A stretch of 64,000 nucleotides of DNA, taken from IMG/VR virus record IMGVR_UViG_3300017788_000011, positions 1-64,000 of that record; one strand, written 5' to 3'. This stretch comes from a virus. The notes below the pieces were generated by a model, which did not search any database, had not been told where the DNA came from, and saw nothing but the letters and a program-made list of their open reading frames with translations. Every line of letters begins with the position of its first letter. Positions within the stretch are counted from its first letter, which is position 1. The translations under genes were made by a program, and so were the position numbers. Of this stretch, positions 1 through 64,000 are shown piece by piece.

Positions 1-10
1 AGATAAAAAT

Positions 11-331
11 ATGTTATGGTCGGCTTGGCAAGGATTATTCGGTCGAGACGAGCAGGGCAAAAAAGGTGGTTTCATCACAGACGACCTTGACGAAATTGCA
101 AAAATGCTAATCGGCCAGGGTGCTAATGCCAACGATTTACGATCTGTAGAAGCAATATTATCTGCCTTACCAAAAGAACAGTCAGCGGCTTTGTTAAAAA
201 GAGCCAAAGAAGATCCAGCATGGAAAGAACAACCTACGGAATCTTTTGTTCAAGAAAGTGTTGCTCGTGTATCAACCGAGGGAACATCCGCTTGGTTTAG
301 AGATATGATTAATATTGCGAGTGTCAGATGA
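11..331 (+). CDS. Hypothetical protein, possibly 5'-truncated by the window edge
   Basis: A 106-residue soluble protein that I do not recognise. The frame is open back to the window edge and no Shine-Dalgarno precedes the ATG at 11, so the true start may lie outside the window. It is helical and mixed charged, with no visible domain motif, signal peptide or membrane segment. Its stop overlaps the next start as ATGA, so it is translationally coupled to the ligase-like gene and belongs to the same late structural or internal-protein operon. Confidence 0.6.
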   Translation: MLWSAWQGLFGRDEQGKKGGFITDDLDEIAKMLIGQGANANDLRSVEAILSALPKEQSAALLKRAKEDPAWKEQPTESFVQESVARVSTEGTSAWFRDMINIASVR

Positions 332-1443
332 GAGCCAAAGAGTTTTTAACAGAGGCCGCAGCCAAGGTTGGCAGAGATTTTCAACATCTCGAAGACCTTG
401 TATTTGTTGATGGCAGTAAAGGTGCTCAACAGGCATTAAAATATCTGGAAAGTTTTGGTCGCAGTGCTAAAAATATTTCAGTTAAATGGGACGGTAACCC
501 CACAGTGTTTTGGGGTAGAGAACCAGACGGCAGTTTTATTCTTGTAGGTAAGAATAATTGGGACAAAGAAGCACAGGGAGGTAAGGCCCGTTCACCCGAA
601 GAATTAGAACAATTTATTAACAGTAGAGGCAAAGGCGAAGATTGGCGTGCCAAGTTTGCCACAGATATGTCAGCTCTTTGGCCCATATTTGAAGCAGCCA
701 CTCCCAAAGGTTTTAGAGGTTATATATTCGGCGATCTACTTTTTCATCCTGGTAAACCTTTTACACAGGACAAAAATTCTGTAGACTTTACACCTAATCA
801 AACAACCTATCATGTTAAGACAGACAGTAGTATAGGTAAAAAAATTGTAGATGCCAAAGTTGCCGTGGCCGCACACTTAAAGTTAGACACATTTGGTCAG
901 CCTTTGCAAGAAGGTGAAGCATTTAAAGATGTCAACGATTTTAACAACACAGAATCATTGATTGTACTTGGACAGACCTATGTAACACATCAACCTAAAG
1001 TTGATACTTCACGTGTTACACAACTTGAACAGTTTGTCAAAAGACACAGTCAAGAAATTGATCAGTTTTTACAGCCGGTGGCTGGCCTCAGTGATTTAAA
1101 AAATATCATTTACACGTATATCAATAATATGAGTAGAGAGAAAAAATTAGATCAAATCAACACAGAATTTTTCAATTGGTTACAGAACAGCAAAGTATCT
1201 GCATCTAAGCAGGCAAAGATTGTTGAATTACACAAACAACTGCCCACAGCACTGCCCAGTATTTTAACTCTTGTAGAGGAAATCATGCAGGTCAAGAATG
1301 ATATAATTGCACAACTTGATCAGGCAGAAGCAGATATAACTGCATCAACTGGTGGCAAAGCCGGTGGAGAAGGTTATGTAAGTCAGCAAGACTTCATTAA
1401 ACTTGTTCCACGAGATCGTTGGACACCTTTTAGGGCAGACTAA
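328..1443 (+). CDS. Ligase/nucleotidyltransferase-fold phage protein (DUF6267-like)
   Basis: A 371-residue protein. Residues about 50-60 read VKWDGNPTVFWG, resembling motif I (KxDG) of ATP-dependent DNA/RNA ligases, and FRGYIFGDLL near residue 130 resembles the GE/D core motif. A K-x-K pattern (VKTDSSIGKKIVDAK) follows. This fits the phage DUF6267 type, which I assign from memory. Catalysis is not proven. The N-terminus MRAKEFLTEAAAK has the form of a capsid-targeting sequence with a possible LTE/A prohead-protease cut, so it may be packaged in the head. Coupled by ATGA to the preceding gene. Confidence 0.6.
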   Translation: MRAKEFLTEAAAKVGRDFQHLEDLVFVDGSKGAQQALKYLESFGRSAKNISVKWDGNPTVFWGREPDGSFILVGKNNWDKEAQGGKARSPEELEQFINSRGKGEDWRAKFATDMSALWPIFEAATPKGFRGYIFGDLLFHPGKPFTQDKNSVDFTPNQTTYHVKTDSSIGKKIVDAKVAVAAHLKLDTFGQPLQEGEAFKDVNDFNNTESLIVLGQTYVTHQPKVDTSRVTQLEQFVKRHSQEIDQFLQPVAGLSDLKNIIYTYINNMSREKKLDQINTEFFNWLQNSKVSASKQAKIVELHKQLPTALPSILTLVEEIMQVKNDIIAQLDQAEADITASTGGKAGGEGYVSQQDFIKLVPRDRWTPFRAD

Positions 1444-1444
1444 A

Positions 1445-2578
1445 ATGTTATTAAGAGAAATATTTGAAGCCGCTGGCAAAACCGCAGTTATAATTTACGG
1501 TCGTATGAATCCTCCTACTATCGGTCACAAAAGATTAATGGAAGAATTAAAGTCTGTGGCTGCTAAAAACAAAGCAGATGCTGTGGTATTTTTATCGCAT
1601 ACACAGAATAAAAAAACAGATCCGCTGACATTTGATCAAAAAGTTATGTATGCTCATCAGATGTTTCCAGATGTGAAATTTGCCGAAGGTGAAAATTCAA
1701 AGACATTTCCTTCCGCACTGCAATATCTACAGCAATCGGGATATACCAAAGTTGTACACCTTGTAGGCAGTGATAGACTAATGGGTTTCAAGGCTATCAT
1801 TGATTCTTATAACGGTAAACCAGACAAAAGCGGCACCATACCTTTTAAATTTGACGAATATGAATTTGTAAGTTTAGACAGAGATCCTGATGCAGAAGGC
1901 GCCACCGGAATGAGCGCCAGTAAAGCCAGAGCATTGGCGGTGGCTGGAGATGTAGAATCTTTTAAATTGGCCATACCTGGTGACGATACATTGACTATGG
2001 CATTGTACAGAGATGTTAGAGAAGGCATGGGTATCAAAGAAACTGTGCCTGCAGAAAGTGTAACAGAAGATGCTGCCGGTGTAGGTATTATTACTAAGCA
2101 AAACACAACCAAAGATGTAAACAAAGGTACGCTTCGTAAAATGATGAAGGCATATCATCTTATCGACAGTATGCACCGTAAATTAACTGATCTCAGTGAA
2201 GCACCGATAGATATGGATCCTACAGATCCAATGGATCCTATGATCTATGGTTACAATAAAGCCAATCCTGGTAAACTAAAGTATCGTATGTTACGGGCCA
2301 GTAAGCAATTAAAAGATCTTGCAGATCGTGCTAAAGACGCAAGTCCATTCGAATGGCAATTAATCACTAAGCAATTCAGCGAACTGATCATAAATATTGA
2401 ACAAATTAAGCACGGATTAGAAGAACTTGCCAAGGTTAGACGCAAAGGTGGTATTAAATCTCGTGGTATTGATCCTATGATCGATAGTATTGACGAAGGA
2501 TGTAAGTACGGAAAATATTACTGTTCTACTGATAAAAAATGGAAGTGTCGAACAGGTCCTAAGCAGTCAAGGAAATAA
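1445..2578 (+). CDS. Nucleotidyltransferase of the HIGH superfamily (cytidylyltransferase/NMNAT-like)
   Basis: A 377-residue protein. Residues about 18-31 contain GRMNPPTIGHKRLM, the (H/T)xGH nucleotide-binding motif, and GMSASKARAL near residue 155 matches the SxTxxR-type second motif of this superfamily. The enzyme core fills the first half. The C-terminal half is helical and ends in a cysteine-rich segment (CKYGKYYCSTDKKWKC). The substrate cannot be told. I chose ATG 1445 just after the previous stop; upstream in-frame starts lie inside the previous gene. MLLREIFEAAGK again looks like a capsid-targeting sequence with a possible IFE/A cut, suggesting a packaged enzyme comparable in logic to T4 Alt. 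Confidence 0.72.
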   Translation: MLLREIFEAAGKTAVIIYGRMNPPTIGHKRLMEELKSVAAKNKADAVVFLSHTQNKKTDPLTFDQKVMYAHQMFPDVKFAEGENSKTFPSALQYLQQSGYTKVVHLVGSDRLMGFKAIIDSYNGKPDKSGTIPFKFDEYEFVSLDRDPDAEGATGMSASKARALAVAGDVESFKLAIPGDDTLTMALYRDVREGMGIKETVPAESVTEDAAGVGIITKQNTTKDVNKGTLRKMMKAYHLIDSMHRKLTDLSEAPIDMDPTDPMDPMIYGYNKANPGKLKYRMLRASKQLKDLADRAKDASPFEWQLITKQFSELIINIEQIKHGLEELAKVRRKGGIKSRGIDPMIDSIDEGCKYGKYYCSTDKKWKCRTGPKQSRK

Positions 2579-2580
2579 TC

Positions 2581-2814
2581 ATGGACGATATTGCACGTTT
2601 AAAACATCTCGCTGGTATTACTCCCTTTCAAGGATATAAGCCTGTAGAAATAGAAAATATCAGTCACACTGGTACTGAAAAACGAGAACTTGAACGTAAA
2701 CACAATATCAAACCTGGCACACCGGAATGGTTTCAACTATGGTTTAGTTTACCTAAACTAACAGGAGAACGTGCTGTTAGTGTTCCGCCCAGTTTTAGAG
2801 GACGCAAAAAATGA
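2581..2814 (+). CDS. Small hypothetical phage protein
   Basis: A 77-residue protein beginning MDDIARLKHLAGI, a hydrophobic/basic helix that recalls the N-termini of its neighbours, followed by a charged middle and a basic C-terminus (SFRGRKK). It has no recognisable domain. It starts two bases after the nucleotidyltransferase stop and its stop overlaps the start of a 23-residue mini-ORF as ATGA. Function unknown; by context a virion or internal-head component. Confidence 0.6.
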   Translation: MDDIARLKHLAGITPFQGYKPVEIENISHTGTEKRELERKHNIKPGTPEWFQLWFSLPKLTGERAVSVPPSFRGRKK

Positions 2815-2882
2815 ATCCATATCCAGTGTATCCCGAAGACGACGGTTACGATCGTCCAAAAAATCCTTATAGCCCAGTATGA
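2811..2882 (+). CDS. 23-residue mini-ORF coupled on both sides
   Basis: Runs from ATG 2811 to TGA 2882 and encodes MNPYPVYPEDDGYDRPKNP plus four more residues. The peptide is rich in proline and tyrosine. Its start overlaps the upstream stop and its stop overlaps the downstream start, both as ATGA, and it fills exactly the gap between two genes. That geometry is the main support for translation. No function can be assigned. Confidence 0.45.
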   Translation: MNPYPVYPEDDGYDRPKNPYSPV

Positions 2883-3265
2883 AAGCCCACGAATTCGTCA
2901 CTGAAAAGAAGAAAAAACGTAGAAACAAATACGGTTTAGCCGCATGGGGACCGGGTCCTTACGGGGGCTACGGATATCTTGCAGGTTATAGCGGTGACAG
3001 CGGAGCACCTTCTGGAGGAGACGGGGGCGGTGTAGGGGAAGGCAAAGTAAAATTATATACAGACCCTGATTACTTTGGTGCAGAAGTAGATGACAGTGGG
3101 TTTGACAGTTTGCCGGTGGTAAACATTCCGGCCGATCAATTGGTAGGCTTTGAACCTGATGACAAAATGAATCAATCTAAAAGCAAAGCCAATGTTAAAA
3201 AGATTGTTGCTGGCTTAGAAAAAGGCGAAAAACTGCCTCCAATACTGGTTCGCAAATACAAATAA
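2879..3265 (+). CDS. N-terminal part of a ParB/sulfiredoxin-like protein, interrupted by in-frame TAA
   Basis: 128 codons up to TAA 3263-3265. The N-terminus MKAHEFVTEKKKKRRNK is a capsid-targeting-like helix followed by a basic patch, then a glycine/tyrosine-rich linker, then the start of a ParB-like nuclease domain (NVKKIVAGLEKGEKLPPILV). The same frame stays open beyond the stop and continues with GYQVLDGHHRFWAYKLL, the diagnostic G-H-H-R part of that domain, so 2879-3979 looks like one gene split by a single stop codon. Explanations are a recent nonsense mutation, a sequencing error or readthrough. Recoding is unlikely because TAA terminates many other genes here. Confidence 0.65.
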   Translation: MKAHEFVTEKKKKRRNKYGLAAWGPGPYGGYGYLAGYSGDSGAPSGGDGGGVGEGKVKLYTDPDYFGAEVDDSGFDSLPVVNIPADQLVGFEPDDKMNQSKSKANVKKIVAGLEKGEKLPPILVRKYK

Positions 3266-3343
3266 GGTTATCAAGTTTTAGATGGTCATCACAGATTCTG
3301 GGCCTACAAATTACTGAAGATAAAATCAATACCAGCACAAATT

Positions 3344-3979
3344 GTGCCTGCCAAAGACATAGAAGAAATATCAAAGCAAGGTGTGGCGGAAGCCTCATAC
3401 CCAGGAAATCTCGGTGTTATAGAATTAATACAATTTTTCAGAGAGCATCCTAATTTAATAACAGATTATAAAATACTTAAACAAAAAAAGGGTTCAGAAA
3501 CTGCGCTAAAATGGGCATTGTCCAAGATGCAGTTAGAATTAGAACCTGTAATTCAAGACAGTGCAATCAACGAATTAAAAACAAAAATCACAGATAACGA
3601 TATAAGACGCATTATCAAAGACAAATTAGCCATAGATGCAGAAACCGGTGAAGAGGCCATGCGCAGAGCTATAGATAAAATGACAGAATTACCCAGTACT
3701 TTATATGTAAAAACTCAGGCAGCACAATTAATGATGCTGTACAAGGCAGCAAAAATGAGTATCGGTGGGGAACATTATCGTAAATTAAGTAAATTAACTG
3801 AAAATTTTGCTGACGGGCGTAATCCTAAAGATAAGGGAGATTCTGCCAGGCACGGAATTCCTAAAAAAGCATCTATAGCGCAACTTAAAAAAATACGTAG
3901 CAGTGACACAGCAAGTCCACGTAAGAAGCAGTTAGCCCATTGGCAAATTAACATGCGTCAAGGTCGTAAAAAGAAATAA
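3344..3979 (+). CDS. C-terminal part of the interrupted ParB-like protein
   Basis: In the same reading frame as the ORF ending at 3265; the frame is open from 3266. GTG 3344 is only the first conventional start and has no Shine-Dalgarno, so independent translation is doubtful. Codons 3266-3343, just before it, complete the ParB-like domain (GYQVLDGHHRFWAYKLL). The remainder is helical, and the tail contains DGRNPKDKGDSARHGIPKKA and a strongly basic end (RQGRKKK), a tail style I associate with other T4-like marine phage proteins. If the stop is an error or is read through, the full protein is 366 codons with one stop. Confidence 0.5.
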   Translation: MPAKDIEEISKQGVAEASYPGNLGVIELIQFFREHPNLITDYKILKQKKGSETALKWALSKMQLELEPVIQDSAINELKTKITDNDIRRIIKDKLAIDAETGEEAMRRAIDKMTELPSTLYVKTQAAQLMMLYKAAKMSIGGEHYRKLSKLTENFADGRNPKDKGDSARHGIPKKASIAQLKKIRSSDTASPRKKQLAHWQINMRQGRKKK

Positions 3980-3982
3980 ATA
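3975..3982 (+). promoter_or_regulatory. T4-type late promoter (AATAAATA)
   Basis: AATAAATA matches the T4 late consensus TATAAATA at seven of eight positions and lies about 38 bases before the GH19 endolysin-like start. It overlaps the end of the preceding gene. The call rests on the motif and its position only. Confidence 0.45.
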
Positions 3983-3988
3983 CGACAT

Positions 3989-4007
3989 CGGGAATTAACC
4001 CGTTTTT
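3989..4007 (+). terminator. Weak intrinsic terminator-like hairpin
   Basis: CGGG (3989-3992) pairs with CCCG (3999-4002) around the loop AATTAA and is followed directly by five T residues (4003-4007). The four-base-pair stem is short, so termination would be partial. It separates the ParB-like gene from the GH19 gene. Confidence 0.35.
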
Positions 4008-4019
4008 AAAGGGACTATT

Positions 4020-4655
4020 ATGAGCTTTGAATTTAATTTTACTGCTGAGAAATTAGCACACTGCTTACATAAAAATAAAAATCCTAATGCGTGGTTCGAA
4101 GCATTAGAAAAGCATTTACCGTCATTTGAGATTGTTACTCCTTCAAGAGTAGCAGGTTTTGTAGCACAATGTCAACACGAATCTGCTGATTTTACTGTGC
4201 TAACAGAAAACTTAAATTACAGCGCAGATGCATTAAACAAACTTTTCCCCAAATACTTTATTAATGCAGGACGTGATGCACAGGAATATCATCGTCAGCC
4301 TGAGAAAATTGCCAACGTAATTTATGCAAGTCGTATGGGCAACGGAGACACAGCATCAGGCGATGGCTGGAAATTTCGCGGACGTGGAATTCTTCAAATC
4401 ACTGGTAGGTCAAACTATACCCAGTGTTCAAGAGACTTATTTCAAGACGATACTTTAGTAGAAAATCCCGAATATCTTCTTGATCCAGAATATGCTATAC
4501 TCAGTGCCTGCTGGTTCTGGCACAAAAATAATTTAAATCAATTCTGCGACAGTGGTGATGTTGTAACTCTGTCAAAGCGAATTAACGGTGGTACTATAGG
4601 ATTAGACGACCGTGTTAAGCATTGGAACATTTGTTTAGAGACCTTCGAATCATGA
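4020..4655 (+). CDS. GH19 (chitinase-like) endolysin
   Basis: A 211-residue peptidoglycan hydrolase-like protein of the GH19 lysozyme type. The catalytic-acid region is CQHESADF with Glu54, and the GWKFRGRGILQITGR segment (about residues 117-131) is the hallmark of phage and bacterial GH19 enzymes. Length fits a single catalytic domain without signal peptide, so release would need a holin. It has its own AAGGG ribosome binding site and a late-promoter-like element upstream, and it lacks the capsid-targeting N-terminus of its neighbours. It is likely the lysis enzyme. Its stop overlaps the next start as ATGA. Confidence 0.85.
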   Translation: MSFEFNFTAEKLAHCLHKNKNPNAWFEALEKHLPSFEIVTPSRVAGFVAQCQHESADFTVLTENLNYSADALNKLFPKYFINAGRDAQEYHRQPEKIANVIYASRMGNGDTASGDGWKFRGRGILQITGRSNYTQCSRDLFQDDTLVENPEYLLDPEYAILSACWFWHKNNLNQFCDSGDVVTLSKRINGGTIGLDDRVKHWNICLETFES

Positions 4656-5572
4656 AAATTAGAGAAATCTGTGAATCATTAATCAACGAAAAAACTGCAT
4701 CATCAGTTGATCAACTATTTGATCCCACCGCAACAGAAATCAAACAGGGGTCAACTGGTCCCATAGTTAAAGCATTTCAATGGACATTGGATCAACTTGG
4801 TTATAATCCCGGCAGCATTGACGGACATTTTGGTCCGCGTACTACTAACACAACTAAAAAATATCAAAAAGACAACGGTATTGAAGCAGACGGTGTAGTA
4901 GGTAAATCTACCTATTCTTTATTGAACACAGATTTAGATGAAAAAGGCATCGACGAATTTCCTGCAGGCATAGGATTGAAACCAAAAAAACCATCATTCA
5001 GCATAGATCCTGAAAAAAGCGGGTTCGGTATAAAAGTTCCCGAGCCTACAGATACATCAGCAATAGGTGGCGTTGAAGGCAAAGTACTGGATTGGATTTC
5101 TCAATTCGAATCTGGCGGTTATTATGATAAAATGTACGGTGGCAAACGTTATCCCGAAATTCTCGATATGACTCTACGCGAATTAGTGGAATTTCAAAAG
5201 AAACACATCAACAAATTAAGACGTAGAGGTAATAGAAATGCCACATCGGCTTCGGGTAGATATCAATTTGTCACAAAAACATTAGTGGCCACAGCCAAGG
5301 ACATGGGTCTTGATCCCGATAGTACACGGTTTTCACCTAAGACACAGGATGAGATGATTGTACATGTGTTGAAAAAATATCGAGGTCTTGATCGCTGGTT
5401 GGCGGGGAAATTACCTACCTCTGCTTTCTTAAAAAATCTTTCTCAGGAATTTGCTTCATTGCCGGACCCCGAAACTGGTGTTTCTTTTTACCAAGGTGTA
5501 GGCGATAACAAGGCAGGAACTACCACAAGCAAAGCAGTGGCACAACTTGCACAAATAAGGAAATTGGCTTAA
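4652..5572 (+). CDS. Peptidoglycan-binding domain plus lambda R-like transglycosylase
   Basis: A 306-residue protein. MKIREICESLINEK at the N-terminus resembles a capsid-targeting sequence (possible ICE/S cut). Residues about 28-90 form a PG_binding_1 domain (GSIDGHFGPRTTNTTKKYQ). Residues about 125-300 resemble the GH104 lambda endolysin R: VLDWISQFESGGY, SASGRYQF, FSPKTQDEM and FASLPDPETG align with its conserved blocks, the Glu of QFESGG being the likely catalytic acid. I chose ATG 4652, which overlaps the GH19 stop. A packaged hydrolase could open the wall during DNA entry; it could also be a second lysin. Confidence 0.75.
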   Translation: MKIREICESLINEKTASSVDQLFDPTATEIKQGSTGPIVKAFQWTLDQLGYNPGSIDGHFGPRTTNTTKKYQKDNGIEADGVVGKSTYSLLNTDLDEKGIDEFPAGIGLKPKKPSFSIDPEKSGFGIKVPEPTDTSAIGGVEGKVLDWISQFESGGYYDKMYGGKRYPEILDMTLRELVEFQKKHINKLRRRGNRNATSASGRYQFVTKTLVATAKDMGLDPDSTRFSPKTQDEMIVHVLKKYRGLDRWLAGKLPTSAFLKNLSQEFASLPDPETGVSFYQGVGDNKAGTTTSKAVAQLAQIRKLA

Positions 5573-6235
5573 ATGTATATCTACGAATTACACGAGTCTA
5601 AATCATCTAAGGCACCTAAGCCAAGAAACTTTGTGGCAAAAAATGCTCCTAAGGCAGGAGCAGGTGCGCACAAAGATAAAAAGAAGGCAGCCAAACAAGG
5701 CGATGTAAAACACAAAGGTAAAGTGGCGGAAGGCTCATTAGAAGAATACGGTGATACTGCTAAGGGTCAAAAGATGTTGACCAAAGTTCAGAAACGTGCT
5801 GTAGATAGAGTAGTATCTAAGAAAGCAGATACTGATCCTAAGTATGCTAAAAAGAATCAAGACACTGCTAATCGTGCTTGGGACAGAATGACGGATGTTG
5901 ACGAAGGATTAAAAGATCCCAAGGATAATCCTTGCTGGAAGGGCTACAAGCCTGTAGGTACTAAAAAGAAGAATGGCAAAACTGTGCCTAACTGTGTGCC
6001 CAAGGAAAGTGTGAGAGAAACAGCCACTCCAGGTGCGACCTCTGCAGGCAGCGTTGCTACTGTGGTCAGTCCACATTTGGCCATAGGAAAACCTAATAAA
6101 TCCTACACTGGTAGTCCTGGAAAATCAGGTACCAAAGCACCTAATGCACCCAAAGTTAAAATGCAAAAGCCCAGCGATAATGCTTTAAATATGAAGACCA
6201 ATATTTTTGGTGAAGGCAATGCTATAAAGCGATAA
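5573..6235 (+). CDS. Lysine-rich putative internal head protein
   Basis: A 220-residue, strongly basic, low-complexity protein that starts MYIYELHESK, a capsid-targeting-like segment with a possible LHE/S cut. Lysine and alanine dominate the first 110 residues, as in DNA-condensing proteins. The middle holds NPCWKGYKPVGTKKKNGK with a second cysteine, a motif I associate with other T4-like marine phages. The C-terminal third is rich in Pro, Gly, Ser and Thr. The start follows the previous stop directly (TAAATG). I infer a DNA-associated head protein; no enzyme motif is seen. Confidence 0.6.
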   Translation: MYIYELHESKSSKAPKPRNFVAKNAPKAGAGAHKDKKKAAKQGDVKHKGKVAEGSLEEYGDTAKGQKMLTKVQKRAVDRVVSKKADTDPKYAKKNQDTANRAWDRMTDVDEGLKDPKDNPCWKGYKPVGTKKKNGKTVPNCVPKESVRETATPGATSAGSVATVVSPHLAIGKPNKSYTGSPGKSGTKAPNAPKVKMQKPSDNALNMKTNIFGEGNAIKR

Positions 6236-6238
6236 ATA
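6231..6238 (+). promoter_or_regulatory. T4-type late promoter (GATAAATA)
   Basis: GATAAATA matches the T4 late consensus TATAAATA at seven of eight positions. It overlaps the stop of the basic protein gene and lies about 24 bases before the next ATG, which has a good GGAG site (6251-6254). Confidence 0.5.
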
Positions 6239-6261
6239 TAACAATACAACGGAGATTTGAA

Positions 6262-7158
6262 ATGCATGACGATCACGAAGCAATGATGGCCAGAGCCGAA
6301 CTGTACAAGGCCGCCAAATATGCGATGAAACTATTTAAAATGATTCGCGAGGGCGACGAACTTGAAGGTTGGGTATCTGCTAAAATTACCAAAGCGGCTG
6401 ACTATCTTGATTCGGTAGCGCATTACATGGAATATCATCAAGAAGTTAAACACGAATTTGAAGCATTAGATTACAAAGGTAGTCTAAGAGAAGCTCTTGA
6501 CCGTACTCTTGTAGAAGCCAAGAAAAAGGTCGAGATGAAGAAAAAACTCGAAAAGAAAAAAGCAGAAATTGACGAATCACTAAACGAAAACGATGATGCT
6601 ATCAAAGCACACGAAAAACAAGGTCGCAGAGTTAAGCGCCACAGTGACGGTTCTTATACTTGGTATGATGACAAAGATAAAATTGCCCGCAAAGTGAAAA
6701 AAGGCGGCAAGGGTGGGGAATCAGTAAAATACACACCTAAGGGTAAAAAAGAAGACGATCCGGATCTCGACGAATCCAGAGAACTTGTCAGTCCGCCAGA
6801 CGGAGCCACTGCTCCTCCCCCAAAAGGCAAAGACGGAAAGTATCCTATTGTAACTTCCGGGCCACACAAAGGCAAGCGTTGGAGTCCACAAACACCTGGT
6901 CCGACAAATCCTAATTTTAAAGAATCTAAATCTAAACCAGATTTCCTCGATGTAGACAAAGATGGTGATAAAAAAGAGCCAATGAAAAAGGCACTGAAAG
7001 ATAAAAAAGTCAAAGAAAGTGCTAAACTGGAGGTAGATCCTAAAGACAAAGATCTTGAGGTTAAAAAAAATAAAGGTAAAACCACAGTAACTTCTAAAAC
7101 TGGTCGCGTTACAACAGTAATAGACAAAGACAAAATGAAAGTAGCCTCGGGAAAATAG
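6262..7158 (+). CDS. Charged putative internal head/scaffold-type protein
   Basis: A 298-residue protein. Residues 1-75 form a compact helical domain (RAELYKAAKYAMKLFKMI, EGWVSAKITKAADYL). A lysine-rich coiled region follows, containing LREALDR and TLVEAKK, both possible (L)-X-E/A prohead-protease sites. Later come a YTWYDDKDK segment and an EF-hand-like acidic loop (DFLDVDKDGDKKEPMKKA). The C-terminus is highly basic. It has a late-promoter element and a clear ribosome binding site. It is probably a head-associated protein, but no enzymatic role is visible. Confidence 0.6.
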   Translation: MHDDHEAMMARAELYKAAKYAMKLFKMIREGDELEGWVSAKITKAADYLDSVAHYMEYHQEVKHEFEALDYKGSLREALDRTLVEAKKKVEMKKKLEKKKAEIDESLNENDDAIKAHEKQGRRVKRHSDGSYTWYDDKDKIARKVKKGGKGGESVKYTPKGKKEDDPDLDESRELVSPPDGATAPPPKGKDGKYPIVTSGPHKGKRWSPQTPGPTNPNFKESKSKPDFLDVDKDGDKKEPMKKALKDKKVKESAKLEVDPKDKDLEVKKNKGKTTVTSKTGRVTTVIDKDKMKVASGK

Positions 7159-7162
7159 TATC

Positions 7163-8626
7163 ATGGACATGAAAAAATTACTATCAATTGTCGACGGTCA
7201 GGCAAAATCAACGACCACTGCATCTGCATCTGGAGATATGAAAAAGTTTATGTCTATAGTCAGCGGGGCTAAAACTACACAGGAAAAAACTGTTATCAAA
7301 GAATCTGCTATCAATTCTTATGTCAATCAAGTAAAGGAAGACATTAAAGAACAAAAACAGATCATCGATGAAGAAGTTGCTGCCAAGGCAAGACGTGTAG
7401 CAAATAAGCTCAAAGAAAAATATGGCCTCAAAAAGAAAGAGCAGAAACAAGGTTACGAAAAACAGAAAAATAAAGTTAGAGAAAATAATCAGTTAGTTGA
7501 AAAGTTTGAATATTCTTCTGGTACTAAATTAGGTGATGAAGAACTGAGGAAAATAGCCAAAGATCAGGGATGGGAAGTCGACAAAAATATAGAATTCGTT
7601 GACCCGGATTCGCCATCAGGACTAAAAGCATCATTTAAACACACACCCCACGCGATGCTGTTAGATCCCGATTGGGTACAACCTCATGGAGGTCTCGATC
7701 TGCGAGACCCAGAGGCCATAAGAAGAAGCCTTGACGCACAGATGAAAACACAAGATTGGCAGAGCAAATCTGATTTTGACAAGGCCGGATTACAAGCATT
7801 GAGGGCACAACAAATAATTGATGCTGAAAAGTATCAATCAATAATTAGAAATCCTTCTCTAAAAAGAGCACCCGCTAAAAAAGATCCTGCTGTACTGGCA
7901 CGTCAACAAGAATTAATTAAGGCTGGTGCTAAAATTAAAGCAGACGGCATTATGGGACCACAAACACAAAAAGCCGAAAAAGAATTTGGTGCTAAAGTTC
8001 CTAAAGCAGTAATGGCCAGTCAAACAAACGATCCAGGCGCAAAGCACAAATCAGGTATGCAACAGTTGATGCCGAAAATTTCTCAAGCCAAGGAACTATT
8101 AGCAAAAATGCCTGATTCTCCAGGCAAAGCCAAAGCAGGAGAACATATTGCGGCCGCCGAAGAAAATATCAATGCTGGTAATTCTTTCAAAGCATTATAT
8201 CATATTGCACAGTTTTCAAGATATGCAGGAACCACAGAAGGCCGTGTAATTGAAAGCATTAATATTGAAGCAATGAAACATTATCTCAGCCGATTAGACG
8301 AACGTGTAACTATTGGTCCAGATGGTCAGATACAAGGCGGATTTAAACCATCCAGACCAGCCGATCCTGCGGCAGCACCTGCAGATGCTCCTGTACAGGA
8401 GCCAAAGAAATCATCTGTTGAAAGATATACTCCAGGTGTAACATATCCGGCGGCTTACACAATTTCATATAACGGTAAAGAATATAAATTTGCAGGCCGA
8501 GAGAAAACAGGTCCTGGAACTGGAGAAAAAATCGTTGTAGGTGCCGGGGCAGTCGGTATTAGAGGCTTGGCTCCTACAAATGTTGAATTAGGTAATGACG
8601 GTATGTATTACATTGCTGGAAAATAA
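7163..8626 (+). CDS. Large putative internal virion protein with PG-binding-like segment
   Basis: A 487-residue protein beginning MDMKKLLSIVDGQ and repeating a similar segment (DMKKFMSIVSG) about 24 residues later, so the N-terminal helix is duplicated. Residues about 50-110 are a lysine-rich coiled coil. A PG_binding_1-like fragment (KADGIMGPQTQKAEKEFG) lies near residue 265, and the C-terminus is rich in Pro and Ala before a beta-rich end. No catalytic residues are recognisable. The gene belongs to the internal-protein series and is followed by a structured intergenic RNA. Confidence 0.6.
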   Translation: MDMKKLLSIVDGQAKSTTTASASGDMKKFMSIVSGAKTTQEKTVIKESAINSYVNQVKEDIKEQKQIIDEEVAAKARRVANKLKEKYGLKKKEQKQGYEKQKNKVRENNQLVEKFEYSSGTKLGDEELRKIAKDQGWEVDKNIEFVDPDSPSGLKASFKHTPHAMLLDPDWVQPHGGLDLRDPEAIRRSLDAQMKTQDWQSKSDFDKAGLQALRAQQIIDAEKYQSIIRNPSLKRAPAKKDPAVLARQQELIKAGAKIKADGIMGPQTQKAEKEFGAKVPKAVMASQTNDPGAKHKSGMQQLMPKISQAKELLAKMPDSPGKAKAGEHIAAAEENINAGNSFKALYHIAQFSRYAGTTEGRVIESINIEAMKHYLSRLDERVTIGPDGQIQGGFKPSRPADPAAAPADAPVQEPKKSSVERYTPGVTYPAAYTISYNGKEYKFAGREKTGPGTGEKIVVGAGAVGIRGLAPTNVELGNDGMYYIAGK

Positions 8627-8628
8627 AA

Positions 8629-8714
8629 ACACCTACCTTAGGACGTTATCGTTACATAGGTGTGCCCGGCTGCTGGGCAGAGCGTTATGGGAGTCGTGCC
8701 CCGGAATGGCGCAC
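8629..8714 (+). ncRNA. Structured intergenic RNA of unknown class
   Basis: The 119-base gap between two coding regions is GC-richer than its surroundings and folds locally. ACACCTA (8629-8635) pairs with TAGGTGT (8657-8663), GCCC (8664-8667) with GGGC (8675-8678), and GTGC (8696-8699) with GCAC (8711-8714). The first two helices are directly adjacent and could stack. There is no poly-T tract, so it is not a simple terminator. It is not a tRNA. It may be a leader element for the gene at 8746 or a small RNA; I could not match it to a known riboswitch. Confidence 0.35.
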
Positions 8715-8745
8715 TAAAGTGAGCATGAACAATTAAGGATATGAC

Positions 8746-9702
8746 ATGGATATTAGATCGTTACTTGACACTCTAACACAGTTAGATACTTCCATTGAGG
8801 AAGCACCAAAACAGCGACAAGGCGGTGGTGGTAAAAGACAAAGAGATTATCAGTTAGCACAACAACAGATGGCTAATCTGGAAAAGGCCGCACAATACAC
8901 TGGCGACGATCCTATTGTTCGTCAACGTATGGGTTTACCAGCAAAATTACCGTCCATCGACCAATGGGATGGAAAAATGCCTGAACCCACAGGACAGCCC
9001 GACTGGCTGGCTAAATTAGGCAGTGGATTTAAACTTGATCGGGATGCACAGGGAAATATTGCAGGTGCAACCAGTAATGCTACCACAGCACAGCAACAGG
9101 CCGTGGCACAGAATAAAGGTTTGTCAACATCAGCAAAATTTGTTGATCAGATTCTTCCTAAAATCAAAGCAATTTTACACAAAGCAGATGGCAAAGGGGA
9201 TGGCACAGGATCTGGCAGACGTAAAACTATGGCGGCAGCACCAGGTGCTGGCGGTTATACTGGATTTGGTGGCGCAGAAGAAAGTTACGGCAGTATTGCT
9301 TCTGAATTAGTGCGTGAATTTGGTTACGACGAATTTGAAATGCCAATAGTTGAAGCAGAATTAACACCGCAAGAAGAAAAAGAACTTGCTGACTTAATGT
9401 CACAGATTTCAGATATCGAAGATCCGAGAATCCAACGTGTTCAAAAACGTTATCAAAATTATTTGAAAAATATCAAAGGTAAGGCTGCACCGGCAGCAGG
9501 TGCGGCAAAACCAGGAGCAGTATCTGCTCAAGGAGATCAAGAGTTTAGCAAAGATCTTGATACAATACTACAGTTATTACAAAAGAAAAGCGGCGGGGCC
9601 GCACAAACTCGAGCGGCAGCACCTGCGGCAGCACCGGCTGGTCCTACAACTATAACTAATCCTGCTCAGGCCAAACAGGCAGCAGCACCTGCTAAATCCT
9701 AA
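8746..9702 (+). CDS. Ala/Pro-rich putative head protein, paralogue of the next gene
   Basis: A 318-residue protein of low complexity. It begins MDIRSLLDTLTQLDTSIEEAPK, an amphipathic helix ending in a possible IEE/A processing site. An internal block IVEAELTPQEEKELADLM matches MFEALSPEEEKQLADLM in the following gene, again with a V/F-E/A junction before it. The last about 27 residues are shared with that gene and are encoded by an 80-bp direct repeat. No enzyme motif is present. AAGGA precedes the ATG. It is likely an internal or scaffold-type component. Confidence 0.6.
   Translation: MDIRSLLDTLTQLDTSIEEAPKQRQGGGGKRQRDYQLAQQQMANLEKAAQYTGDDPIVRQRMGLPAKLPSIDQWDGKMPEPTGQPDWLAKLGSGFKLDRDAQGNIAGATSNATTAQQQAVAQNKGLSTSAKFVDQILPKIKAILHKADGKGDGTGSGRRKTMAAAPGAGGYTGFGGAEESYGSIASELVREFGYDEFEMPIVEAELTPQEEKELADLMSQISDIEDPRIQRVQKRYQNYLKNIKGKAAPAAGAAKPGAVSAQGDQEFSKDLDTILQLLQKKSGGAAQTRAAAPAAAPAGPTTITNPAQAKQAAAPAKS
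9613..9692 (+). repeat. 80-bp direct repeat, copy 1
   Basis: This stretch is identical at 79 of 80 positions to 10893-10972; the single difference is A versus T in the TATAAC/TTTAAC part (9652 against 10932). It encodes an Ala/Pro-rich C-terminal tail ending NPAQAKQAAAPA. The near-identity at DNA level implies recent duplication or gene conversion between adjacent genes. Confidence 0.9.
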
Positions 9703-9713
9703 GAGAGAAAATT

Positions 9714-11003
9714 ATGCAAAATAAAATGTTAGATACAATTCAAAGATTAAGATTAATCGAAAGCCGACAGGTAATGTTTGAAGCATTAAGTCCTGAAGAG
9801 GAAAAGCAGTTAGCAGACTTAATGGCCAAACACAAAGCCAAATTTGACGATATCGAATTTATGGCCAGTATGCCTAAAGAAATACAAGATAAAGCCGGTA
9901 AAGTGTTTACTCTACAGAAACAGGCTCCAACGGCACCTGCAGGTGATAAAGCCGCAGATGCTAAACCAGCAGCCGCAGGAGCAGATCCAAAAGTTAAAGC
10001 AGTACAAGAAAAACTCGTTGCTCTGGGATTTCAAGTGGGTAAAACTGGTGCAGATGGAAAAATGGGTCCTGCTACTATTGGCGCAATCAAAGCCTTTGAA
10101 AAATTTGCAGGCAAAACACCTACTGGAAAAATTACTCCGGAATTAGAACAACTATTAGCCAATGGCGAACAAGTTAAATCAAACAATGAAGTAGTTAAAG
10201 CACTGACAGCATTAGAGGCATTGGTTAAGAAACATTCTAAGACTCCTCAAACACAGAGCGTTGACGTATCGGATATCGACTCAATGACTGAGAGTGAATT
10301 AAGATCGTTTGTTCTCAGAAATTTAAAACATTTTACACTGTCAGAACAGATGACAATTATGTCTTTGGTATTAACCGAAGCACCGCTGCCTTCATCAGCA
10401 GCCGCGGCATTTAATCGATTTGGAGTTAATCCCCCAGGAGTATTACCTACACAGGCACAGGCAGCGGCTGCAAGATTTCCGGCAGGCACTACACCACCAG
10501 CAGGCACTACACCAGCGGCACCAGGTGCATTAGACAAATTAAAAACGTTTGGTAAAAATCTCGCGGGACGCATGACCGGAGTTAAGCCGGGATCTGCCGC
10601 ACCGGCCGGTACTGCGGCTGTAAAAGCAGGGGCCAAGGCCACTGGTAAACTGGCTCTAAGACTTATTCCTGGACTCGGGTGGGGGCTACTTGCATTTGAC
10701 ATTATTGGTGCTGTTTCGGATACACTAAAAGATTCAGGAATACCTGATGCTGATAAACAGGCCATTACAAAGAATCTCGAAATAATCAAAAAATTCTCTG
10801 CTGATAAAGATGCGGCATCATCTATGCCTGCTGATATTCAGAAAAGAATCACTGATGTGTTGAAGGCAGCAGAAACATTAGGTCCTGCACCTGCGGCAGC
10901 ACCTGCGGCAGCACCGGCTGGTCCTACAACTTTAACTAATCCTGCTCAGGCCAAACAGGCAGCAGCACCTGCGTCGGGAATGGGTAATGTTGTTGCACCA
11001 TAA
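9714..11003 (+). CDS. Putative head protein with PG_binding_1 domain and hydrophobic helix
   Basis: A 429-residue protein. Residues about 90-150 form a PG_binding_1 domain (VQEKLVALGFQVG, ADGKMGPATIGAIKAFEKF). Residues about 315-335 hold a hydrophobic segment (LIPGLGWGLLAFDIIG) that could cross a membrane. The N-terminal RLRLIESRQVMFEALSPEE has two candidate prohead-protease sites (LIE/S and MFE/A). The Ala/Pro-rich tail duplicates that of the upstream gene. A wall-binding domain with a membrane-active helix and a head-targeting N-terminus would suit an ejected protein, but this is inference. Confidence 0.62.
   Translation: MQNKMLDTIQRLRLIESRQVMFEALSPEEEKQLADLMAKHKAKFDDIEFMASMPKEIQDKAGKVFTLQKQAPTAPAGDKAADAKPAAAGADPKVKAVQEKLVALGFQVGKTGADGKMGPATIGAIKAFEKFAGKTPTGKITPELEQLLANGEQVKSNNEVVKALTALEALVKKHSKTPQTQSVDVSDIDSMTESELRSFVLRNLKHFTLSEQMTIMSLVLTEAPLPSSAAAAFNRFGVNPPGVLPTQAQAAAARFPAGTTPPAGTTPAAPGALDKLKTFGKNLAGRMTGVKPGSAAPAGTAAVKAGAKATGKLALRLIPGLGWGLLAFDIIGAVSDTLKDSGIPDADKQAITKNLEIIKKFSADKDAASSMPADIQKRITDVLKAAETLGPAPAAAPAAAPAGPTTLTNPAQAKQAAAPASGMGNVVAP
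10893..10972 (+). repeat. 80-bp direct repeat, copy 2
   Basis: The second copy of the repeat at 9613-9692, 1280 bp downstream, with one mismatch. It lies in frame near the 3' end of the PG-binding gene. Homologous recombination between the copies would delete or fuse the intervening gene. Confidence 0.9.
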
Positions 11004-11005
11004 TA

Positions 11006-11326
11006 ATGTTTATCAGAGAAATAACAGAAGCCAAGCCGCAATTTTCGAACGAAGATAAACTTCGTATAACAATTCGACAAGCGGCTGATGCTCTAAACAT
11101 TAGAACTGCTAATATAGATTCGGCAGAATTCAAACAGGGCAGATTAGTGGCTATCAAACTCAAAGACGGTGGCTCTATACCTGTTCCACCAGATTGGGAT
11201 AAAAAATGGGTTAAGAATCCCAAATCTGATAAATGGGAAAAGACTGGTACCAATGAACCAGAAACTCCAAAAGATAAAAAAGATCCCAGCCTCTGGGATA
11301 AACTAACAACAAAATCTGAAAAATAA
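11006..11326 (+). CDS. Small putative internal protein
   Basis: A 106-residue protein beginning MFIREITEAKPQ, a capsid-targeting-like N-terminus with a possible ITE/A cut. The centre (RLVAIKLKDGGSIPVPPDW) looks like a small beta domain and the tail is charged (KDKKDPSLWDKL). There is no known domain. It is the last gene of the leading operon; a strong sigma70-type promoter begins four bases after its stop, marking the boundary to the replication module. Confidence 0.6.
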   Translation: MFIREITEAKPQFSNEDKLRITIRQAADALNIRTANIDSAEFKQGRLVAIKLKDGGSIPVPPDWDKKWVKNPKSDKWEKTGTNEPETPKDKKDPSLWDKLTTKSEK

Positions 11327-11329
11327 TTC

Positions 11330-11358
11330 TTGACTTCTGAAATTTTGTTAAGTATAAT
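11330..11358 (+). promoter_or_regulatory. Sigma70-type early promoter for dsbA
   Basis: TTGACT (11330-11335), a 17-bp spacer and TATAAT (11353-11358) lie 27 bases before the DsbA-like start, which has an AGGAG site. Same spacing as five other promoters in the window. Confidence 0.8.
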
Positions 11359-11384
11359 ACTTAATAAATTTACAGGAGATTTTT

Positions 11385-11645
11385 ATGAGTTCAAGAACCT
11401 ACGGACCCGAAGAAAAAGCCAAACTTGAAAGAATTGTCAACGAAGGTGTACAAGTTATGTACGAAGTTGAAAGTCTTCAAGAGGGTCTTAAAGAAACTAT
11501 CAAAGCCATTGCCGACGAACTCGAAGTTAAACCGGCACTGATTACCAAAGTCATTAAAATCGCACACAAAGGAAACTGGAACCAAGTGTTCAGTGAATTT
11601 GATGATCTCGAAACATTGATCGTCACCGTTGGCAAAGACAAATAA
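11385..11645 (+). CDS. dsbA: DsbA-like double-stranded DNA-binding protein
   Basis: An 86-residue helical protein. The segment NEGVQVMYEVESLQEGLKET followed by KAIADELEVKPALITKVIK resembles T4 DsbA and its relatives in other T4-like phages. T4 DsbA binds double-stranded DNA and assists late transcription. Length fits the family. The gene opens the replication module under its own strong promoter and its stop overlaps the next start as TAATG. The assignment rests on sequence pattern memory, so it is moderately sure. Confidence 0.62.
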   Translation: MSSRTYGPEEKAKLERIVNEGVQVMYEVESLQEGLKETIKAIADELEVKPALITKVIKIAHKGNWNQVFSEFDDLETLIVTVGKDK

Positions 11646-11935
11646 TGTTAGATGTATTAAATGGAACTGTCGATTGGATCAAGCAAGATTACCAAAGTCA
11701 TAGAATACGTTTTTGTCTTGAGGTCCTTGCTTGGGCTATTAGCATTGGTTGTTCTATCACTATGGCACTCACCGTACCAACACCTCCTCTCATCATACTT
11801 TACCCAATCTGGATTGCTGGTTGTGCTATATATGCTGGGTGCGCTCTTAGTCGTGGTTCCTTTGGTATGTTGGCTAATTACCTACTTCTTGTCGCAATTG
11901 ACGCAGTAGGGTTAGTGAGAATGCTAATTAATTAA
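11645..11935 (+). CDS. Small inner-membrane protein, three predicted helices
   Basis: A 96-residue protein with three hydrophobic stretches (about residues 26-46, 47-67 and 75-94) after a short charged N-terminus (DWIKQDYQSHRIRF). Similar small proteins occur in other T4-like marine phages. It could be a holin-like or metabolic membrane protein; nothing in the sequence decides. The start overlaps the dsbA stop (TAATG), supporting this frame over an overlapping hydrophobic ORF at 11661-11909. Confidence 0.65.
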   Translation: MLDVLNGTVDWIKQDYQSHRIRFCLEVLAWAISIGCSITMALTVPTPPLIILYPIWIAGCAIYAGCALSRGSFGMLANYLLLVAIDAVGLVRMLIN

Positions 11936-11946
11936 GAACAAGGTTT

Positions 11947-11993
11947 GATCAGCCATAAATGATCCGTTAGGTATTTGCAGGCCACAAACTGCA
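11947..11993 (+). promoter_or_regulatory. Tandem RNA hairpins before the polymerase ribosome binding site (putative autoregulatory operator)
   Basis: Hairpin 1: GATCA (11947-11951), loop GCCATAAA, TGATC (11960-11964). Hairpin 2: TGCAG (11976-11980), loop GCCACAAA, CTGCA (11989-11993). Both have a 5-bp perfect stem and an 8-nt loop; the loops differ at one base while the stems differ completely, so the loop and geometry are conserved. The second ends one base before TAAGGAG. The T4 gp43 translational operator is also a 5-bp stem with an 8-nt loop next to the Shine-Dalgarno, so polymerase binding is the natural inference. Confidence 0.75.
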
Positions 11994-12004
11994 TAAGGAG
12001 AAAA

Positions 12005-14671
12005 ATGAGTTACGTCGATGCATACTTCGACCGCGACAATGATATCATCAAAATTGTCGAACGGTCAAAAGCAGGAAAAAGAGAATACAGAGATATTCCT
12101 GTAAAATATACCTTTTATTACGAAGATCAAAGAGGTAAATTTCAATCCATTTACAGCACACCTCTCAGCAGAGTGGTCTGTAAAAACTCCAAAGAGTTTC
12201 GCAAAGAATTAGCAATACATTCAAATAAAAAACTCTACGAATCAGATATCAATCCCATATTCACTTGTTTAAGTGAAAACTATCTTAATCAAGACGCACC
12301 AAATCTACACATTTGCTTTTTTGACATCGAGGTCGACTTTGATCCAGAGCGTGGTTATGCATCACCGGATGATCCTTTCATGCCAATTACGGCAATCACT
12401 GTTTACTTAAAATGGTTAGATAGTTTAGTTACATTGGCGTTGCCTCCGAAGACCTTAACCATAGATCGAGCCAAAGAACTCTGTGCTGACATTCCCAACG
12501 TTTATTTGTTCGACAAAGAAGCAGATCTATTAGAAACATTTATCGACTTAATTCAAGATGCTGATATTATCAGTGGATGGAACAGCGAAGGTTTTGACGT
12601 ACCTTATACTGTGAACAGAACTGCTAAGATTCTCAGCAAAGAAGATACTCGTAGATTTTGCCTGTTTGATCAGTTTCCCAAACGCAGAGAATACGAAAAA
12701 TATGGTAGGCAACAGGAAACCTATGACTTTGTAGGTCGTGTGCATCTTGACAGTCTCGAACTGTATCGTAAGTACACCTATGAAGAAAGACACACTTACC
12801 GACTGGACGCCATTGGTGAAATGGAGATTGGTGAGAATAAAACTGTTTACGAAGGTACTCTCGATCAATTATACAACAACGACTTTAGAACGTTCATTGA
12901 ATACAATCGACAGGACGTTGCACTGTTAAACAAACTGGATGAGAAATTAAAATTCATCGATCTTGCCAACACCCTGGCACATGAATGTACTGTACTACTA
13001 CAAACAACCATGGGAGCCGTGGCTGTTACTGAACAGGCCATTATCAATGAAGCACATCGTAGAAACATGCAGGTTCCTAACAGAACCAAAATGGATGAAC
13101 GAGAAGATACACAGGCCGCCGGGGCGTATGTGGCATATCCCAAAGAAGGACTACAAGATTGGGTTGGGTCGTTAGATATTAACTCACTGTACCCTTCTGC
13201 TATTAGAGCCTTGAACATGGGCCCAGAAACTATCATCGGGCAATTACGTCCGGATTACACAAAACAACACATAGAAGAACAGATAGCCAAAGGCAAAAGT
13301 TTTGCCGCGTCTTGGGAGGGTAAATTCGGATCAGACGAATACGAAGCAGTAATAGCACAGCGCATCGACACTGAGATAACCATAGAATGGGAACACGGAG
13401 AAAAGACTGTACACAGTGCCGCAGAAGTATACCGAATAATTTTTGAAAGTAATCAACCTTGGATGATTTCAGCCAACGGCACTATCTTTACCTATGAAAA
13501 AGAAGGCGTCATTCCTGGACTGCTAAAACGTTGGTATGCTGAACGCAAAGAGATGCAGGGCAAACTCAAAGATAGTATCAAGGCAGGAAATAAAGTAGAA
13601 GAAGAATACTGGGACAAACGTCAGCTCGTTAAAAAGATTAATCTTAACTCACTGTACGGTGCTATTCTTAATCCTGGCTGTAGGTTCTTTGATAAACGTA
13701 TCGGACAGTCAACTACGTTAACAGGTCGACAGATTGCCAAACACATGGCCAGTAAGGTAAATGAGATTGTTGCAGGAGAATATATTCACGTTGGTAAAGC
13801 CATTATCTATGGCGACACAGACTCTTGTTATTTTAGTGCTTATAAAACTTTACAGAAAGATATTGATTCGGGCGTTATTCCTTGGACCAAAGAAAATGTA
13901 GTTGCTCTATATGATCAAATTGGTGAAGAAGTAAACAGTACCTTTCCTAAATTCATGGAAGACGCATTTCATTGTCCTAAATCGCGGGGCGAAGTTATCA
14001 AAGCAGGACGAGAGATTGTTGGATCAAAGGCTCTGTTTATCACGAAGAAACGTTATGCTGTATTGTATTATGACAAAGAAGGCAAGCGCACAGACGTCGA
14101 TGGTAAACCAGGTAAGATCAAAGCCATGGGACTTGATCTTAAACGTTCAGATACTCCAGAATTTATTCAAAATTTCCTAAGCGATATTCTCGAACGTGTA
14201 CTAACTGGTTCTACTGAGGAAGAAGTATTAGACTTTATCTCTGCGTTTAGAACAGAATTTAAATCAAGGCCGGGTTGGGAAAAAGGATCGCCTAAGCGAG
14301 CCAACAACATCACTGAATACGAAGCCAAAGAAAAGAAACAGGGCAAGGCTAATATGCCGGGGCATGTCCGTGCCAGTATCAATTGGAATACTTTGAAGCG
14401 TATGTATGGTGACAAATATTCTATGAATATAGTTGACGGTATGAAAGTCATTGTCTGTAAACTCAAAGATAATCCATTGGGCTTTACATCTGTGGCTTAC
14501 CCCACAGACGAACTTAGATTACCTAAGTGGTTTATGGAACTGCCGTTTGACGATGCAGAAATGGAAACTACTATTATCGATAACAAGTTAGAAAACTTAA
14601 TCGGTGTTCTTAAATGGGATATTAAGAGTACCGAACAGAACAATACATTTAACAAACTGTTCGAGTTTTAA
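12005..14671 (+). CDS. 43: Family B DNA polymerase (T4 gp43-like)
   Basis: An 888-residue replicative polymerase. The 3'-5' exonuclease motif I is FFDIEVDF (Asp107). Polymerase motif A is DINSLYPS (Asp391), motif B is KKINLNSLYGA (about 542-552) and motif C is YGDTDS (602-607), so both activities should be intact. Length is near T4 gp43 (898 residues). I chose ATG 12005 behind AAGGAG; an upstream in-frame TTG lacks a ribosome binding site and lies in the operator region. It would work with the clamp encoded downstream. Translation is probably controlled by the tandem hairpins just upstream. Confidence 0.97.
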   Translation: MSYVDAYFDRDNDIIKIVERSKAGKREYRDIPVKYTFYYEDQRGKFQSIYSTPLSRVVCKNSKEFRKELAIHSNKKLYESDINPIFTCLSENYLNQDAPNLHICFFDIEVDFDPERGYASPDDPFMPITAITVYLKWLDSLVTLALPPKTLTIDRAKELCADIPNVYLFDKEADLLETFIDLIQDADIISGWNSEGFDVPYTVNRTAKILSKEDTRRFCLFDQFPKRREYEKYGRQQETYDFVGRVHLDSLELYRKYTYEERHTYRLDAIGEMEIGENKTVYEGTLDQLYNNDFRTFIEYNRQDVALLNKLDEKLKFIDLANTLAHECTVLLQTTMGAVAVTEQAIINEAHRRNMQVPNRTKMDEREDTQAAGAYVAYPKEGLQDWVGSLDINSLYPSAIRALNMGPETIIGQLRPDYTKQHIEEQIAKGKSFAASWEGKFGSDEYEAVIAQRIDTEITIEWEHGEKTVHSAAEVYRIIFESNQPWMISANGTIFTYEKEGVIPGLLKRWYAERKEMQGKLKDSIKAGNKVEEEYWDKRQLVKKINLNSLYGAILNPGCRFFDKRIGQSTTLTGRQIAKHMASKVNEIVAGEYIHVGKAIIYGDTDSCYFSAYKTLQKDIDSGVIPWTKENVVALYDQIGEEVNSTFPKFMEDAFHCPKSRGEVIKAGREIVGSKALFITKKRYAVLYYDKEGKRTDVDGKPGKIKAMGLDLKRSDTPEFIQNFLSDILERVLTGSTEEEVLDFISAFRTEFKSRPGWEKGSPKRANNITEYEAKEKKQGKANMPGHVRASINWNTLKRMYGDKYSMNIVDGMKVIVCKLKDNPLGFTSVAYPTDELRLPKWFMELPFDDAEMETTIIDNKLENLIGVLKWDIKSTEQNNTFNKLFEF

Positions 14672-14672
14672 A

Positions 14673-15452
14673 ATGCAGATAACTATTGCAGGACATGGAT
14701 TTGTAGGTTCAACTGTTGCTTCAGCCATAGATGCTGCCGGCATCGAATGTTGGGTAGTTGATCCTAAATATAATCAAAATAAAATCAGCGATTGTCCAGA
14801 TGCTGATGGAATTATAGTCACAGTAAACACACCCACTGTTGATGGCAAATGCGATCCTACTAATTTATACAACGTGCTTGATCAAATTCCCGAAATCATG
14901 CCTGTCTGTATTAAAAGTACAATTACACCAGATATTGTCGAACATATCTGTAGAAAATACAAAAATCACTATATTGTAATATATCCCGAATTTCTCAGAG
15001 AGCGTTGTGCCAAGGAAGATTTTGAAAATCAAAGATCCATTATCCTTGGCGGTGATATTCGATTCTTTTGGCAAGACGTATTTAAAAAAGTGTTGCCCAA
15101 TGTTAAATTATTTCATCACTGTTCTCCAGTTGAGGCAATGCTGGTAAAATATTTCAGAAACAGTTACTTGGCTGTTAAAAGTTCGTATTTCAATCATGTT
15201 TCAGATATCTGTAAAGAGTTAGGAACAAATTTTGACAATGTTCGAAATCTTGTTTGCCAAGATACACGAATCGGGTCAGGACAAACATTAGTTCCAGGTC
15301 CCGACGGACAAGAGGGATGGGGAGGAAATTGTTTGCCCAAAGACACAGAAGCATTTTTATTTTGGTGTGGAATATACGAAATATCATTTGATGTATTACA
15401 AGCCGCAGTAGAATATAATAAAACGAAAAGAAATAATGTTGACAAAACCTAA
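14673..15452 (+). CDS. UDP-glucose/GDP-mannose dehydrogenase-like protein, short form
   Basis: A 259-residue protein. The N-terminal Rossmann motif is ITIAGHGFVGSTVA and the catalytic-cysteine motif GGNCLPKDT holds Cys220, as in UDP-glucose 6-dehydrogenases. Full-length family members are near 390-440 residues; this one ends about 40 residues after the cysteine and lacks the C-terminal sugar-nucleotide-binding domain. It may still oxidise a nucleotide sugar as a dimer. It sits between polymerase and clamp and starts directly after the polymerase stop. Its product could feed the phage glycosyltransferases. Confidence 0.8.
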   Translation: MQITIAGHGFVGSTVASAIDAAGIECWVVDPKYNQNKISDCPDADGIIVTVNTPTVDGKCDPTNLYNVLDQIPEIMPVCIKSTITPDIVEHICRKYKNHYIVIYPEFLRERCAKEDFENQRSIILGGDIRFFWQDVFKKVLPNVKLFHHCSPVEAMLVKYFRNSYLAVKSSYFNHVSDICKELGTNFDNVRNLVCQDTRIGSGQTLVPGPDGQEGWGGNCLPKDTEAFLFWCGIYEISFDVLQAAVEYNKTKRNNVDKT

Positions 15453-15467
15453 AAACCTAAATATAAT
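15439..15467 (+). promoter_or_regulatory. Sigma70-type promoter for the sliding clamp
   Basis: TTGACA (15439-15444), a 17-bp spacer and TATAAT (15462-15467). The -35 box lies within the 3' end of the dehydrogenase gene. The clamp start with AAGGAG follows 21 bases after the -10 box. Confidence 0.85.
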
Positions 15468-15488
15468 CAATCTAAGGAGATCTCACAA

Positions 15489-16217
15489 ATGAAAGATATT
15501 TTACAAGACATCGTAGCACATACACACAGCCTGGGCTTTCTACCTTTGGTAAAAGTAACCAACGAAGAAGGAACCTTTGTTGAGTCAATGGCTGAAGATC
15601 GTTCAGTTATTCTAAGTGCTAAAACACATAATTCCGTTGACGAGTTCGAAGGAACGTTTGGTATGCCAAACTTGAATAAACTGGATTTGCATTTGAAATG
15701 TCCGGAGTACAAAGAAAATGCAAAAATCAATGTAGTGACTGCAGAACGCAACGGTAACACAGTGCCAACAGGTATTCATTTTGAAAATGCCGCAGGCGAC
15801 TTTGTTAATGATTATAGATTTATGAGCAGTGAAATCATTAACGAAAAGTTAAAAACAGTAAAGTTCAAAGGAGCCAAATGGGACATTGAGTTTGAACCTA
15901 CTTTGGCTGCTATTCAACGTTTGAAATTTCAAGCACAGGCTCACTCTGAAGAGAACACATTTCAAGTCAAAACTGAAGACGGTAATCTTGTAATCAGTTT
16001 CGGTGATGCATCTACTCACGCAGGATCTTTTGTATTTCAACCAGAAGTGTCCGGCAAACTAAAACAGGTATGGAGTTGGCCTGTTAACGCTGTCATTAGT
16101 ATTCTTAATTTGCCGGGTGATAAGAAAATGATGATTGCAGATGCAGGTGCTCTGCAAATCACAGTAAATTCTGGTCTTGCAGAATACAACTATATTTTAC
16201 CGGCACAAAGTAAGTAA
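15489..16217 (+). CDS. 45: Sliding clamp, DNA polymerase processivity factor (gp45-like)
   Basis: A 242-residue protein with the size and fold pattern of T4 gp45-type clamps in marine phages: two similar alpha-beta halves, the second ending FGDASTHAGSFVFQPEVSG and then beta strands with a hydrophobic C-terminus (GLAEYNYILPAQ). In T4 the clamp tethers polymerase and also activates late transcription. It has its own strong promoter and ribosome binding site. The downstream DpdA-like gene follows after two bases, so the two are likely co-transcribed. Identification rests on context and pattern. Confidence 0.8.
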   Translation: MKDILQDIVAHTHSLGFLPLVKVTNEEGTFVESMAEDRSVILSAKTHNSVDEFEGTFGMPNLNKLDLHLKCPEYKENAKINVVTAERNGNTVPTGIHFENAAGDFVNDYRFMSSEIINEKLKTVKFKGAKWDIEFEPTLAAIQRLKFQAQAHSEENTFQVKTEDGNLVISFGDASTHAGSFVFQPEVSGKLKQVWSWPVNAVISILNLPGDKKMMIADAGALQITVNSGLAEYNYILPAQSK

Positions 16218-16219
16218 TA

Positions 16220-17764
16220 ATGAATAAAAATTTAACCGCTACACAAAACGATTACGCATACTTTCTTCCGGCTACTTCGGGTTTCTACGCTACCTTTATC
16301 GGAAAACAGCGTTATAATAATTACGTCGATCCGGCAAGAATTCCTGCTTCGTTTACTGCTGGTGTAGAATCGTTAAATTATCTCGAACCCGAAAAAGGTC
16401 TATTCTATTACGATCACTGTCTTTACTCGGCAGGCCATGCTAATCTCGATCTTAACAAACAAGACGACAGCGAAGACATGTTCCGTAATCGCGATCGAAC
16501 AACATCATGGGTATTGGGAGATTCGGGAGGATTTCAAATTGGTAAAGGTGTTTGGGAAGCCGATTGGAAAGACCCTAATTGTCCTAAAGCCGCTAAAAAA
16601 CGTAGTCAGGTTTTAACTTGGATGGATACGTTAATGGACTATGGAATGTGTCTTGATATTCCGGCGTGGGTGGCTCGAAGTCCTGCTGGTCGTGCCGCTA
16701 CTAAAATCAACACCTATGCAGAAGCAGTTCAAGGCACTTATATCAACAATGACTATTTCATCAAAAATCGCAATGGCAACTGTAAATTCTTAAATGTATT
16801 ACAGGGAGAAAATCACACCGATGCCGAAGATTGGTATCAACGTATGAAAAAATACTGTGATCCAAAACAATACCCAGATGCACATTTCAACGGATGGTCA
16901 ATGGGTGGACAGAATATGTGTGATATTCATCTTGTTCTCAAACGATTAGTGGCATTGAGATTTGATGGATTGCTGGAACAAGGCAAACAGGATTGGATGC
17001 ACTTTCTCGGTACTTCTAAACTTGAATGGGCAGTGTTGCTCACTGATATTCAACGTGCTGTTCGTAAATATCACAATCCTAACTTTACAATCAGTTTTGA
17101 TTGTGCAAGTCCATTCTTAGCAACCGCTAACGGACAGATCTATATCCAAACTGAAACTGAAGATAGAACCAAATGGGTTTATCGAATGGTTCCTTCAGCA
17201 GATGACAAAAAATATGCCACAGACACAAGATTGTTTAAGGATGCTGTGATACAAGACGGTATCTTCAACAACTTTCAAAGTTCACCAATTATTGATCAAT
17301 GCTCAATCAAAGACATCTGTGTCTATAAGCCCGGAGACTTAAATAAAATTGGTAAAGAAGGCAAGACTTCCTGGGATTCGTTTAGTTATGCTATCATGAT
17401 GGGACACAATGTTTGGATGCATGTCAATGCCGTTCAAGAAGCCAATCGTCAATATGATTCTGGTAAATTTCCTTCGATGCTTGTAGAAGAAAAATTTGAT
17501 AGACTGTTTTTCAAAGACGTTGTTGAGGCAATATTTGCCGCTCCAAATCGAGCTATCGCGGATGCAGTAGTCGAAGAATACAGTAGATTTTGGATGAGTA
17601 TTATTGGCACTCGCGGTGCTACTGGAAAGAAAACGGTTAATGCTTCAACTATGTTTGCCAATTTGTTTGACGAAGTAGACTCAGAACCTGTACAATTAGA
17701 ACACGGTGAGGAGTTTACCGAAGAAGAAACTCAGAAACTTAACGATTTGGAGGCATCATTGTGA
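16220..17764 (+). CDS. dpdA: DpdA-type DNA guanine transglycosylase (TGT family)
   Basis: A 514-residue member of the tRNA-guanine transglycosylase superfamily. LGDSGGFQIGKG contains the general-base Asp101 of the DSGGFQ motif and ISFDCASPF holds the putative nucleophile Asp294, matching the FDC.MPTR region of TGT. CLDIPAW and SMGGQ correspond to the substrate-binding blocks. No tRNA-binding PUA domain is evident. In phages such proteins exchange guanine in DNA for a 7-deazaguanine, protecting against restriction. It follows the clamp gene by two bases and overlaps the next gene as GTGA. FolE, QueE and a QueD-like protein in the window support the pathway. Confidence 0.85.
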   Translation: MNKNLTATQNDYAYFLPATSGFYATFIGKQRYNNYVDPARIPASFTAGVESLNYLEPEKGLFYYDHCLYSAGHANLDLNKQDDSEDMFRNRDRTTSWVLGDSGGFQIGKGVWEADWKDPNCPKAAKKRSQVLTWMDTLMDYGMCLDIPAWVARSPAGRAATKINTYAEAVQGTYINNDYFIKNRNGNCKFLNVLQGENHTDAEDWYQRMKKYCDPKQYPDAHFNGWSMGGQNMCDIHLVLKRLVALRFDGLLEQGKQDWMHFLGTSKLEWAVLLTDIQRAVRKYHNPNFTISFDCASPFLATANGQIYIQTETEDRTKWVYRMVPSADDKKYATDTRLFKDAVIQDGIFNNFQSSPIIDQCSIKDICVYKPGDLNKIGKEGKTSWDSFSYAIMMGHNVWMHVNAVQEANRQYDSGKFPSMLVEEKFDRLFFKDVVEAIFAAPNRAIADAVVEEYSRFWMSIIGTRGATGKKTVNASTMFANLFDEVDSEPVQLEHGEEFTEEETQKLNDLEASL

Positions 17765-17958
17765 TTGCAACAACAGCGGCATCATATGTAGTAGCCATTG
17801 TATTTTCCAGCGGCCGTGTTATGGCTCTTTCCGACCCTTACGTTACCAAACAAGAATGTGAACAATCCGTTGTATATACTGTAATGACAGAAAAGTCTAA
17901 AGTCAGTCAATACAAACGCCCGATTATTTGCACAGACAAACCCGATCTAAAACTATGA
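17761..17958 (+). CDS. Small protein with hydrophobic N-terminus
   Basis: A 65-residue protein starting at GTG 17761, overlapping the dpdA stop. The first about 20 residues (MIATTAASYVVAIVFSSGRV) are hydrophobic and could be a signal or anchor. The rest has two cysteines and the pattern TKQECEQSV, similar in style to the small Cys-containing protein at 21428. Function unknown. Both ends are coupled (GTGA upstream, ATGA downstream). Confidence 0.5.
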   Translation: MIATTAASYVVAIVFSSGRVMALSDPYVTKQECEQSVVYTVMTEKSKVSQYKRPIICTDKPDLKL

Positions 17959-18224
17959 CATTGCCGGATGAAAGGTACCGTGCAGTTAAGATGGCTGAAC
18001 AGTTATTGAAAGATCTCTGTGATTCATCTGTAACTCCGAGAATTCCTAAAATTATTAGACAACGTGCCTCTGGCTGTCTTAGACATTATCCTTCTACTTG
18101 GGATCTTCAACGTGCTTCACAGGCAGCACCTGATGTATTCCAAGAACGTATGGAACCAGTGACACGTTTATTCAAACAGTATGAGGAGCAAAAGAATGTA
18201 CGAGAATCGAATAGCACACCTTGA
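17955..18224 (+). CDS. BPSL0761-family small protein
   Basis: An 89-residue protein. MTLPDERYRAVKMAEQLLKD, then TPRIPKIIRQRASG, LRHYPSTWDLQRASQAAP and DVFQ follow the conserved layout of the BPSL0761 family of proteobacterial and phage proteins, whose function is unknown. I chose ATG 17955, which overlaps the previous stop. Its 3' end overlaps the next gene by 29 bases. Confidence 0.65.
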   Translation: MTLPDERYRAVKMAEQLLKDLCDSSVTPRIPKIIRQRASGCLRHYPSTWDLQRASQAAPDVFQERMEPVTRLFKQYEEQKNVRESNSTP

Positions 18225-18405
18225 AGAAGCACACCGAGCGTTAGACAAACAAATTGAAACATTAGAAAAAAACGGTAAGTTCGACGATAATCAACTTCAC
18301 AGTTTAAAAAAGAAAAAATTACAGTTAAAAGATGAAATTGCCAATCTCAAGAAAAAGCAATGGGAACATGACCACGAAAGCGTAGACTTTGATGACGACC
18401 GATAA
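18196..18405 (+). CDS. DUF465/YdcH-like coiled-coil protein
   Basis: A 69-residue antiparallel coiled coil: MYENRIAHLEEAHRALDKQI, DDNQLHSLKKKKLQLKDEIA. The RIxxLEExHxxLDxxI and LKKxKLxLKDEI patterns are those of the DUF465 (YdcH) family of small bacterial proteins. I chose ATG 18196 behind GAGGAG. It overlaps both neighbours, typical of this compact module. The precise role is unknown. Confidence 0.72.
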   Translation: MYENRIAHLEEAHRALDKQIETLEKNGKFDDNQLHSLKKKKLQLKDEIANLKKKQWEHDHESVDFDDDR

Positions 18406-18598
18406 TATAATTTTGCACAGAGCCAACATCGAAAGAATTACAGATGTTTTGAAAAAATTTCCTGATGTTGAAATATTCGAACTTGAGCAACAAGGCGGTA
18501 ACGGAATTGGTACTGTGCTAACAATGACATTTAAAGAAAACATTAACAATCTGCAAGGAAGTTTTACTGTGGAAATTTCAGGCGTTGAAAGTTGGTAA
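18389..18598 (+). CDS. Small hypothetical protein
   Basis: A 69-residue alpha-beta protein (NIERITDVLKKFPDVEIFEL, then beta strands GTVLTMTF and GSFTVEIS). It does not match a family I know. It overlaps the DUF465 gene and its stop overlaps the start of the next short ORF (TAATG). ATG 18392 is an equally possible start. Confidence 0.5.
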   Translation: MMTTDNIILHRANIERITDVLKKFPDVEIFELEQQGGNGIGTVLTMTFKENINNLQGSFTVEISGVESW

Positions 18599-18699
18599 TG
18601 GAAAAATTATATCGTATTACTCCGTTGGAAAAGAAATCAGTTGAATATTTTGTCGATGTTATTGAAGAAAATGTGGAGACTTATGACGATGAAGCGTGA
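18598..18699 (+). CDS. 33-residue small ORF
   Basis: ATG 18598 overlaps the preceding stop (TAATG) and TGA ends at 18699, overlapping the next gene by 11 bases. The acidic peptide (EKLYRITPLEKKSVEYF, then VDVIEENVETYDDEA) looks like one amphipathic helix. The only support is start-stop coupling and a plausible helical sequence. Confidence 0.45.
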   Translation: MEKLYRITPLEKKSVEYFVDVIEENVETYDDEA

Positions 18700-19231
18700 T
18701 TATACACAAGGTGTTGCTGATAGCATTACATTCTTTATTGGCGATGAAGTTGAACACACACCTGCCCACGGCATGAAGACACTGTTTGTCACTGGTGTAC
18801 AACCAACCGATGCTATTGACAGTATTTTGAACGATCAAAATTCTTACACAGACAAAAGCAAACACATTCGTCATATTTTCTTTGGTGCTAATCATAGTTT
18901 TAATCCCCATGGTTACGAAGAACACAAATTATGGGAAGATATGATCACGTATTTTTTAGAAAAAGATTATCTCTGTTCTTTAGATATTCCTCTCAATCAA
19001 GTGGAAGAATTCAATGACGGCGGATTAAATGAACACGATAATTTTATTCCGCAGATTCGTGTGCCGATTCCGTATATTAAATTATGGAATTATAATACAA
19101 TGCTTAAAATTGATGACCGAGATTTTAAAGCCACTAACCCAGGTGTATGGAGTCATAGCCTACACACACTAATGGACCGTTCAAAATTTACAGATTGGTC
19201 TCTGTACAAAAATGATGAGATTATCAAATGA
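18689..19231 (+). CDS. Hypothetical protein, conserved-looking phage type
   Basis: A 180-residue soluble alpha-beta protein (ITFFIGDEVEHTPAHGMKTL, HIRHIFFGANHSFNPHG). It has several histidines but no pattern I can tie to an enzyme. I chose ATG 18689 (MKRDYTQG); farther upstream starts overlap two other ORFs. Its stop overlaps the start of the QueD-like gene by four bases, so it may share a pathway with it; that is guesswork from context. Confidence 0.55.
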   Translation: MKRDYTQGVADSITFFIGDEVEHTPAHGMKTLFVTGVQPTDAIDSILNDQNSYTDKSKHIRHIFFGANHSFNPHGYEEHKLWEDMITYFLEKDYLCSLDIPLNQVEEFNDGGLNEHDNFIPQIRVPIPYIKLWNYNTMLKIDDRDFKATNPGVWSHSLHTLMDRSKFTDWSLYKNDEIIK

Positions 19232-19608
19232 TTATTAAACAAGACATTCGGCCACGCAGAGAAACTTTTATCAAAATTCGTACAGAATTCGAAGGGTTTC
19301 ATTTCTATCCCAATGCCGGAACAATCGATCCACGTATTAAGTTTCTTGAAAATGAGCATCGCCACATGTTCAAAGTAGAAGTTAAAATTTCAGTTACACA
19401 CCTTGATCGTGAATTGGAGTTTTTTCTGGTGAAATGGGCCTTGCAAGATTTTATTAAATCAGGTAAAATGAATCACAAGAGTTGCGAGATGATCGCAACA
19501 GATATCTTGGAACAGCATCTCCTACCTAAATACGGTGAGAGATACTACCAGATCGTTGTCTCGGAGGATGGGGAATCCGATGGCATCGTTGAATACTTCC
19601 CCGGTTAA
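19228..19608 (+). CDS. QueD/6-pyruvoyl-tetrahydropterin synthase-like protein
   Basis: A 126-residue protein matching the T-fold QueD pattern: FEGFHFYPNA (His25) aligns with F.AAHRLPN, EHRHMFKVEV (His44, His46) with the LHGHnf.vev zinc ligands, ELEFFLVK with the viDF.lk strand, SCEMIATDIL with the P(T/S)aEniA helix, and VSEDGESDGIVEY with the terminal E-containing strand. The catalytic cysteine normally four residues before the first His of HxH is missing (Leu40 there), and the LDH..LN block is shortened. It may be a divergent enzyme or a non-catalytic relative. FolE and QueE elsewhere in the window support a 7-deazaguanine role. Confidence 0.55.
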   Translation: MIIKQDIRPRRETFIKIRTEFEGFHFYPNAGTIDPRIKFLENEHRHMFKVEVKISVTHLDRELEFFLVKWALQDFIKSGKMNHKSCEMIATDILEQHLLPKYGERYYQIVVSEDGESDGIVEYFPG

Positions 19609-19634
19609 CTTTATTTTAAGGAAATAAAAATAAA

Positions 19635-19883
19635 ATGGCTCGTAATTACAACGACTACAAATACTTCGAAAACCGTCCCGACGTTGTAAAAGTTTGGAAC
19701 GACCTTGAGGCGTATCTCGATTGGTGTAGATTCGAACTTCGAGATTTTAACCCTGCGGAACTTTATCGCAAGGATGCACCTAATTACGGTGCATACTTGG
19801 CCAGTAAGCGTCCGCGAAACAGTAACTATCGTGGAAATAAACCACGTTGGAACAACAACAATGGCTCATTTAGACAACGGTAA
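19635..19883 (+). CDS. Small basic hypothetical protein
   Basis: An 82-residue protein. The first half is structured (YKYFENRPDVVKVWNDLEAY, DWCRFELRDF). The C-terminal third is a disordered Arg/Asn-rich tail (NYRGNKPRWNNNNGSFRQR) that could bind nucleic acid. AAGGA lies upstream. The 3' end overlaps the glycosyltransferase start by 23 bases. Function unknown. Confidence 0.55.
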   Translation: MARNYNDYKYFENRPDVVKVWNDLEAYLDWCRFELRDFNPAELYRKDAPNYGAYLASKRPRNSNYRGNKPRWNNNNGSFRQR

Positions 19884-20994
19884 ACCAACGGTTTATGTTG
19901 TTGACCTCGAGGCAGTAGAAACACGATATACTGCCCAATGGAAAACTCATTTACCTGAGACTCTAAAAGAAAGGGGCATCAATGTTCAAGTTATCAGCGG
20001 CCCTGAAGATATTCCTCGTGCCACTACTCCTGGCGCCTTTCTTAATTTTGGTGGCACTAATATCTATAAGTCTCGCCAAGTTGAAAGTATTAGCCGTTTA
20101 TTTTGCTCCGGAGCAGTTAGCCCTGGTGATCATTTTTTGTTTACTGACGCTTGGCATCCTGGTATTATAAATTTAAAATACATGAGTGAACTGTTACAGA
20201 TTCCTGTGACAATTCACGCACTGTGGCATGCTGGTTCGTATGATCCTCAAGATTTTCTTGGTAGATTGATCGGGGCAGCCACTTGGGTCAGAGATGCTGA
20301 AAAAAGTTTCTTTGGTGCCATCGATCATAACTATTTTGCCACAGACTTTCATATCGATATGTTTGCTGTTAATCTTCTTGGCTATGACAGAAACATTAAC
20401 AATTTTGCTGGCACTGGCAAAAAAGACACTTATTCCCACACTCTCAGTAAAAAGATCATTCGATCTGGCTGGCCTATGGAATATCTTGAGAATACACTGG
20501 CACCTTACAAAGGCATGACTAAACGTGACCTCATTCTATTCCCCCATCGTATTGCTCCAGAAAAACAAGTTGATATTTTTCGAGATTTAAAAGAACATTT
20601 ACCTCAATATGAATTTGTTGTTTGTCAAGATCAAGAACTATCAAAAAACGAATATCACAATCTGTTGGGAGAAAGTAAATTGGTGTTCTCAGCAAATCTT
20701 CAAGAAACATTAGGCATCTCTTGTTACGAAGGTGCGTTGGTAGATGCTATTCCTATGGTTCCTGATCGACTTAGTTACAAAGAAATGTATTTCGATACCT
20801 TTAAATATCCATCACAGTGGACTGAGAGTTTTGAAACATATACAGTGTATCGACAAGATTTATGTAAAAAAATTATCGAACATATGGAATTTTACGAAAC
20901 ACGATTGTCTGTGTTGAAAAAACAAACACAGAGTCTTTCGGAGAATTTTTTCAACGGTGGAATTCTCTATGAGCAATTTAAACAACGAAAATAA
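19861..20994 (+). CDS. GT-B fold glycosyltransferase (GT4-like)
   Basis: A 378-residue protein. The C-terminal half carries FPHRIAPEKQVDIFRDL and VFSANLQETLGISCYEGAL followed by PMVPDRLSYKEMY, the E-x7-E nucleotide-sugar-binding layout of GT4-like enzymes. The N-terminal half is Rossmann-like. The acceptor is unknown. Its place in the replication module, away from the fibre genes, makes DNA glycosylation as in T4 conceivable, but no close resemblance to T4 alpha- or beta-glucosyltransferase is visible. I chose ATG 19861 because earlier starts run over the preceding gene. Confidence 0.72.
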   Translation: MAHLDNGKPTVYVVDLEAVETRYTAQWKTHLPETLKERGINVQVISGPEDIPRATTPGAFLNFGGTNIYKSRQVESISRLFCSGAVSPGDHFLFTDAWHPGIINLKYMSELLQIPVTIHALWHAGSYDPQDFLGRLIGAATWVRDAEKSFFGAIDHNYFATDFHIDMFAVNLLGYDRNINNFAGTGKKDTYSHTLSKKIIRSGWPMEYLENTLAPYKGMTKRDLILFPHRIAPEKQVDIFRDLKEHLPQYEFVVCQDQELSKNEYHNLLGESKLVFSANLQETLGISCYEGALVDAIPMVPDRLSYKEMYFDTFKYPSQWTESFETYTVYRQDLCKKIIEHMEFYETRLSVLKKQTQSLSENFFNGGILYEQFKQRK

Positions 20995-21349
20995 TATTAC
21001 TATAGGTAACATAGAAAGTTACGACACTGTTAGCATTACCGGAGATACCATAGTTCTCAACATTTCGAATTGTGGTGCGGCCCAGTCAGTTTATACTATG
21101 AGCGATACTATAAACGTCAGTGGTATATCTGTATCTACTTTAGATAATCTCACCATTGGAAACATTAGTACTGATTCATTTAACTGGGCATTTACTACTA
21201 CACCGTTCGAAGATGGATTTCCTGAATGGGCTGATTTCAAAGACATGTGTAAGGAATATCCAGGTCTTCAAATAACATTTGAAAAAATGAAAGAGTTTTA
21301 TAATCTCTGTAAAAGCGATTGGGAAGGTAAAAAGAGAAGTGAGGAATGA
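20969..21349 (+). CDS. Hypothetical protein with beta-repeat N-terminus
   Basis: A 126-residue protein. Residues 1-75 are Asn/Ser/Thr/Ile-rich and form short repeats (NITIGNIESYDTVSITGDTI, NLTIGNISTDSF), suggesting a beta-solenoid or sandwich. The C-terminal half (EWADFKDMCKEYPGLQITFE) is helical. It overlaps the glycosyltransferase gene by 26 bases. Function unknown. Confidence 0.55.
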   Translation: MSNLNNENNITIGNIESYDTVSITGDTIVLNISNCGAAQSVYTMSDTINVSGISVSTLDNLTIGNISTDSFNWAFTTTPFEDGFPEWADFKDMCKEYPGLQITFEKMKEFYNLCKSDWEGKKRSEE

Positions 21350-21428
21350 AATCTTTTTCAAACAAAATTATGCAGTAGAACCCACAGACAAAGAACTAAA
21401 ACGCTACTTAGCAGAGGAAGTCTTATAA
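21339..21428 (+). CDS. 29-residue small ORF, GTG start
   Basis: GTG 21339 to TAA 21428 encodes a short charged helix (EIFFKQNYAVEPTDKELKRY). It overlaps the previous stop and its own stop overlaps the next start (TAATG). It fills the gap between two genes. Coupling and an amphipathic helix are the only support. Confidence 0.35.
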   Translation: MRNEIFFKQNYAVEPTDKELKRYLAEEVL

Positions 21429-21673
21429 TGATAGAATTAGCAACGATTTTTATCCCGATAGCGATAGTCTGCAGAAATCTCCGGGCAGAAAGTTGCGAAC
21501 TGATACAATATGAAGGATATTTTTCTACACAACAACAGTGTTTTGACACGATAAACAGCACACTCAAATCTAAACTCACTCCCGGCGATCGTAGTCGTAT
21601 ACATGTTGATGCCTGGTGCATAGACTTAAAGATCGAAAGGGTAGATAAAAAATATCTTCCTAAACCTATTTGA
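21428..21673 (+). CDS. Small cysteine-containing protein, possibly exported
   Basis: An 81-residue protein with a hydrophobic N-terminus (MIELATIFIPIAIVC) that may act as signal or anchor, followed by a domain with three further cysteines (ESCEL, QQCFDT, DAWCIDL). The layout recalls the small protein at 17761. It may be a periplasmic protein with disulfides, but no family is recognised. Confidence 0.5.
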   Translation: MIELATIFIPIAIVCRNLRAESCELIQYEGYFSTQQQCFDTINSTLKSKLTPGDRSRIHVDAWCIDLKIERVDKKYLPKPI

Positions 21674-21684
21674 TAGAAACCAAG

Positions 21685-21900
21685 ATGAACATAAACGATA
21701 TGCTAAAACATCAGATGGAAACTGCCTCGATGCTGTACATGGTGTTGAAAGATGGTGATATGGAAACACTGTATCGATATCCTCATAAAGACGCAGATCA
21801 AGTTATGCTGATGCTTAAAGATTATCGATACGTAGATACTCGCATTGGAATACCGCGATTTGAAAAGAAAGCGAAGAAAAATGTTGCTAAGACTGCTTGA
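21685..21900 (+). CDS. Small hypothetical protein
   Basis: A 71-residue mostly helical protein (MNINDMLKHQMETASMLYMV) with a basic C-terminus (FEKKAKKNVAKTA). I chose ATG 21685 over the upstream TTG. No recognisable domain. Its 3' end overlaps the cupin-like gene by 20 bases. Confidence 0.5.
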   Translation: MNINDMLKHQMETASMLYMVLKDGDMETLYRYPHKDADQVMLMLKDYRYVDTRIGIPRFEKKAKKNVAKTA

Positions 21901-22372
21901 ACGATTAGGTCGTAAACGAATTATTATGGATCGACAAAGTGACGAGCCTTATCTCGAGCGTTACTATCTTTTTCTCAAAGAAAGAAATCGATTCCCTTTC
22001 AACGTATTTTTGCACAAATTTTTAAAAGGCGATCCAGACGATGTTCACGATCATCCTTGGCCCTACGCTACATTAATTTTACAAGGTGGTTATTATGAAT
22101 GGGTTCCTCAGTTTAACGAACAAGGCGTCAAGACCTATGAAGTTAGACACTGGCGTGGTCCCGGTCATTTTCGTATTTGCCATCCTAATAGTTACCATCG
22201 TATCGAATTAAAAGAAGGTGTGACTGCATGGACTCTGTTTATGCCAGGACCACACAAACGAGAATGGGGTTTTCTCGTTAATAATAAATGGATTAAACAC
22301 GATGAGTATCTCCAACACAAATATAACGAATATCGCCTCAGCAGACCAAGTATAAAACTTGGGAAACATTAA
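21881..22372 (+). CDS. Cupin-like protein
   Basis: A 163-residue protein whose core reads DVHDHPWPYATLILQGGYYE, then HPNSYHRIEL, the two half-motifs of the cupin double-stranded beta-helix with His ligands for a metal. Function within the family cannot be given; phage members are often unannotated. A cationic N-terminal helix (LLRLLERLGRKRI) precedes. I chose ATG 21881; a farther in-frame TTG start overlaps the previous gene more deeply. It is followed by thyX after ten bases. Confidence 0.6.
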   Translation: MLLRLLERLGRKRIIMDRQSDEPYLERYYLFLKERNRFPFNVFLHKFLKGDPDDVHDHPWPYATLILQGGYYEWVPQFNEQGVKTYEVRHWRGPGHFRICHPNSYHRIELKEGVTAWTLFMPGPHKREWGFLVNNKWIKHDEYLQHKYNEYRLSRPSIKLGKH

Positions 22373-22382
22373 AGGAATCTAA

Positions 22383-23057
22383 ATGAATGTTCGTCTACTA
22401 TCCTACTCCCAGCCAACAAGCGAATTTGCAGATTTGGGCATCGCAGATGCGCAGGAACTTATCGCGTATTGTGCCCGTGTGTCAAATCCTTCGAACCAAT
22501 TTAATACAGAGACAAGCGAAAAACTCATCAGATACTTGGTCAAACACAAACACTGGAGTCCTTTGGAAATGGTCTCAGCCTGTATCGAAATTACCACAAC
22601 CAGAGATATCGCAAGACAAATCTTGCGACATAGAAGTTTCTCATTCCAAGAGTTCAGTCAGCGATATGCTGACCCTACTAAAGATCTCTCGTTTGTACTG
22701 CGAGAAGCACGACTTCAAGATCCAAAAAATAGACAGAACAGTGTCGAAACAGATGATCAACGTCTACAGAGAGAATGGGAACTTAGACAAAACAATGTCA
22801 TCTCAGAAGTCAGAATGGCCTACCAGTGGGCTATCGATAATGGCATAGCCAAAGAACAAGCTCGTGCTGTGCTGCCAGAAGGTCTAATTGAAAGCAGAGT
22901 CTATATGAATGGTACACTACGGTCTTGGGTTCATTTTATTGAACTACGTTCAGGAAACGGTACTCAAAAAGAGCACCAAGAAGTTGCCAAGGCTTGCGCT
23001 GAAGTGATTGCCAAAGTGTTCCCGATGGTTGCAGATTTTGTTGACAACGGCGAATAA
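22383..23057 (+). CDS. thyX: Flavin-dependent thymidylate synthase ThyX
   Basis: A 224-residue enzyme converting dUMP to dTMP with FAD and methylenetetrahydrofolate. The ThyX motif RHRSFSFQEFSQRY starts at Arg82, and the C-terminal LRSWVHFIELRSG segment holds the conserved dUMP- and FAD-binding residues with the LPEGL.SRVYM block before it. Length is typical. An AAAGGAA ribosome binding site precedes ATG 22383. It supplies dTMP for phage DNA synthesis. The next promoter's -35 box is built into its last codons. Confidence 0.95.
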   Translation: MNVRLLSYSQPTSEFADLGIADAQELIAYCARVSNPSNQFNTETSEKLIRYLVKHKHWSPLEMVSACIEITTTRDIARQILRHRSFSFQEFSQRYADPTKDLSFVLREARLQDPKNRQNSVETDDQRLQREWELRQNNVISEVRMAYQWAIDNGIAKEQARAVLPEGLIESRVYMNGTLRSWVHFIELRSGNGTQKEHQEVAKACAEVIAKVFPMVADFVDNGE

Positions 23058-23069
23058 AGACACTATAAT
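23041..23069 (+). promoter_or_regulatory. Sigma70-type promoter overlapping the thyX 3' end
   Basis: TTGACA (23041-23046), a 17-bp spacer and TATAAT (23064-23069). The -35 box lies in codons of thyX. The downstream gene starts at 23089 behind AGGAA. Confidence 0.85.
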
Positions 23070-23088
23070 ATCATTTTAGGAAATAATA

Positions 23089-23931
23089 ATGGCACAACGT
23101 TATAATTATTGGTCATGCTCAAATTTTGCAGATCGGATCCGTGGCATCAAAAAAGGTGATGCTAAAACTGGTCGCGGTTGGAGGGAATGGGAACAAGAAG
23201 GCAAAGCCAAATATCCTATTCGTTTTTGGATTGCAGAAGAAGCATTAGATGCCATCCAGAATTTTATCTGGTGGCCATTGGATAAAATTTATGACATCAA
23301 GTATTATATTAATAATCGCTGGGTTAGCCGTACTCATTCCCTTACTGCTGACCCTAAAGACATTAGACCCGGTCAGTGGTGTGATGTTGGCAATCGTTTC
23401 CTGCCTTGTCTTTTTAATGAACTTGTTGATTTTGTCGAAATCGAATTAGCATGGTGGCACATTGCCTGGGCAGACAAAGATGAAAAGAAAAAATATGAAG
23501 CACCTTTCTGGGCCAGTGGTTGGTTCCGTTGGCGTACATGGCGATGTCCGCAAGCCGGTCTCGATAACCTCGATTGGCAAAGCAAACTTCGCCACACAGT
23601 AAACGATGGTTGGGCTGAAGATGATCCAAACCTTGGCGAACTTACACCGCAAGCAAAGAACGCATTGGAAATTTTAGCACTTTACAAGTGGTGGACTGAA
23701 GTGTATCGTAGTCGCCCAGACCCACACGATGCTGGCGGTTGGACTGCTTATTGCGATATGCGTAGAGCCAAAGGATATAATCTTTTAGACATGGACGATA
23801 AGACCCCAGAAGAAGCAAAGATGGCTAAAACTGCTCTCGATAAAACTCAAGAAATTGAGGAAGCATACAACAAAGAAGATGAAGAAATGATGATTCGTCT
23901 TATTAAAATTCGTCAATCACTGTGGACCTAA
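23089..23931 (+). CDS. Tryptophan-rich hypothetical protein
   Basis: A 280-residue protein with an exceptional number of tryptophans, many in pairs (WREWEQEG, FIWWPLDKI, AWWHIAW, GWFRWRTWRC). It has no clear transmembrane stretch and ends in a charged helix. I do not recognise a family. A dedicated strong early-type promoter precedes it, so it is probably made early and abundantly; a host-takeover role is possible but unsupported. The phosphoribosyltransferase gene follows after one base. Confidence 0.6.
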   Translation: MAQRYNYWSCSNFADRIRGIKKGDAKTGRGWREWEQEGKAKYPIRFWIAEEALDAIQNFIWWPLDKIYDIKYYINNRWVSRTHSLTADPKDIRPGQWCDVGNRFLPCLFNELVDFVEIELAWWHIAWADKDEKKKYEAPFWASGWFRWRTWRCPQAGLDNLDWQSKLRHTVNDGWAEDDPNLGELTPQAKNALEILALYKWWTEVYRSRPDPHDAGGWTAYCDMRRAKGYNLLDMDDKTPEEAKMAKTALDKTQEIEEAYNKEDEEMMIRLIKIRQSLWT

Positions 23932-23932
23932 T

Positions 23933-24526
23933 ATGAAAAAAGTTTATTATAATTGGAATCATATAGAAGGAGCCTGTTTAGAGTTAGCCAAACAGATTAA
24001 TAATTCAGGATGGCGTCCTGACTATATTGTTGGCATCACCAGAGGTGGTGCCATTCCTGCTGTGTTGCTTAGTCAATACTTAGAAATTCCTATGAGACCG
24101 TTAGAAGTCAGTCTTAGAGACGGTGGTCAGGCCGTCAGCGATCTTGCCATGGCAGAAGATGCATTTGGCTATAATACCGAACGCTATGTCGAGGACGAAA
24201 ATGACGTAGGCGGTGTTTTAGAGGCTGCCAGTGACCTATTAGAACAAGGTGAAAGTTATAAAAATATTCTAATAGTAGACGATATCAACGACACAGGTGC
24301 TACGTTTAATTGGATCAAAAAAGACTGGCGCAGTGGTTGTCTGTCTAACGATCCAAGTTGGGACAACGATATTTGGCATTGTAACGTAAAGTTTGCTGTG
24401 ATAACCAATAACTTGGCCAGTAATGCTGACGTGGATTTTTATGCTTACGAAGTAAACAAGGCAGAAGAAGATTGCTGGCTTGTATATCCCTGGGAGGAAT
24501 TTTGGAAAAATGATAACAGATCTTGA
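23933..24526 (+). CDS. Phosphoribosyltransferase
   Basis: A 197-residue type I PRTase. The PRPP-binding motif is ILIVDDINDTGATF near residues 108-121, and DYIVGITRGGAIPAVLLSQ (about 30-48) is the N-terminal PPi loop typical of hypoxanthine/xanthine or related PRTases. The base specificity cannot be read. A role in purine salvage for DNA synthesis or in 7-deazaguanine recycling is inference. The 3' end overlaps the HIT gene by 17 bases. Confidence 0.85.
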   Translation: MKKVYYNWNHIEGACLELAKQINNSGWRPDYIVGITRGGAIPAVLLSQYLEIPMRPLEVSLRDGGQAVSDLAMAEDAFGYNTERYVEDENDVGGVLEAASDLLEQGESYKNILIVDDINDTGATFNWIKKDWRSGCLSNDPSWDNDIWHCNVKFAVITNNLASNADVDFYAYEVNKAEEDCWLVYPWEEFWKNDNRS

Positions 24527-24893
24527 AAGGGCATTAAATGAAAAACAGGCGCCGTGGACCGAAATCGAATATCGAACCAAAGACTTTTGGGTCTTCAGAG
24601 ATGCCTATGCCGTTACGGAAGGACATCTGTTGTTTGTGCCAACCTTTGAAAAATTTGACAATGTCATGGAATGCTACCGAGCGGCCTATAAATTCGGTTA
24701 CGAGGGAGTCGTCTCGAAAAAATGGGATGCTTTTAACATCGGGCAAAACTGTGGCGAGGCTGCTGGCCAAACCGTGATGTATCCCCACATACATATGATC
24801 CCTCGTAGAAAAGGTGATATGGAAGATCCACGCGGTGGGGTTCGTCATGTTATACCAAGTAAAGGAAATTATAAAAATGCAAGTAAGAGCTAA
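24510..24893 (+). CDS. HIT-family nucleotide hydrolase/transferase
   Basis: A 127-residue HIT-domain protein. FDAFNIG-like residues (WDAFNIGQNCGEAAGQT) and YPHIHMIPRRKGD give the HIT active site; the first histidine of the usual HxHxH triad is replaced by Tyr while the last two are kept. ATG 24510 is chosen within the end of the upstream gene. HIT enzymes act on nucleoside phosphoramidates or dinucleotides. Here it probably works in nucleotide metabolism beside the PRTase. Confidence 0.85.
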   Translation: MITDLERALNEKQAPWTEIEYRTKDFWVFRDAYAVTEGHLLFVPTFEKFDNVMECYRAAYKFGYEGVVSKKWDAFNIGQNCGEAAGQTVMYPHIHMIPRRKGDMEDPRGGVRHVIPSKGNYKNASKS

Positions 24894-25074
24894 TCCAGAA
24901 GGAAAAATCGGAACCTGCGGCTGTGGTCGCTCTCCCACAGGAGATTGTATTGGCTGGCATGGATTGTCAGAAGACCTGTATCAAAAGAAAAAAACAGAAT
25001 GGGAATTAGCCGAATATAAGCGTCAAGCACAGGACTTATGGAATGATTCTTGCACATCAGGGAGATCAGAATGA
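24877..25074 (+). CDS. CDGSH-like iron-sulfur miniprotein
   Basis: A 65-residue protein with CGCGRSPTGDCIGWHGL near residues 14-30. The C-x-C...C-x-G-x-H arrangement matches the CDGSH 2Fe-2S motif, with Ile and Trp at the D and S positions. The remainder is a charged helix. It starts inside the HIT gene end and is coupled to the next gene by ATGA. A zinc site is an alternative to an iron-sulfur cluster. Confidence 0.6.
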   Translation: MQVRANPEGKIGTCGCGRSPTGDCIGWHGLSEDLYQKKKTEWELAEYKRQAQDLWNDSCTSGRSE

Positions 25075-25274
25075 GAAAAGAAATGATCAGTGTACTTAAA
25101 CAACATTTTGAAGCACATATTCAAAAACATAAAATGAACGTAGACATTATGTTAGCCAATCCAATGGCTATACATGATCATACTGATCTCATGGATGCCA
25201 TTGAAAAAGAAGTTGCACAGATTGCCGAGTATATGGATAAACTCGAAGTCATGGAAAAATATTTCAGTGAATGA
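25071..25274 (+). CDS. Small helical hypothetical protein
   Basis: A 67-residue, probably two-helix protein (KEMISVLKQHFEAHIQKHK, DAIEKEVAQIAEYMDKLEV). No family recognised. ATG 25071 overlaps the upstream stop as ATGA. Confidence 0.5.
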   Translation: MRKEMISVLKQHFEAHIQKHKMNVDIMLANPMAIHDHTDLMDAIEKEVAQIAEYMDKLEVMEKYFSE

Positions 25275-25464
25275 AATTTGCGTTCACTGGAAACGAGGAG
25301 ACACTCTATCAAGTTGGAGTGATCTTTGTGCAAAAATTATAGAGCAGTTCGGTCTGCCAGGTGGCAGATATTCCACAGAAGTATGCGCAGAATTTATGAG
25401 TTTCAAATTTGAAAACGAAAAAGATGCTTTTCTTTGTAAAATATTGTTGAGTGAATCCTTATGA
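25267..25464 (+). CDS. Small hypothetical protein, GTG start
   Basis: A 65-residue protein (NEICVHWKRGDTLSSWSDLC, then an alpha-beta end FEFKNEKDAF-like). GTG 25267 is the in-frame start nearest the upstream stop, giving an eight-base overlap. The protein has three cysteines and no domain I recognise. Its stop overlaps the DUF3307 start as ATGA. Confidence 0.45.
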   Translation: MNEICVHWKRGDTLSSWSDLCAKIIEQFGLPGGRYSTEVCAEFMSFKFENEKDAFLCKILLSESL

Positions 25465-25835
25465 ACGACCCGATTATAACTGTGATTTTTCTTTTAATCG
25501 GATTTGGTGTTAAACACTTCATCTGTGATTTTCTTTTACAGTTTAATTACATGGTAAAGGAAAAAGGCATCTATGGCGCATATGGAGGATTGCATCACGC
25601 AGGATTACATGGTTTCTTTACATTTGTAGTTTTACTGCCTTATGCACCTGGTATTGCACTTCATGCGGCATTTGTTGATTTTGTTCTACACTATCATATT
25701 GATTGGACTAAACAAAAACTCAACAAAGGACTGACTCCTGCAGATCGAAAATTTTGGATCTGGCTGGGTTTAGATCAGGCGCTACATTATCTAACTTACA
25801 TTGGTTTTATTTTATGGTGGTATTTGGCCAAATGA
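25461..25835 (+). CDS. DUF3307 membrane protein
   Basis: A 124-residue protein with about three to four hydrophobic helices. KHFICDFLLQFNYM, the HHAGLHGFFTF block, DFVLHYHIDWTKQKL and LGLDQALHYLTYI are the conserved His/Asp-containing features of DUF3307, a bacterial and phage inner-membrane family of unknown function. The conserved His and Asp residues suggest a metal site. It is coupled to both neighbours by ATGA. Confidence 0.8.
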   Translation: MNDPIITVIFLLIGFGVKHFICDFLLQFNYMVKEKGIYGAYGGLHHAGLHGFFTFVVLLPYAPGIALHAAFVDFVLHYHIDWTKQKLNKGLTPADRKFWIWLGLDQALHYLTYIGFILWWYLAK

Positions 25836-26032
25836 AACATCTCAGTATCGCTGTCATTATTTCATTGATTGCAATCTTGGTATTGATTTTCAGCGACTTT
25901 GGTAAAGGAAATGTCATAGTCTATGACTGCGGTATGGCAGAATGGCATCCAGATATTCCTATACAAGCCAAGGAAGAATGTCGTAAACTACGTCGAGAAC
26001 AATTAAAAAATGAAAAAGGAATTACGACGTGA
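25832..26032 (+). CDS. Small membrane-anchored protein
   Basis: A 66-residue protein with one N-terminal transmembrane or signal segment (KHLSIAVIISLIAILVLIF) and a hydrophilic remainder with two cysteines (YDCGMAEW, KEECRKLRREQL). Overlaps its neighbours as ATGA and GTGA. Function unknown; the orientation suggests a periplasmic tail if the segment acts as an anchor. Confidence 0.5.
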   Translation: MKHLSIAVIISLIAILVLIFSDFGKGNVIVYDCGMAEWHPDIPIQAKEECRKLRREQLKNEKGITT

Positions 26033-26301
26033 TCGATTTAAATTTTCGTATATCTAATCCCTGGTCTACCAGATTTAGAAATATCTGCATTAAATCTGGA
26101 CCTGGTTTTATCAAAAACAAATATTGGGAATTCAATATTCATAAAAGTTCCGATATTATTAGTGTTTCTGTCAGCATAACTACCAAACGCGATCATTCGG
26201 GGGTTTATCTATCTGCTGGGTTATTTGGATATAACGTAGAATTCAATTTTTATGATACCAGACATTGGGATTATAAAAGAAATCGATGGCATTACTATTG
26301 A
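26029..26301 (+). CDS. Small beta-rich hypothetical protein
   Basis: A 90-residue protein starting at GTG 26029, overlapping the upstream stop. Alternating hydrophobic residues (SSDIISVSVSITTKRDHSGV, AGLFGYNVEFNFYDTRHWD) predict a beta sheet. Not recognised. The promoter of folE begins at its stop codon. Confidence 0.5.
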   Translation: MIDLNFRISNPWSTRFRNICIKSGPGFIKNKYWEFNIHKSSDIISVSVSITTKRDHSGVYLSAGLFGYNVEFNFYDTRHWDYKRNRWHYY

Positions 26302-26326
26302 CATTTGCCTAAATAACCTTTATAAT
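26298..26326 (+). promoter_or_regulatory. Sigma70-type promoter for folE
   Basis: TTGACA (26298-26303), a 17-bp spacer and TATAAT (26321-26326), a perfect consensus match. FolE starts 37 bases later behind CGGAGA. Confidence 0.88.
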
Positions 26327-26363
26327 ATACAGACATTCACGTCTATAACTCGGAGAAATAATA

Positions 26364-27128
26364 ATGGTAGTGAAGTTCAATGAATATGCAGGAAAGAAAG
26401 AAACCGCCGTGGACGCGATGGCAGACAAAGGCTACGAAGAAGCGTACCTTGCAGATGTAATTCGCTTTAAAATGAAACGTGATAATAAGCGTTTTTGGGC
26501 CGGTGACAACATCAGTGATTATGTCACTGAGGAAATGAAACATAAACTAATCGACGAAGCAACAGAAGCATTTGAATTAGTTCTTGATCGATTGCTGATT
26601 GACAGAGAAACCGATCCTAATAGTCAAGGCACAGCACGTAGATTGGCTAAGATGTACTTTAACGAGATAATGAGTGGTAGATATGAACAAGCCCCAGATT
26701 GCACAGCGTTCCCAAATGATTCGGAGGACCGTTACGAAGGTATGTTGGTTGTTCGCAGTGAGCTTCGCAGTATGTGTAGCCATCATCACCAACCCGTTAG
26801 TGGCGTTGCTTATATTGGTATTATTGCGGCTTCCAAGCTCATTGGCCTCTCAAAGTACACCCGTATCGCACAGTGGTGCGCCAGACGTGGTACTCTCCAG
26901 GAGGAACTTGCTAATGATATTGCTCGCGAGATCGCCAAGGCCACAGGAGCCCAAGATGTAGGTGTATACATTCAAGCGGTTCATGGCTGTTGCGAAAATA
27001 GGGGCATTATGGCTCACTCCAGTCTCACACAGACCACAGTATTAAAAGGTTCGTTCAAAGATGACGCAGGTACAAAGAAAGAGTTCTTTGATAACATCAA
27101 ACTGCAACAAGATTTCGCCCCACGATAA
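26364..27128 (+). CDS. folE: GTP cyclohydrolase I (FolE)
   Basis: A 254-residue enzyme that makes dihydroneopterin triphosphate from GTP, the first step of folate and 7-deazaguanine synthesis. The zinc-site segment MCSHHHQPVSG (Cys138, His140, His141) and the GCCENRGIMAHSSLTQT block supply the third ligand region and active-site residues. KLIGLSKYTRIAQWCARR is also a family hallmark. An extra N-terminal stretch of about 40 residues is present. It has its own perfect early promoter. With ThyX consuming folate cofactor and QueE downstream, it can serve both pathways. Confidence 0.93.
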   Translation: MVVKFNEYAGKKETAVDAMADKGYEEAYLADVIRFKMKRDNKRFWAGDNISDYVTEEMKHKLIDEATEAFELVLDRLLIDRETDPNSQGTARRLAKMYFNEIMSGRYEQAPDCTAFPNDSEDRYEGMLVVRSELRSMCSHHHQPVSGVAYIGIIAASKLIGLSKYTRIAQWCARRGTLQEELANDIAREIAKATGAQDVGVYIQAVHGCCENRGIMAHSSLTQTTVLKGSFKDDAGTKKEFFDNIKLQQDFAPR

Positions 27129-27138
27129 GGAGATTAAC

Positions 27139-27330
27139 ATGGCAAAATTAAACAAATTGGTAAAAGTAAACGAATCTATCACTATCAATCGTTATGACAA
27201 CGGATGGATGGTAGAAATCGGTGGCCGCAATAAGAAAGAAGATTGGGCCAATACGAAAACTCTTTGCAACACCGAAGAAGAACTGTTGGCATTGATCAAA
27301 GAATATAACACAATGGAGTTAGATCAATAA
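27139..27330 (+). CDS. Small hypothetical protein
   Basis: A 63-residue protein (INRYDNGWMVEIGGRNKKED, then a C-terminal helix EELLALIKEYNTME), an alpha-beta fold with no known family. AAGGAG lies upstream of ATG 27139. Its stop overlaps the next start as TAATG. Confidence 0.6.
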   Translation: MAKLNKLVKVNESITINRYDNGWMVEIGGRNKKEDWANTKTLCNTEEELLALIKEYNTMELDQ

Positions 27331-27740
27331 TGGCTACTTGGAAAATTTCAACTACAGAAAGAAAGTCCTGCGAAGAACGTGAAATCTGGACTAAGGATGA
27401 TTTGACCATTGTACGCATCAACGGATATCGCTGGGGTACATTCATTGTAGAAACATCCGACGATAACCCGCCCGAGGATATTGATCCAGAAAATCCAGAA
27501 GGCATTAATATGTATGATTATTTCAGCGACAATGCAGAAAACGGGGCTGAACTGGATTCTATGGATGATGGCTGGCTTGGAGATTGGGAATTTCCCGACG
27601 ACATGGATAAAGATGAACAACAGCGCATCATGGATGGATGGGATGAAGAATCATACGAATTTATGGAAAACGAAGGTTGGTACAACAGTGAAACCGAAGC
27701 ATGGTTGTTTGGACCCTTAAGTATTGAAAAGGTAGATTAA
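27330..27740 (+). CDS. Highly acidic protein, possible DNA mimic
   Basis: A 136-residue protein. After a short mixed N-terminal domain, residues about 43-136 are dominated by Asp and Glu (roughly one third of positions) with very few Lys or Arg, and regularly spaced Trp/Tyr/Phe (DGWLGDWEF, DGWDEESYEF, ENEGWYNSE). Such composition is seen in DNA-mimic inhibitors such as T7 Ocr, but sequence alone cannot show this. It lies between folE and queE in the early-type operon. Confidence 0.6.
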   Translation: MATWKISTTERKSCEEREIWTKDDLTIVRINGYRWGTFIVETSDDNPPEDIDPENPEGINMYDYFSDNAENGAELDSMDDGWLGDWEFPDDMDKDEQQRIMDGWDEESYEFMENEGWYNSETEAWLFGPLSIEKVD

Positions 27741-27741
27741 A

Positions 27742-28089
27742 ATGAAGCCACAAACGCCCGCAGAAGGTATTCTTAAAAAAAATGATTGGGGAGACTCAAA
27801 GGTCTATGATGTCGTCTGCGGCTGTGGAGATCCTGATCACAATCACAGTGTTTGGATAGAATCGGACGAGACTGGTGTTAATGTTACCCTTTATACCAAT
27901 GTAAAATCAGCCTTTTGGTCTATGAATAGGTTTAAACAGATATGGACTTTAATTACCAAAGGTTATTTACAACACGAGGCAACAATTTTCATGAGTCCAC
28001 AACAGGCATTTAATTATGCCGAAACTCTTAAGTCTGCTGTCAATGATGTAGTACAATTTAGAAAAAATAGAAATCATGAGCAAAATTAA
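27742..28089 (+). CDS. Hypothetical protein with Cys/His cluster
   Basis: A 115-residue protein. Near residue 25 it has VVCGCGDPDHNHSVWIE, a Cys-x-Cys plus His-x-His cluster that could bind a metal ion. The rest is alpha-beta with a C-terminal helix. I considered QueD because of HNH and the neighbouring queE, but the T-fold landmarks are missing. The 3' end overlaps queE by 14 bases. Confidence 0.55.
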   Translation: MKPQTPAEGILKKNDWGDSKVYDVVCGCGDPDHNHSVWIESDETGVNVTLYTNVKSAFWSMNRFKQIWTLITKGYLQHEATIFMSPQQAFNYAETLKSAVNDVVQFRKNRNHEQN

Positions 28090-28948
28090 AATCGCAGAAT
28101 TATTTTATTCAATACAAGGCGAAGGACGGTACATGGGGGTCCCGTCTGTTTTCTTACGTACATTTGGCTGTAACTTTAAGTGTGCCGGATTTGGCATGCC
28201 CAACGGCGAAGTCAGTAAAGAAGTGGATGTTATTGCTGAGAAAATTTCACAGTTTAAATCATATGAAGAATTGCCGTTGGTCAGTACCGGCTGTGACAGT
28301 TACGCAAGTTGGGATCCAAGATTTAAAAATCTCAGTCCTATGCTTACTACCGATGCTATCGCTGATCGTATAATGGAAATACTTCCCTACAATAAATGGG
28401 AAAGTGAACATCTTGTGATCACCGGTGGAGAACCGTTACTGGGATGGCAACGTGCTTACCCTGATTTATTGCAACACGAAAAGATGCAACCATTAAAAGA
28501 AATTACTTTCGAAACCAATGGTACACAAAAACTAACTCCAGATTTTCGACATGTACTGTTAGATTGGACATTAAATCCCAGAGGTACGCCTGGTGGAAAA
28601 AGAGGATATGATTCTCTGACATTTTCAGTCAGTGCTAAATTGAGTTGCAGTGGTGAAAGCAGAGAAGAAGCAATTCGACCAGACATTGTCTGCGAATATC
28701 AAGAAGTAGGATATACATATCTTAAATTTGTAGTGGCCACAGAAGATGATGCCGAAGAAGCGTTAGAAACATTAGACATTTATCGAGCAGAAGGTTTTGA
28801 AGGACCTTGCTATCTAATGCCCGTGGGCGGTGTCGAAAGTGTCTACACACTTAATAATCGTCGTGTAGCAGAATTGGCTATGAAAATGGGTCTACGATAC
28901 AGCGACCGATTACAAGTGCCGCTATTTAAAAATGAATGGGGAACCTAA
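28076..28948 (+). CDS. queE: 7-carboxy-7-deazaguanine synthase QueE, phage type
   Basis: A 290-residue radical SAM enzyme converting 6-carboxytetrahydropterin to 7-carboxy-7-deazaguanine. ELFYSIQGEGRYMGVPSVFL is the QueE N-terminal hallmark and VITGGEPLL the SAM-binding GGEP motif. The cluster motif is unusual: Cys32 and Cys36 (CNFKC) are present, but the third canonical position is Phe39; Cys73 in STGCDSYASW is the likely third ligand. There is a large insertion between these, and the protein is longer than most bacterial QueE. With FolE and DpdA it indicates deazaguanine DNA modification. Confidence 0.88.
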   Translation: MSKIKIAELFYSIQGEGRYMGVPSVFLRTFGCNFKCAGFGMPNGEVSKEVDVIAEKISQFKSYEELPLVSTGCDSYASWDPRFKNLSPMLTTDAIADRIMEILPYNKWESEHLVITGGEPLLGWQRAYPDLLQHEKMQPLKEITFETNGTQKLTPDFRHVLLDWTLNPRGTPGGKRGYDSLTFSVSAKLSCSGESREEAIRPDIVCEYQEVGYTYLKFVVATEDDAEEALETLDIYRAEGFEGPCYLMPVGGVESVYTLNNRRVAELAMKMGLRYSDRLQVPLFKNEWGT

Positions 28949-29388
28949 TGAATTTTATTAAAAAACTCATGGGCTTGGATAAAATCGAACAGTCCATTGC
29001 CAAAGCAGAAGAACAGTTAGTTGAAGCCAATAAAAAACTTGAAGAGGCAGAAAAAGCATCAAAACTTGCCGCTGAACAAGAAGAATTGGCAAAGTTAACT
29101 CCCAAAGAACGAGCAACTCGTAAAAAAGAACCGTGGGTAGGTGTTTTGAATACTCACGTAAACAAAGAGAATGTAAGAAACGGATTTTTTGAGCTTGACT
29201 GGAACGATGATTTTATTGTACAATTAAAGCAAGCCGGATACGGTTTTGATGGAGATCCCGACGAAGAAATTGTGGATCGTTGGTTTAAAGAACTCTGTAG
29301 AAATGTCTTAACCGAAGAAGGAATAAGTCCCGACAGAGCTGCCGGGTACATTAACAGTGATGTAATCAATAAATCAAGGATGCAATGA
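28948..29388 (+). CDS. Hypothetical protein with N-terminal coiled coil
   Basis: A 146-residue protein. Residues about 10-55 form a coiled coil (IEQSIAKAEEQLVEANKKLE). A soluble domain follows (DWNDDFIVQLKQAGYGFDGD, DRWFKELCRNVL). Not recognised. TAATG couples it to queE and ATGA to the exonuclease. By position it could be an accessory factor for replication. Confidence 0.55.
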   Translation: MNFIKKLMGLDKIEQSIAKAEEQLVEANKKLEEAEKASKLAAEQEELAKLTPKERATRKKEPWVGVLNTHVNKENVRNGFFELDWNDDFIVQLKQAGYGFDGDPDEEIVDRWFKELCRNVLTEEGISPDRAAGYINSDVINKSRMQ

Positions 29389-30380
29389 GTTATATTATCG
29401 TAGACACAGCGAATACTTTCTTCAGAGCAAGACACGTTGTCAGAGGTGACAGTGATACCAAACTTGGTATGGCTCTTCACATCACTTTCAACAGCATTAA
29501 AAAAGCATGGCAAGACTTTAAAGGTACTCATGTGGTGTTCTGTCTCGAAGGACGTTCGTGGCGTAAAGATTACTACGAGCCCTACAAGCGTAACCGCAGT
29601 GATGCCCGTGCTGCCTTGACAGAGCGAGAACAAGAAGAAGATCAACTGTTCTGGGAAGCCTTTGATAAGTTTAAAGAATTCGTCATAGACAAAACCAACT
29701 GTACTGTACTGCAACATCCCCTCCTCGAAGCAGACGATTTAATCGCAGGCTGGATTCAAAGTCACCCCGATGACAATCATATTATTATTAGTACAGACAG
29801 CGATTTTGCACAATTAATTGCACCCAATGTCAAGCAATATAATGGCGTTACAAACACACTTAGTACTGACTATGGTATTTTTGACGATAAAGGCAAAGTC
29901 ATAATAGACAACAAAACTAAAGAGCCAAAAACCGTTCCAGATCCGCAATGGCTGTTGTTTGAAAAGTGTATTCGAGGCGACAGCAGTGATAATGTATTTT
30001 CTGCATATCCCAAGGTTCGTAAAAATAAACTTGAAGAAGCGTTCAATGACAAAGACAAAAAAGGATTTGCGTGGAACAATCTCATGTTACAACGTTGGGT
30101 AGACCACGAAGGTCAAGAACATCGAGTATTGGACGACTACGAAAGAAACAAAGTATTAATTGACTTGACACAACAGCCAGAAGATGTTAAAAAAATAATC
30201 AAAGAAACAATTGAAAAAAATGCTGTGCAAAAACAAATCGATCAAGTAGGTATTAGAATGTTGAAGTTTTGTAATCTGTTTGACATGCAACGAATTGCTG
30301 ATAACATTCAACAATATGCCGAACCATTTCAAGCGAAGTATCCCAAATGCAGTGTGAATACAAAAGAACTTGTTCATTAA
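29385..30380 (+). CDS. rnh: 5'-3' exonuclease/RNase H of the FEN-1 family (T4 Rnh-like)
   Basis: A 331-residue nuclease likely to remove RNA primers from lagging-strand fragments. Acidic metal-binding motifs are visible in order: YIIVDTANTFFRAR (Asp7), VVFCLEGRSWRKDYYEPYK, LLEADDLIAG and IISTDSDFAQLI, the PIN/FEN signature. The H3TH region follows (CIRGDSSDNVFS). Length is close to T4 RNase H (305). It overlaps the upstream gene by four bases. Confidence 0.9.
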   Translation: MSYIIVDTANTFFRARHVVRGDSDTKLGMALHITFNSIKKAWQDFKGTHVVFCLEGRSWRKDYYEPYKRNRSDARAALTEREQEEDQLFWEAFDKFKEFVIDKTNCTVLQHPLLEADDLIAGWIQSHPDDNHIIISTDSDFAQLIAPNVKQYNGVTNTLSTDYGIFDDKGKVIIDNKTKEPKTVPDPQWLLFEKCIRGDSSDNVFSAYPKVRKNKLEEAFNDKDKKGFAWNNLMLQRWVDHEGQEHRVLDDYERNKVLIDLTQQPEDVKKIIKETIEKNAVQKQIDQVGIRMLKFCNLFDMQRIADNIQQYAEPFQAKYPKCSVNTKELVH

Positions 30381-30406
30381 GAACAGCAAATTGCAAGGAG
30401 AGATGT

Positions 30407-30877
30407 ATGAATTTTCGAGCCAAACCGGTCATCGACGGAAAGTTTTGGATCGTTGAAGACAACGGTATCAAGGTTGGTATCTTACAAAAAAATGAATTTA
30501 ATAAATTTGTATTGAGTTCGAAGACCGGTTCAAATTTTTATAATAAGAAAGAAGAACTAACTAAACAATTTGGATCTGACTTCTTTGAAAAAATTACAAT
30601 CAGCAAAACAGAAAATCCGATAGAATATGAAGTTCATGGATATCCAACTTCTTCTAAACCATTTAACCCCATGTTCAATGTACAAAAGAAACTTCCTCTG
30701 TTTACCAAGAGTAAACAATCAAAAAGTATCTATTGTGCAGGTTATTATTTGATTAAATTTGACAAAGGTTGGGTTCGAAGTTTTTGTCCAAAACTGATTA
30801 CAGTCGAACGCTACAGTTATCAAGGACCTTTCAAAACTGAGATTGAACAAAAGGCTGTGCTATCCAATGCCAAATGA
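30407..30877 (+). CDS. Conserved-looking phage protein of unknown function
   Basis: A 156-residue soluble protein beginning MNFRAKPVIDGKFWIVEDN, then an EVHGYPTSSKPFNPMFNVQK segment. It resembles proteins I have seen in marine T4-like phages, without a known role. A strong AAGGAGA ribosome binding site precedes ATG 30407. It overlaps the next gene by 11 bases. Confidence 0.6.
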   Translation: MNFRAKPVIDGKFWIVEDNGIKVGILQKNEFNKFVLSSKTGSNFYNKKEELTKQFGSDFFEKITISKTENPIEYEVHGYPTSSKPFNPMFNVQKKLPLFTKSKQSKSIYCAGYYLIKFDKGWVRSFCPKLITVERYSYQGPFKTEIEQKAVLSNAK

Positions 30878-31100
30878 TCCTATCAATACTGCGCCGATAC
30901 AAAATTTTATCAATCAGGTCAAAGCCGCGGACATAAGTAATCAACGAGAAATTAAAATTGATACAAAAACAGCCAAGGCATTGGCATTTTGTCTAACACA
31001 ACTGTTGGCTAAAAACGTTCAAGACTATGAAAACCTACTCAAAAATCTTGAAAAAACCGAAGATGTTATAACTGTTAAGATGGACGGCGGCGCACTATAA
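30867..31100 (+). CDS. Small helical hypothetical protein
   Basis: A 77-residue protein (PINTAPIQNFINQVKAADIS, KTAKALAFCLTQLLAKNVQD), largely helical with a final beta-like DVITVKMDGG. No family recognised. It starts inside the previous gene. Confidence 0.5.
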   Translation: MPNDPINTAPIQNFINQVKAADISNQREIKIDTKTAKALAFCLTQLLAKNVQDYENLLKNLEKTEDVITVKMDGGAL

Positions 31101-31104
31101 AAAT

Positions 31105-31112
31105 GATAAATA
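31105..31112 (+). promoter_or_regulatory. T4-type late promoter (GATAAATA)
   Basis: GATAAATA lies directly before, and shares its last base with, the 5' arm of a hairpin that covers the ribosome binding site of the next gene. Transcripts started about six bases downstream would lack most of that arm. Confidence 0.5.
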
Positions 31113-31138
31113 TATGCGTACATTTGGAGTACGTATAT
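31112..31138 (+). promoter_or_regulatory. Hairpin presenting the ribosome binding site in its loop
   Basis: ATATGCGTAC (31112-31121) pairs with GTACGTATAT (31129-31138) as ten base pairs with one G-U wobble. The loop ATTTGGA holds most of the TTGGAG Shine-Dalgarno, and the 3' arm includes the first two bases of the start codon. Read-through transcripts should be poorly translated. The same design recurs at 35081-35113. Confidence 0.6.
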
Positions 31139-31418
31139 GAGTCGGCCAAAGCCACAAGTTATATTAGAACACGTTAATAAAAAGAATTACAAAAGCGAGC
31201 AGGTATTAGAGGCCGAGGCAATCTGGGCTGTCTTCTACAAAGGTAAGCCTTTTAATCTCAAGAGTGCTAACAGCATTAGTCCCTTGCCTGCCCCCAAGTA
31301 TAAAAAGGTTTCATTCTCGAATCCCGGACACGCACATAACCTTGCTAAAAAATTGAACACTATGTTTCACTGTGAAGACTTCAAAGTGGTCAAATTAACC
31401 CAAGGCGAGGAACTGTGA
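31137..31418 (+). CDS. Small hypothetical protein under putative late control
   Basis: A 93-residue basic protein (EQVLEAEAIWAVFYKGKPFN, HAHNLAKKLNTMFHCEDFKV), alpha-beta in pattern, with no recognised family. Its initiation region lies within a hairpin preceded by a late-promoter element, so it is probably made late. GTGA couples it to the next gene. Confidence 0.6.
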   Translation: MSRPKPQVILEHVNKKNYKSEQVLEAEAIWAVFYKGKPFNLKSANSISPLPAPKYKKVSFSNPGHAHNLAKKLNTMFHCEDFKVVKLTQGEEL

Positions 31419-31804
31419 ATCTCCGCGATGCTTATACAAAAATTTTTTTAAAAGAACAAAATCAAAGCACGGCCAAGGCTAATGTCAAACAGGCCACATT
31501 AGACATTTGGCAAAATTCTCGAACAAAAAATCTCGGTGGACTACGATTATCCGATTTTGGTTATAAATTTTTAACTGAAAAAATGGAACTGGCTTCTTAC
31601 GAAGTTCCGTTTCCTCCAGAACTCGAAATGACTGCTCAGGTCATAATATTTTTGGATAGATTTTTAGATTGCCCATATTATCTTACCAAAAATTCTATCA
31701 TTGTATTCAAAGAGCGCAAGGCCTTTGATCTCCATTTATTCAACGGAGATGTCCGAAAATATGGACTAACAAAGGCAATGTCCAATCAAAAAGTTCCAAA
31801 ATAG
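31415..31804 (+). CDS. Hypothetical protein
   Basis: A 129-residue protein starting at GTG 31415. The N-terminus MNLRDAYTKIFLKEQN faintly resembles the capsid-targeting helices seen in the first 11 kb. The remainder (LRLSDFGYKFLTEKMELASY, RFLDCPYYLTKNSIIVFKER) looks like a compact alpha-beta domain. It follows a putatively late gene, so a virion role is possible. Confidence 0.55.
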   Translation: MNLRDAYTKIFLKEQNQSTAKANVKQATLDIWQNSRTKNLGGLRLSDFGYKFLTEKMELASYEVPFPPELEMTAQVIIFLDRFLDCPYYLTKNSIIVFKERKAFDLHLFNGDVRKYGLTKAMSNQKVPK

Positions 31805-31806
31805 AG

Positions 31807-31835
31807 TTGACAACAAATGAAAACTGTCGTATAAT
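31807..31835 (+). promoter_or_regulatory. Sigma70-type promoter for the MoxR ATPase gene
   Basis: TTGACA (31807-31812), a 17-bp spacer and TATAAT (31830-31835), perfect consensus. The gene starts at 31885 behind AAAGGAA, leaving a leader of about 40 bases. Confidence 0.88.
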
Positions 31836-31884
31836 AGATACATAGTAAATTATTTCTTCAACGCTTTTTTACAAAGGAACTGAA

Positions 31885-32973
31885 ATGAGCGACATCAATA
31901 CCCGTCAACTTAGCCCGAGCGCCGCAAAACGCTCAATTACTCATGCGCTTAACAAGAAGCGTCCAATCTTCTTGTGGGGTCCTCCGGGTATTGGTAAGTC
32001 TGACATTGTTCATCAGATTGCCAAAGACAACGATGCTCATGTTATCGACATTCGTTTGAGTCTTTGGGAACCCACTGACATTAAAGGTATTCCGTTTTTT
32101 AACTCCACTGAAAATAAAATGCAGTGGGCGCCTCCGGCAGAATTGCCCGATGAGGAAATGGCTGCCAAACATAAGACTATTATCCTGTTCATGGATGAAA
32201 TGAACTCTGCGGCTCCCAGTGTTCAGGCCGCGGCTTATCAGTTAGTTTTGAATCGTCGTGTTGGTACTTATCGTTTGCCCGATAATGTTGTAATGGTTGC
32301 CGCAGGTAACCGTGAAACTGACAAAGGTGTTACTTATCGTATGCCTGCTCCGTTGGCTAACCGTTTCCTGCACTTGGAAATGAAAGTGGATTTTGAAGAC
32401 TGGTTTACCTGGGCCACTGAGAACCGTGTACACAAAGATGTAGTGGGTTTTATCAGTTTCAGCAAAAAAGACCTCTACGACTTTGATCCAAAATCATCAA
32501 GCCGTAGTTTTGCTACTCCCCGTTCTTGGATGTTTGTCAGCGAATTGCTGGACGACGATTTGGATCAAAATACCCTAACTGATCTTATTTCGGGTGCTGT
32601 GGGCGAAGGACTTGCTGTGAAGTTTATGGCACATCGCAAGGTTTCTTCTAAACTGCCAAAACCCGAAGACATTTTGGCTGGCAAAGTTAAAAAACTGGAG
32701 GTCAAAGAGATTTCTGCGATGTATTCGTTGACTGTGAGTCTCTGCTACGAACTCAAAGAAGCGTCCGATAAAAATGCTAAAAATTGGAATGATCAAGTCA
32801 ATAACTTCTTCCAATTTATGATGGATAACTTCGAAACTGAGTTGGTTATCATGGGTACTAAACTGGCTCTGACTCAATACAATTTGCCGTTGGATCCGGA
32901 CGAAATTAAGTGTTTTGACGACTTCCACGAGAAGTTTGGCAAATACATTTCGGCGGCTACTGATAAGAATTAA
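31885..32973 (+). CDS. MoxR-type AAA+ ATPase
   Basis: A 362-residue ATPase. Walker A is WGPPGIGKSD near residue 31 and Walker B is IILFMDEMNSA near residue 101. Sensor-type residues follow in VVMVAAGNRETD and the PAPLANRF arginine-finger-like segment. MoxR ATPases act as chaperones for partners with von Willebrand A domains, and exactly such a gene follows. Both have separate strong promoters. The pair probably remodels a metal-dependent or protein complex; the target is unknown. Confidence 0.9.
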   Translation: MSDINTRQLSPSAAKRSITHALNKKRPIFLWGPPGIGKSDIVHQIAKDNDAHVIDIRLSLWEPTDIKGIPFFNSTENKMQWAPPAELPDEEMAAKHKTIILFMDEMNSAAPSVQAAAYQLVLNRRVGTYRLPDNVVMVAAGNRETDKGVTYRMPAPLANRFLHLEMKVDFEDWFTWATENRVHKDVVGFISFSKKDLYDFDPKSSSRSFATPRSWMFVSELLDDDLDQNTLTDLISGAVGEGLAVKFMAHRKVSSKLPKPEDILAGKVKKLEVKEISAMYSLTVSLCYELKEASDKNAKNWNDQVNNFFQFMMDNFETELVIMGTKLALTQYNLPLDPDEIKCFDDFHEKFGKYISAATDKN

Positions 32974-32988
32974 GCCAAAATAAACCAC

Positions 32989-33017
32989 TTGACACCGCCT
33001 AAGGGCGGTGTTATAAT
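32989..33017 (+). promoter_or_regulatory. Sigma70-type promoter with palindrome in the spacer
   Basis: TTGACA (32989-32994), a 17-bp spacer and TATAAT (33012-33017). An 8-bp perfect inverted repeat, ACACCGCC (32992-32999) and GGCGGTGT (33004-33011) with a 4-base centre, begins in the -35 box and ends next to the -10 box. It could be an operator, or a hairpin in transcripts arriving from moxR; there is no T tract behind it. Confidence 0.85.
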
Positions 33018-33049
33018 ATATACATACAGTAAACTATCAGGAGCAGAAT

Positions 33050-34219
33050 ATGAGTGTAAACAGCGACATCATTGACAAAATTATTGTAGCACGAGTTGGA
33101 CTACTGCTACGTCATCCGTTTTTTGGCAATATGGCCACTCGCTTAAAAATTCAAGAAGTAGATTGGTTGCCTACTGCGGCTACAGACGGTCGTGCTCTGT
33201 ATTTTAATCGTGAGTTTTTCTCAGATCTCACTACTAAAGAAATCGAATTTGTTGTTGCACACGAAATTCTTCACGTGGTATTTGATCACATGAGTCGTAA
33301 AGAAGGTCGCGATCCGCAAATTTGGAACATTGCCGCTGACTATTGTGTCAACGGTACTTTGACCAAAGATCGAATTGGTGTTATGCCTGCCAAAGTAAAA
33401 GGGTTTCATGATACCAAATACTACGGCTGGGGTGCTGAAAGTGTCTACGATGATATCTATGAAAAATTTGACGAGGATGAATTAAAGGCACTTGGAGAAC
33501 TGCTCGACGAACATCTGGAGTGGGACAAACAAGATCCTAATAATCCCAATCGTCCAGTTCATTCAAAAGAGGAACTTAAAAAGATTCGAGATGAAATTAA
33601 GGAAGCAATGATTCAGGCAGCCAATGCCGCAGGTGCCGGAAACGTTCCTGCTGGTATTCAGCGTATGATTAAAGATATGACTGAATCTAAAATGAACTGG
33701 CGCGAATTATTGCGTCAACAGATTCAAAGTACTATCAAAGATGATTACACATGGATGCGTCCCAGCAGAAAAGGCTGGCACACTGGTGCTGTACTTCCAG
33801 GTATGAACTTTGCTCAAACCATTGACATTGCCGTGAGCCTTGACATGAGTGGATCTATCTCAGATGCCATGAGTGCAGATTTTATCAGCGAAATCAAAGG
33901 TATCATGGATGAGTTCAAAGACTATAAAGTTAAGATCTGGTGCTTTGATACCAAAGTCTACAACGAACAAAATTTTACTTCGGAATCTGGCTTAGACATT
34001 TCTGAGTATGAAATTATGGGTGGTGGCGGTACTGACTTCATGTGCAACTGGGAATACATGAAAGATCAAGGTATTGAACCTAAAAAATTCATCATGTTTA
34101 CTGATGGCTATCCCTGGGATAGTTGGGGTGACGAATCCTACTGCGAAACTGTATTCATCATTCACGGAAACAAAGAAATTGTTCCACCGTTCGGTACTCA
34201 TGCCTACTATGAAAAATGA
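33050..34219 (+). CDS. VWA-domain protein with HEXXH metallopeptidase-like N-terminus
   Basis: A 389-residue protein. VVAHEILHVVFDHMSRK near residue 67-83 is an HEXXH zinc-site motif. The C-terminal VWA-type domain has the MIDAS sequence SLDMSGSIS near residue 263 and the GGGGTDFM segment with the second metal contact. This layout fits the DUF2201-type (VWA-like metallopeptidase) proteins usually found beside MoxR ATPases. The VWA partner is expected to be acted on by the upstream ATPase. It is coupled to the methyltransferase-like gene by ATGA. Confidence 0.88.
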   Translation: MSVNSDIIDKIIVARVGLLLRHPFFGNMATRLKIQEVDWLPTAATDGRALYFNREFFSDLTTKEIEFVVAHEILHVVFDHMSRKEGRDPQIWNIAADYCVNGTLTKDRIGVMPAKVKGFHDTKYYGWGAESVYDDIYEKFDEDELKALGELLDEHLEWDKQDPNNPNRPVHSKEELKKIRDEIKEAMIQAANAAGAGNVPAGIQRMIKDMTESKMNWRELLRQQIQSTIKDDYTWMRPSRKGWHTGAVLPGMNFAQTIDIAVSLDMSGSISDAMSADFISEIKGIMDEFKDYKVKIWCFDTKVYNEQNFTSESGLDISEYEIMGGGGTDFMCNWEYMKDQGIEPKKFIMFTDGYPWDSWGDESYCETVFIIHGNKEIVPPFGTHAYYEK

Positions 34220-34794
34220 ACGTTCATCCGGATAGTTTTAGCAGTGGACAAGTAGGCAGTAAAATTTGGTGTGCTGAAGAACTGGAATCGGCATGCCAAT
34301 ATTACGAAAGTCAAAATAGAATTACTGCACCGTATCGAATCCTTATGTTAGGAGGATGGTACGGTGTTCTTAATTTAATTCTAAGATCACGAGATAATAT
34401 AAAAATTCAGCGGGTGCGGTCGTTAGACATCGATCAAGAAGTTTGCGACATAGCAGACTTAGTAAACAATTATTGGGTATGGCAAGAATGGCAGTTTAAA
34501 TCTGTTCATGGTGATGCCAACACTTATCAATATACCGCCGACGATTTTAATATCGTAATTAATACCGCAACTGAACACATGGAGTCAAGAGATTGGTTTA
34601 ACAACATTCCCAAAGGTACATTAGTAGTATTGCAGTCTAACAATATGAAACACGATGATCACTGTGCCAATCACGAATCCTGGATGGATTTTGACGAGGA
34701 TTATTTTTTAACAGAAACGTATTCAGTTACACAAAAAGAATTCAAATACCCGGAATGGTCATTTAGACGTTTTATGAAGATTGGAATAAAATGA
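34216..34794 (+). CDS. Class I SAM methyltransferase-like protein
   Basis: A 192-residue protein with a Rossmann core: PYRILMLGGWYGVLNLIL gives a degenerate glycine-rich motif I, VRSLDIDQEVCDIA the acidic residue after strand 2, and DDFNIVINTATEHM the strand 4 region. The target is unknown and the motif is not canonical enough to guarantee activity. Coupled by ATGA to the VWA gene and to the next small ORF. Confidence 0.55.
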   Translation: MNVHPDSFSSGQVGSKIWCAEELESACQYYESQNRITAPYRILMLGGWYGVLNLILRSRDNIKIQRVRSLDIDQEVCDIADLVNNYWVWQEWQFKSVHGDANTYQYTADDFNIVINTATEHMESRDWFNNIPKGTLVVLQSNNMKHDDHCANHESWMDFDEDYFLTETYSVTQKEFKYPEWSFRRFMKIGIK

Positions 34795-35069
34795 GTTTAA
34801 AAGCGGGAAATCCTAATCCGTTAAATGTGTTTGGTTTAAGAAAAGTTAGTTTTCCTCCTCCTCATTTTGAGTATGTTTTTATCAACCAAACCTCCCTATA
34901 TCAAGTTGAAGAAATTCGAGAATGGATCGAATACAATTGCAATAATAGGTACTATGTTGGCAAAGCCATGTCTTTGGATGCTAACAATGCGTTTATTAAT
35001 GGATACAAAATTGGTTTTGAAGATCCCAAGGAATTAACCTTCTTCAAAATAGCCTGCCCTCTAATTTAA
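34791..35069 (+). CDS. Small hypothetical protein
   Basis: A 92-residue protein (HFEYVFINQTSLYQVEEIRE, NCNNRYYVGKAMSLDANNAF) with alternating strands and helices and no known domain. ATG 34791 overlaps the upstream stop. It is the last gene before a late-promoter/hairpin unit. Confidence 0.5.
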   Translation: MSLKAGNPNPLNVFGLRKVSFPPPHFEYVFINQTSLYQVEEIREWIEYNCNNRYYVGKAMSLDANNAFINGYKIGFEDPKELTFFKIACPLI

Positions 35070-35073
35070 AGAG

Positions 35074-35081
35074 ATTAAATA
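35074..35081 (+). promoter_or_regulatory. T4-type late promoter (ATTAAATA)
   Basis: ATTAAATA matches TATAAATA at six of eight positions and overlaps the 5' arm of the hairpin at 35081-35113. The weaker match is offset by the same arrangement as at 31105. Confidence 0.4.
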
Positions 35082-35113
35082 TACGTATATTACTTTTTAG
35101 GAGATATACGTAT
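35081..35113 (+). promoter_or_regulatory. Hairpin presenting the ribosome binding site in its loop
   Basis: ATACGTATAT (35081-35090) pairs perfectly with ATATACGTAT (35104-35113). The 13-base loop ends in AGGAG (35099-35103) and the 3' arm covers the first two bases of the start codon. It closely parallels 31112-31138 in arm length and start-codon position. Confidence 0.6.
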
Positions 35114-35342
35114 GACCCAAGAAACACAGGCTGCCGAAACTGCTCAAGCCGCTCCGGCACAAGAAGCTCAACAGCAACAACCCGATCTTACCCTTGCTGA
35201 TCTTGCAGGATTGAAATCAATCATCGATGTGGCTGCTCAACGAGGTGCATTTAAACCCAACGAAATGCAGGCTGTTGGAACAGTATACAACAAACTATCT
35301 TCATTCCTTTCAGCCGCAAGTGGGAATAAAGGAGAACAATAA
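35112..35342 (+). CDS. Small Gln/Ala-rich hypothetical protein
   Basis: A 76-residue protein. Residues 1-27 are Ala/Gln/Glu-rich and probably disordered (ETQAAETAQAAPAQEAQQQQ). Residues about 28-70 are helical (ADLAGLKSIIDVAAQRGAF). Such proteins occur next to structural genes in T4-like phages. Its initiation region lies in a hairpin, and TAATG couples it to the next gene. Confidence 0.6.
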   Translation: MTQETQAAETAQAAPAQEAQQQQPDLTLADLAGLKSIIDVAAQRGAFKPNEMQAVGTVYNKLSSFLSAASGNKGEQ

Positions 35343-35929
35343 TGGCCGAAATTAAACACGTAGGCCGTGTAATTGCCACTGGAAGAAAATGTTTAGTGGC
35401 ATTTAGAACACTGCCAGGAGATGCTTTTAGTTGTCTAATTATACCCACTGAAGCATTGTCAGATGTTTATCATAACTCTTTAATGACATTAGTGGAAAGC
35501 ACAGCCGGACAAGATTCGTTTGAATTCGCAGATGTTATGGCTCGCAGTCTATTTCCCGATGGCGAAAACATGTTAGAAGTTCTACATAAAACAGGAAAGT
35601 TAGTAAAAGTATCTACCAGCGAAGTAGACATGCTACCTACTACAAACTTTAAAATTAACCTGTCCGAACTCAACCAACTGATTGCAGAACAGAGAAATAT
35701 TTCTGTTGATGATCTTTCAATGTTGCAAAATCAACAGCCAATTACTCCGCAAACAGAAATTCAAGAAGTTGCAACAGTTTCTGATATTAGTCCGCCAATG
35801 GGAGACGAGAATTTAACTGCTGATCAACGTGCCTCAAAACTTCGCAGTGAAGCCGATCGTCTTTATAAAGAAGCCGCAAAACTTCGTAAGCAAGCAGAAG
35901 AACTGAGTCCAACAAAGAAAAAGTCTTAA
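35342..35929 (+). CDS. Hypothetical protein, possibly structural
   Basis: A 195-residue protein. The N-terminal half is beta-rich (GRVIATGRKCLVAFRTLPGD). The C-terminal part is a charged coiled coil (LRSEADRLYKEAAKLRKQAE). No family is recognised. It lies in a putatively late two- or three-gene unit. Confidence 0.6.
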   Translation: MAEIKHVGRVIATGRKCLVAFRTLPGDAFSCLIIPTEALSDVYHNSLMTLVESTAGQDSFEFADVMARSLFPDGENMLEVLHKTGKLVKVSTSEVDMLPTTNFKINLSELNQLIAEQRNISVDDLSMLQNQQPITPQTEIQEVATVSDISPPMGDENLTADQRASKLRSEADRLYKEAAKLRKQAEELSPTKKKS

Positions 35930-35935
35930 ACTATC

Positions 35936-36250
35936 GTGGGCGGTAAAAATTTGCCCGAAGACATTGTCAGTCTGTGGCCAGAAGTCTTCGGTGATGTAGT
36001 GTTGAACTCAGTGCCTTATCCATATCTTGAATCTATTATCATCACGTTTGAAAATGGAAAAATATGGAATGTAGAAGCGCCTGAAGAAAAAAATCAAGAC
36101 TCTTGGGATCAGATCGAATCTAATCTAAAAATATTAATGCGTGACTATGGTGATCAAATCAACAATATTGATTTTAAATTAGACACTGCAAAAATTAAAA
36201 AAGATGTGATTAGACAAACTAAGAAATTTCTCAAACAGCAGAAATTATGA
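35936..36250 (+). CDS. Hypothetical protein, GTG start
   Basis: A 104-residue protein (LPEDIVSLWPEVFGDVVLNS, IITFENGKIWNVEAPEE), alpha-beta with a basic helical end. Not recognised. GTG 35936 is the best start after the upstream stop. Its stop converges with, and overlaps by six bases, the minus-strand gene 36245-36916, so there is no room for a terminator between them. Confidence 0.55.
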   Translation: MGGKNLPEDIVSLWPEVFGDVVLNSVPYPYLESIIITFENGKIWNVEAPEEKNQDSWDQIESNLKILMRDYGDQINNIDFKLDTAKIKKDVIRQTKKFLKQQKL

Positions 36251-36916
36251 TATCTTACTGAATTCGTGTTGCAGCCACGCCCAGTCGTTGATTTTAGCAA
36301 TATCCTGCGGGTGCGTATTTACAAAGTTTTTTCCGGCATTAGAGCCAATGATAGTTTCTTTTCCGAACTGGGCTGTTTCTCCCACTGTACACCATGTCTG
36401 TAGTCTTCGCTCAGTTTCTAAATCATTTTGACGTTTGATAATTTTGCTGGCCAGTTTGGCAGATTCTCTAAAACCACTTTTCCAAGCATTAAACGGATCT
36501 GTATTAAAATGTGTTATATTGCTGACTTGATCGATTGATTTAAAACTCGAGGATATGCTGGTTGTAAAATCCACAGAGGATTTATCTACTTCGATAGTTT
36601 TAAATTTAGGTAGCAATTTAATTCCGCCATAACCGTATTCAAGATCGTTAACAGGATTACGACTTTTCCAAACATGAACAGTTTCTAAATCCCAGTTAGA
36701 TACTTTGAAACGAAAATCAAAATTATCAAGTACTTCTGCATCTGCGTCAACTACCCAGAACATTTTTGTCAAGGATTTTTTTGCCGCGGCAATGTGAGCA
36801 TTGTGTATGCCTTCAACATTAAGTATGCGCTTGGCCATTGGAAAACGTTTTTTCAGTTGGCGCCAATGTTTTTCAGCGTTAGGTTCGAAAAAGGAAATAA
36901 AAAAGATATCGTACAT
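36245..36916 (-). CDS. GT-A-like glycosyltransferase, paralogue of the gene at 38983-39885
   Basis: A 223-residue protein. EPNAEKHWRQLKKRFPMAKR, NVEGIHNAHIAAAK and FWVVDADAEVLDNF give a nucleotide-sugar-binding layout with a DxD-type DAD motif. NDLEYGYGGIKLLP and WKSGFRESAKLA also match its paralogue (NGLEYGNGGLKLW, WRAGFREGVKMG). Donor and acceptor are unknown. I chose ATG 36916 because MYDIFFISF begins the conserved strand; an upstream start would add 16 residues. It reads toward the convergent plus-strand operon. Confidence 0.65.
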   Translation of the reverse strand: MYDIFFISFFEPNAEKHWRQLKKRFPMAKRILNVEGIHNAHIAAAKKSLTKMFWVVDADAEVLDNFDFRFKVSNWDLETVHVWKSRNPVNDLEYGYGGIKLLPKFKTIEVDKSSVDFTTSISSSFKSIDQVSNITHFNTDPFNAWKSGFRESAKLASKIIKRQNDLETERRLQTWCTVGETAQFGKETIIGSNAGKNFVNTHPQDIAKINDWAWLQHEFSKIS

Positions 36917-36921
36917 GATTT

Positions 36922-36929
36922 TATTTAAC
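36922..36929 (-). promoter_or_regulatory. Possible late promoter (GTTAAATA) on the minus strand
   Basis: On the minus strand GTTAAATA lies immediately before ATG 36916. Six of eight positions match the T4 late consensus. The very short distance would give an almost leaderless transcript, so this is tentative. Confidence 0.25.
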
Positions 36930-36944
36930 ACTACTATTATAGCA

Positions 36945-36952
36945 AATAAATA
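36945..36952 (+). promoter_or_regulatory. T4-type late promoter (AATAAATA)
   Basis: AATAAATA lies 18 bases before the radical SAM start at 36970, in the short divergent region. Seven of eight positions match the late consensus. Confidence 0.5.
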
Positions 36953-36969
36953 TTCCGAGAACAAACATT

Positions 36970-38046
36970 ATGGCATTAGAACCCATTGACTTCAGTGATA
37001 TTACTCCAGGTAAACCTATTCGAACCTACGACGAAACTGGCAAATGGCGAGACTGGTCAACTGACGAAATAGTTGCTCAAAAATTAAATTTCTATCGAGG
37101 TTGGTATTGTGGAGCAGGTGTTGAAAACTTGTCTATCAACATGGACGGAGATGTGTTTGTTGCTACCTGTCAAAATCATGGAAAGTTAGGTAACATATTC
37201 GAAGATTTTACCATTCCCGACGATTGGACTGTTTGTTATAAACCGGTGTGTTCTTGTGGGGCTGATCTGTTTATACCAAAAGCCAAAACAAAAAGACAGA
37301 CAATTTTTTTAAGAAAACATCACGGACAGCCCACACATACTGCTCTTCAAGACAGTTCTCAAACAGAGTTTGTGGCCGCAGAAAGAACTCATTCTACTAA
37401 TGTAAAACAAGTATATTGGGAAGTGGGTCGTAGATGCAATTACGACTGTGGTTATTGCTTGCCTTGGATTCATAACAACACTGACCCGCATAAAAGTCTC
37501 GAAGTGCTTATGGAAGCAACAAAAAAACTTGAAGCAAAGTTTATCAAAGGCAGCAAAGTTAATTTTATCATCAGCGGAGGGGAGCCTACTGCTAACAAGC
37601 ATTTTCTCGATTGGGTTAGGTATCTAAATTCCCAAGGTCATCATATCAGTTTACATTCAAACGGTAGTAGATTACCTAAATACTATAAAGAGATAATTCA
37701 CTACGGTGATTTAAATCTTTCAGTGCATTTTGAATTTTACGATAAAGAAAAATTTATAAAAGTAGTGGAGGCAGTGGTATTAGAAAAAATGGGTACTGTT
37801 GAACGAACCGGTCATTTGGAAATCAAAGTAATGACGCCAGCAGGCTGTCTCGACCAAGCATTAGATTTAGAGGATTCTTTGAAAAAGATTCCTGGATTTG
37901 TAAATTACTGTACCTGGGCATTTGTTCCGATACGGGGAACTATGGACAATAAAAACTTCAAGAGACACCAATCAAAATTTGTCGACGAAATCATGCCCGA
38001 TTATACCGAACATGAAATTAAATTCTTTGGTGCAAGAAACCCTTAA
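36970..38046 (+). CDS. Radical SAM protein with N-terminal SPASM-like domain (permuted order)
   Basis: A 358-residue protein. Residues 44-105 form a five-cysteine domain (Cys47, 67, 89, 94, 96) of the SPASM/auxiliary-cluster type, beginning GWYCGAGVENLSINMDG. The radical SAM core follows with RRCNYDCGYC (Cys156, 160, 163) and FIISGGEPTAN. Normally the auxiliary domain lies after the core, as in the neighbouring gene 38043-38996, which has the same cysteine spacing at its C-terminus. After the core this protein simply ends. The substrate is unknown; the place in a glycosyltransferase island suggests sugar or peptide modification. It converges with the next gene, overlapping by four bases. Confidence 0.85.
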   Translation: MALEPIDFSDITPGKPIRTYDETGKWRDWSTDEIVAQKLNFYRGWYCGAGVENLSINMDGDVFVATCQNHGKLGNIFEDFTIPDDWTVCYKPVCSCGADLFIPKAKTKRQTIFLRKHHGQPTHTALQDSSQTEFVAAERTHSTNVKQVYWEVGRRCNYDCGYCLPWIHNNTDPHKSLEVLMEATKKLEAKFIKGSKVNFIISGGEPTANKHFLDWVRYLNSQGHHISLHSNGSRLPKYYKEIIHYGDLNLSVHFEFYDKEKFIKVVEAVVLEKMGTVERTGHLEIKVMTPAGCLDQALDLEDSLKKIPGFVNYCTWAFVPIRGTMDNKNFKRHQSKFVDEIMPDYTEHEIKFFGARNP

Positions 38047-38996
38047 ATCTTTATCTTAGTAGACATAATGTCATAGTTACAATGACACATAGTTTTAGTA
38101 CAGACTATAGGATCTACTTCTAACAGTTGTTCTTGTTCTATATGTCCGATCGGACCGCCAACTTTACACCAGCCTCTATAAATTCGACCATCCATATCAA
38201 CAATTAACTGTTCGACACCTGCGAAACATTTCCACCCGCTCCAGTCATTAGTTTTTTCTGCGATAAATCGATGAGCACTTTTTACCTGACTGGTGCCGTC
38301 TGTATATACTTCACGCATGGCTCCTCTATAATATTGAACCTTTTTGGTAAATTTAATTTTTTTAGAAAAAAGTTCGTGTTGCTTATCAAAAATTTCTTGT
38401 TGTTCCGCAGTGTATTCGTATAGTGTATCACCAAAATCGACTATCAAAGGCTGTAATGCCATGGAAATATTATCAATTTCAGTTACACGATTAGCCACAG
38501 AACAGCAAGCATCAAACTTTTCAGGACTCATCATAATATTAACATGAGTTCTAACAGTGTCATGCAATAATTTTACTACACTGATAAAATGTTCAACATC
38601 GGAAAATTCAGGATGATAACTTAGGCAGACATGATCAAGATATTGCGTATGTTCTTCCCAGAATCTGATAGTGCGGGATCCGTTGCTGATAATGCCAACT
38701 CGTACATCGTTGTCGTTGCAAAATTTGCACAGATCAGTGAAGTGTTTGTATAAAGTAACTTCGCCGCCGGTAAATTCAAAATAGATTTTCTTATTAGGAT
38801 GTTGTTGTTTTAATTTCAGAACAAAACGTTTTACAACATCTATGTCCGGCCACCGTTTGGAGCCATCGTGTAACCCCGACGGACAATAACTGCATTTAAA
38901 ATTGCAGGTATTTCCAAGACACCAATTGACTACAAACCAATTATTATGATCTTGATTAGAGTGTACTAATCTAATAGGAATATTAATCGGCTCCAC
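38043..38996 (-). CDS. Radical SAM protein with C-terminal SPASM-like domain
   Basis: A 317-residue protein starting at GTG 38996. NTCNFKCSYC (Cys31, 35, 38) binds the catalytic cluster and FEFTGGEVTLY is the SAM-binding GGE motif. Residues about 254-310 hold five cysteines (257, 277, 299, 304, 306) starting GWKCFAGVEQLIVDMDG, matching the N-terminal domain of the neighbouring radical SAM protein in sequence and exact spacing. It is translationally coupled to the glycosyltransferase-like gene upstream (14-base overlap), so they probably act together. Confidence 0.85.
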   Translation of the reverse strand: MEPINIPIRLVHSNQDHNNWFVVNWCLGNTCNFKCSYCPSGLHDGSKRWPDIDVVKRFVLKLKQQHPNKKIYFEFTGGEVTLYKHFTDLCKFCNDNDVRVGIISNGSRTIRFWEEHTQYLDHVCLSYHPEFSDVEHFISVVKLLHDTVRTHVNIMMSPEKFDACCSVANRVTEIDNISMALQPLIVDFGDTLYEYTAEQQEIFDKQHELFSKKIKFTKKVQYYRGAMREVYTDGTSQVKSAHRFIAEKTNDWSGWKCFAGVEQLIVDMDGRIYRGWCKVGGPIGHIEQEQLLEVDPIVCTKTMCHCNYDIMSTKIKI

Positions 38997-39885
38997 CTTT
39001 TAACCTTCTTGGAATATGAGTAACTGTGGATTTAAAAAACTTAGAACCATTGGCATCGAGATCTGCTATTTCTAATCTAAGACTACTGCGAATAATATCA
39101 CCGAGCCTTACAATTTCATTGTTTAGATCACTGTCAGTGTTAGGTTTTGTCTCGTCAAACAATGTTTTAAGATATTCAAAGTCTCTGACATTTGCGTAAT
39201 CCCAATCAGTACAATATGCCATATGCAAGCCTTGTCTGGCTCCATACACTGACCAAAGCCCATTCTTAACGTCAGCGCCGATGGTGCACCAAATTAACAA
39301 TCTGCGATAATTCTGTCTCCAAACTTTTCTAAGGTCATCAACTTTGAATCCCTGATCAAGACCCATTTTAACACCCTCACGAAACCCTGCTCGCCATGCT
39401 TGAAAAGGTGTTGAGTTAGTAAAACTTTCAGAATATCGTTCGTTGAATTGATAATATCGTTGATCAAAACAAAATTCGACTTTATTTCTCTCATCGTGCG
39501 GCAACGCATTTTCGTGTGTTTTCATATTATTAACAAATTCTCTTGTCCATAATTTTAAACCACCGTTTCCATATTCGAGACCGTTAACATGGATTCTTCC
39601 GCACCAACTGAACACATAAGATTCGTCTAATCCAAGTTCGTCGAAATCAATTTCTACATTAAGATAATCAGGTTCAATGATGTTATCTGCATCTACTGTG
39701 GTAAAATATTCGGTGTCGCTGATGGCGGCACAGGCTTTGTGTGCGGCATCCGAACCTTTGACTCCATGTACACGTTTAGCCCAGGGCACTTTGTTTAATA
39801 AGTCTACATAATTTTCTTCAGCATTGGGTTCATCGTAACTTAAAAATACAATGTCTTGGTCTATAATTTTAATTTTTTTATTCAT
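38983..39885 (-). CDS. GT-A-like glycosyltransferase
   Basis: A 300-residue protein. DIVFLSYDEPNAEENYVDLL, VKGSDAAHKACAA and YFTTVDADNIIEPDYLNV give the donor-binding fold with a DADN (DxD) motif. NGLEYGNGGLKLWTREFV and FQAWRAGFREGVKMG follow. It is a longer paralogue of 36245-36916, with an extra C-terminal part. The N-terminus MNKKIKIIDQ precedes the first strand. It overlaps the radical SAM gene downstream and the unknown gene upstream, forming one operon. Confidence 0.68.
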   Translation of the reverse strand: MNKKIKIIDQDIVFLSYDEPNAEENYVDLLNKVPWAKRVHGVKGSDAAHKACAAISDTEYFTTVDADNIIEPDYLNVEIDFDELGLDESYVFSWCGRIHVNGLEYGNGGLKLWTREFVNNMKTHENALPHDERNKVEFCFDQRYYQFNERYSESFTNSTPFQAWRAGFREGVKMGLDQGFKVDDLRKVWRQNYRRLLIWCTIGADVKNGLWSVYGARQGLHMAYCTDWDYANVRDFEYLKTLFDETKPNTDSDLNNEIVRLGDIIRSSLRLEIADLDANGSKFFKSTVTHIPRRLKGGAD

Positions 39886-40495
39886 GTGTTTCTATTAAAG
39901 TATAAAAGTTAAATCCTCGGCGCACAGTAACTACATCCGTTGGATGTTTCTCAACATCTGATTCAAAAGAAAATCCTATACGTTCTTCCTGAGCAAGTTC
40001 GTATATATTAATGCTGAAACTTCTGTACAAAATATTAGGATCGTTAGATTTAACTATGAAAAAATCATGATTGTACTTTGCACCATTAGCATCTATAACC
40101 GACTGTCTACTTTCTTTGGAAATCCTAAAATACCAGCATCGATCTTTTAGATTTTTTTCTACAATAACTTCAGACTGTTCAGTTAGGGGATCTCTGGGAA
40201 TTATAAAAAGGCGGCCACCGTCTGAGGAAATATCCTCTCGTTTGTTTACAATCAGCGATTGTTTATTATTTAAAAAAACAATCTTAAAATCTGAGGGAAT
40301 TTTTTTACCGGTAAGGAAATCTTCAACCATGATTAACGGCATAGGAACCATACCGTCTTCACCGGGATCCATCTGCTCGTTTGAAATAGTTTTTACAGTA
40401 CCATCTACTTTATCAAAGTAGAGATACATTTGATTAGATACAGTGTCGTTAAAATCAGGAACTAAGTCTTCATCTTCATCTATTATGTTTTTCAT
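39878..40495 (-). CDS. Hypothetical protein of the glycosyltransferase island
   Basis: A 205-residue protein that I do not recognise. It starts MKNIIDEDEDLVPDFNDT and is predicted beta-rich in the middle (DFKIVFLNNKQSLIVNKRED, DGGRLFIIPRD). No membrane segment or catalytic motif is visible. I chose ATG 40495 over an upstream TTG. It overlaps both neighbours, so it should be made together with the glycosyltransferases; it may be a virion protein that is their target. Confidence 0.55.
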   Translation of the reverse strand: MKNIIDEDEDLVPDFNDTVSNQMYLYFDKVDGTVKTISNEQMDPGEDGMVPMPLIMVEDFLTGKKIPSDFKIVFLNNKQSLIVNKREDISSDGGRLFIIPRDPLTEQSEVIVEKNLKDRCWYFRISKESRQSVIDANGAKYNHDFFIVKSNDPNILYRSFSINIYELAQEERIGFSFESDVEKHPTDVVTVRRGFNFYTLIETHE

Positions 40496-41324
40496 ACTTT
40501 TCCTCAATCATTTTAACAACACTCTTGGTTAAAAATTCTTCTTCGACGTAATGAAAAATTCCAGTCTGGCTGCAATTACCTATTTTTAATCTACAATCTT
40601 CATCCATGGAAACATTAACAAAATCAGACCATTTGCCTGGAGGATTTTTCCATCCTTGAATTGCCGGCTTCATATGAACAAATGTTGGTATTGGTATTGT
40701 AGATGCAACTGTGTCAGAAACATTTAGTATTTTTGCAGTAATAGCACTGCTGACATCCATGCTCATCCATTTTTGAGTATCTTTGGGTGTAACTTTTTGA
40801 TATATTTCTTGCCAATTTTTGCAAACTGTTTCTAACATAGAGTAAAATTCTAATGCAAAATCAGATTTTTTAAAGTAATGAAATCCAAAATATAAATTAG
40901 GAAGACCGTTGTTTAAAAAAGTTTTTCTATACACTGCATCTTCTACTGGTTTGTTTCTATAAGTTTTAACCTGAGAGGCAAACAATAAGTCATGCTGTTC
41001 TAAAAAATTCCATTGGTGTTCTACGCTGTCGAGAAACAGCATGTCAGCATCAAGTACCACAGTTTCTTCATAAGGACTTACATGAAACAGTTTCCATCTG
41101 TTTTCAACTTTCCATTCTGATCCTACTGCCAAGTCACTCCACGGTATACGAATAATATGATCAAATAGATGTTGATACTTTTCAGGGATAACATCATTAG
41201 TTACCAATGATACAGAATTTATCGTTGGTTGAGTGAGTTTTATTGTCATAGCCAGGACAACTGCCTGCATGACATAGTTAACTTTTAAACTATTCTGGGC
41301 TAAGATTAGGTAACCGCGATTCAT
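40476..41324 (-). CDS. GT8-like glycosyltransferase
   Basis: A 282-residue protein. GYLILAQNSLKVNYVMQAVV at the N-terminus, SVSLVTNDVIPEKYQHLFD, and ETVVLDADMLFLDSVE with a DxD (DAD) motif resemble the GT8 fold. A later NLYFGFHYFKKSDFAL block resembles acceptor-side elements, and a FVHMKPAIQGW segment has the His often needed for metal binding. It is a paralogue of the next upstream gene 41321-42160 (shared FAQN start and VIDADY motif). The two overlap by four bases (ATGA). Confidence 0.68.
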   Translation of the reverse strand: MNRGYLILAQNSLKVNYVMQAVVLAMTIKLTQPTINSVSLVTNDVIPEKYQHLFDHIIRIPWSDLAVGSEWKVENRWKLFHVSPYEETVVLDADMLFLDSVEHQWNFLEQHDLLFASQVKTYRNKPVEDAVYRKTFLNNGLPNLYFGFHYFKKSDFALEFYSMLETVCKNWQEIYQKVTPKDTQKWMSMDVSSAITAKILNVSDTVASTIPIPTFVHMKPAIQGWKNPPGKWSDFVNVSMDEDCRLKIGNCSQTGIFHYVEEEFLTKSVVKMIEEKYEKHNR

Positions 41325-42160
41325 TGATTATACATCCTGATTAAACTTTGCTTATTCATTACGTGAACATCAAGCCCTTGTGTTTTTATCAATGTATAAC
41401 AGCCGAGACTTTCTTGTTTTTCAACAAGGAAACGCATTTTGTCGTTTTTTATTTCCCATAAAATATCTCTATCTGTTATATAATACATTCTTCCTGGAAG
41501 ATTTTTTGCAAAATCACCGTCGGTTAATCCGTTCATATAATGAATGGCAATGCTGAAGGCATGATCATTTCTAAATAAAGAACTCTCAAATTCAAATAAC
41601 AATTTAAAGTATGTCCAGTTTTCGTGAATATGTTTTATATAATCAAAGAATATTTCAGTGGCAGCAGTTTTTCTAAAATAAAAAACTGTGGCCCAATAAA
41701 AGTCAATGCTTTTATCACTAAGAACTTGAAACTCTGAGGGCTTCCTCCATACTGCTAAGTCTACAGAGTCTTTGTAAATTAAAAAATCATCTGGGGATCC
41801 CCAACATCCGTTTAATACATCTGAACAGATCAAATAATCTGCATCAATTACCAATGTTTCTTTGTACGGACTGATATCAAACGATCTAACTCTTAATTGA
41901 TTTTTCCAGGACATTGATCTGTATACTATTGATCCGTCATAAAATCGCTTTTGTTGTTTGGTTAGATCTTTTCCTTCAATTATTTTATCAAATAATGTTG
42001 AACTATCTGGATGAAGTTCTAACAGACTTTTTTTATCGTTGGTAACTATAGTAACCGGTTTATCTAAATATCGTTTGGCACGTTTGGCTGCTTCGACGGC
42101 TAATTGATTATAATCAATACTACCGTTGTTCTGTGCAAAAATTAAAATTCCTTGACTCAT
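41321..42160 (-). CDS. GT8-like glycosyltransferase, paralogue of 40476-41324
   Basis: A 279-residue protein. It begins SQGILIFAQNNGSIDYNQLA, has KPVTIVTNDKKSLLELH and then KETLVIDADYLICSDVL with the DxD motif. The C-terminal DVHVMNKQSLIRMYNQ holds the metal-ligand-like His. It differs enough from its neighbour to suggest another donor or acceptor. Overlaps both flanking genes by ATGA. With the nearby fibre genes the likely role is virion glycosylation, which is inference. Confidence 0.66.
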   Translation of the reverse strand: MSQGILIFAQNNGSIDYNQLAVEAAKRAKRYLDKPVTIVTNDKKSLLELHPDSSTLFDKIIEGKDLTKQQKRFYDGSIVYRSMSWKNQLRVRSFDISPYKETLVIDADYLICSDVLNGCWGSPDDFLIYKDSVDLAVWRKPSEFQVLSDKSIDFYWATVFYFRKTAATEIFFDYIKHIHENWTYFKLLFEFESSLFRNDHAFSIAIHYMNGLTDGDFAKNLPGRMYYITDRDILWEIKNDKMRFLVEKQESLGCYTLIKTQGLDVHVMNKQSLIRMYNQ

Positions 42161-42504
42161 ATTGCAGTTAATTTATCAATCGATCGAGTTTTAATTTGTT
42201 GAGATTTAGTATGGTACTCGTTTGATGCTGAAGTATATTTGTCAAGTATATCAGTTAAGAAAGTTTTAATGTTACCTATTTGTATAGGATTGTTATTTTT
42301 ATCAATCAGTACAAATTCGCTGTCATATCCCATGTCAACTACTGTTTTAACAAATGTAATTAACTCGGGCTGTGCTGAAAATACGCCACCGTTTTGGTAA
42401 TGCACTGTTGCCTGCTGAAATTCTTCAAAAAATATCTGCTTTTGATTAGATATTGTTGTCATTAGATTTATAGATTCTAATGCTTTTTCGAAACGATCGT
42501 CCAT
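42157..42504 (-). CDS. Small hypothetical protein next to fibre genes
   Basis: A 115-residue helical protein (RFEKALESINLMTTISNQKQ, ITFVKTVVDMGYDSEFVLID). Position beside fibre genes would suit a fibre-assembly chaperone, but no such family is recognised. TTGGAG precedes the ATG, and a perfect AT-rich palindrome (42518-42540) lies directly upstream of that site. Confidence 0.55.
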   Translation of the reverse strand: MDDRFEKALESINLMTTISNQKQIFFEEFQQATVHYQNGGVFSAQPELITFVKTVVDMGYDSEFVLIDKNNNPIQIGNIKTFLTDILDKYTSASNEYHTKSQQIKTRSIDKLTAI

Positions 42505-42517
42505 AGATACTCCAAGG

Positions 42518-42540
42518 TAAAATAGTATTATACTATTTTA
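42518..42540. repeat. Perfect AT-rich inverted repeat before the minus-strand glyco operon
   Basis: TAAAATAGTA (42518-42527) pairs with TACTATTTTA (42531-42540) around TTA, a 10-bp stem. It lies in the 65-base gap between the fibre gene stop at 42570 and the start at 42504, just upstream of the TTGGAG site. The minus strand reads AGTATAATACT at its centre, a possible -10 box, but no good -35 box is present. It could be an operator or a bidirectional weak terminator. Confidence 0.6.
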
Positions 42541-42569
42541 TCCTTTAAAGAACAAGAGGTTTTGGTTTT

Positions 42570-43574
42570 TTAAGTTAAATTAGAACCCGGGCCCAATGAA
42601 GCACCGAGGCCGCGAACATTGACATTAGGGCCAGATGGTCTAAACGCTTGAACATAACTGGTAAAGGGACTAACCAATTCGTCATTTCTTATTCGAGGTG
42701 GATTAAACACACCCACAGAATCATCTCGATACTCAATTCTAAAAGTTATTAATGTAGCACCGCCTTGAAAATTGTCTGCAACATTACATTTGGCTTTAAT
42801 AACTAAATCGTTTTCCGCATAAACACCTGCTTCTGCTTCTTTACCAAATATAAATTGATACGTATCTGTTAAATCATAAAATCCAACTGTGGAATTGTTA
42901 CCGGTTGGGGCTGTAGTATCGGCATAGTCAAAGATAACCACGTTAGGTCTTAGTGCGCCGCCGTAGTATGATGTGTAAAATGGATCATCATTTGAAAAAA
43001 TCTTTTCCCAAGAGGCGTTCTTTGCCACACTTGCGGCCGGTTCGCCTGTGCGATTCAATACAGAGTAAAAACGAAGTTGTCCGCCAGCATTGAAAAAATA
43101 TCTAAAGTTGGCTGCTTTTCCTGCGCCGTCTGCAGACGATATTACTCTAATTTCATGAATTTTAACTGCTCTCCACTGAACGGTCTGACTGGCAGTGTGT
43201 ATTGTGGATAATGTTCCCTGACTTGGGGCACAAACATATCTGTCATCTCTTATCAATCTACGCATATTGTCATATTGGTTGCGTAGTTCCTCTGTGATAA
43301 GATCAGCAGTAGTAGGTCTTAAAAGATTTAAACCGTCAAGAGAATTAGATTCGCCAATACCTTGTCCAGTCTGATGTCTTCGAATACGAATCATATCGTT
43401 GCGTAATCGTAACCAGTCATTTAGAAGAATACGCTGGGCGACTGTTCTCGGAGTACTTTGACGATCTCCCTGGCCGTAGCCATCTCTACCAGCACCCGGT
43501 CCCAGAGTTAATTCAATTCTACTTTGGATTTGGTTATAATCCGCTGCTAATATTTTGTTGCCTACACCAGCCAT
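42570..43574 (-). CDS. Putative tail-fibre or baseplate-attached structural protein
   Basis: A 334-residue protein beginning MAGVGNKILAADYNQIQSRI, an N-terminus style seen in T4-like marine phage fibre proteins. The central part is Arg-rich and helical (RLRNDMIRIRRHQTGQG); the C-terminal half is beta-rich (FRYFFNAGGQLRFYSVLN, ITFRIEYRDDSVG). No catalytic motif. It is the last gene of the fibre operon. It is probably a virion component, from context and composition. Confidence 0.65.
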   Translation of the reverse strand: MAGVGNKILAADYNQIQSRIELTLGPGAGRDGYGQGDRQSTPRTVAQRILLNDWLRLRNDMIRIRRHQTGQGIGESNSLDGLNLLRPTTADLITEELRNQYDNMRRLIRDDRYVCAPSQGTLSTIHTASQTVQWRAVKIHEIRVISSADGAGKAANFRYFFNAGGQLRFYSVLNRTGEPAASVAKNASWEKIFSNDDPFYTSYYGGALRPNVVIFDYADTTAPTGNNSTVGFYDLTDTYQFIFGKEAEAGVYAENDLVIKAKCNVADNFQGGATLITFRIEYRDDSVGVFNPPRIRNDELVSPFTSYVQAFRPSGPNVNVRGLGASLGPGSNLT

Positions 43575-43586
43575 TTTTGTCCCTTA

Positions 43587-45059
43587 TTATAATATAACTG
43601 ATTCAATTAATTTTACACTGGTGTCGTCACTTGTGTCAAGTGCCACTCCAAAAACTTCAGTATAGTTATGGGGTTCTGCCCGAACTGCACATCCATTATT
43701 GGTTGGGACAAGTCTATCTCCTTTTCGAATCTTTCCAATTATTTTTACAGGAACTCGACCTTTAAGTGCCACATACTGGCCGCCTTCAAGGTCACTGTTC
43801 ATTTTGAAAGCAGGCTTACCGGAAATTACACCTATGGCCTTATCTCCCGACATTGATTCACGAACTTCGGCCGATCCGCCAACTGAAACTACTGTACCGA
43901 TATCATAATCCTGATCTGTTAAATATTTTTCTGCTAAGTCGGCGTATCTTGCTGACGTTGCTGTTCCCTCAAAGAGGTTAGCGGAAATATTTCCGGATCC
44001 GTCTCTACCAGCAATAGTATTAGCAGTTGCCGCTGTAGAGGCTGTTCGATAAGTTCCGCCGAGATTCAACGCATCAGAGCGTGTTGCAGTTCCATCGAAT
44101 CCGTAGGCGTAGATAGTTTTAAACTTGGCCACTGGAGAGCCAATATCATGAACATTATCTGAACCTGGTAAAACATGATTACCTACCAATCGCAAAGGAG
44201 TAGTAGAGGCTGTTCCGCCGACGGTAGTTCTAAATTCAATTGTAGTTCCAATTTGATTTTGAATTACTGGAGTATTACCACCAACAACAGAAACTTTTAA
44301 GTCATCGTCATCACCAACTGTAAAACCAAAATCTGTAAAGGAAGCCAGACCTTGAAACGCCGCATTTACACTGGTAATGTACTCTAAGGCTAATTTTCCG
44401 CCGAGACGTAGCGAATCCGATGCTGTGCCCCAATATACAAATTCTGAACCGACGTTTGCTACACCAGTTACATCATTGGTATAGGCCAGTGTGGTTCCTT
44501 TTTTAATTTTTGTAAAACCGGTTATCGGATTTACTGCGGAATCAAGAATAAATTCATCTTTGCTGATGACAAAAATTACAGCATCATCTGCAACTGCTTC
44601 AATACAGGGATGATCAACACCAAATACATCACGCAGATTACGTGAACGCATTTGAGTAGTACCTGCGCCTTGAACACCCTGCGGGCCAACAAGGATAAAT
44701 TCTGTTCCGTTCCAAACACTTATTTGATCGTTAGCAGTGTCAAACCAAAGGTCGCCGGATGTAAGTCCAGTAGGGGCTGTGGCTGAAACTTCTGCGCCAC
44801 CTGTGGTTCTGAATTTTGCACCATCGTAAAATTTTAGTTTTTTAGAACTACTATCAAACCAAACTTGTCCGCTGATTTTTTTACCGGGTGGGTTTGGTCC
44901 GGCGAAATTTTCCAGCAAAAATACAAAATTTTCGTTTTGTATTTCACCGTAACCCGCATAGTTTTTACCGATTAACTTAATATCGAGCGTACTATCAACT
45001 GTACCGTCCTCAACAACCGCTATCGGTGTACCATCATAACGATCAATATTATAAGCCAT
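43587..45059 (-). CDS. Tail-fibre protein with C-terminal peptidase_G2/chaperone-like domain
   Basis: A 490-residue fibre. Residues about 30-75 contain the module KNYAGYGEIQNENFVFLLEN and then GQVWFDSSSKKLKFYDG, shared with the next two fibre genes. The C-terminal about 120 residues start ARYADLAEKYLTDQDYDIGT and include KAIGVISGKPAFKMN, a pattern known from phage fibre domains related to peptidase G2 and intramolecular chaperones, so self-cleavage is possible. A late-promoter element (45085-45092) serves it separately. Confidence 0.78.
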   Translation of the reverse strand: MAYNIDRYDGTPIAVVEDGTVDSTLDIKLIGKNYAGYGEIQNENFVFLLENFAGPNPPGKKISGQVWFDSSSKKLKFYDGAKFRTTGGAEVSATAPTGLTSGDLWFDTANDQISVWNGTEFILVGPQGVQGAGTTQMRSRNLRDVFGVDHPCIEAVADDAVIFVISKDEFILDSAVNPITGFTKIKKGTTLAYTNDVTGVANVGSEFVYWGTASDSLRLGGKLALEYITSVNAAFQGLASFTDFGFTVGDDDDLKVSVVGGNTPVIQNQIGTTIEFRTTVGGTASTTPLRLVGNHVLPGSDNVHDIGSPVAKFKTIYAYGFDGTATRSDALNLGGTYRTASTAATANTIAGRDGSGNISANLFEGTATSARYADLAEKYLTDQDYDIGTVVSVGGSAEVRESMSGDKAIGVISGKPAFKMNSDLEGGQYVALKGRVPVKIIGKIRKGDRLVPTNNGCAVRAEPHNYTEVFGVALDTSDDTSVKLIESVIL

Positions 45060-45084
45060 TTGCTAAAGCCCCTTGTTCCTTTTA

Positions 45085-45092
45085 TATTTATT
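45085..45092 (-). promoter_or_regulatory. T4-type late promoter (AATAAATA), minus strand
   Basis: On the minus strand AATAAATA spans 45092 to 45085, overlapping the stop of the upstream fibre gene and lying about 25 bases before the ATG at 45059, with AAGGAA between them. Confidence 0.55.
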
Positions 45093-46929
45093 AAACTAAA
45101 CTTGCTATGTCTGACTGGTAAACCCAGGATCCTGCCACTACTTGATAGCGTTTTATTACCCTTGTAACCGTTATTATCGCATCTCCTGCATTAATCGGGT
45201 TAGTTTGAATGTTTTGTATCACATTCTGATTGTTTGTACCACCATTTTTATCCACCAATACTGTGGTATATTCGATACTGTAATCATCAGGATCTAATGC
45301 ACTGCCAATAGTTAGTGGAATCGCACTGTAACTGACTGCTGTAACGGTGCAATGAATATTTGCGTTAGTGCCGTTGGCAAAGGTACTTGACGGGGCTATT
45401 TGATTTAATGCTACAGCAATCTGCGAGTTATTCAACCCTGTAATATCCATGGTTAGCGCAATATTTCTGGCGCTGATGGCCAAATCAACATAACCTTTGT
45501 TTGCAATTACTGCGGCAGTGCCAGAGTTCGCATTGGCTGTATATGTAGTGGCATTTGAAACTTGCAGTACTCCGGTTCCAGTAGTGGAAAAGGTGATGGT
45601 TCCATTAGATGCTGTATTACTTATAGTGCTGCCGTCAATGTTAATATCATCAACTTGCAAAGATAACATATTGCCTACAGAACGCAATCCTGGTGCTGAA
45701 ACTACGCTGGTACCTAATGCTGTTTCTGATAAAACCTCAACATCATTAACCTTGTAAGTTTTTCCTGTGGCTAAATTTAAATGCTCTGAAGATTTCCAAC
45801 TTTGACTGCTGTTATTAAACAAGAAAGATTTGTTTGAAGAGCTTTCAAGAATAATTCCGCCGTTATTGGCTGCAGAATCGCTGACAGTGCCCTGTCCTAC
45901 TATTATGTTCTTGTCTTTGATAGTTAAATTGTTTGACGAAATAGTAGTAGTTGTTCCTTCAACTGTTAGGTTTCCACCAATGATAACATTGCCATCAACG
46001 TCAAGTGTAGCAGAAGGTGCTGTATTAAAAATACCGATTCGTCGGGTTTCTGAGTCAATGAATAACACAGATTCGGGCTGTCCTGGAACAGCCGCATTAG
46101 AACTTCTTATTTTAAAATTATAATTTTGATTAGTGATATTAGTGGCAAATTCTATATTTTCATCAACAATAGATACTGATGCATCGTTTAAGTTTCCGAT
46201 AGTAATACCACTGTTGCTCTGTACGTTTAGTCTAAATCTTGTTGTGCCTTCTTTATAAGTAGGCAAAAAGGAATCCGCATTACGGGCTACACCACCTGTA
46301 TCGACCAAGGATTCAGCCGCAGAAACTGTGGTATATATTTTAAAGTTTGCCAACGCAATATTAAGACCTATCTTAATATCACTGTTTTGTAATCCCGGAA
46401 TAGGATCTTTAACTGTAAATTCTTCTTTGGCTATAACTCCAAGTAAAACATTTCCTAAATAAAGTTTTAAAATGTTATGTGAAACGCCGTTAGTGTCGAC
46501 TTCAGTAGTTGTTAAGAATCCCGAACGACCCTGTAATGCAGTGTATACAGGACCTGCTAAAATATCATCTCGTCCATCATAAAACCAAACTTGATCGAGT
46601 CTACTGTCGATCCAGATATCTCCAGCAACCATGTCTTGCGGACGGGAAGGAGATACAATAGGAGCACCGCTGGTTCTAAAAATATTTCCGTCGTAGATTT
46701 TTAATCTGGATTCATTAGTATCATACCACAACTGTCCTCTAAGGGGATTAGTTGGACGAGCATCGCTGGCAAAATTTTCAAGTAACTTTACAAAATTTTC
46801 ATTGATATATTCACCAAAGCCGCTGAAATTTTTGCCTATTAAAGTTATGTCAGTTGACAACTGATCAATAGTACCATCTACTAATTCAGTTAAGAGCGTG
46901 GCATCTGTTTTATTAATTTTATATGTCAT
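45091..46929 (-). CDS. Tail-fibre protein with shared N-terminal module
   Basis: A 612-residue fibre. The N-terminal module reads GKNFSGFGEYINENFVKLLE and GQLWYDTNESRLKIYDGN, as in its neighbours. The middle is beta-rich with typical fibre segments (IGIFNTAPSATLDVDGNVII, ATLDVDGN being a common fibre repeat motif). It ends in a beta-rich C-terminus without a collar or peptidase motif. The start overlaps the upstream fibre stop as ATGA. It is probably trimeric; the adhesion specificity is unknown. Confidence 0.78.
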   Translation of the reverse strand: MTYKINKTDATLLTELVDGTIDQLSTDITLIGKNFSGFGEYINENFVKLLENFASDARPTNPLRGQLWYDTNESRLKIYDGNIFRTSGAPIVSPSRPQDMVAGDIWIDSRLDQVWFYDGRDDILAGPVYTALQGRSGFLTTTEVDTNGVSHNILKLYLGNVLLGVIAKEEFTVKDPIPGLQNSDIKIGLNIALANFKIYTTVSAAESLVDTGGVARNADSFLPTYKEGTTRFRLNVQSNSGITIGNLNDASVSIVDENIEFATNITNQNYNFKIRSSNAAVPGQPESVLFIDSETRRIGIFNTAPSATLDVDGNVIIGGNLTVEGTTTTISSNNLTIKDKNIIVGQGTVSDSAANNGGIILESSSNKSFLFNNSSQSWKSSEHLNLATGKTYKVNDVEVLSETALGTSVVSAPGLRSVGNMLSLQVDDINIDGSTISNTASNGTITFSTTGTGVLQVSNATTYTANANSGTAAVIANKGYVDLAISARNIALTMDITGLNNSQIAVALNQIAPSSTFANGTNANIHCTVTAVSYSAIPLTIGSALDPDDYSIEYTTVLVDKNGGTNNQNVIQNIQTNPINAGDAIITVTRVIKRYQVVAGSWVYQSDIASLV

Positions 46930-49034
46930 ACCTCAACTCCGGTGTAAATGATATAGTTAATAGTTTGATACGGCGGTAATGTTTGAAACGGTGTGGCCAG
47001 TGTTGCATTTGTTTTGATTCCACCGGAGTTATTTAAATATTGTCCCTGTAATGCGCCAGTTGGGCCGTTGCCAGCAATAGCATCGGTGTCTGTTGGGGAT
47101 CCTGAAACATTTCTAAAACCATAATACTGGTTACCTGCATCGCCCTTTAAATCATGGGAGTGGTCTGGCAAATTGGCTTCTGTTAGTGTCACTGTTTCAA
47201 ATCCGCCAGTCAATCCAACTGTGTCAGCAGTGATAGAAGTAACACGATTGGCAGCACCGCCGCCGGCATCAATAATATCAAGCGGATTATCTCTGTTAGG
47301 CATTTCAAGACCGTTGTCCATATTGTCTCTGCCTAATGGAAATCTACCACGCAAGTCGGGCAAGGCAAATGTAGCACCCCCTAACAACAGTGAGGGATCT
47401 TTGTAAGTGTATCCAATTATGTTGAACAATGCTGTATATGTTGAAGTTAATACTTCTCCGCCGTCACACAACAGATAACCAGCAGGCGGTGTAGGACCAG
47501 CATACGGAAAAATAGCACCTATGGGCACCACTGGTATATTGGCTTTTATACTTCTTAATTTTGTTTTTCTAATGCCGGTTAACGGCCTGAAAATAATAAA
47601 CTCGTCTGCATCCTCAACATCAGTGACTTCAGTTTTAGTTGTAATGTATGTAGGGTCAATAGTTGTTGTGAACGTCAACGTTGAGGACTCAGGTGCACCA
47701 TCAAATGTAATTGTGTTGCTTGAAATATCACCTTCTAATTTAAAATTAGTAGGCTGTGTTAATCTTGTGGCTGAACCGGAAATGTTACCGTTTAAGAAAC
47801 CAGTAAATTGTGTAGATACAATTATGTCGGCGTCGACTCTCTGTGCAAACACGTTATTCCATCGATTGCCGCCGGATGAAGGATTTGTTCCGAGATTATA
47901 CAAATTATTTGTCTGAGGGGCGATATCTCCTGTAACTGCAGAACCATCCACAGTTAAATCGCCACCAACGTTTAATTTTTTGTTTATAGCAACACCGCCA
48001 GATATTACTGCACTACCAGTGGCCAATGAGATTGAATCTGCGGTATTAGTTAAAATTAACTGGCCGCTGGCTTGAACGTTCCCAATTATATCCAATGCCT
48101 CTTGAGGGTCAGTTTTATTAACACCCACACGACCATTTGAAGTTACTTTTAAAACATTAGTAGGTGTACCATTGTTGTTCAATCTCAATTCAATGCTACT
48201 GCCTGCTGTTTTATTATAGACTACAGTTGATCCTTCTTCGATACCGATCGTAGTACTTAGATCTAATCCAATAGCAAGTCCAGCATTGTTTCTAATATTA
48301 ATGTTACTATCACTGGTACTGGATACATCACTTCTAACAAAATTAGCCGCAGGAACAGCAACGCCATTTATTACCAATGCTTCGGCTTTTTCTGCTGTGC
48401 CGGTAAATCTATTTGGTATCTGCCCTGCTGTGTAAATATTTTTTGTAGATAGGTTCACCCCCGGCTGTATTGACTCAAAACCGTCAATTACAGACCTTGG
48501 AATAAACTGAGCATTGGAGAAAATTGCTAATCGAATGCCGCCAACATAGTTAGATAAAATTGTTCTACTATTATTCTCAATGTCTGCAATTGTTTCTGTG
48601 ACAAAACCAGTTTTGTTTCCTGCGTTGAATTGCGGTCCTACTAAGACCCATGTTGAACCAGTAAACAAATATAACTGTTGTGCTGTAGTATCTACCCACA
48701 GGTCGCCTATTGTGCTGTTTATCGACAGGGGCTGTGTAGAACTTTTAATCACACTACCGGCCGCTGTCCAAGTAGTTCCGTCAAAAACTTTTAACTGTGG
48801 ACGAGCAGGTTCAACTGTGGTTCCTGTATCGTACCATAATTGTCCTCTTATCGGATTAGTAGGCGGAGTTGCTCTGGCGAAATTCTCAAGCAAATGTAAG
48901 AAATTTTCACCTACAACCTTACCGTAACCTGTTACGTTTTTACCTAAAAACGTTAAACTTGTTTCAGTATTAAAACTACCGTCTTCAACTGTGATTGGAT
49001 TTTCGTTGGCCGAATCGTAACGATTTAATTGCAT
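46926..49034 (-). CDS. Tail-fibre protein with phage tail collar domain
   Basis: A 702-residue fibre. The N-terminal module (GKNVTGYGKVVGENFLHLLE, GQLWYDTG) is shared with two downstream genes. The C-terminal part contains the tail collar domain: PIGAIFPYAGPTPPAGYLLC, then a FALPDLRGRFPLGRD block and a following Gly-rich segment with SHDLKG. The collar domain in T4 short tail fibre (gp12) binds receptor and metal. By analogy it may be the distal receptor-binding protein. Confidence 0.85.
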   Translation of the reverse strand: MQLNRYDSANENPITVEDGSFNTETSLTFLGKNVTGYGKVVGENFLHLLENFARATPPTNPIRGQLWYDTGTTVEPARPQLKVFDGTTWTAAGSVIKSSTQPLSINSTIGDLWVDTTAQQLYLFTGSTWVLVGPQFNAGNKTGFVTETIADIENNSRTILSNYVGGIRLAIFSNAQFIPRSVIDGFESIQPGVNLSTKNIYTAGQIPNRFTGTAEKAEALVINGVAVPAANFVRSDVSSTSDSNINIRNNAGLAIGLDLSTTIGIEEGSTVVYNKTAGSSIELRLNNNGTPTNVLKVTSNGRVGVNKTDPQEALDIIGNVQASGQLILTNTADSISLATGSAVISGGVAINKKLNVGGDLTVDGSAVTGDIAPQTNNLYNLGTNPSSGGNRWNNVFAQRVDADIIVSTQFTGFLNGNISGSATRLTQPTNFKLEGDISSNTITFDGAPESSTLTFTTTIDPTYITTKTEVTDVEDADEFIIFRPLTGIRKTKLRSIKANIPVVPIGAIFPYAGPTPPAGYLLCDGGEVLTSTYTALFNIIGYTYKDPSLLLGGATFALPDLRGRFPLGRDNMDNGLEMPNRDNPLDIIDAGGGAANRVTSITADTVGLTGGFETVTLTEANLPDHSHDLKGDAGNQYYGFRNVSGSPTDTDAIAGNGPTGALQGQYLNNSGGIKTNATLATPFQTLPPYQTINYIIYTGVEV

Positions 49035-49035
49035 C

Positions 49036-49644
49036 TTAGCCTCCGATCAATCCAGAAAGACTCTGTACTCTAACTGTGTAATCAACCTGAATTAGTCGAT
49101 TTAAAGATTTTTGTACTGGGTGGAAAATGACATGTGTTAACAATAAACCAGTGCCGCCGGAATCATAACTTCTCAGGCCAAGCTCATCAAACACATAGGA
49201 AGCATTTAAATCTGTGGCATTGTCAAACGCATCCTGATTTGAAGGTTCTCCGTAATCTAACAAACAAGTAACAAGAATGTCTGTGTAATTTGTACCAGTA
49301 ACGTGGCGTATTTCTACCTTATTTCTCGAAGCATCAAGGTTAGTAACTGATCGGTCATCTACTACCTTGCTGTATGTTTCGCTGTATAGTGTGGCATTTG
49401 TACCCGTAGAGTTAGGTGTGAGATAAGTGATTGTACCGGTAGGGTCAACCACAGTTCCACCGTTTCCAAAAACCATTTCATAAATGAATCCTTCACCGCT
49501 GTTGCCCAAGCTCTTGGCCAACGCTATACTCATATTTTCATAATGAATTGCGTTGCGTTTGTTGATCGCTATTTCGCCGGTTTCGGGATACCATATTTTA
49601 ATATGGCCTTCTACGTGAAATCCTGAATGTTCTTTATTCTGCAT
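49036..49644 (-). CDS. Putative virion structural protein
   Basis: A 202-residue protein starting MQNKEHSGFHVEGHIKIWYP, with IYEMVFGNGGTVVDPTGTI and a C-terminal VIFHPVQKSLNRLIQVDYTV. It resembles small structural proteins in T4-like marine phages that lie beside fibre genes. No enzyme motif. A late-promoter element precedes it and the collar fibre gene follows after one base. Confidence 0.65.
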   Translation of the reverse strand: MQNKEHSGFHVEGHIKIWYPETGEIAINKRNAIHYENMSIALAKSLGNSGEGFIYEMVFGNGGTVVDPTGTITYLTPNSTGTNATLYSETYSKVVDDRSVTNLDASRNKVEIRHVTGTNYTDILVTCLLDYGEPSNQDAFDNATDLNASYVFDELGLRSYDSGGTGLLLTHVIFHPVQKSLNRLIQVDYTVRVQSLSGLIGG

Positions 49645-49661
49645 TTTTCTGTTCCAGTATA

Positions 49662-49669
49662 TATTTATT
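49662..49669 (-). promoter_or_regulatory. T4-type late promoter (AATAAATA), minus strand
   Basis: On the minus strand AATAAATA spans 49669 to 49662, about 17 bases before ATG 49644. It lies in the 32-base gap after the giant gene and should start the fibre operon transcript. Confidence 0.58.
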
Positions 49670-49676
49670 CAAGTGT

Positions 49677-52600
49677 TTAACCACCCCTACGTAAAAATAG
49701 TGCAGGTTTAGTAATAGATTCAGTTAGTTGCTGGCCTGAATTTTGCCACATCTGTCCGACTTTTCGTGTTACAACAACTTTAGTTCCAGCAGGTATCGCC
49801 GAAGTCAATCTAATCCTACCTTCAGGAGCAGATATTGTTCCATAGTTAACTCCATCTACTGAAAACTCTGCTTCTACCTGAATAGTGTCACTTTCAAAGT
49901 CAGGTCCAACTGCTTTGTCGTATCGAACCAGCGGAGATTTTCTCAAATGACGGCCGGCAGCAAATACATCAACTTGGTTGCATTGGCCGTGTGTTAAAGG
50001 GATTGTGTCTCTGTACCAATCAGCAATCGCTGTTTTTACCGGAACAAACGGTAGTGTAAATTCTAATGTACTGCCGTCACTGACAAACTCATAAACTTCT
50101 GTGTTATCTCCGTAGGGCACTGTTTCAGAAATTCCAATATTGTTTATTACCTGACCAGAAAGGTGGACGTCCTTAACTCCAGTTCCCAACGTTCCACGTC
50201 GGATTTGCGATAGGAAGTTACCATTTTTAACAAAATATTCTACACGTTCTCCAGCAATTTCGATGACTCCGGGTTTATTTTTTGCTCTGCTTGGCTCGTC
50301 AAGCACTGCGCCATCTATAACTTCAATTACTCTGTCAAACGGACGTAGATCTGATGCTAACTGTGTGAATTTATAGTTAAGTCTGTAATAAGAATTTCTG
50401 TTTAAAATGTCTTTAAACTTAACAAAAGAAATAGGTATAGTTGATGACTTTCTATCATCAAACTGCATAACGTCTACTGTATCTGTTTGATCAATCTGTA
50501 TTGTTGGATTTAATTTAACAGTGATAGAATCTAATAAAATATAATCAACATTGGGTGTCAATAATGTTCTGTTCAACATTATCCAGGCTGCAGAAATATC
50601 AGTGACTGCCCGCTGTAGTTTCACTAATCCGCCCTTAAATTGACTAAACAAATAGTACTGTACTGTTTCTTGTACAATTGTTGAAGTAACAAATGTGTTT
50701 CTATATCTTAGAATATTTTGACTGTTATGATTGTAAAAACTCAACACTTCAATAGTATCACCGTAGGCAAGTAACGAAGAATTTTTTATCTTCAAGTAAA
50801 CGTTGCCTGGATTAGTTCCTGTTACTTCGTAATCTAAATCCTTGTTAATGATAATTGTAACTATATCGCCTACACTGACTGCGGTAACATTCATAGTTAC
50901 TCGATTTAGACCAAAGTCAACTGAGAAGTCAATACCATAATCTTTTTTGTCCCCGTTGACAAACACAGAAATTGTTGTAGGATCAAACGAGAACGGAGCA
51001 TACTTTTGACTTTCAATCCTATAAGAATAGTTGTCAGCGGTTATGGTAAATTCATATGAATCTGGGCCTTTTAATACTGTGTTACCTTTTTTAACTAAAA
51101 TTTTACCGTCATAAGGTAAAGACTCTCCCATGGGATTAGTTAATAGATAATCCATCAATGGTGGAACATAACGAATTTCCTGCAGAGAAGCAATAGAAAT
51201 TTCTTGGTCTGGGCCGTCATAGACCACATACTTGAGCACAGAGTTTGCTGCCGGTAGCACTATAAATCTAATACCCAATAGGCCTTCTGTAGCATAAGAA
51301 CTATCGGTTTCAAAAATTTCTGCGTTGTATTGCACACCATCAACAATCACCAACACGTTTTGTGTGTCAGTGTATGGTGCTTGAGTAATAAACTCTCGAG
51401 TTGATCCATCACCGATAAAGAAGTTATTATCATAGATAGATAGTCCGCTGAAATCAAAACTCCAAATACTGATAATAGATCCTTCCGGAGGAACTGTTAA
51501 AAATGTGATAGTACTATCGTAGAAATTGATATTATAATCTTGACCTAATTTTAATAGATCGTTGTCAAGTTTAACCATCACTGAGTTTTCAGTCGTTGGT
51601 TTTTGACCGATTAAAAATCTAAATGATACACCATCAGCATTGATAGTCTTTAATATAATTTTGCTGTTGGCCACAGACACATTATCCTGTACCTTTATAG
51701 ACAGTGTGTCAAAAACATGACCTGGCACTATTTCTTCAGGAGCATGACTGGTATTTGGTGTAACAAATCCATCACCGTCTAAAGAAATATCCGATGGACT
51801 AAAACCCGAAGCAGTATTGTAGGCAAGGTCTCCGCCCGACAATTGTGTATCATAACTGGTTTCTGATGGCAATCTACTACCATCTGACGTGGTCTTTCTA
51901 AAAATTATTTCATCGCCGTTGTTAATTTCTAACGGAGGATTGTCAGTTAAGTTAGGCAGAACAAATGTTTTTGTAATACCATCACAGACTATGGAAGACA
52001 TTACTGCTTCGATATTGGTTTGATCTTCAGTGCCAAAATTAGGATCATCTAATCGTTGACCGTTTTTATATATGTTTAAAACTACGCCTGCGGCAGGAGT
52101 GTATGGTAAAGTAAACTCGTAGGTACTGTCATCGACTGTGACTATGTAGTCATCAAAAGTTTCATCATAGTCATCCCATTGTTCTGATTCCCAAGCATCA
52201 GAATCGAATCCTCCAAGCAGTGTTAATGGAATAGATGTAACTTCAACGCCACCATAATCAACTCCCTTCATTAACTGACCTAAATCCTTGCCGAGTTTTC
52301 CAGGGGCTGTTTGATATGCGTGATAAATTCTGTCGGCAGCAGACATGAAGTTAAGATCAATTTTATATGAAACTTCAATAGTTGCACCAGTCGCCGGTGC
52401 AATTTCAAACTGCACTACTCCGTATTTCTTAGTGTAGTTACCCGAAGAATCTGTTTTATTGAAAACTGCATAATCAGTTTTTAATACTGCGATGCCATTA
52501 ATTTTTACTGTGTACGAATCTTGTGTTAAATCAATTGGCCAGATCAATGCAAACTGTACTCGATTTCCAAATCCTGAGAATTCTTCAACTTTATTAACTT

Positions 52601-55600
52601 CTACAAAATCGTATGAAGAAGTAATTCTATCAAACTTTAATCCTATGGTATTAGATCTAATAACATCATTTTCTATAACAGCAGAAACTCTTGCCGAAAC
52701 ACCGTCTTCTCTGAGGCCGCCATCTAATATGATTGTAGGAGCAGACACATATCCAGAGCCCGGATTTGTTATTTCAATTTTAAACACTCTACCGCTGGAA
52801 ATGTAGGCCTTTGCTGTGGCCCCTTGACCAAATCCGCCTTCAAATCTAACAATAGGAGCACTGATATAACCCGATCCGCCGTCTGTGATAACTATATCTT
52901 TGATATAAAATCCATAATTTTCAAACCACGATCTCCAAGGATATTCTAAGATCACGTTAGACGAAGAAATTAATTCACCTGTTGAAGATACCTTTACATC
53001 AACAGGTTGTGCTGATTTGTTTTCTACATAAGAAGGTAAATCAAAATCTGTTACAGCACTTTGAGTATTGTCAAAGGATTCGTAAAGGCTGATATATTCA
53101 CGAATCTGTGTTCTAAACGGTTTAACTTCTTCAACATAACCTTGATATGCTTCAAGACTGCTGGTCTTGTATGTTGGTGGCTGATCGAGTTCGCCGAGGT
53201 TATGTATTGCTGTGACTAAACTGGTTTTAAACACCCAATCAACTAAGGTCTGTTCGCTTAGTACATATCTAACTGAGGTAAAAAACAAATTGTTATATTC
53301 TTTACGTAGATCACTGATTAAAATCTCGTCTCGTATTGTTTCAAGAATAATTCGTAATTCAATGGCAGCAAATAAGTCATAACCTTCAACGTCATACAAA
53401 CTACTGCCATATCCAATATTACCGTCGGCAAAATCATAAAGATTAGTATTAAACTGAATCGTTCCGCTTTGTCTGCCAACCACCTGATAACTTTGTGTAT
53501 AATCAAAGGACTCAGATTCCTGATATTTTTTCAACAACAACCAGCCACCTGACCCAACAGACTTAACTCTGACTACCTGATCAATATTTGTATCTAAGAA
53601 AGTTAATTCATAAGTGTTGTTTACTTGATAATCAGGTTTGGTAAATTGATTGTATCCATCCGCATACCAATCGGCATAACTCCAGAATTTAGTAACATCA
53701 AATCTCTGTGTTTGAATTCTATTCCACAGCCTGTTTTCTTTATCCCATGTATAAAGACTCCATTTACCTGTGGTTGTTGAATCAATCTTAACTAAAACTG
53801 TAAATGGTCTTGCAGTTAATGTGGGATTAGTATAATTTTTTCCTCGGCGTCTAATGATAACATCGGTTACTCTTCCCTGTACATCAATCTCTGTTTTTAA
53901 CACAGCACCGGAGCCGCCTTCATCAACTATATCTATTCTCGGTGCAATTTTATAACCGCTACCAGGATTTAAAATAGTAATTCTAAAAAATCTTCCGTTA
54001 CGTAGCTCAACTGCGAATTTTGCAGTTTCTACATTTGATGTACCAACGAATCTCAGTTCTTCGTATGAATCTACAGCAACGTCATACTTGCCGTCTTTTT
54101 CAACAGGCACCGGATCAAACTGCTGTAGTCTTTCAAGATTAAAGTTATCGGTGATTAATTTGTTGATCAACACTCTGTTTAATCGTTCAACAAATTGTTT
54201 TGTTGCTTCTATTCTATTGATAAACATTCCCTGACGAGGAACATTTAGAATACCATATCTTAATTTTTTAGGTAAATCAGGATCGGGAACAATATTATTA
54301 TTTTGATCAAGACCAACAAGACTGTCAAACCACTTAGATTCTATGTACTTAGGTATTTCAAAGTTGTTAACACCTTCAGTAATTAATTGATACTGGTTAT
54401 GAATATTCAAATCAGTTTTATCAATACCCCAATATCGGATGTTAGCATTGATCTGTTTGTCAATTAAAATGTCTCCGCAATTTATAAAGGATACTGCGTT
54501 AGGAGCAATGAAATTAATAAATTTGTAACCTTGTGCTCGCGGATCGGCAATTAAATTAGCAACGTTCAATGCACTTAATGTTCTACCGTTCACTGATGGA
54601 ACCAATACTTTATTTTTTACCCAGAAATAATACGTTGGTCTAAATGATTGAGATATTACATCATATCGTTGTTCTACAGAATAGACTGCGTCACCGTAAC
54701 GACTCAGTCCACTGACACCCTCTGTTAGGCCTTCTTCGGTATCTGCTAAACTATCCCACACACTTGGTAGGTACGGAGACTCTACCCATTCATAAATGTC
54801 AATGCTGGCTCCATCGACTAATCTATTCCATACGTTTGCTCGATATAACAAATCTCCTTGATAAGGATTATAAAATCTTGCGTTTGTTAAATCCCACCAC
54901 AATTTTCCAACTTGTTTAACATCCCATGCTACAGTGGTATCGACCTGTTGGTCTGTTGTTCCAACATCATAAACTGCGGGGTCAAAATAAGTCTTATATG
55001 CTAATTCTTGCTCTGCAATTCCTGGTAACTTTCCTCGTAACACATCAACAAAGTCTATATTTCTAACTTTTTGATTTGTCACTGTGTTGTAAAGAAATGC
55101 AGAAACAAACTTTTCAGAATTAACTACTGGAGATTGTCGACTGGTTACTTCGTATGTCTTCTTGTTTTTTGGTCTTTCAAAGAACAACAGTTTTCCAACT
55201 CGACGATTATCAATGTTAAAATATTTGGCATTAAAAATTACAGTATCACGAGTAAATGCAATTTTTTCTCCAAGATCGCTGTTGGCACTCTCAGGAACGT
55301 CAAACGATTCGCCGTAAATAAATCTGTCAGCATATCTGTCAAAAACATAGACTCTGCCTGCGTCCTTGGTAGTAGTTTTAAAATTCAAACTCTGTCTGTC
55401 AAATGTAGTCGGGCGAGCGTTTGCCTCAGACTGTGTATCTGTTGCGTAAATCGAATTATATAAATCATTAGAGTCTTCTAACAAATTACCGTATTTGTCA
55501 AATGTAGTATATACATATTGATCTCCAAATTTTGCTGTGATAGCAACGCTGGTGGCATCGTTATTAAATTTCACTCTATATCCAAAGTTTTCATTTGGTT

Positions 55601-58600
55601 CTGCCAACGGATTTGATATTACATCTATCAATGTTAATTCAAAATCAACATATTCAAATATAAAAACTTTTCCTTGAACTTTATACTGACCATCTGCTCT
55701 GGCTGCGCCAACTGCAATATATCTGCCGTCTTTGGAAATGTCAACGCTGGACCCGAACTTTTCATAATAATTAATTTCGTTGACATAATTGTAATTTGCA
55801 GTGGAAATTAAACCATCTCTAATTTTGTCCACAGAAATGGTTTCTGCTAATTGATATCCGCCAGTAGTTTTCTTGTATAGGAAAACTTTACCGGTTCCTT
55901 GTTTAATCTTGGCTACAATCTGTTCCCATTTTGAGTTATCAAACGATCCGGAAGGATATGTTATATCTTCACCTTCTTTTAACTTGTAAAATTTATTATT
56001 GTAAGAAACTTCTGCTTGATCCTGATAATTCGATTGTTCGCTGTAAACTCCTTGATAATTTTCTAAATTAAGTTGATCTGCTTCTGGTGCAGAAGCAACA
56101 ATGAGTTCAGCACTATCAGAAACAGCGAACGATGCACCAAACAAATCACCTGATTGAACTGATGCTACATTGTATCCAAGAGTAGTGGAATCATCAGTTA
56201 TGTCATCATGTACAGTAAGTGGCAAGTAGCCGGCAATATTTTCAAAGCCAGCGGGTTCCCAGTCGGCAACTTCAAACGAAGTTCCGTCACCTAATCTATC
56301 CTGCGTTGCTTGATAAACTTGATTATTGTAGTAAACGATATCGCCCTGGGAATAATCTATCAGTGGACTAAAGCCTCCGCGGAATTTAGAATTTCTTACT
56401 AACTTCCAATTAAAGGTACTGTCATCTCCGGATTCATCAAACTTAAATGTGTAAATTCTTCCTTGATTTTGATTAGCGCCTGGAGCATTGATCAACAATG
56501 AATATTCTCCGGTTTCTTCGCCGGCAAACTTTAATTCCGTGCCAAAGTATTCATTGTTATCCGGTTTAGGACTACAGAATGTAGCAGACAGGGCAAAGTT
56601 TCCTCTGTCATCTTTTTCATATATAGAAACATATCCCTGATGTTGCAAATATAGGCCTGGTCCTGGCACTGATTCATAGGCTTCAACAGGAATAACATTG
56701 GTTATTTCCCATTCAGTTAAATCTTCACCGGGCACAGTTGTAGACGATGCGCTTATAAACTTTTTAGATTTCCATAATAATTGATTATACGAAACTATTC
56801 TACCTGCGTTATAAGATTGTATTGGACTAAACTTTCCTCTGTAAAAAGATTTAAATCCTGAAGCATCAGGAGCACCAATAGCCAAGTATCTACCATCCGA
56901 AGATATAGCCACAGATTTACTCCATCCCGTAGGTACAGATGAATCTGCATAGGTATCTACTGGCAAAATTGTCTGAATTGAAATTAAAGGATCTCCGGCT
57001 CTTACTCTGAGATATAATCTTACCTCTTTGTCTACTGATCCGACAGCGATCAATGATGAATCCGGTGTTATCGAAAATCCTGCACCAAATCTTAGATTTT
57101 CTGTGCGTCTTTCAGGCACTAATTCTGAAGAAGTGAATACAGGTTTTCTGGTATACACTGCCCATTTGCCTGTGCCGTCGGAGTTTGCATAGAATTTTTC
57201 AGAATCAGTGAATTTATAATCAATTGTATTGTCATTAATAGAATCAATAGAATCTATTCGAGCAGATACAAGTTTAAACATAACGATCGAAGAACTATCT
57301 TCACTGAACGTAATATCTTTATAGACATCTAATCCTTTGAGATCTTCAAGTGTTGTTTCTAATACAATCTTATCAAGTTCTATAGATTTAATTTTATAAA
57401 ATAATTCGTATTCTGCAGGCACTGAATATAGAGCAATGTAATCGCCAACTGCAATATCTTTGATGTTGTCGCAGATAATTTCTATGGTTTTAGATTTAGT
57501 TGTTAATTGTTTTACTGTCAATGTTGATCGAGTATATCTATAGATATTCCAATAAGAATTAACAAAATTAGGAACAAAGTCTTCTTTAAAAATCCAGATC
57601 AAATCACCGTCTGTGAGATCAGACACAGACTGTGTTAATAAGTTTTCCTTGACGTAGGTGCTGATTTTTACATCGCTCTGTTGAACGTATCCAGTATCTC
57701 TTAAAATTATTTCATTGTCATCTACAGTTGGCCAAAGGTTGATGTCAGCATCGTCAGGTTTGATATACAATTGATCAAATTCTTGTCTATAAACAAAATC
57801 TTTGACAGTATTGTCGATAACACTTACTACTTCAAACGGCTGAGGATTAATTAAAAATTGTTTTTCATCTAACTGTATTTCAACTTCTTTAAATGCTTGG
57901 CTGGCACCGTACTGTCCAACACGTACACCCCAATCTTCATAAAATTCAAGGCTGTCTCTGTTAGACTGGGATACTGCATCAAAAAATTTAATTAAGGAAT
58001 TTTTGGTTCCCTTTTCAATAATATAACCCTGATAAAACTTGTATTGACTTACTGGACTTGGAATTATTTGATTTAAATAGTCCCTTGTTTGATACCCAAT
58101 AGTATGCTGTGCTAATTGTTGTTGTGCTTTATCGAAGTTTGTAGAGTCAAGGTCGTAAAAGTCTCTGAATTGATCTGCTTTGTAATCCCAATTAGGTAAT
58201 AACTGTGATTCTGGTTTACTATCTAAAATAAACCATTCATTGCTGTCAAACTCAGCCTTACCAGGATTAAACTTGGCTGCGGTATAATAGAATTGTTTGT
58301 ATTTTACAATGTCACCAACATTGTAATCATTATAAGGTGACCAGTCAACTATCTTGGCTTGGTCATAGACGAAGCCAGGACTGTCAAAACTTCCTATCCA
58401 GGGGTAGGTTGTATATGCAACAATTTTAATTCGTTCTTGTCTGAAACCAGGTTTTTGGTCAAAGAGGATATCATTAAATTCTGAAACATTATCAAATATA
58501 ACTACGTGTTCTTTTTGCACAAGGTGCAGAGTCGCACCGTAAATTCCATTGTTGGTATTAACCGTTGTTAGCGTAAACTCGTTACCGTCCCTGCCAGTTG

Positions 58601-61600
58601 ATATAGTTTCTGCATCAATTAACGTACCGTCTTGCTGCCTTAGGGAATATCCGTTAAAGCCATCTTGTACATTATCGACTACAGCATAAGGATAATTTAA
58701 TTTTAATTTCTGTGCGGCCGGGCTCAGCGCCAACAAACTACCTGCACCAAACCCCTGAGTAGTCCAGAACAAAAATTCTTGGCTGCTGGTTTTCCAGTTT
58801 TGTATTAAACCAAGATTGTTGTCGTACTTGTCAAAAATAAATCCCTTGCTTTCAAGATACGCACCGTAGCCTAAAAGAAAATCAACAACATCTTGAATAG
58901 TTTTTAAAACACTACCGTATGGTAACCTACTTACAGTGTCTTCAAATGCCGTTCGAATATAGGCAGTTTTACCGCCAACTATTGGTAACTCAGGAATGCG
59001 AACAAATTTATCTGTGTCAAAGGATGCGGTTGCAGTGTGAGTCACCTTGACTCGATAAAAAGTATTTTGATAAAGAACAATTTTTCCCACTACATATAAA
59101 TTATTAGCAGTCCACTCGCTGTAGCCTTCGCTGATTCCGCCAACTCTAATTACTCTGTCTTTGTCTAAAACGATAGGATTAAAATATTCAAATACTGGTC
59201 TTTCAAAGTTATATCCTCGAATAACATATCCGGCTGGTTGTTTTTCTACGATAACGCCGCTGTAATATAAGGTTTCGACTGGGGATCCGGTGTTTAAGAA
59301 CAACAGATAATTTTCTTCGGGCAGTGTTAACAATGATCCACTGTTAGGACTCTTGCTGTCAAGATAAATTTTAAATTTGTCTTTGTCCGAAAAACCTTCA
59401 ACTCTGTAACTTAGGTTGTTGGTTATTTCTTTTAAATCTTTTCTGTATCTCTCAATGACTGATTTTTGATCGCTGGTGATATAATCACAGACATAATTTA
59501 CCAATCCAGAACAAAATGACTTGGCAGTGTCGAACCAAGCAGTAGGAGTAACTATGTCGTTTAACTTAATTCGTATTCCTGAATCTTTATAGATAAACTG
59601 ATTGTTAAGATTTTTTATCTGTCTAACACGATCAAACAGTACTGAAAAACTTTCAGCAGGTCTTGCTACCACTACAGACTTAATAAATTGAAATGGATAA
59701 TCACTGCTTCTTCTCCATGCCGTTTCAACCGGGCCGATATCGCCAAATGCAAATCTTTCGTTGGCAGTTAAAATGTTGAAGTTACCCACAAGATTTGCAG
59801 ACATCGGATCTATTAGATTGCCTTCAGCATCTACAGGAATGTTAGACGAAAGTCCGGGTCTACGGAATCTCACATCGTATTGAACAGTTTTTCCGGGCTG
59901 TCTAACTGCACCTTCTTCAAGGTCTTGCCATAATATTAAGTTGTCACTGGTATAGGGGGCAGGTCCATAGACTGTTTCCCACCAATCGGGTTTAATAGAA
60001 AATCCAAGACACTCCCAAGGGTGTGTATGTGGTCTATCTGTATCAAATTTTAATTTGAAAATACCTCTCCAATATCCCGGCAGCAACGATCCATCGTTAT
60101 CTAACGACAGGGAATAATTATAGGTAAATCTATTTTCAAAATCGTAAAATGTATTTTCAGTGGGATCTACGTCGGTGAATGATACCCATTTATAAAACGC
60201 TGGGGATAATAAATTATCTATCACTGACTTTGATACTTTAGACGTTCTTGCTCCGTTGGGAATGTAATCAAAAATATTAAAAATTGTAGGATCGTAATTT
60301 ACTTTGATATTATTAAAAATTCTAAGTTCTAATTCTAATAATAACTGATCTCTTGCATCACCGTAGGCTCTTAATATACTACCGTCGTGGCCCTGAATAA
60401 CCGAAGATGGAGTTATATATGTGTTATCTGTAAAAATGTGAGGAACATATTTTGGATATAAACCGAGTTTAGTCGGAGTTGGCGGCACAAAAGAATTGTC
60501 TGTGCTTACATATTCAAAAAATTCTAAAATGTCTCCTATGGCCAAAGTTCCAGTTACATTTACAAATCCTTCTTCAGTAAATGTATAATCTTTTTCGTAG
60601 ATAAGTTGAGTGTCGTTCAAATAAACTAATACTGCCTTGTCCGATGCGGTGGTGTTTGAATAAGTGTCTGTCAACGGATACAATTGAACTCTATTATCTA
60701 CCACAGGAATAGTAATCTTATTTGCGGCTCCGTTGGGAATCATGTCGCTGAATCTAAACGGCATTGATTCTGTTTTATTCTTAATTAAGTTGTTTAATAT
60801 TTGATCAACACGATCTTTAACTGTACCGTCTAAGGCAAGACTTGATGCTTCTTGAATAAATGCTCGCTTAAACTTTTGATATTCTGATGAAGCATATTCA
60901 AGCGCACGAATAACATTTGCAGATTTATCACAGAGATGATACAAGGGTAAATTTAAAGGAATTGAGTGTTGTAAAAATCTGGTTCCGTATTTAGATATTG
61001 CGCCGAGGTCTCTTAGGTTGCTTATACCTGGATATGTGCCTTTAAAGGAAGATACATTTTCAACAATTGACTGCACATGATCAACTACTTCGCCAAGTGT
61101 AAATTTATCCAACGACTCGTTTAAAGGATTATGTTTTAAACTGTAGGGAGAATCATAATATCCAGAAATCTTAATACCGTTATCACTGTAGGCTTTGATT
61201 ACAAGACTGTTGCCAGAAGTTAGGTCTTGATTAAATCTTACAAATTTATAAACAGTGTCTGTTAAAATTTCATAGTTTGTTGAATCAATAAACTGGCCGT
61301 TAACAAATACTTTAATTGTTAAATCTAATTGGCTGCTGTCTTTGAAACAATCAATTTTAAAATCGTTTGTGGTGTCAACAACATCATATTGTTTTACCAC
61401 ATACTGATAAACAGAATTTTCATTTTTTATCCAACCAGTTTCATAGGTATAATCAGTTCTTGAACTGTTTATTTTTAAAAAGCCGGTGTTGGTAGAAACT
61501 GAGATGATTCGTTCTACATCTCTATAACTAACCGATTCGCTTTCAAGATCAAAGTTAAAGACTATGTCACCGACGTTTTCAATATTTTGGTAGGTCAAAG

Positions 61601-63410
61601 GAAAACCTAATTCGGCGTCGTTTGACCCTGTTCCGGCTTTGTAAGTAAAAATTTTATTACCAACAAATGTTGTACCTTCGTACTTTAATTCATTGCTAAA
61701 ACTATCCCCATCAATATCATACAAATCAAATAAGGGATTTTGATTAACTGCTGTCTTCTGTTGACTGTATACCCACTGTGTTCCATTATAATGCCACATT
61801 GAGCCTTTATATGCAGTGCCATAGTTTACCAGTACACACTCCCCTTCGCTGGGTTCGGTGTCTACTTCTTCTTTTAAGGTGATCTGTTTACTACCTTGTA
61901 GATTAACAAAATCAACTTTGAAAATTCTACCATTAACCCGTTTGTCTGTATCGGCAGCAAACAGCACACGCATGCCTTTTACTAACAGTACACTATCTAC
62001 GAAATATCCCTGAGATCCTTCAATAATTGAAAATATATCAGTAGTCACTGTGTCAATTAAATCTACATTCTGCTTGGCCTGTCGACCAAAATTCAATAAC
62101 TGTACGTTTGGTTTGAATTCTATAATAGGTCTAATAGCACGAGTAGTTAAATCGATATCTGCTGGCACTCCCAGTGCTTCATAGGCTTTGTTGATGGCAT
62201 CAATGTGAAACCATCGATTGTGTCGACTCCAGGGATTTTTATCAATACTTTGTCGAGATACAGTGATATAATCTTGCTTGTCTGCTAAGGTCAGTGCCTC
62301 TGAAAAAGGTAATTTGTCAAATGGTTCGTCATCGAACAACACAATTGATTCAGAACTAAATGTTCCGGTGATTTCAAGATCTGCTTCTGCAACAAGATTA
62401 ATTTTATCCCCTACACCTTCAACATACCAAAAGCCTGTTGAATATTTTTCAGGTGTAACATTTCCAACAAATCTAACTTTCATACCGTTGGTTAGATCTA
62501 CGCCGTCGGCTGTTCTATATGTTTTCTTTCCTAAAATATCTTGATCAAGATCGAGGAATGAATTCTCAACAATATCGCTGATTTTAAAAACGCCGCCAAC
62601 GTCCACGTCCTTGGTGCTCATAAAATACAGTACGGATTCTGATCCTGCGTTGGGAGTAAATTCTATAACTCCTTGCTCGATTCCTTCAAACACTGTGTTA
62701 GTTTGATCTCCATCATAACTGATGAATCCATCCTGATCTAATGTTCGAACAGATTTAATTATTATAGGTTCCCCTGGAGAATTTACTTCGAATCTGTAGG
62801 TCTGGCCGCGATATAATCGTATTGTTGGATTTCTGGTTACTCCGTTTGGTGTTAGCACCACAGCCTTGTTGTCGCCATCGTCGACTAATGTCAATGTAAA
62901 AGTCGAAACAATTTCACGTTGCTGTCCAGCCACAGTATACACCGGAGGTCCATAGGGCAGCCAATAATAATTTCTGTAGTTAACAAATTTGTCCCAGTCG
63001 ATCTTTGGATCCCACGAATAAAATTCTTGTGCGTTGACTTTATTTTGATCTTTTTCTGCTGATCCAAAGTATTTTAACTGGTTAAGATAATCAATATAAT
63101 CTTTAAAAAAGGTTACATTATCGAACTGATCTGTGACTACTGTAGAGGAATCAAACTGGTAAAATTCTCTGTCGCTGTTGATCGCAGGAACATAGGTATC
63201 GTTGACCTTATAACTTTTTCCTACTTTTCTTCCGACATACCCGTTGCGAGATTTTACACCGCCTTTGCTGATTAATTGGTCAAGTGTAGCGTCTAAAAAC
63301 TTTTTGTTTGGTAAGGTTCTATAAAATCGAGGCAATAAGTCGCTTGACTTATTTTTTTTGCTACCTTCTCCAGGTAGATTAATTTCGTTTTGTTCGTCGC
63401 TGTATGCCAT
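49677..63410 (-). CDS. Giant 4577-residue virion protein with propeller and fibre-like repeats
   Basis: An uninterrupted reading frame of 13.7 kb. The N-terminus (about 1-150) has LLPRFYRTLPNKKFLDATLD and FYSWDPKIDWDKFVNYRNYY, blocks I associate with large baseplate-associated proteins in marine T4-like phages. Around residues 2100-2600 repeated FG-GAP-like segments (FSITPDSSLIAVGS, VAISSDGRYLAIGAPDAS, VDISKDGRYIAVGAARADG) suggest a beta-propeller. Around 3150-3560 GSGYKIAPRI, GSGYISAPIV and GSGYVSAPTI form a short repeat. The last third repeats DG-T-x-F-x-L fibre modules (DDSTYEFTLPY, GDGSTREFITQ, SDGSTLEFTLPF). No protease or hydrolase site is recognised. Confidence 0.85.
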   Translation of the reverse strand: MAYSDEQNEINLPGEGSKKNKSSDLLPRFYRTLPNKKFLDATLDQLISKGGVKSRNGYVGRKVGKSYKVNDTYVPAINSDREFYQFDSSTVVTDQFDNVTFFKDYIDYLNQLKYFGSAEKDQNKVNAQEFYSWDPKIDWDKFVNYRNYYWLPYGPPVYTVAGQQREIVSTFTLTLVDDGDNKAVVLTPNGVTRNPTIRLYRGQTYRFEVNSPGEPIIIKSVRTLDQDGFISYDGDQTNTVFEGIEQGVIEFTPNAGSESVLYFMSTKDVDVGGVFKISDIVENSFLDLDQDILGKKTYRTADGVDLTNGMKVRFVGNVTPEKYSTGFWYVEGVGDKINLVAEADLEITGTFSSESIVLFDDEPFDKLPFSEALTLADKQDYITVSRQSIDKNPWSRHNRWFHIDAINKAYEALGVPADIDLTTRAIRPIIEFKPNVQLLNFGRQAKQNVDLIDTVTTDIFSIIEGSQGYFVDSVLLVKGMRVLFAADTDKRVNGRIFKVDFVNLQGSKQITLKEEVDTEPSEGECVLVNYGTAYKGSMWHYNGTQWVYSQQKTAVNQNPLFDLYDIDGDSFSNELKYEGTTFVGNKIFTYKAGTGSNDAELGFPLTYQNIENVGDIVFNFDLESESVSYRDVERIISVSTNTGFLKINSSRTDYTYETGWIKNENSVYQYVVKQYDVVDTTNDFKIDCFKDSSQLDLTIKVFVNGQFIDSTNYEILTDTVYKFVRFNQDLTSGNSLVIKAYSDNGIKISGYYDSPYSLKHNPLNESLDKFTLGEVVDHVQSIVENVSSFKGTYPGISNLRDLGAISKYGTRFLQHSIPLNLPLYHLCDKSANVIRALEYASSEYQKFKRAFIQEASSLALDGTVKDRVDQILNNLIKNKTESMPFRFSDMIPNGAANKITIPVVDNRVQLYPLTDTYSNTTASDKAVLVYLNDTQLIYEKDYTFTEEGFVNVTGTLAIGDILEFFEYVSTDNSFVPPTPTKLGLYPKYVPHIFTDNTYITPSSVIQGHDGSILRAYGDARDQLLLELELRIFNNIKVNYDPTIFNIFDYIPNGARTSKVSKSVIDNLLSPAFYKWVSFTDVDPTENTFYDFENRFTYNYSLSLDNDGSLLPGYWRGIFKLKFDTDRPHTHPWECLGFSIKPDWWETVYGPAPYTSDNLILWQDLEEGAVRQPGKTVQYDVRFRRPGLSSNIPVDAEGNLIDPMSANLVGNFNILTANERFAFGDIGPVETAWRRSSDYPFQFIKSVVVARPAESFSVLFDRVRQIKNLNNQFIYKDSGIRIKLNDIVTPTAWFDTAKSFCSGLVNYVCDYITSDQKSVIERYRKDLKEITNNLSYRVEGFSDKDKFKIYLDSKSPNSGSLLTLPEENYLLFLNTGSPVETLYYSGVIVEKQPAGYVIRGYNFERPVFEYFNPIVLDKDRVIRVGGISEGYSEWTANNLYVVGKIVLYQNTFYRVKVTHTATASFDTDKFVRIPELPIVGGKTAYIRTAFEDTVSRLPYGSVLKTIQDVVDFLLGYGAYLESKGFIFDKYDNNLGLIQNWKTSSQEFLFWTTQGFGAGSLLALSPAAQKLKLNYPYAVVDNVQDGFNGYSLRQQDGTLIDAETISTGRDGNEFTLTTVNTNNGIYGATLHLVQKEHVVIFDNVSEFNDILFDQKPGFRQERIKIVAYTTYPWIGSFDSPGFVYDQAKIVDWSPYNDYNVGDIVKYKQFYYTAAKFNPGKAEFDSNEWFILDSKPESQLLPNWDYKADQFRDFYDLDSTNFDKAQQQLAQHTIGYQTRDYLNQIIPSPVSQYKFYQGYIIEKGTKNSLIKFFDAVSQSNRDSLEFYEDWGVRVGQYGASQAFKEVEIQLDEKQFLINPQPFEVVSVIDNTVKDFVYRQEFDQLYIKPDDADINLWPTVDDNEIILRDTGYVQQSDVKISTYVKENLLTQSVSDLTDGDLIWIFKEDFVPNFVNSYWNIYRYTRSTLTVKQLTTKSKTIEIICDNIKDIAVGDYIALYSVPAEYELFYKIKSIELDKIVLETTLEDLKGLDVYKDITFSEDSSSIVMFKLVSARIDSIDSINDNTIDYKFTDSEKFYANSDGTGKWAVYTRKPVFTSSELVPERRTENLRFGAGFSITPDSSLIAVGSVDKEVRLYLRVRAGDPLISIQTILPVDTYADSSVPTGWSKSVAISSDGRYLAIGAPDASGFKSFYRGKFSPIQSYNAGRIVSYNQLLWKSKKFISASSTTVPGEDLTEWEITNVIPVEAYESVPGPGLYLQHQGYVSIYEKDDRGNFALSATFCSPKPDNNEYFGTELKFAGEETGEYSLLINAPGANQNQGRIYTFKFDESGDDSTFNWKLVRNSKFRGGFSPLIDYSQGDIVYYNNQVYQATQDRLGDGTSFEVADWEPAGFENIAGYLPLTVHDDITDDSTTLGYNVASVQSGDLFGASFAVSDSAELIVASAPEADQLNLENYQGVYSEQSNYQDQAEVSYNNKFYKLKEGEDITYPSGSFDNSKWEQIVAKIKQGTGKVFLYKKTTGGYQLAETISVDKIRDGLISTANYNYVNEINYYEKFGSSVDISKDGRYIAVGAARADGQYKVQGKVFIFEYVDFELTLIDVISNPLAEPNENFGYRVKFNNDATSVAITAKFGDQYVYTTFDKYGNLLEDSNDLYNSIYATDTQSEANARPTTFDRQSLNFKTTTKDAGRVYVFDRYADRFIYGESFDVPESANSDLGEKIAFTRDTVIFNAKYFNIDNRRVGKLLFFERPKNKKTYEVTSRQSPVVNSEKFVSAFLYNTVTNQKVRNIDFVDVLRGKLPGIAEQELAYKTYFDPAVYDVGTTDQQVDTTVAWDVKQVGKLWWDLTNARFYNPYQGDLLYRANVWNRLVDGASIDIYEWVESPYLPSVWDSLADTEEGLTEGVSGLSRYGDAVYSVEQRYDVISQSFRPTYYFWVKNKVLVPSVNGRTLSALNVANLIADPRAQGYKFINFIAPNAVSFINCGDILIDKQINANIRYWGIDKTDLNIHNQYQLITEGVNNFEIPKYIESKWFDSLVGLDQNNNIVPDPDLPKKLRYGILNVPRQGMFINRIEATKQFVERLNRVLINKLITDNFNLERLQQFDPVPVEKDGKYDVAVDSYEELRFVGTSNVETAKFAVELRNGRFFRITILNPGSGYKIAPRIDIVDEGGSGAVLKTEIDVQGRVTDVIIRRRGKNYTNPTLTARPFTVLVKIDSTTTGKWSLYTWDKENRLWNRIQTQRFDVTKFWSYADWYADGYNQFTKPDYQVNNTYELTFLDTNIDQVVRVKSVGSGGWLLLKKYQESESFDYTQSYQVVGRQSGTIQFNTNLYDFADGNIGYGSSLYDVEGYDLFAAIELRIILETIRDEILISDLRKEYNNLFFTSVRYVLSEQTLVDWVFKTSLVTAIHNLGELDQPPTYKTSSLEAYQGYVEEVKPFRTQIREYISLYESFDNTQSAVTDFDLPSYVENKSAQPVDVKVSSTGELISSSNVILEYPWRSWFENYGFYIKDIVITDGGSGYISAPIVRFEGGFGQGATAKAYISSGRVFKIEITNPGSGYVSAPTIILDGGLREDGVSARVSAVIENDVIRSNTIGLKFDRITSSYDFVEVNKVEEFSGFGNRVQFALIWPIDLTQDSYTVKINGIAVLKTDYAVFNKTDSSGNYTKKYGVVQFEIAPATGATIEVSYKIDLNFMSAADRIYHAYQTAPGKLGKDLGQLMKGVDYGGVEVTSIPLTLLGGFDSDAWESEQWDDYDETFDDYIVTVDDSTYEFTLPYTPAAGVVLNIYKNGQRLDDPNFGTEDQTNIEAVMSSIVCDGITKTFVLPNLTDNPPLEINNGDEIIFRKTTSDGSRLPSETSYDTQLSGGDLAYNTASGFSPSDISLDGDGFVTPNTSHAPEEIVPGHVFDTLSIKVQDNVSVANSKIILKTINADGVSFRFLIGQKPTTENSVMVKLDNDLLKLGQDYNINFYDSTITFLTVPPEGSIISIWSFDFSGLSIYDNNFFIGDGSTREFITQAPYTDTQNVLVIVDGVQYNAEIFETDSSYATEGLLGIRFIVLPAANSVLKYVVYDGPDQEISIASLQEIRYVPPLMDYLLTNPMGESLPYDGKILVKKGNTVLKGPDSYEFTITADNYSYRIESQKYAPFSFDPTTISVFVNGDKKDYGIDFSVDFGLNRVTMNVTAVSVGDIVTIIINKDLDYEVTGTNPGNVYLKIKNSSLLAYGDTIEVLSFYNHNSQNILRYRNTFVTSTIVQETVQYYLFSQFKGGLVKLQRAVTDISAAWIMLNRTLLTPNVDYILLDSITVKLNPTIQIDQTDTVDVMQFDDRKSSTIPISFVKFKDILNRNSYYRLNYKFTQLASDLRPFDRVIEVIDGAVLDEPSRAKNKPGVIEIAGERVEYFVKNGNFLSQIRRGTLGTGVKDVHLSGQVINNIGISETVPYGDNTEVYEFVSDGSTLEFTLPFVPVKTAIADWYRDTIPLTHGQCNQVDVFAAGRHLRKSPLVRYDKAVGPDFESDTIQVEAEFSVDGVNYGTISAPEGRIRLTSAIPAGTKVVVTRKVGQMWQNSGQQLTESITKPALFLRRGG

Positions 63411-63419
63411 ATTTTAAAA

Positions 63420-64000
63420 TTATGATGTAAACGGTGCGCTGGTTATTACGCCTGAGGTAGAGGAAACGGTGTTAGCAACTTCAATGTTACTGAGGATTGT
63501 AGTTCCTGTTAAGTTATCAACTATCTCAATATCATCTACTGTGGCTGAACTTACAAATATTTCGTCAGGATTAGATAAAATTTCAAATAGTCCGCCAAAG
63601 GGCTGATTGGTTTGTTTTGGAACTATTACAAAGTTAACTATTCTGGGACTTAGTTGCTGTACAACATAAGAACTTAATTCAGAGAAATAAAATGTTTCTC
63701 CAAAGTCCCAATTGTCTATGGTAAAAAATTGATTAATTGCTTGAACAATTGCTGTTTTAATCTCATTGTCACTGATAACTAAATCTTTGTTTTTTACAAC
63801 CTTAAATGTAGCTCTTAATGCTGGATCTGCTTTGGCGCCAAACAAGGGTTTGTATTTTGCAGGATTGTAAACAATTTCATCGCTGATAGATTTAATGTTG
63901 TTTAATTTTTGTCCGAACTGAATGTACAACTCATCAACACCCGGTGGTAAAGGTTTAGTAGTAACGGCGTTGGCTAACCATCTGCGATATTCGAGATCAT
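63420..64000 (-). CDS. Baseplate wedge-like protein, C-terminal part (5' end outside window)
   Basis: The frame is open from the stop at 63420 to the window edge at 64000; a TTG at 63929 is an internal codon, since the upstream residues (DLEYRRWLANAVTTKPLPPG) continue the protein. The segment DNEIKTAIVQAINQFFTID, NWDFGETFYFSELSSYVVQQ and RIVNFVIVPK resembles the C-terminal region of gp6-type baseplate wedge proteins. The final about 60 residues hold EIFVSSATVDDIEIVDN. The giant gene follows after nine bases, so both are likely co-expressed baseplate components. Confidence 0.6.
   Translation of the reverse strand, partial: DLEYRRWLANAVTTKPLPPGVDELYIQFGQKLNNIKSISDEIVYNPAKYKPLFGAKADPALRATFKVVKNKDLVISDNEIKTAIVQAINQFFTIDNWDFGETFYFSELSSYVVQQLSPRIVNFVIVPKQTNQPFGGLFEILSNPDEIFVSSATVDDIEIVDNLTGTTILSNIEVANTVSSTSGVITSAPFTS

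Follow-up and report, generated by a model that had tools for sequence, protein, structure and literature searches.

The gene pair and its setting

The window analysed here is a stretch of 64,000 nucleotides within a virus record of 131,485 bases. The record carries the gene for a phage DNA polymerase (window 11975-14671), genes for tail-fibre and virion structural proteins, and a giant structural open reading frame (ORF) of 4,577 amino acids. Where the rightward genes for replication and metabolism meet a leftward block of fibre, GT8 and GTx genes lie two radical SAM genes, whose products are called A and B (Table 1). These had been described as convergent with a four-base overlap, and both ORFs were confirmed with exactly that layout.

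In what follows, C denotes the radical SAM core and d the Twitch-like domain. Thus, Cd is the canonical order, dC is the permuted order, and a split pair has C and d as two genes. B is a Cd protein, and A is a dC protein.

The genome's third radical SAM gene is QueE-like (phrog_2076, E 4e-52; window 28076-28948). With a gene for GTP cyclohydrolase I (PF01227, E 1e-38; window 26364-27128), it probably belongs to a 7-deazaguanine route.

Table 1. Features of the window, and variants found in related loci (locus numbers begin with L).
Feature	Location	Strand	Basis
GTx, putative GT-A-like glycosyltransferase	36245..36964	-	DxD-like motif; 31% identity to 38983-39885
Protein A, permuted radical SAM (Twitch-like domain, linker, core), 358 aa	36970..38046	+	PF04055 2.5e-16
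Twitch-like five-Cys domain of A, residues 15-106, N-terminal; equivalent to B residues ~224-316	37012..37287	+	BLASTP; hhalign, 85 columns, E 5e-24
Linker of A, residues 107-143 (~37 residues), from the domain's natural C-end to the core's natural N-end	37288..37398	+	Alignments with split genes
Radical SAM core of A, residues 144-358	37399..38043	+	CX3CX2C (Cys156/160/163), GGEP 203-206, six beta/alpha units
Protein B, canonical radical SAM (core, Twitch-like domain), 317 aa, GTG start	38043..38996	-	PF04055 1.7e-11
Twitch-like domain of B, residues 224-316, C-terminal	38049..38327	-	BLASTP, hhalign
Core of B, residues 19-206	38379..38942	-	CX3CX2C (Cys31/35/38)
GTx, putative GT-A-like glycosyltransferase, directly upstream of B	38983..39885	-	Paralogue of 36245-36964
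GT8/glycogenin-like glycosyltransferase 1	40476..41324	-	Glycogenin profile E 9e-8; homologues in 47 loci
GT8/glycogenin-like glycosyltransferase 2	41321..42160	-	Glycogenin-like profile match; conserved in relatives
Virion structural/tail-fibre-like genes, upstream of the glycosyltransferase and radical SAM genes	42570..46929 (42570-43574, 43587-45059, 45091-46929)	-	
Longer A variants	L021:7051-8298, L026:6936-8204, L035:6944-8197, L043:6936-8315, L081:5947-7341		
GTx-B fusions	L005:4669-6933, L015:4324-6930, L016:1405-4230, L023:4117-6933		

Two proteins from the same modules

The initial annotation had noticed a five-cysteine domain at opposite ends of the two proteins. Its cysteine positions are exact: 47, 67, 89, 94 and 96 in A, where the domain is N-terminal, and 257, 277, 299, 304 and 306 in B, where it is C-terminal. 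The spacing C-x19-C-x21-C-x4-C-x1-C is identical in both. An alignment of 41 homologues has Cys47, 89, 94 and 96 of A invariant; in the corresponding alignment of 37 homologues of B, all five are.

AlphaFold2 gives confident models for both proteins (mean pLDDT 89.8 and pTM 0.87 for A, 93.7 and 0.89 for B). Each contains a six-unit partial barrel, and each domain contains a beta-hairpin, with strands at 53-56 and 61-63 in A and at 263-266 and 271-273 in B. Foldseek alignments, which follow sequence order, span about 310 columns when B is matched to BlsE, viperin, EpeE, SuiB and others; those of A cover mainly its core, about 190 columns. These fold matches are remote, at 11-19% identity.

Some relatives of A are longer (415-464 amino acids), carrying a variable insert of ~50-110 residues between the second and third cysteines of the Twitch-like domain.

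A is circularly permuted

BLASTP aligns A with B in two segments that occur in swapped order. One covers the core (A148-269 with B23-144, 34%, E 1e-18), the other the domain (A30-106 with B240-316, 36%, E 3e-14). This rules out chance similarity.

Comparison of family alignments (41 sequences on the A side, 37 on the B side) by hhalign extends both segments. In native order, the core gives A144-356 with B19-206 (E 5e-39), and the domain gives A21-106 with B231-316 (E 5e-24). If A is rotated in silico by cutting within its linker, these two pieces become a single match of 289 columns over B 19-316 (E 2e-63), whose score is that of both native pieces together. This, in turn, means that A is a complete circular permutation, as had been suspected, and not the remnant of a fusion.

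Nothing has been lost from A in the process. The helix with Tyr-Thr-x-x-Glu that follows strand 6 in B is retained as the C-terminus of A. Sequence and models together place the new ends of A between this post-strand-6 helix and the beta-hairpin that opens the domain, and the structural elements predicted for the two proteins follow one another in matching rotated order. A is thus a circularly permuted Twitch-type radical SAM enzyme.

The Twitch domain of SkfB has its first strand packed against strand 1 of the barrel (PMC6231123). Given this packing, a short linker from the domain to strand 1 could stand in for the usual connection. The three-dimensional enzyme is expected to be a normal one, in which the barrel would hold the SAM cluster and four of the five domain cysteines an auxiliary one.

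Comparison with described families

The domain had been called SPASM-type, but it lies closer to Twitch, the type with one cluster, than to a full SPASM domain. In both A and B, one cysteine precedes the beta-hairpin and one follows it, after which comes CX4CXC. SkfB is reported to have the pattern C...CX4CXC (PMC6231123), and the conserved cysteines around the hairpin (C...G...C...CXC) fit the Twitch description. The Pfam SPASM profile (PF13186) finds no match in the phage genome at E 0.001.

A and B share with the SPASM/Twitch enzymes (SkfB, BtrN, MoaA, BlsE, EpeE, SuiB) the partial (beta/alpha)6 barrel and the CX3CX2C motif. B also resembles SkfB (PMC6231123) in having Cys, beta-hairpin, Cys and CX4CXC after the barrel. 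In these enzymes the domain is C-terminal to the core, which holds for B; in A it is N-terminal. Further, the described enzymes have Gx4C after the first cysteine, whereas A and B have Gx6C, and both sequences are too distant to reach the cut-off of PF13186 or of any NCBIfam profile.

SPASM and Twitch domains are described as C-terminal extensions, in roughly 165,000 radical SAM genes (PMC9012708). The expectation that the domain follows the core is therefore sound for these enzymes. However, NCBIfam already names an N-terminal twitch, in NF033640 (N_Twi_rSAM), so that N-terminal placement is not in itself new. Members of that family resemble A in carrying a twitch-like domain ahead of a radical SAM core, and they occur in the same phage clusters. 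Membership of A was considered and rejected: A scores 26.6 bits against a cut-off of 170, over the core only, where a positive control (L004:5860-7053) scores 295 bits. Comparison of the N-terminal domains gave the same verdict, hhalign scoring that of A at E 0.059 against 117 N_Twi-like proteins and at 1.6e-27 against the domain of B. The domain of A is instead homologous to the C-terminal domain of B.

Genes resembling N_Twi_rSAM are abundant in these clusters (258 ORFs in 111 loci, L134, L135 and L117 included), with up to 8 within one 17-kb stretch.

The nearest canonical relative in NCBIfam is the STM4011 family (NF038073), with core before domain. Neither protein belongs to it; B matches in two stretches at 55.4 bits and A scores 25.3 bits, against a cut-off of 200. 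Here, the N-terminal domain of A matches the C-terminal part of the family profile (201-253 of 278), as a permutation predicts.

A literature search, with subscription journals largely outside its scope, found no paper on N-terminal twitch domains, permuted SPASM proteins, STM4011/STM4012 or split radical SAM/SPASM genes. Within that scope, permuted and canonical paralogues as a conserved gene pair are undescribed, as are Twitch domains encoded as separate genes.

Distribution and phylogeny

A hidden Markov model for each half was run over all ORFs of 204 loci, a set that includes near-duplicates and distant bacterial relatives. This identified 207 ORFs with core before domain and 90 with domain before core. 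A search for homologues in either order had been proposed, and relatives of A do occur as both dC and Cd.

The initial annotation had, of course, allowed that the N-terminal domain might belong to another gene, joined to the core by faulty assembly. It is true that the domain is a separate gene in some relatives. However, the dC gene is intact in 88 loci, which come from a wide range of contigs and samples, and A as a single chain gives a confident model. The recurrence of the fused gene means that A is not an assembly error; an artefact of assembly or annotation is vanishingly improbable.

Of the 52 loci that have A as well as B, 42 place B upstream of A and on its strand. Of these tandems, 31 are tight (a gap or overlap within 60 nt, often an overlap of 1-4 nt) and 11 are looser. 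The convergent, overlapping layout of the window is the exception among its relatives.

Bacterial matches come mostly from Bdellovibrionota assemblies. One, on a 153-kb contig (L129) near genes for methylmalonyl-CoA mutase and carboxyltransferase, has two permuted genes in tandem (L129:7989-10018) and looks like a chromosome of Bacteriovoracaceae. Others may be phage contigs binned with their host. Against 50,697 phage records, tblastn found nothing for A, and for B only a remote match in HTVC008M at 27% coverage, with no close isolate. The permuted form is thus an old lineage in tailed phages and Bdellovibrionota genomes, usually with a canonical B just upstream.

Two further arrangements were seen in bacterial loci. 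The tandem in L129 adjoins a radical SAM gene with an N-terminal SPASM domain (PF13186 at residues 15-79, E 3e-11). Two Oligoflexia proteins of about 655 amino acids (L137:1476-3443 and L137:8031-9995) have one core followed by two copies of the domain.

A tree built jointly from both halves splits B-like from A-like proteins with support of 100/100. The A-like side contains fused (Cd), split and permuted members, and its main dC clade has support of 99/98. Separate trees for core and domain, which had been suggested as a check, agree with the separation of A from B. In the domain tree the domains of A stay apart from those of B; a recent copying of the domain from the neighbouring B into A was therefore rejected.

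The best trees contain two dC clades, the second having four members of the type found in L083. One common origin for all dC genes is not rejected by an AU test (p 0.69), and these genes form one clade in 18% of bootstraps.

Split genes among the relatives of A

Among the nearest canonical relatives of A are cases, in phages, of core and domain encoded by two adjacent genes. In L117, L134, L135, L204-L212 and L214, the core gene and the domain gene overlap by 4 nt; in L093 and L213 they are separated by intervening sequence, about 0.9 kb in L213. Eleven of these are IMG/VR loci of the L117 type (L204-L214), with L204 being the L117 contig again. Arrays of a dC gene, a separate core gene and a separate domain gene, in that order, occur in L083, L091, L093, L101 and L236-L247, where some loci are contigs already counted.

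Among the split genes that were aligned, core genes retain CX3CX2C and domain genes retain all five cysteines. Their ends, moreover, are those of A. The split core genes end in ..YYTPEELDFMLNKKK before the stop, the same end point as the ..DYTEHEIKFFGARNP that closes the core of A, and the split domain genes start where A starts. The linker of A, in alignments, looks like the tail of a standalone domain followed by the start of a standalone core. The status of these genes as standalone was read from ORFs. BFVD, too, holds a standalone domain of 100 amino acids (A0A6J5T420, TM 0.83) and a core of 206 amino acids (A0A6J5LPU6).

The route to the permutation

Such genes suggest a route. The domain of an A-type gene would have become a separate gene by fission, and that domain gene would then have been re-fused, in a tandem array, upstream of a downstream core. 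Fission followed by re-fusion in reverse order is the likeliest and most economical route, favoured because split relatives exist whose ends match those of A itself. The initial annotation had offered fusion after partial loss of a tandem gene array as an explanation. The separate domain genes in relatives fit such a route, but A itself is a whole permutation, with no fusion remnant.

The permutation might also have arisen without any separate-gene stage. Here, tandem Cd copies would have fused to CdCd and then lost the first core and the last domain, leaving dC. Radical SAM genes often stand in tandem with short overlaps in these loci, Cd beside Cd and dC beside dC included, and the linker of A would equally contain a domain tail and a core start. 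Against this, CdCd or CdC fusions of this family in which both halves are good are absent from the survey. Its only candidates are weak CCd and Cdd cases among distant bacterial proteins; split genes whose end points match, by contrast, are frequent. We consider duplication rather unlikely. Because the split genes fall in sister lineages and cannot be placed with certainty at the root of the dC clade, fission then fusion is nevertheless only the more probable route, and tandem duplication with loss of both ends keeps some probability. Alternatively, A might not be a permutation of one gene at all, its core having lost, or never possessed, this domain and then captured a copy of the one in the neighbouring B-type gene. 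A and B are adjacent and often overlap, and a domain at the 3' end of B would easily be fused to a core lying downstream. Yet both the domain and the core of A group with A-type sequences, away from B; B still has its own domain; and the canonical and split relatives of A already possess one. Domain capture is accordingly quite improbable.

What a movable Twitch module would mean

Fission and re-fusion would place the Cd, split and dC genes in a series that documents a natural circular permutation. The Twitch module would then be interchangeable in these phages, being used C-terminally, N-terminally or as a separate protein of ~100 amino acids that works in trans beside a bare core gene. We hold the case for this broader reading to be evenly balanced. 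Were it true, the standalone Twitch protein would be part of a two-subunit radical SAM enzyme of a kind previously undescribed. Nothing else in the finding is as unusual as the standalone Twitch genes. The family would also be one of few in which a circular permutation may have left its split intermediate alive.

Annotation presumes that a SPASM or Twitch domain is C-terminal. In this family, one module can follow the core, precede it or stand as its own gene. Nature has thus set up an experiment that asks whether an auxiliary cluster requires covalent attachment to the core, and the role of that cluster could be probed by adding a separate Twitch protein to a bare core. The survey also points to an unexplored group of radical SAM enzymes in the tail-fibre and glycosyltransferase region of aquatic phages.

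Glycosyltransferase neighbours and likely function

The genes flanking A and B had been called paralogous glycosyltransferases. Paralogues they are, but the glycosyltransferase call is weak; the best Pfam match of the GTx family is to GT2, at E 0.0057 and for 2 of 16 members, and a profile search of PDB with the family gave no match. The outer pair resembles GT8/glycogenin. Beyond it, two ORFs (43587-45059 and 45091-46929) have PHROG matches to tail-fibre and virion structural proteins.

Several of these neighbours are constant. The GT8 pair accompanies the radical SAM genes in 47 loci, GTx in 78, and a 192-amino-acid methyltransferase-like protein in 39. In relatives, the conserved order is fibre, 334-amino-acid protein, 115-amino-acid protein, GT8, GT8, GTx, B, A. 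In four loci (L005, L015, L016, L023) the GTx domain is fused to B.

Comparable surroundings are known. The host-recognition clusters of pelagiphages are described as holding glycosyltransferases and radical SAM cassettes (PMC7029224). As here, these cassettes place radical SAM and GT8 genes near the tail fibres of T4-like aquatic phages; the passages on these cassettes do not describe the order of domains, pairing or split genes (PMC7029224).

A and B, together with the glycosyltransferases beside the tail-fibre genes, might modify a sugar or glycan by radical chemistry (oxidation, epimerisation or a like reaction), and this sugar or glycan would be used on the virion or on the host surface. 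We propose this role with moderate to low confidence. The neighbouring glycosyltransferases, the GTx-B fusion, the fold matches and the pelagiphage clusters favour a sugar or glycan as substrate, with a virion peptide next in line. The fold matches of B include the sugar- and nucleoside-acting BlsE, AbmM, BtrN, DesII and SpeY. Peptide-modifying EpeE, SuiB and SkfB and the nucleotide-acting viperin match about as well, so that the fold matches do not single out one substrate.

A and B might instead act with the nearby N_Twi radical SAM proteins, a B12 radical SAM protein and methyltransferases on a peptide or virion protein, by epimerisation, crosslinking or C-methylation. The best PDB sequence match of B is a peptide epimerase, EpeE/YydG (E 5e-10), SkfB and SuiB are among the fold matches, a gene for a B12-binding radical SAM protein lies directly downstream of A in one locus (L035:8197-10521), and tail-fibre genes adjoin. 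However, the models have no extra peptide-binding domain before the core of B, and the strongest constant partners are glycosyltransferase-like, with one fused to B. We regard a peptide substrate as possible but doubtful. The joint explanation that we consider probable is that A is a permuted Twitch-type enzyme of an old lineage, most likely arose by fission and re-fusion, and may act with B on a sugar or glycan.

The GTx-B fusion proteins are 754-941 amino acids long, and in them GTx is preceded by several W/Y-rich repeats of ~95 residues.
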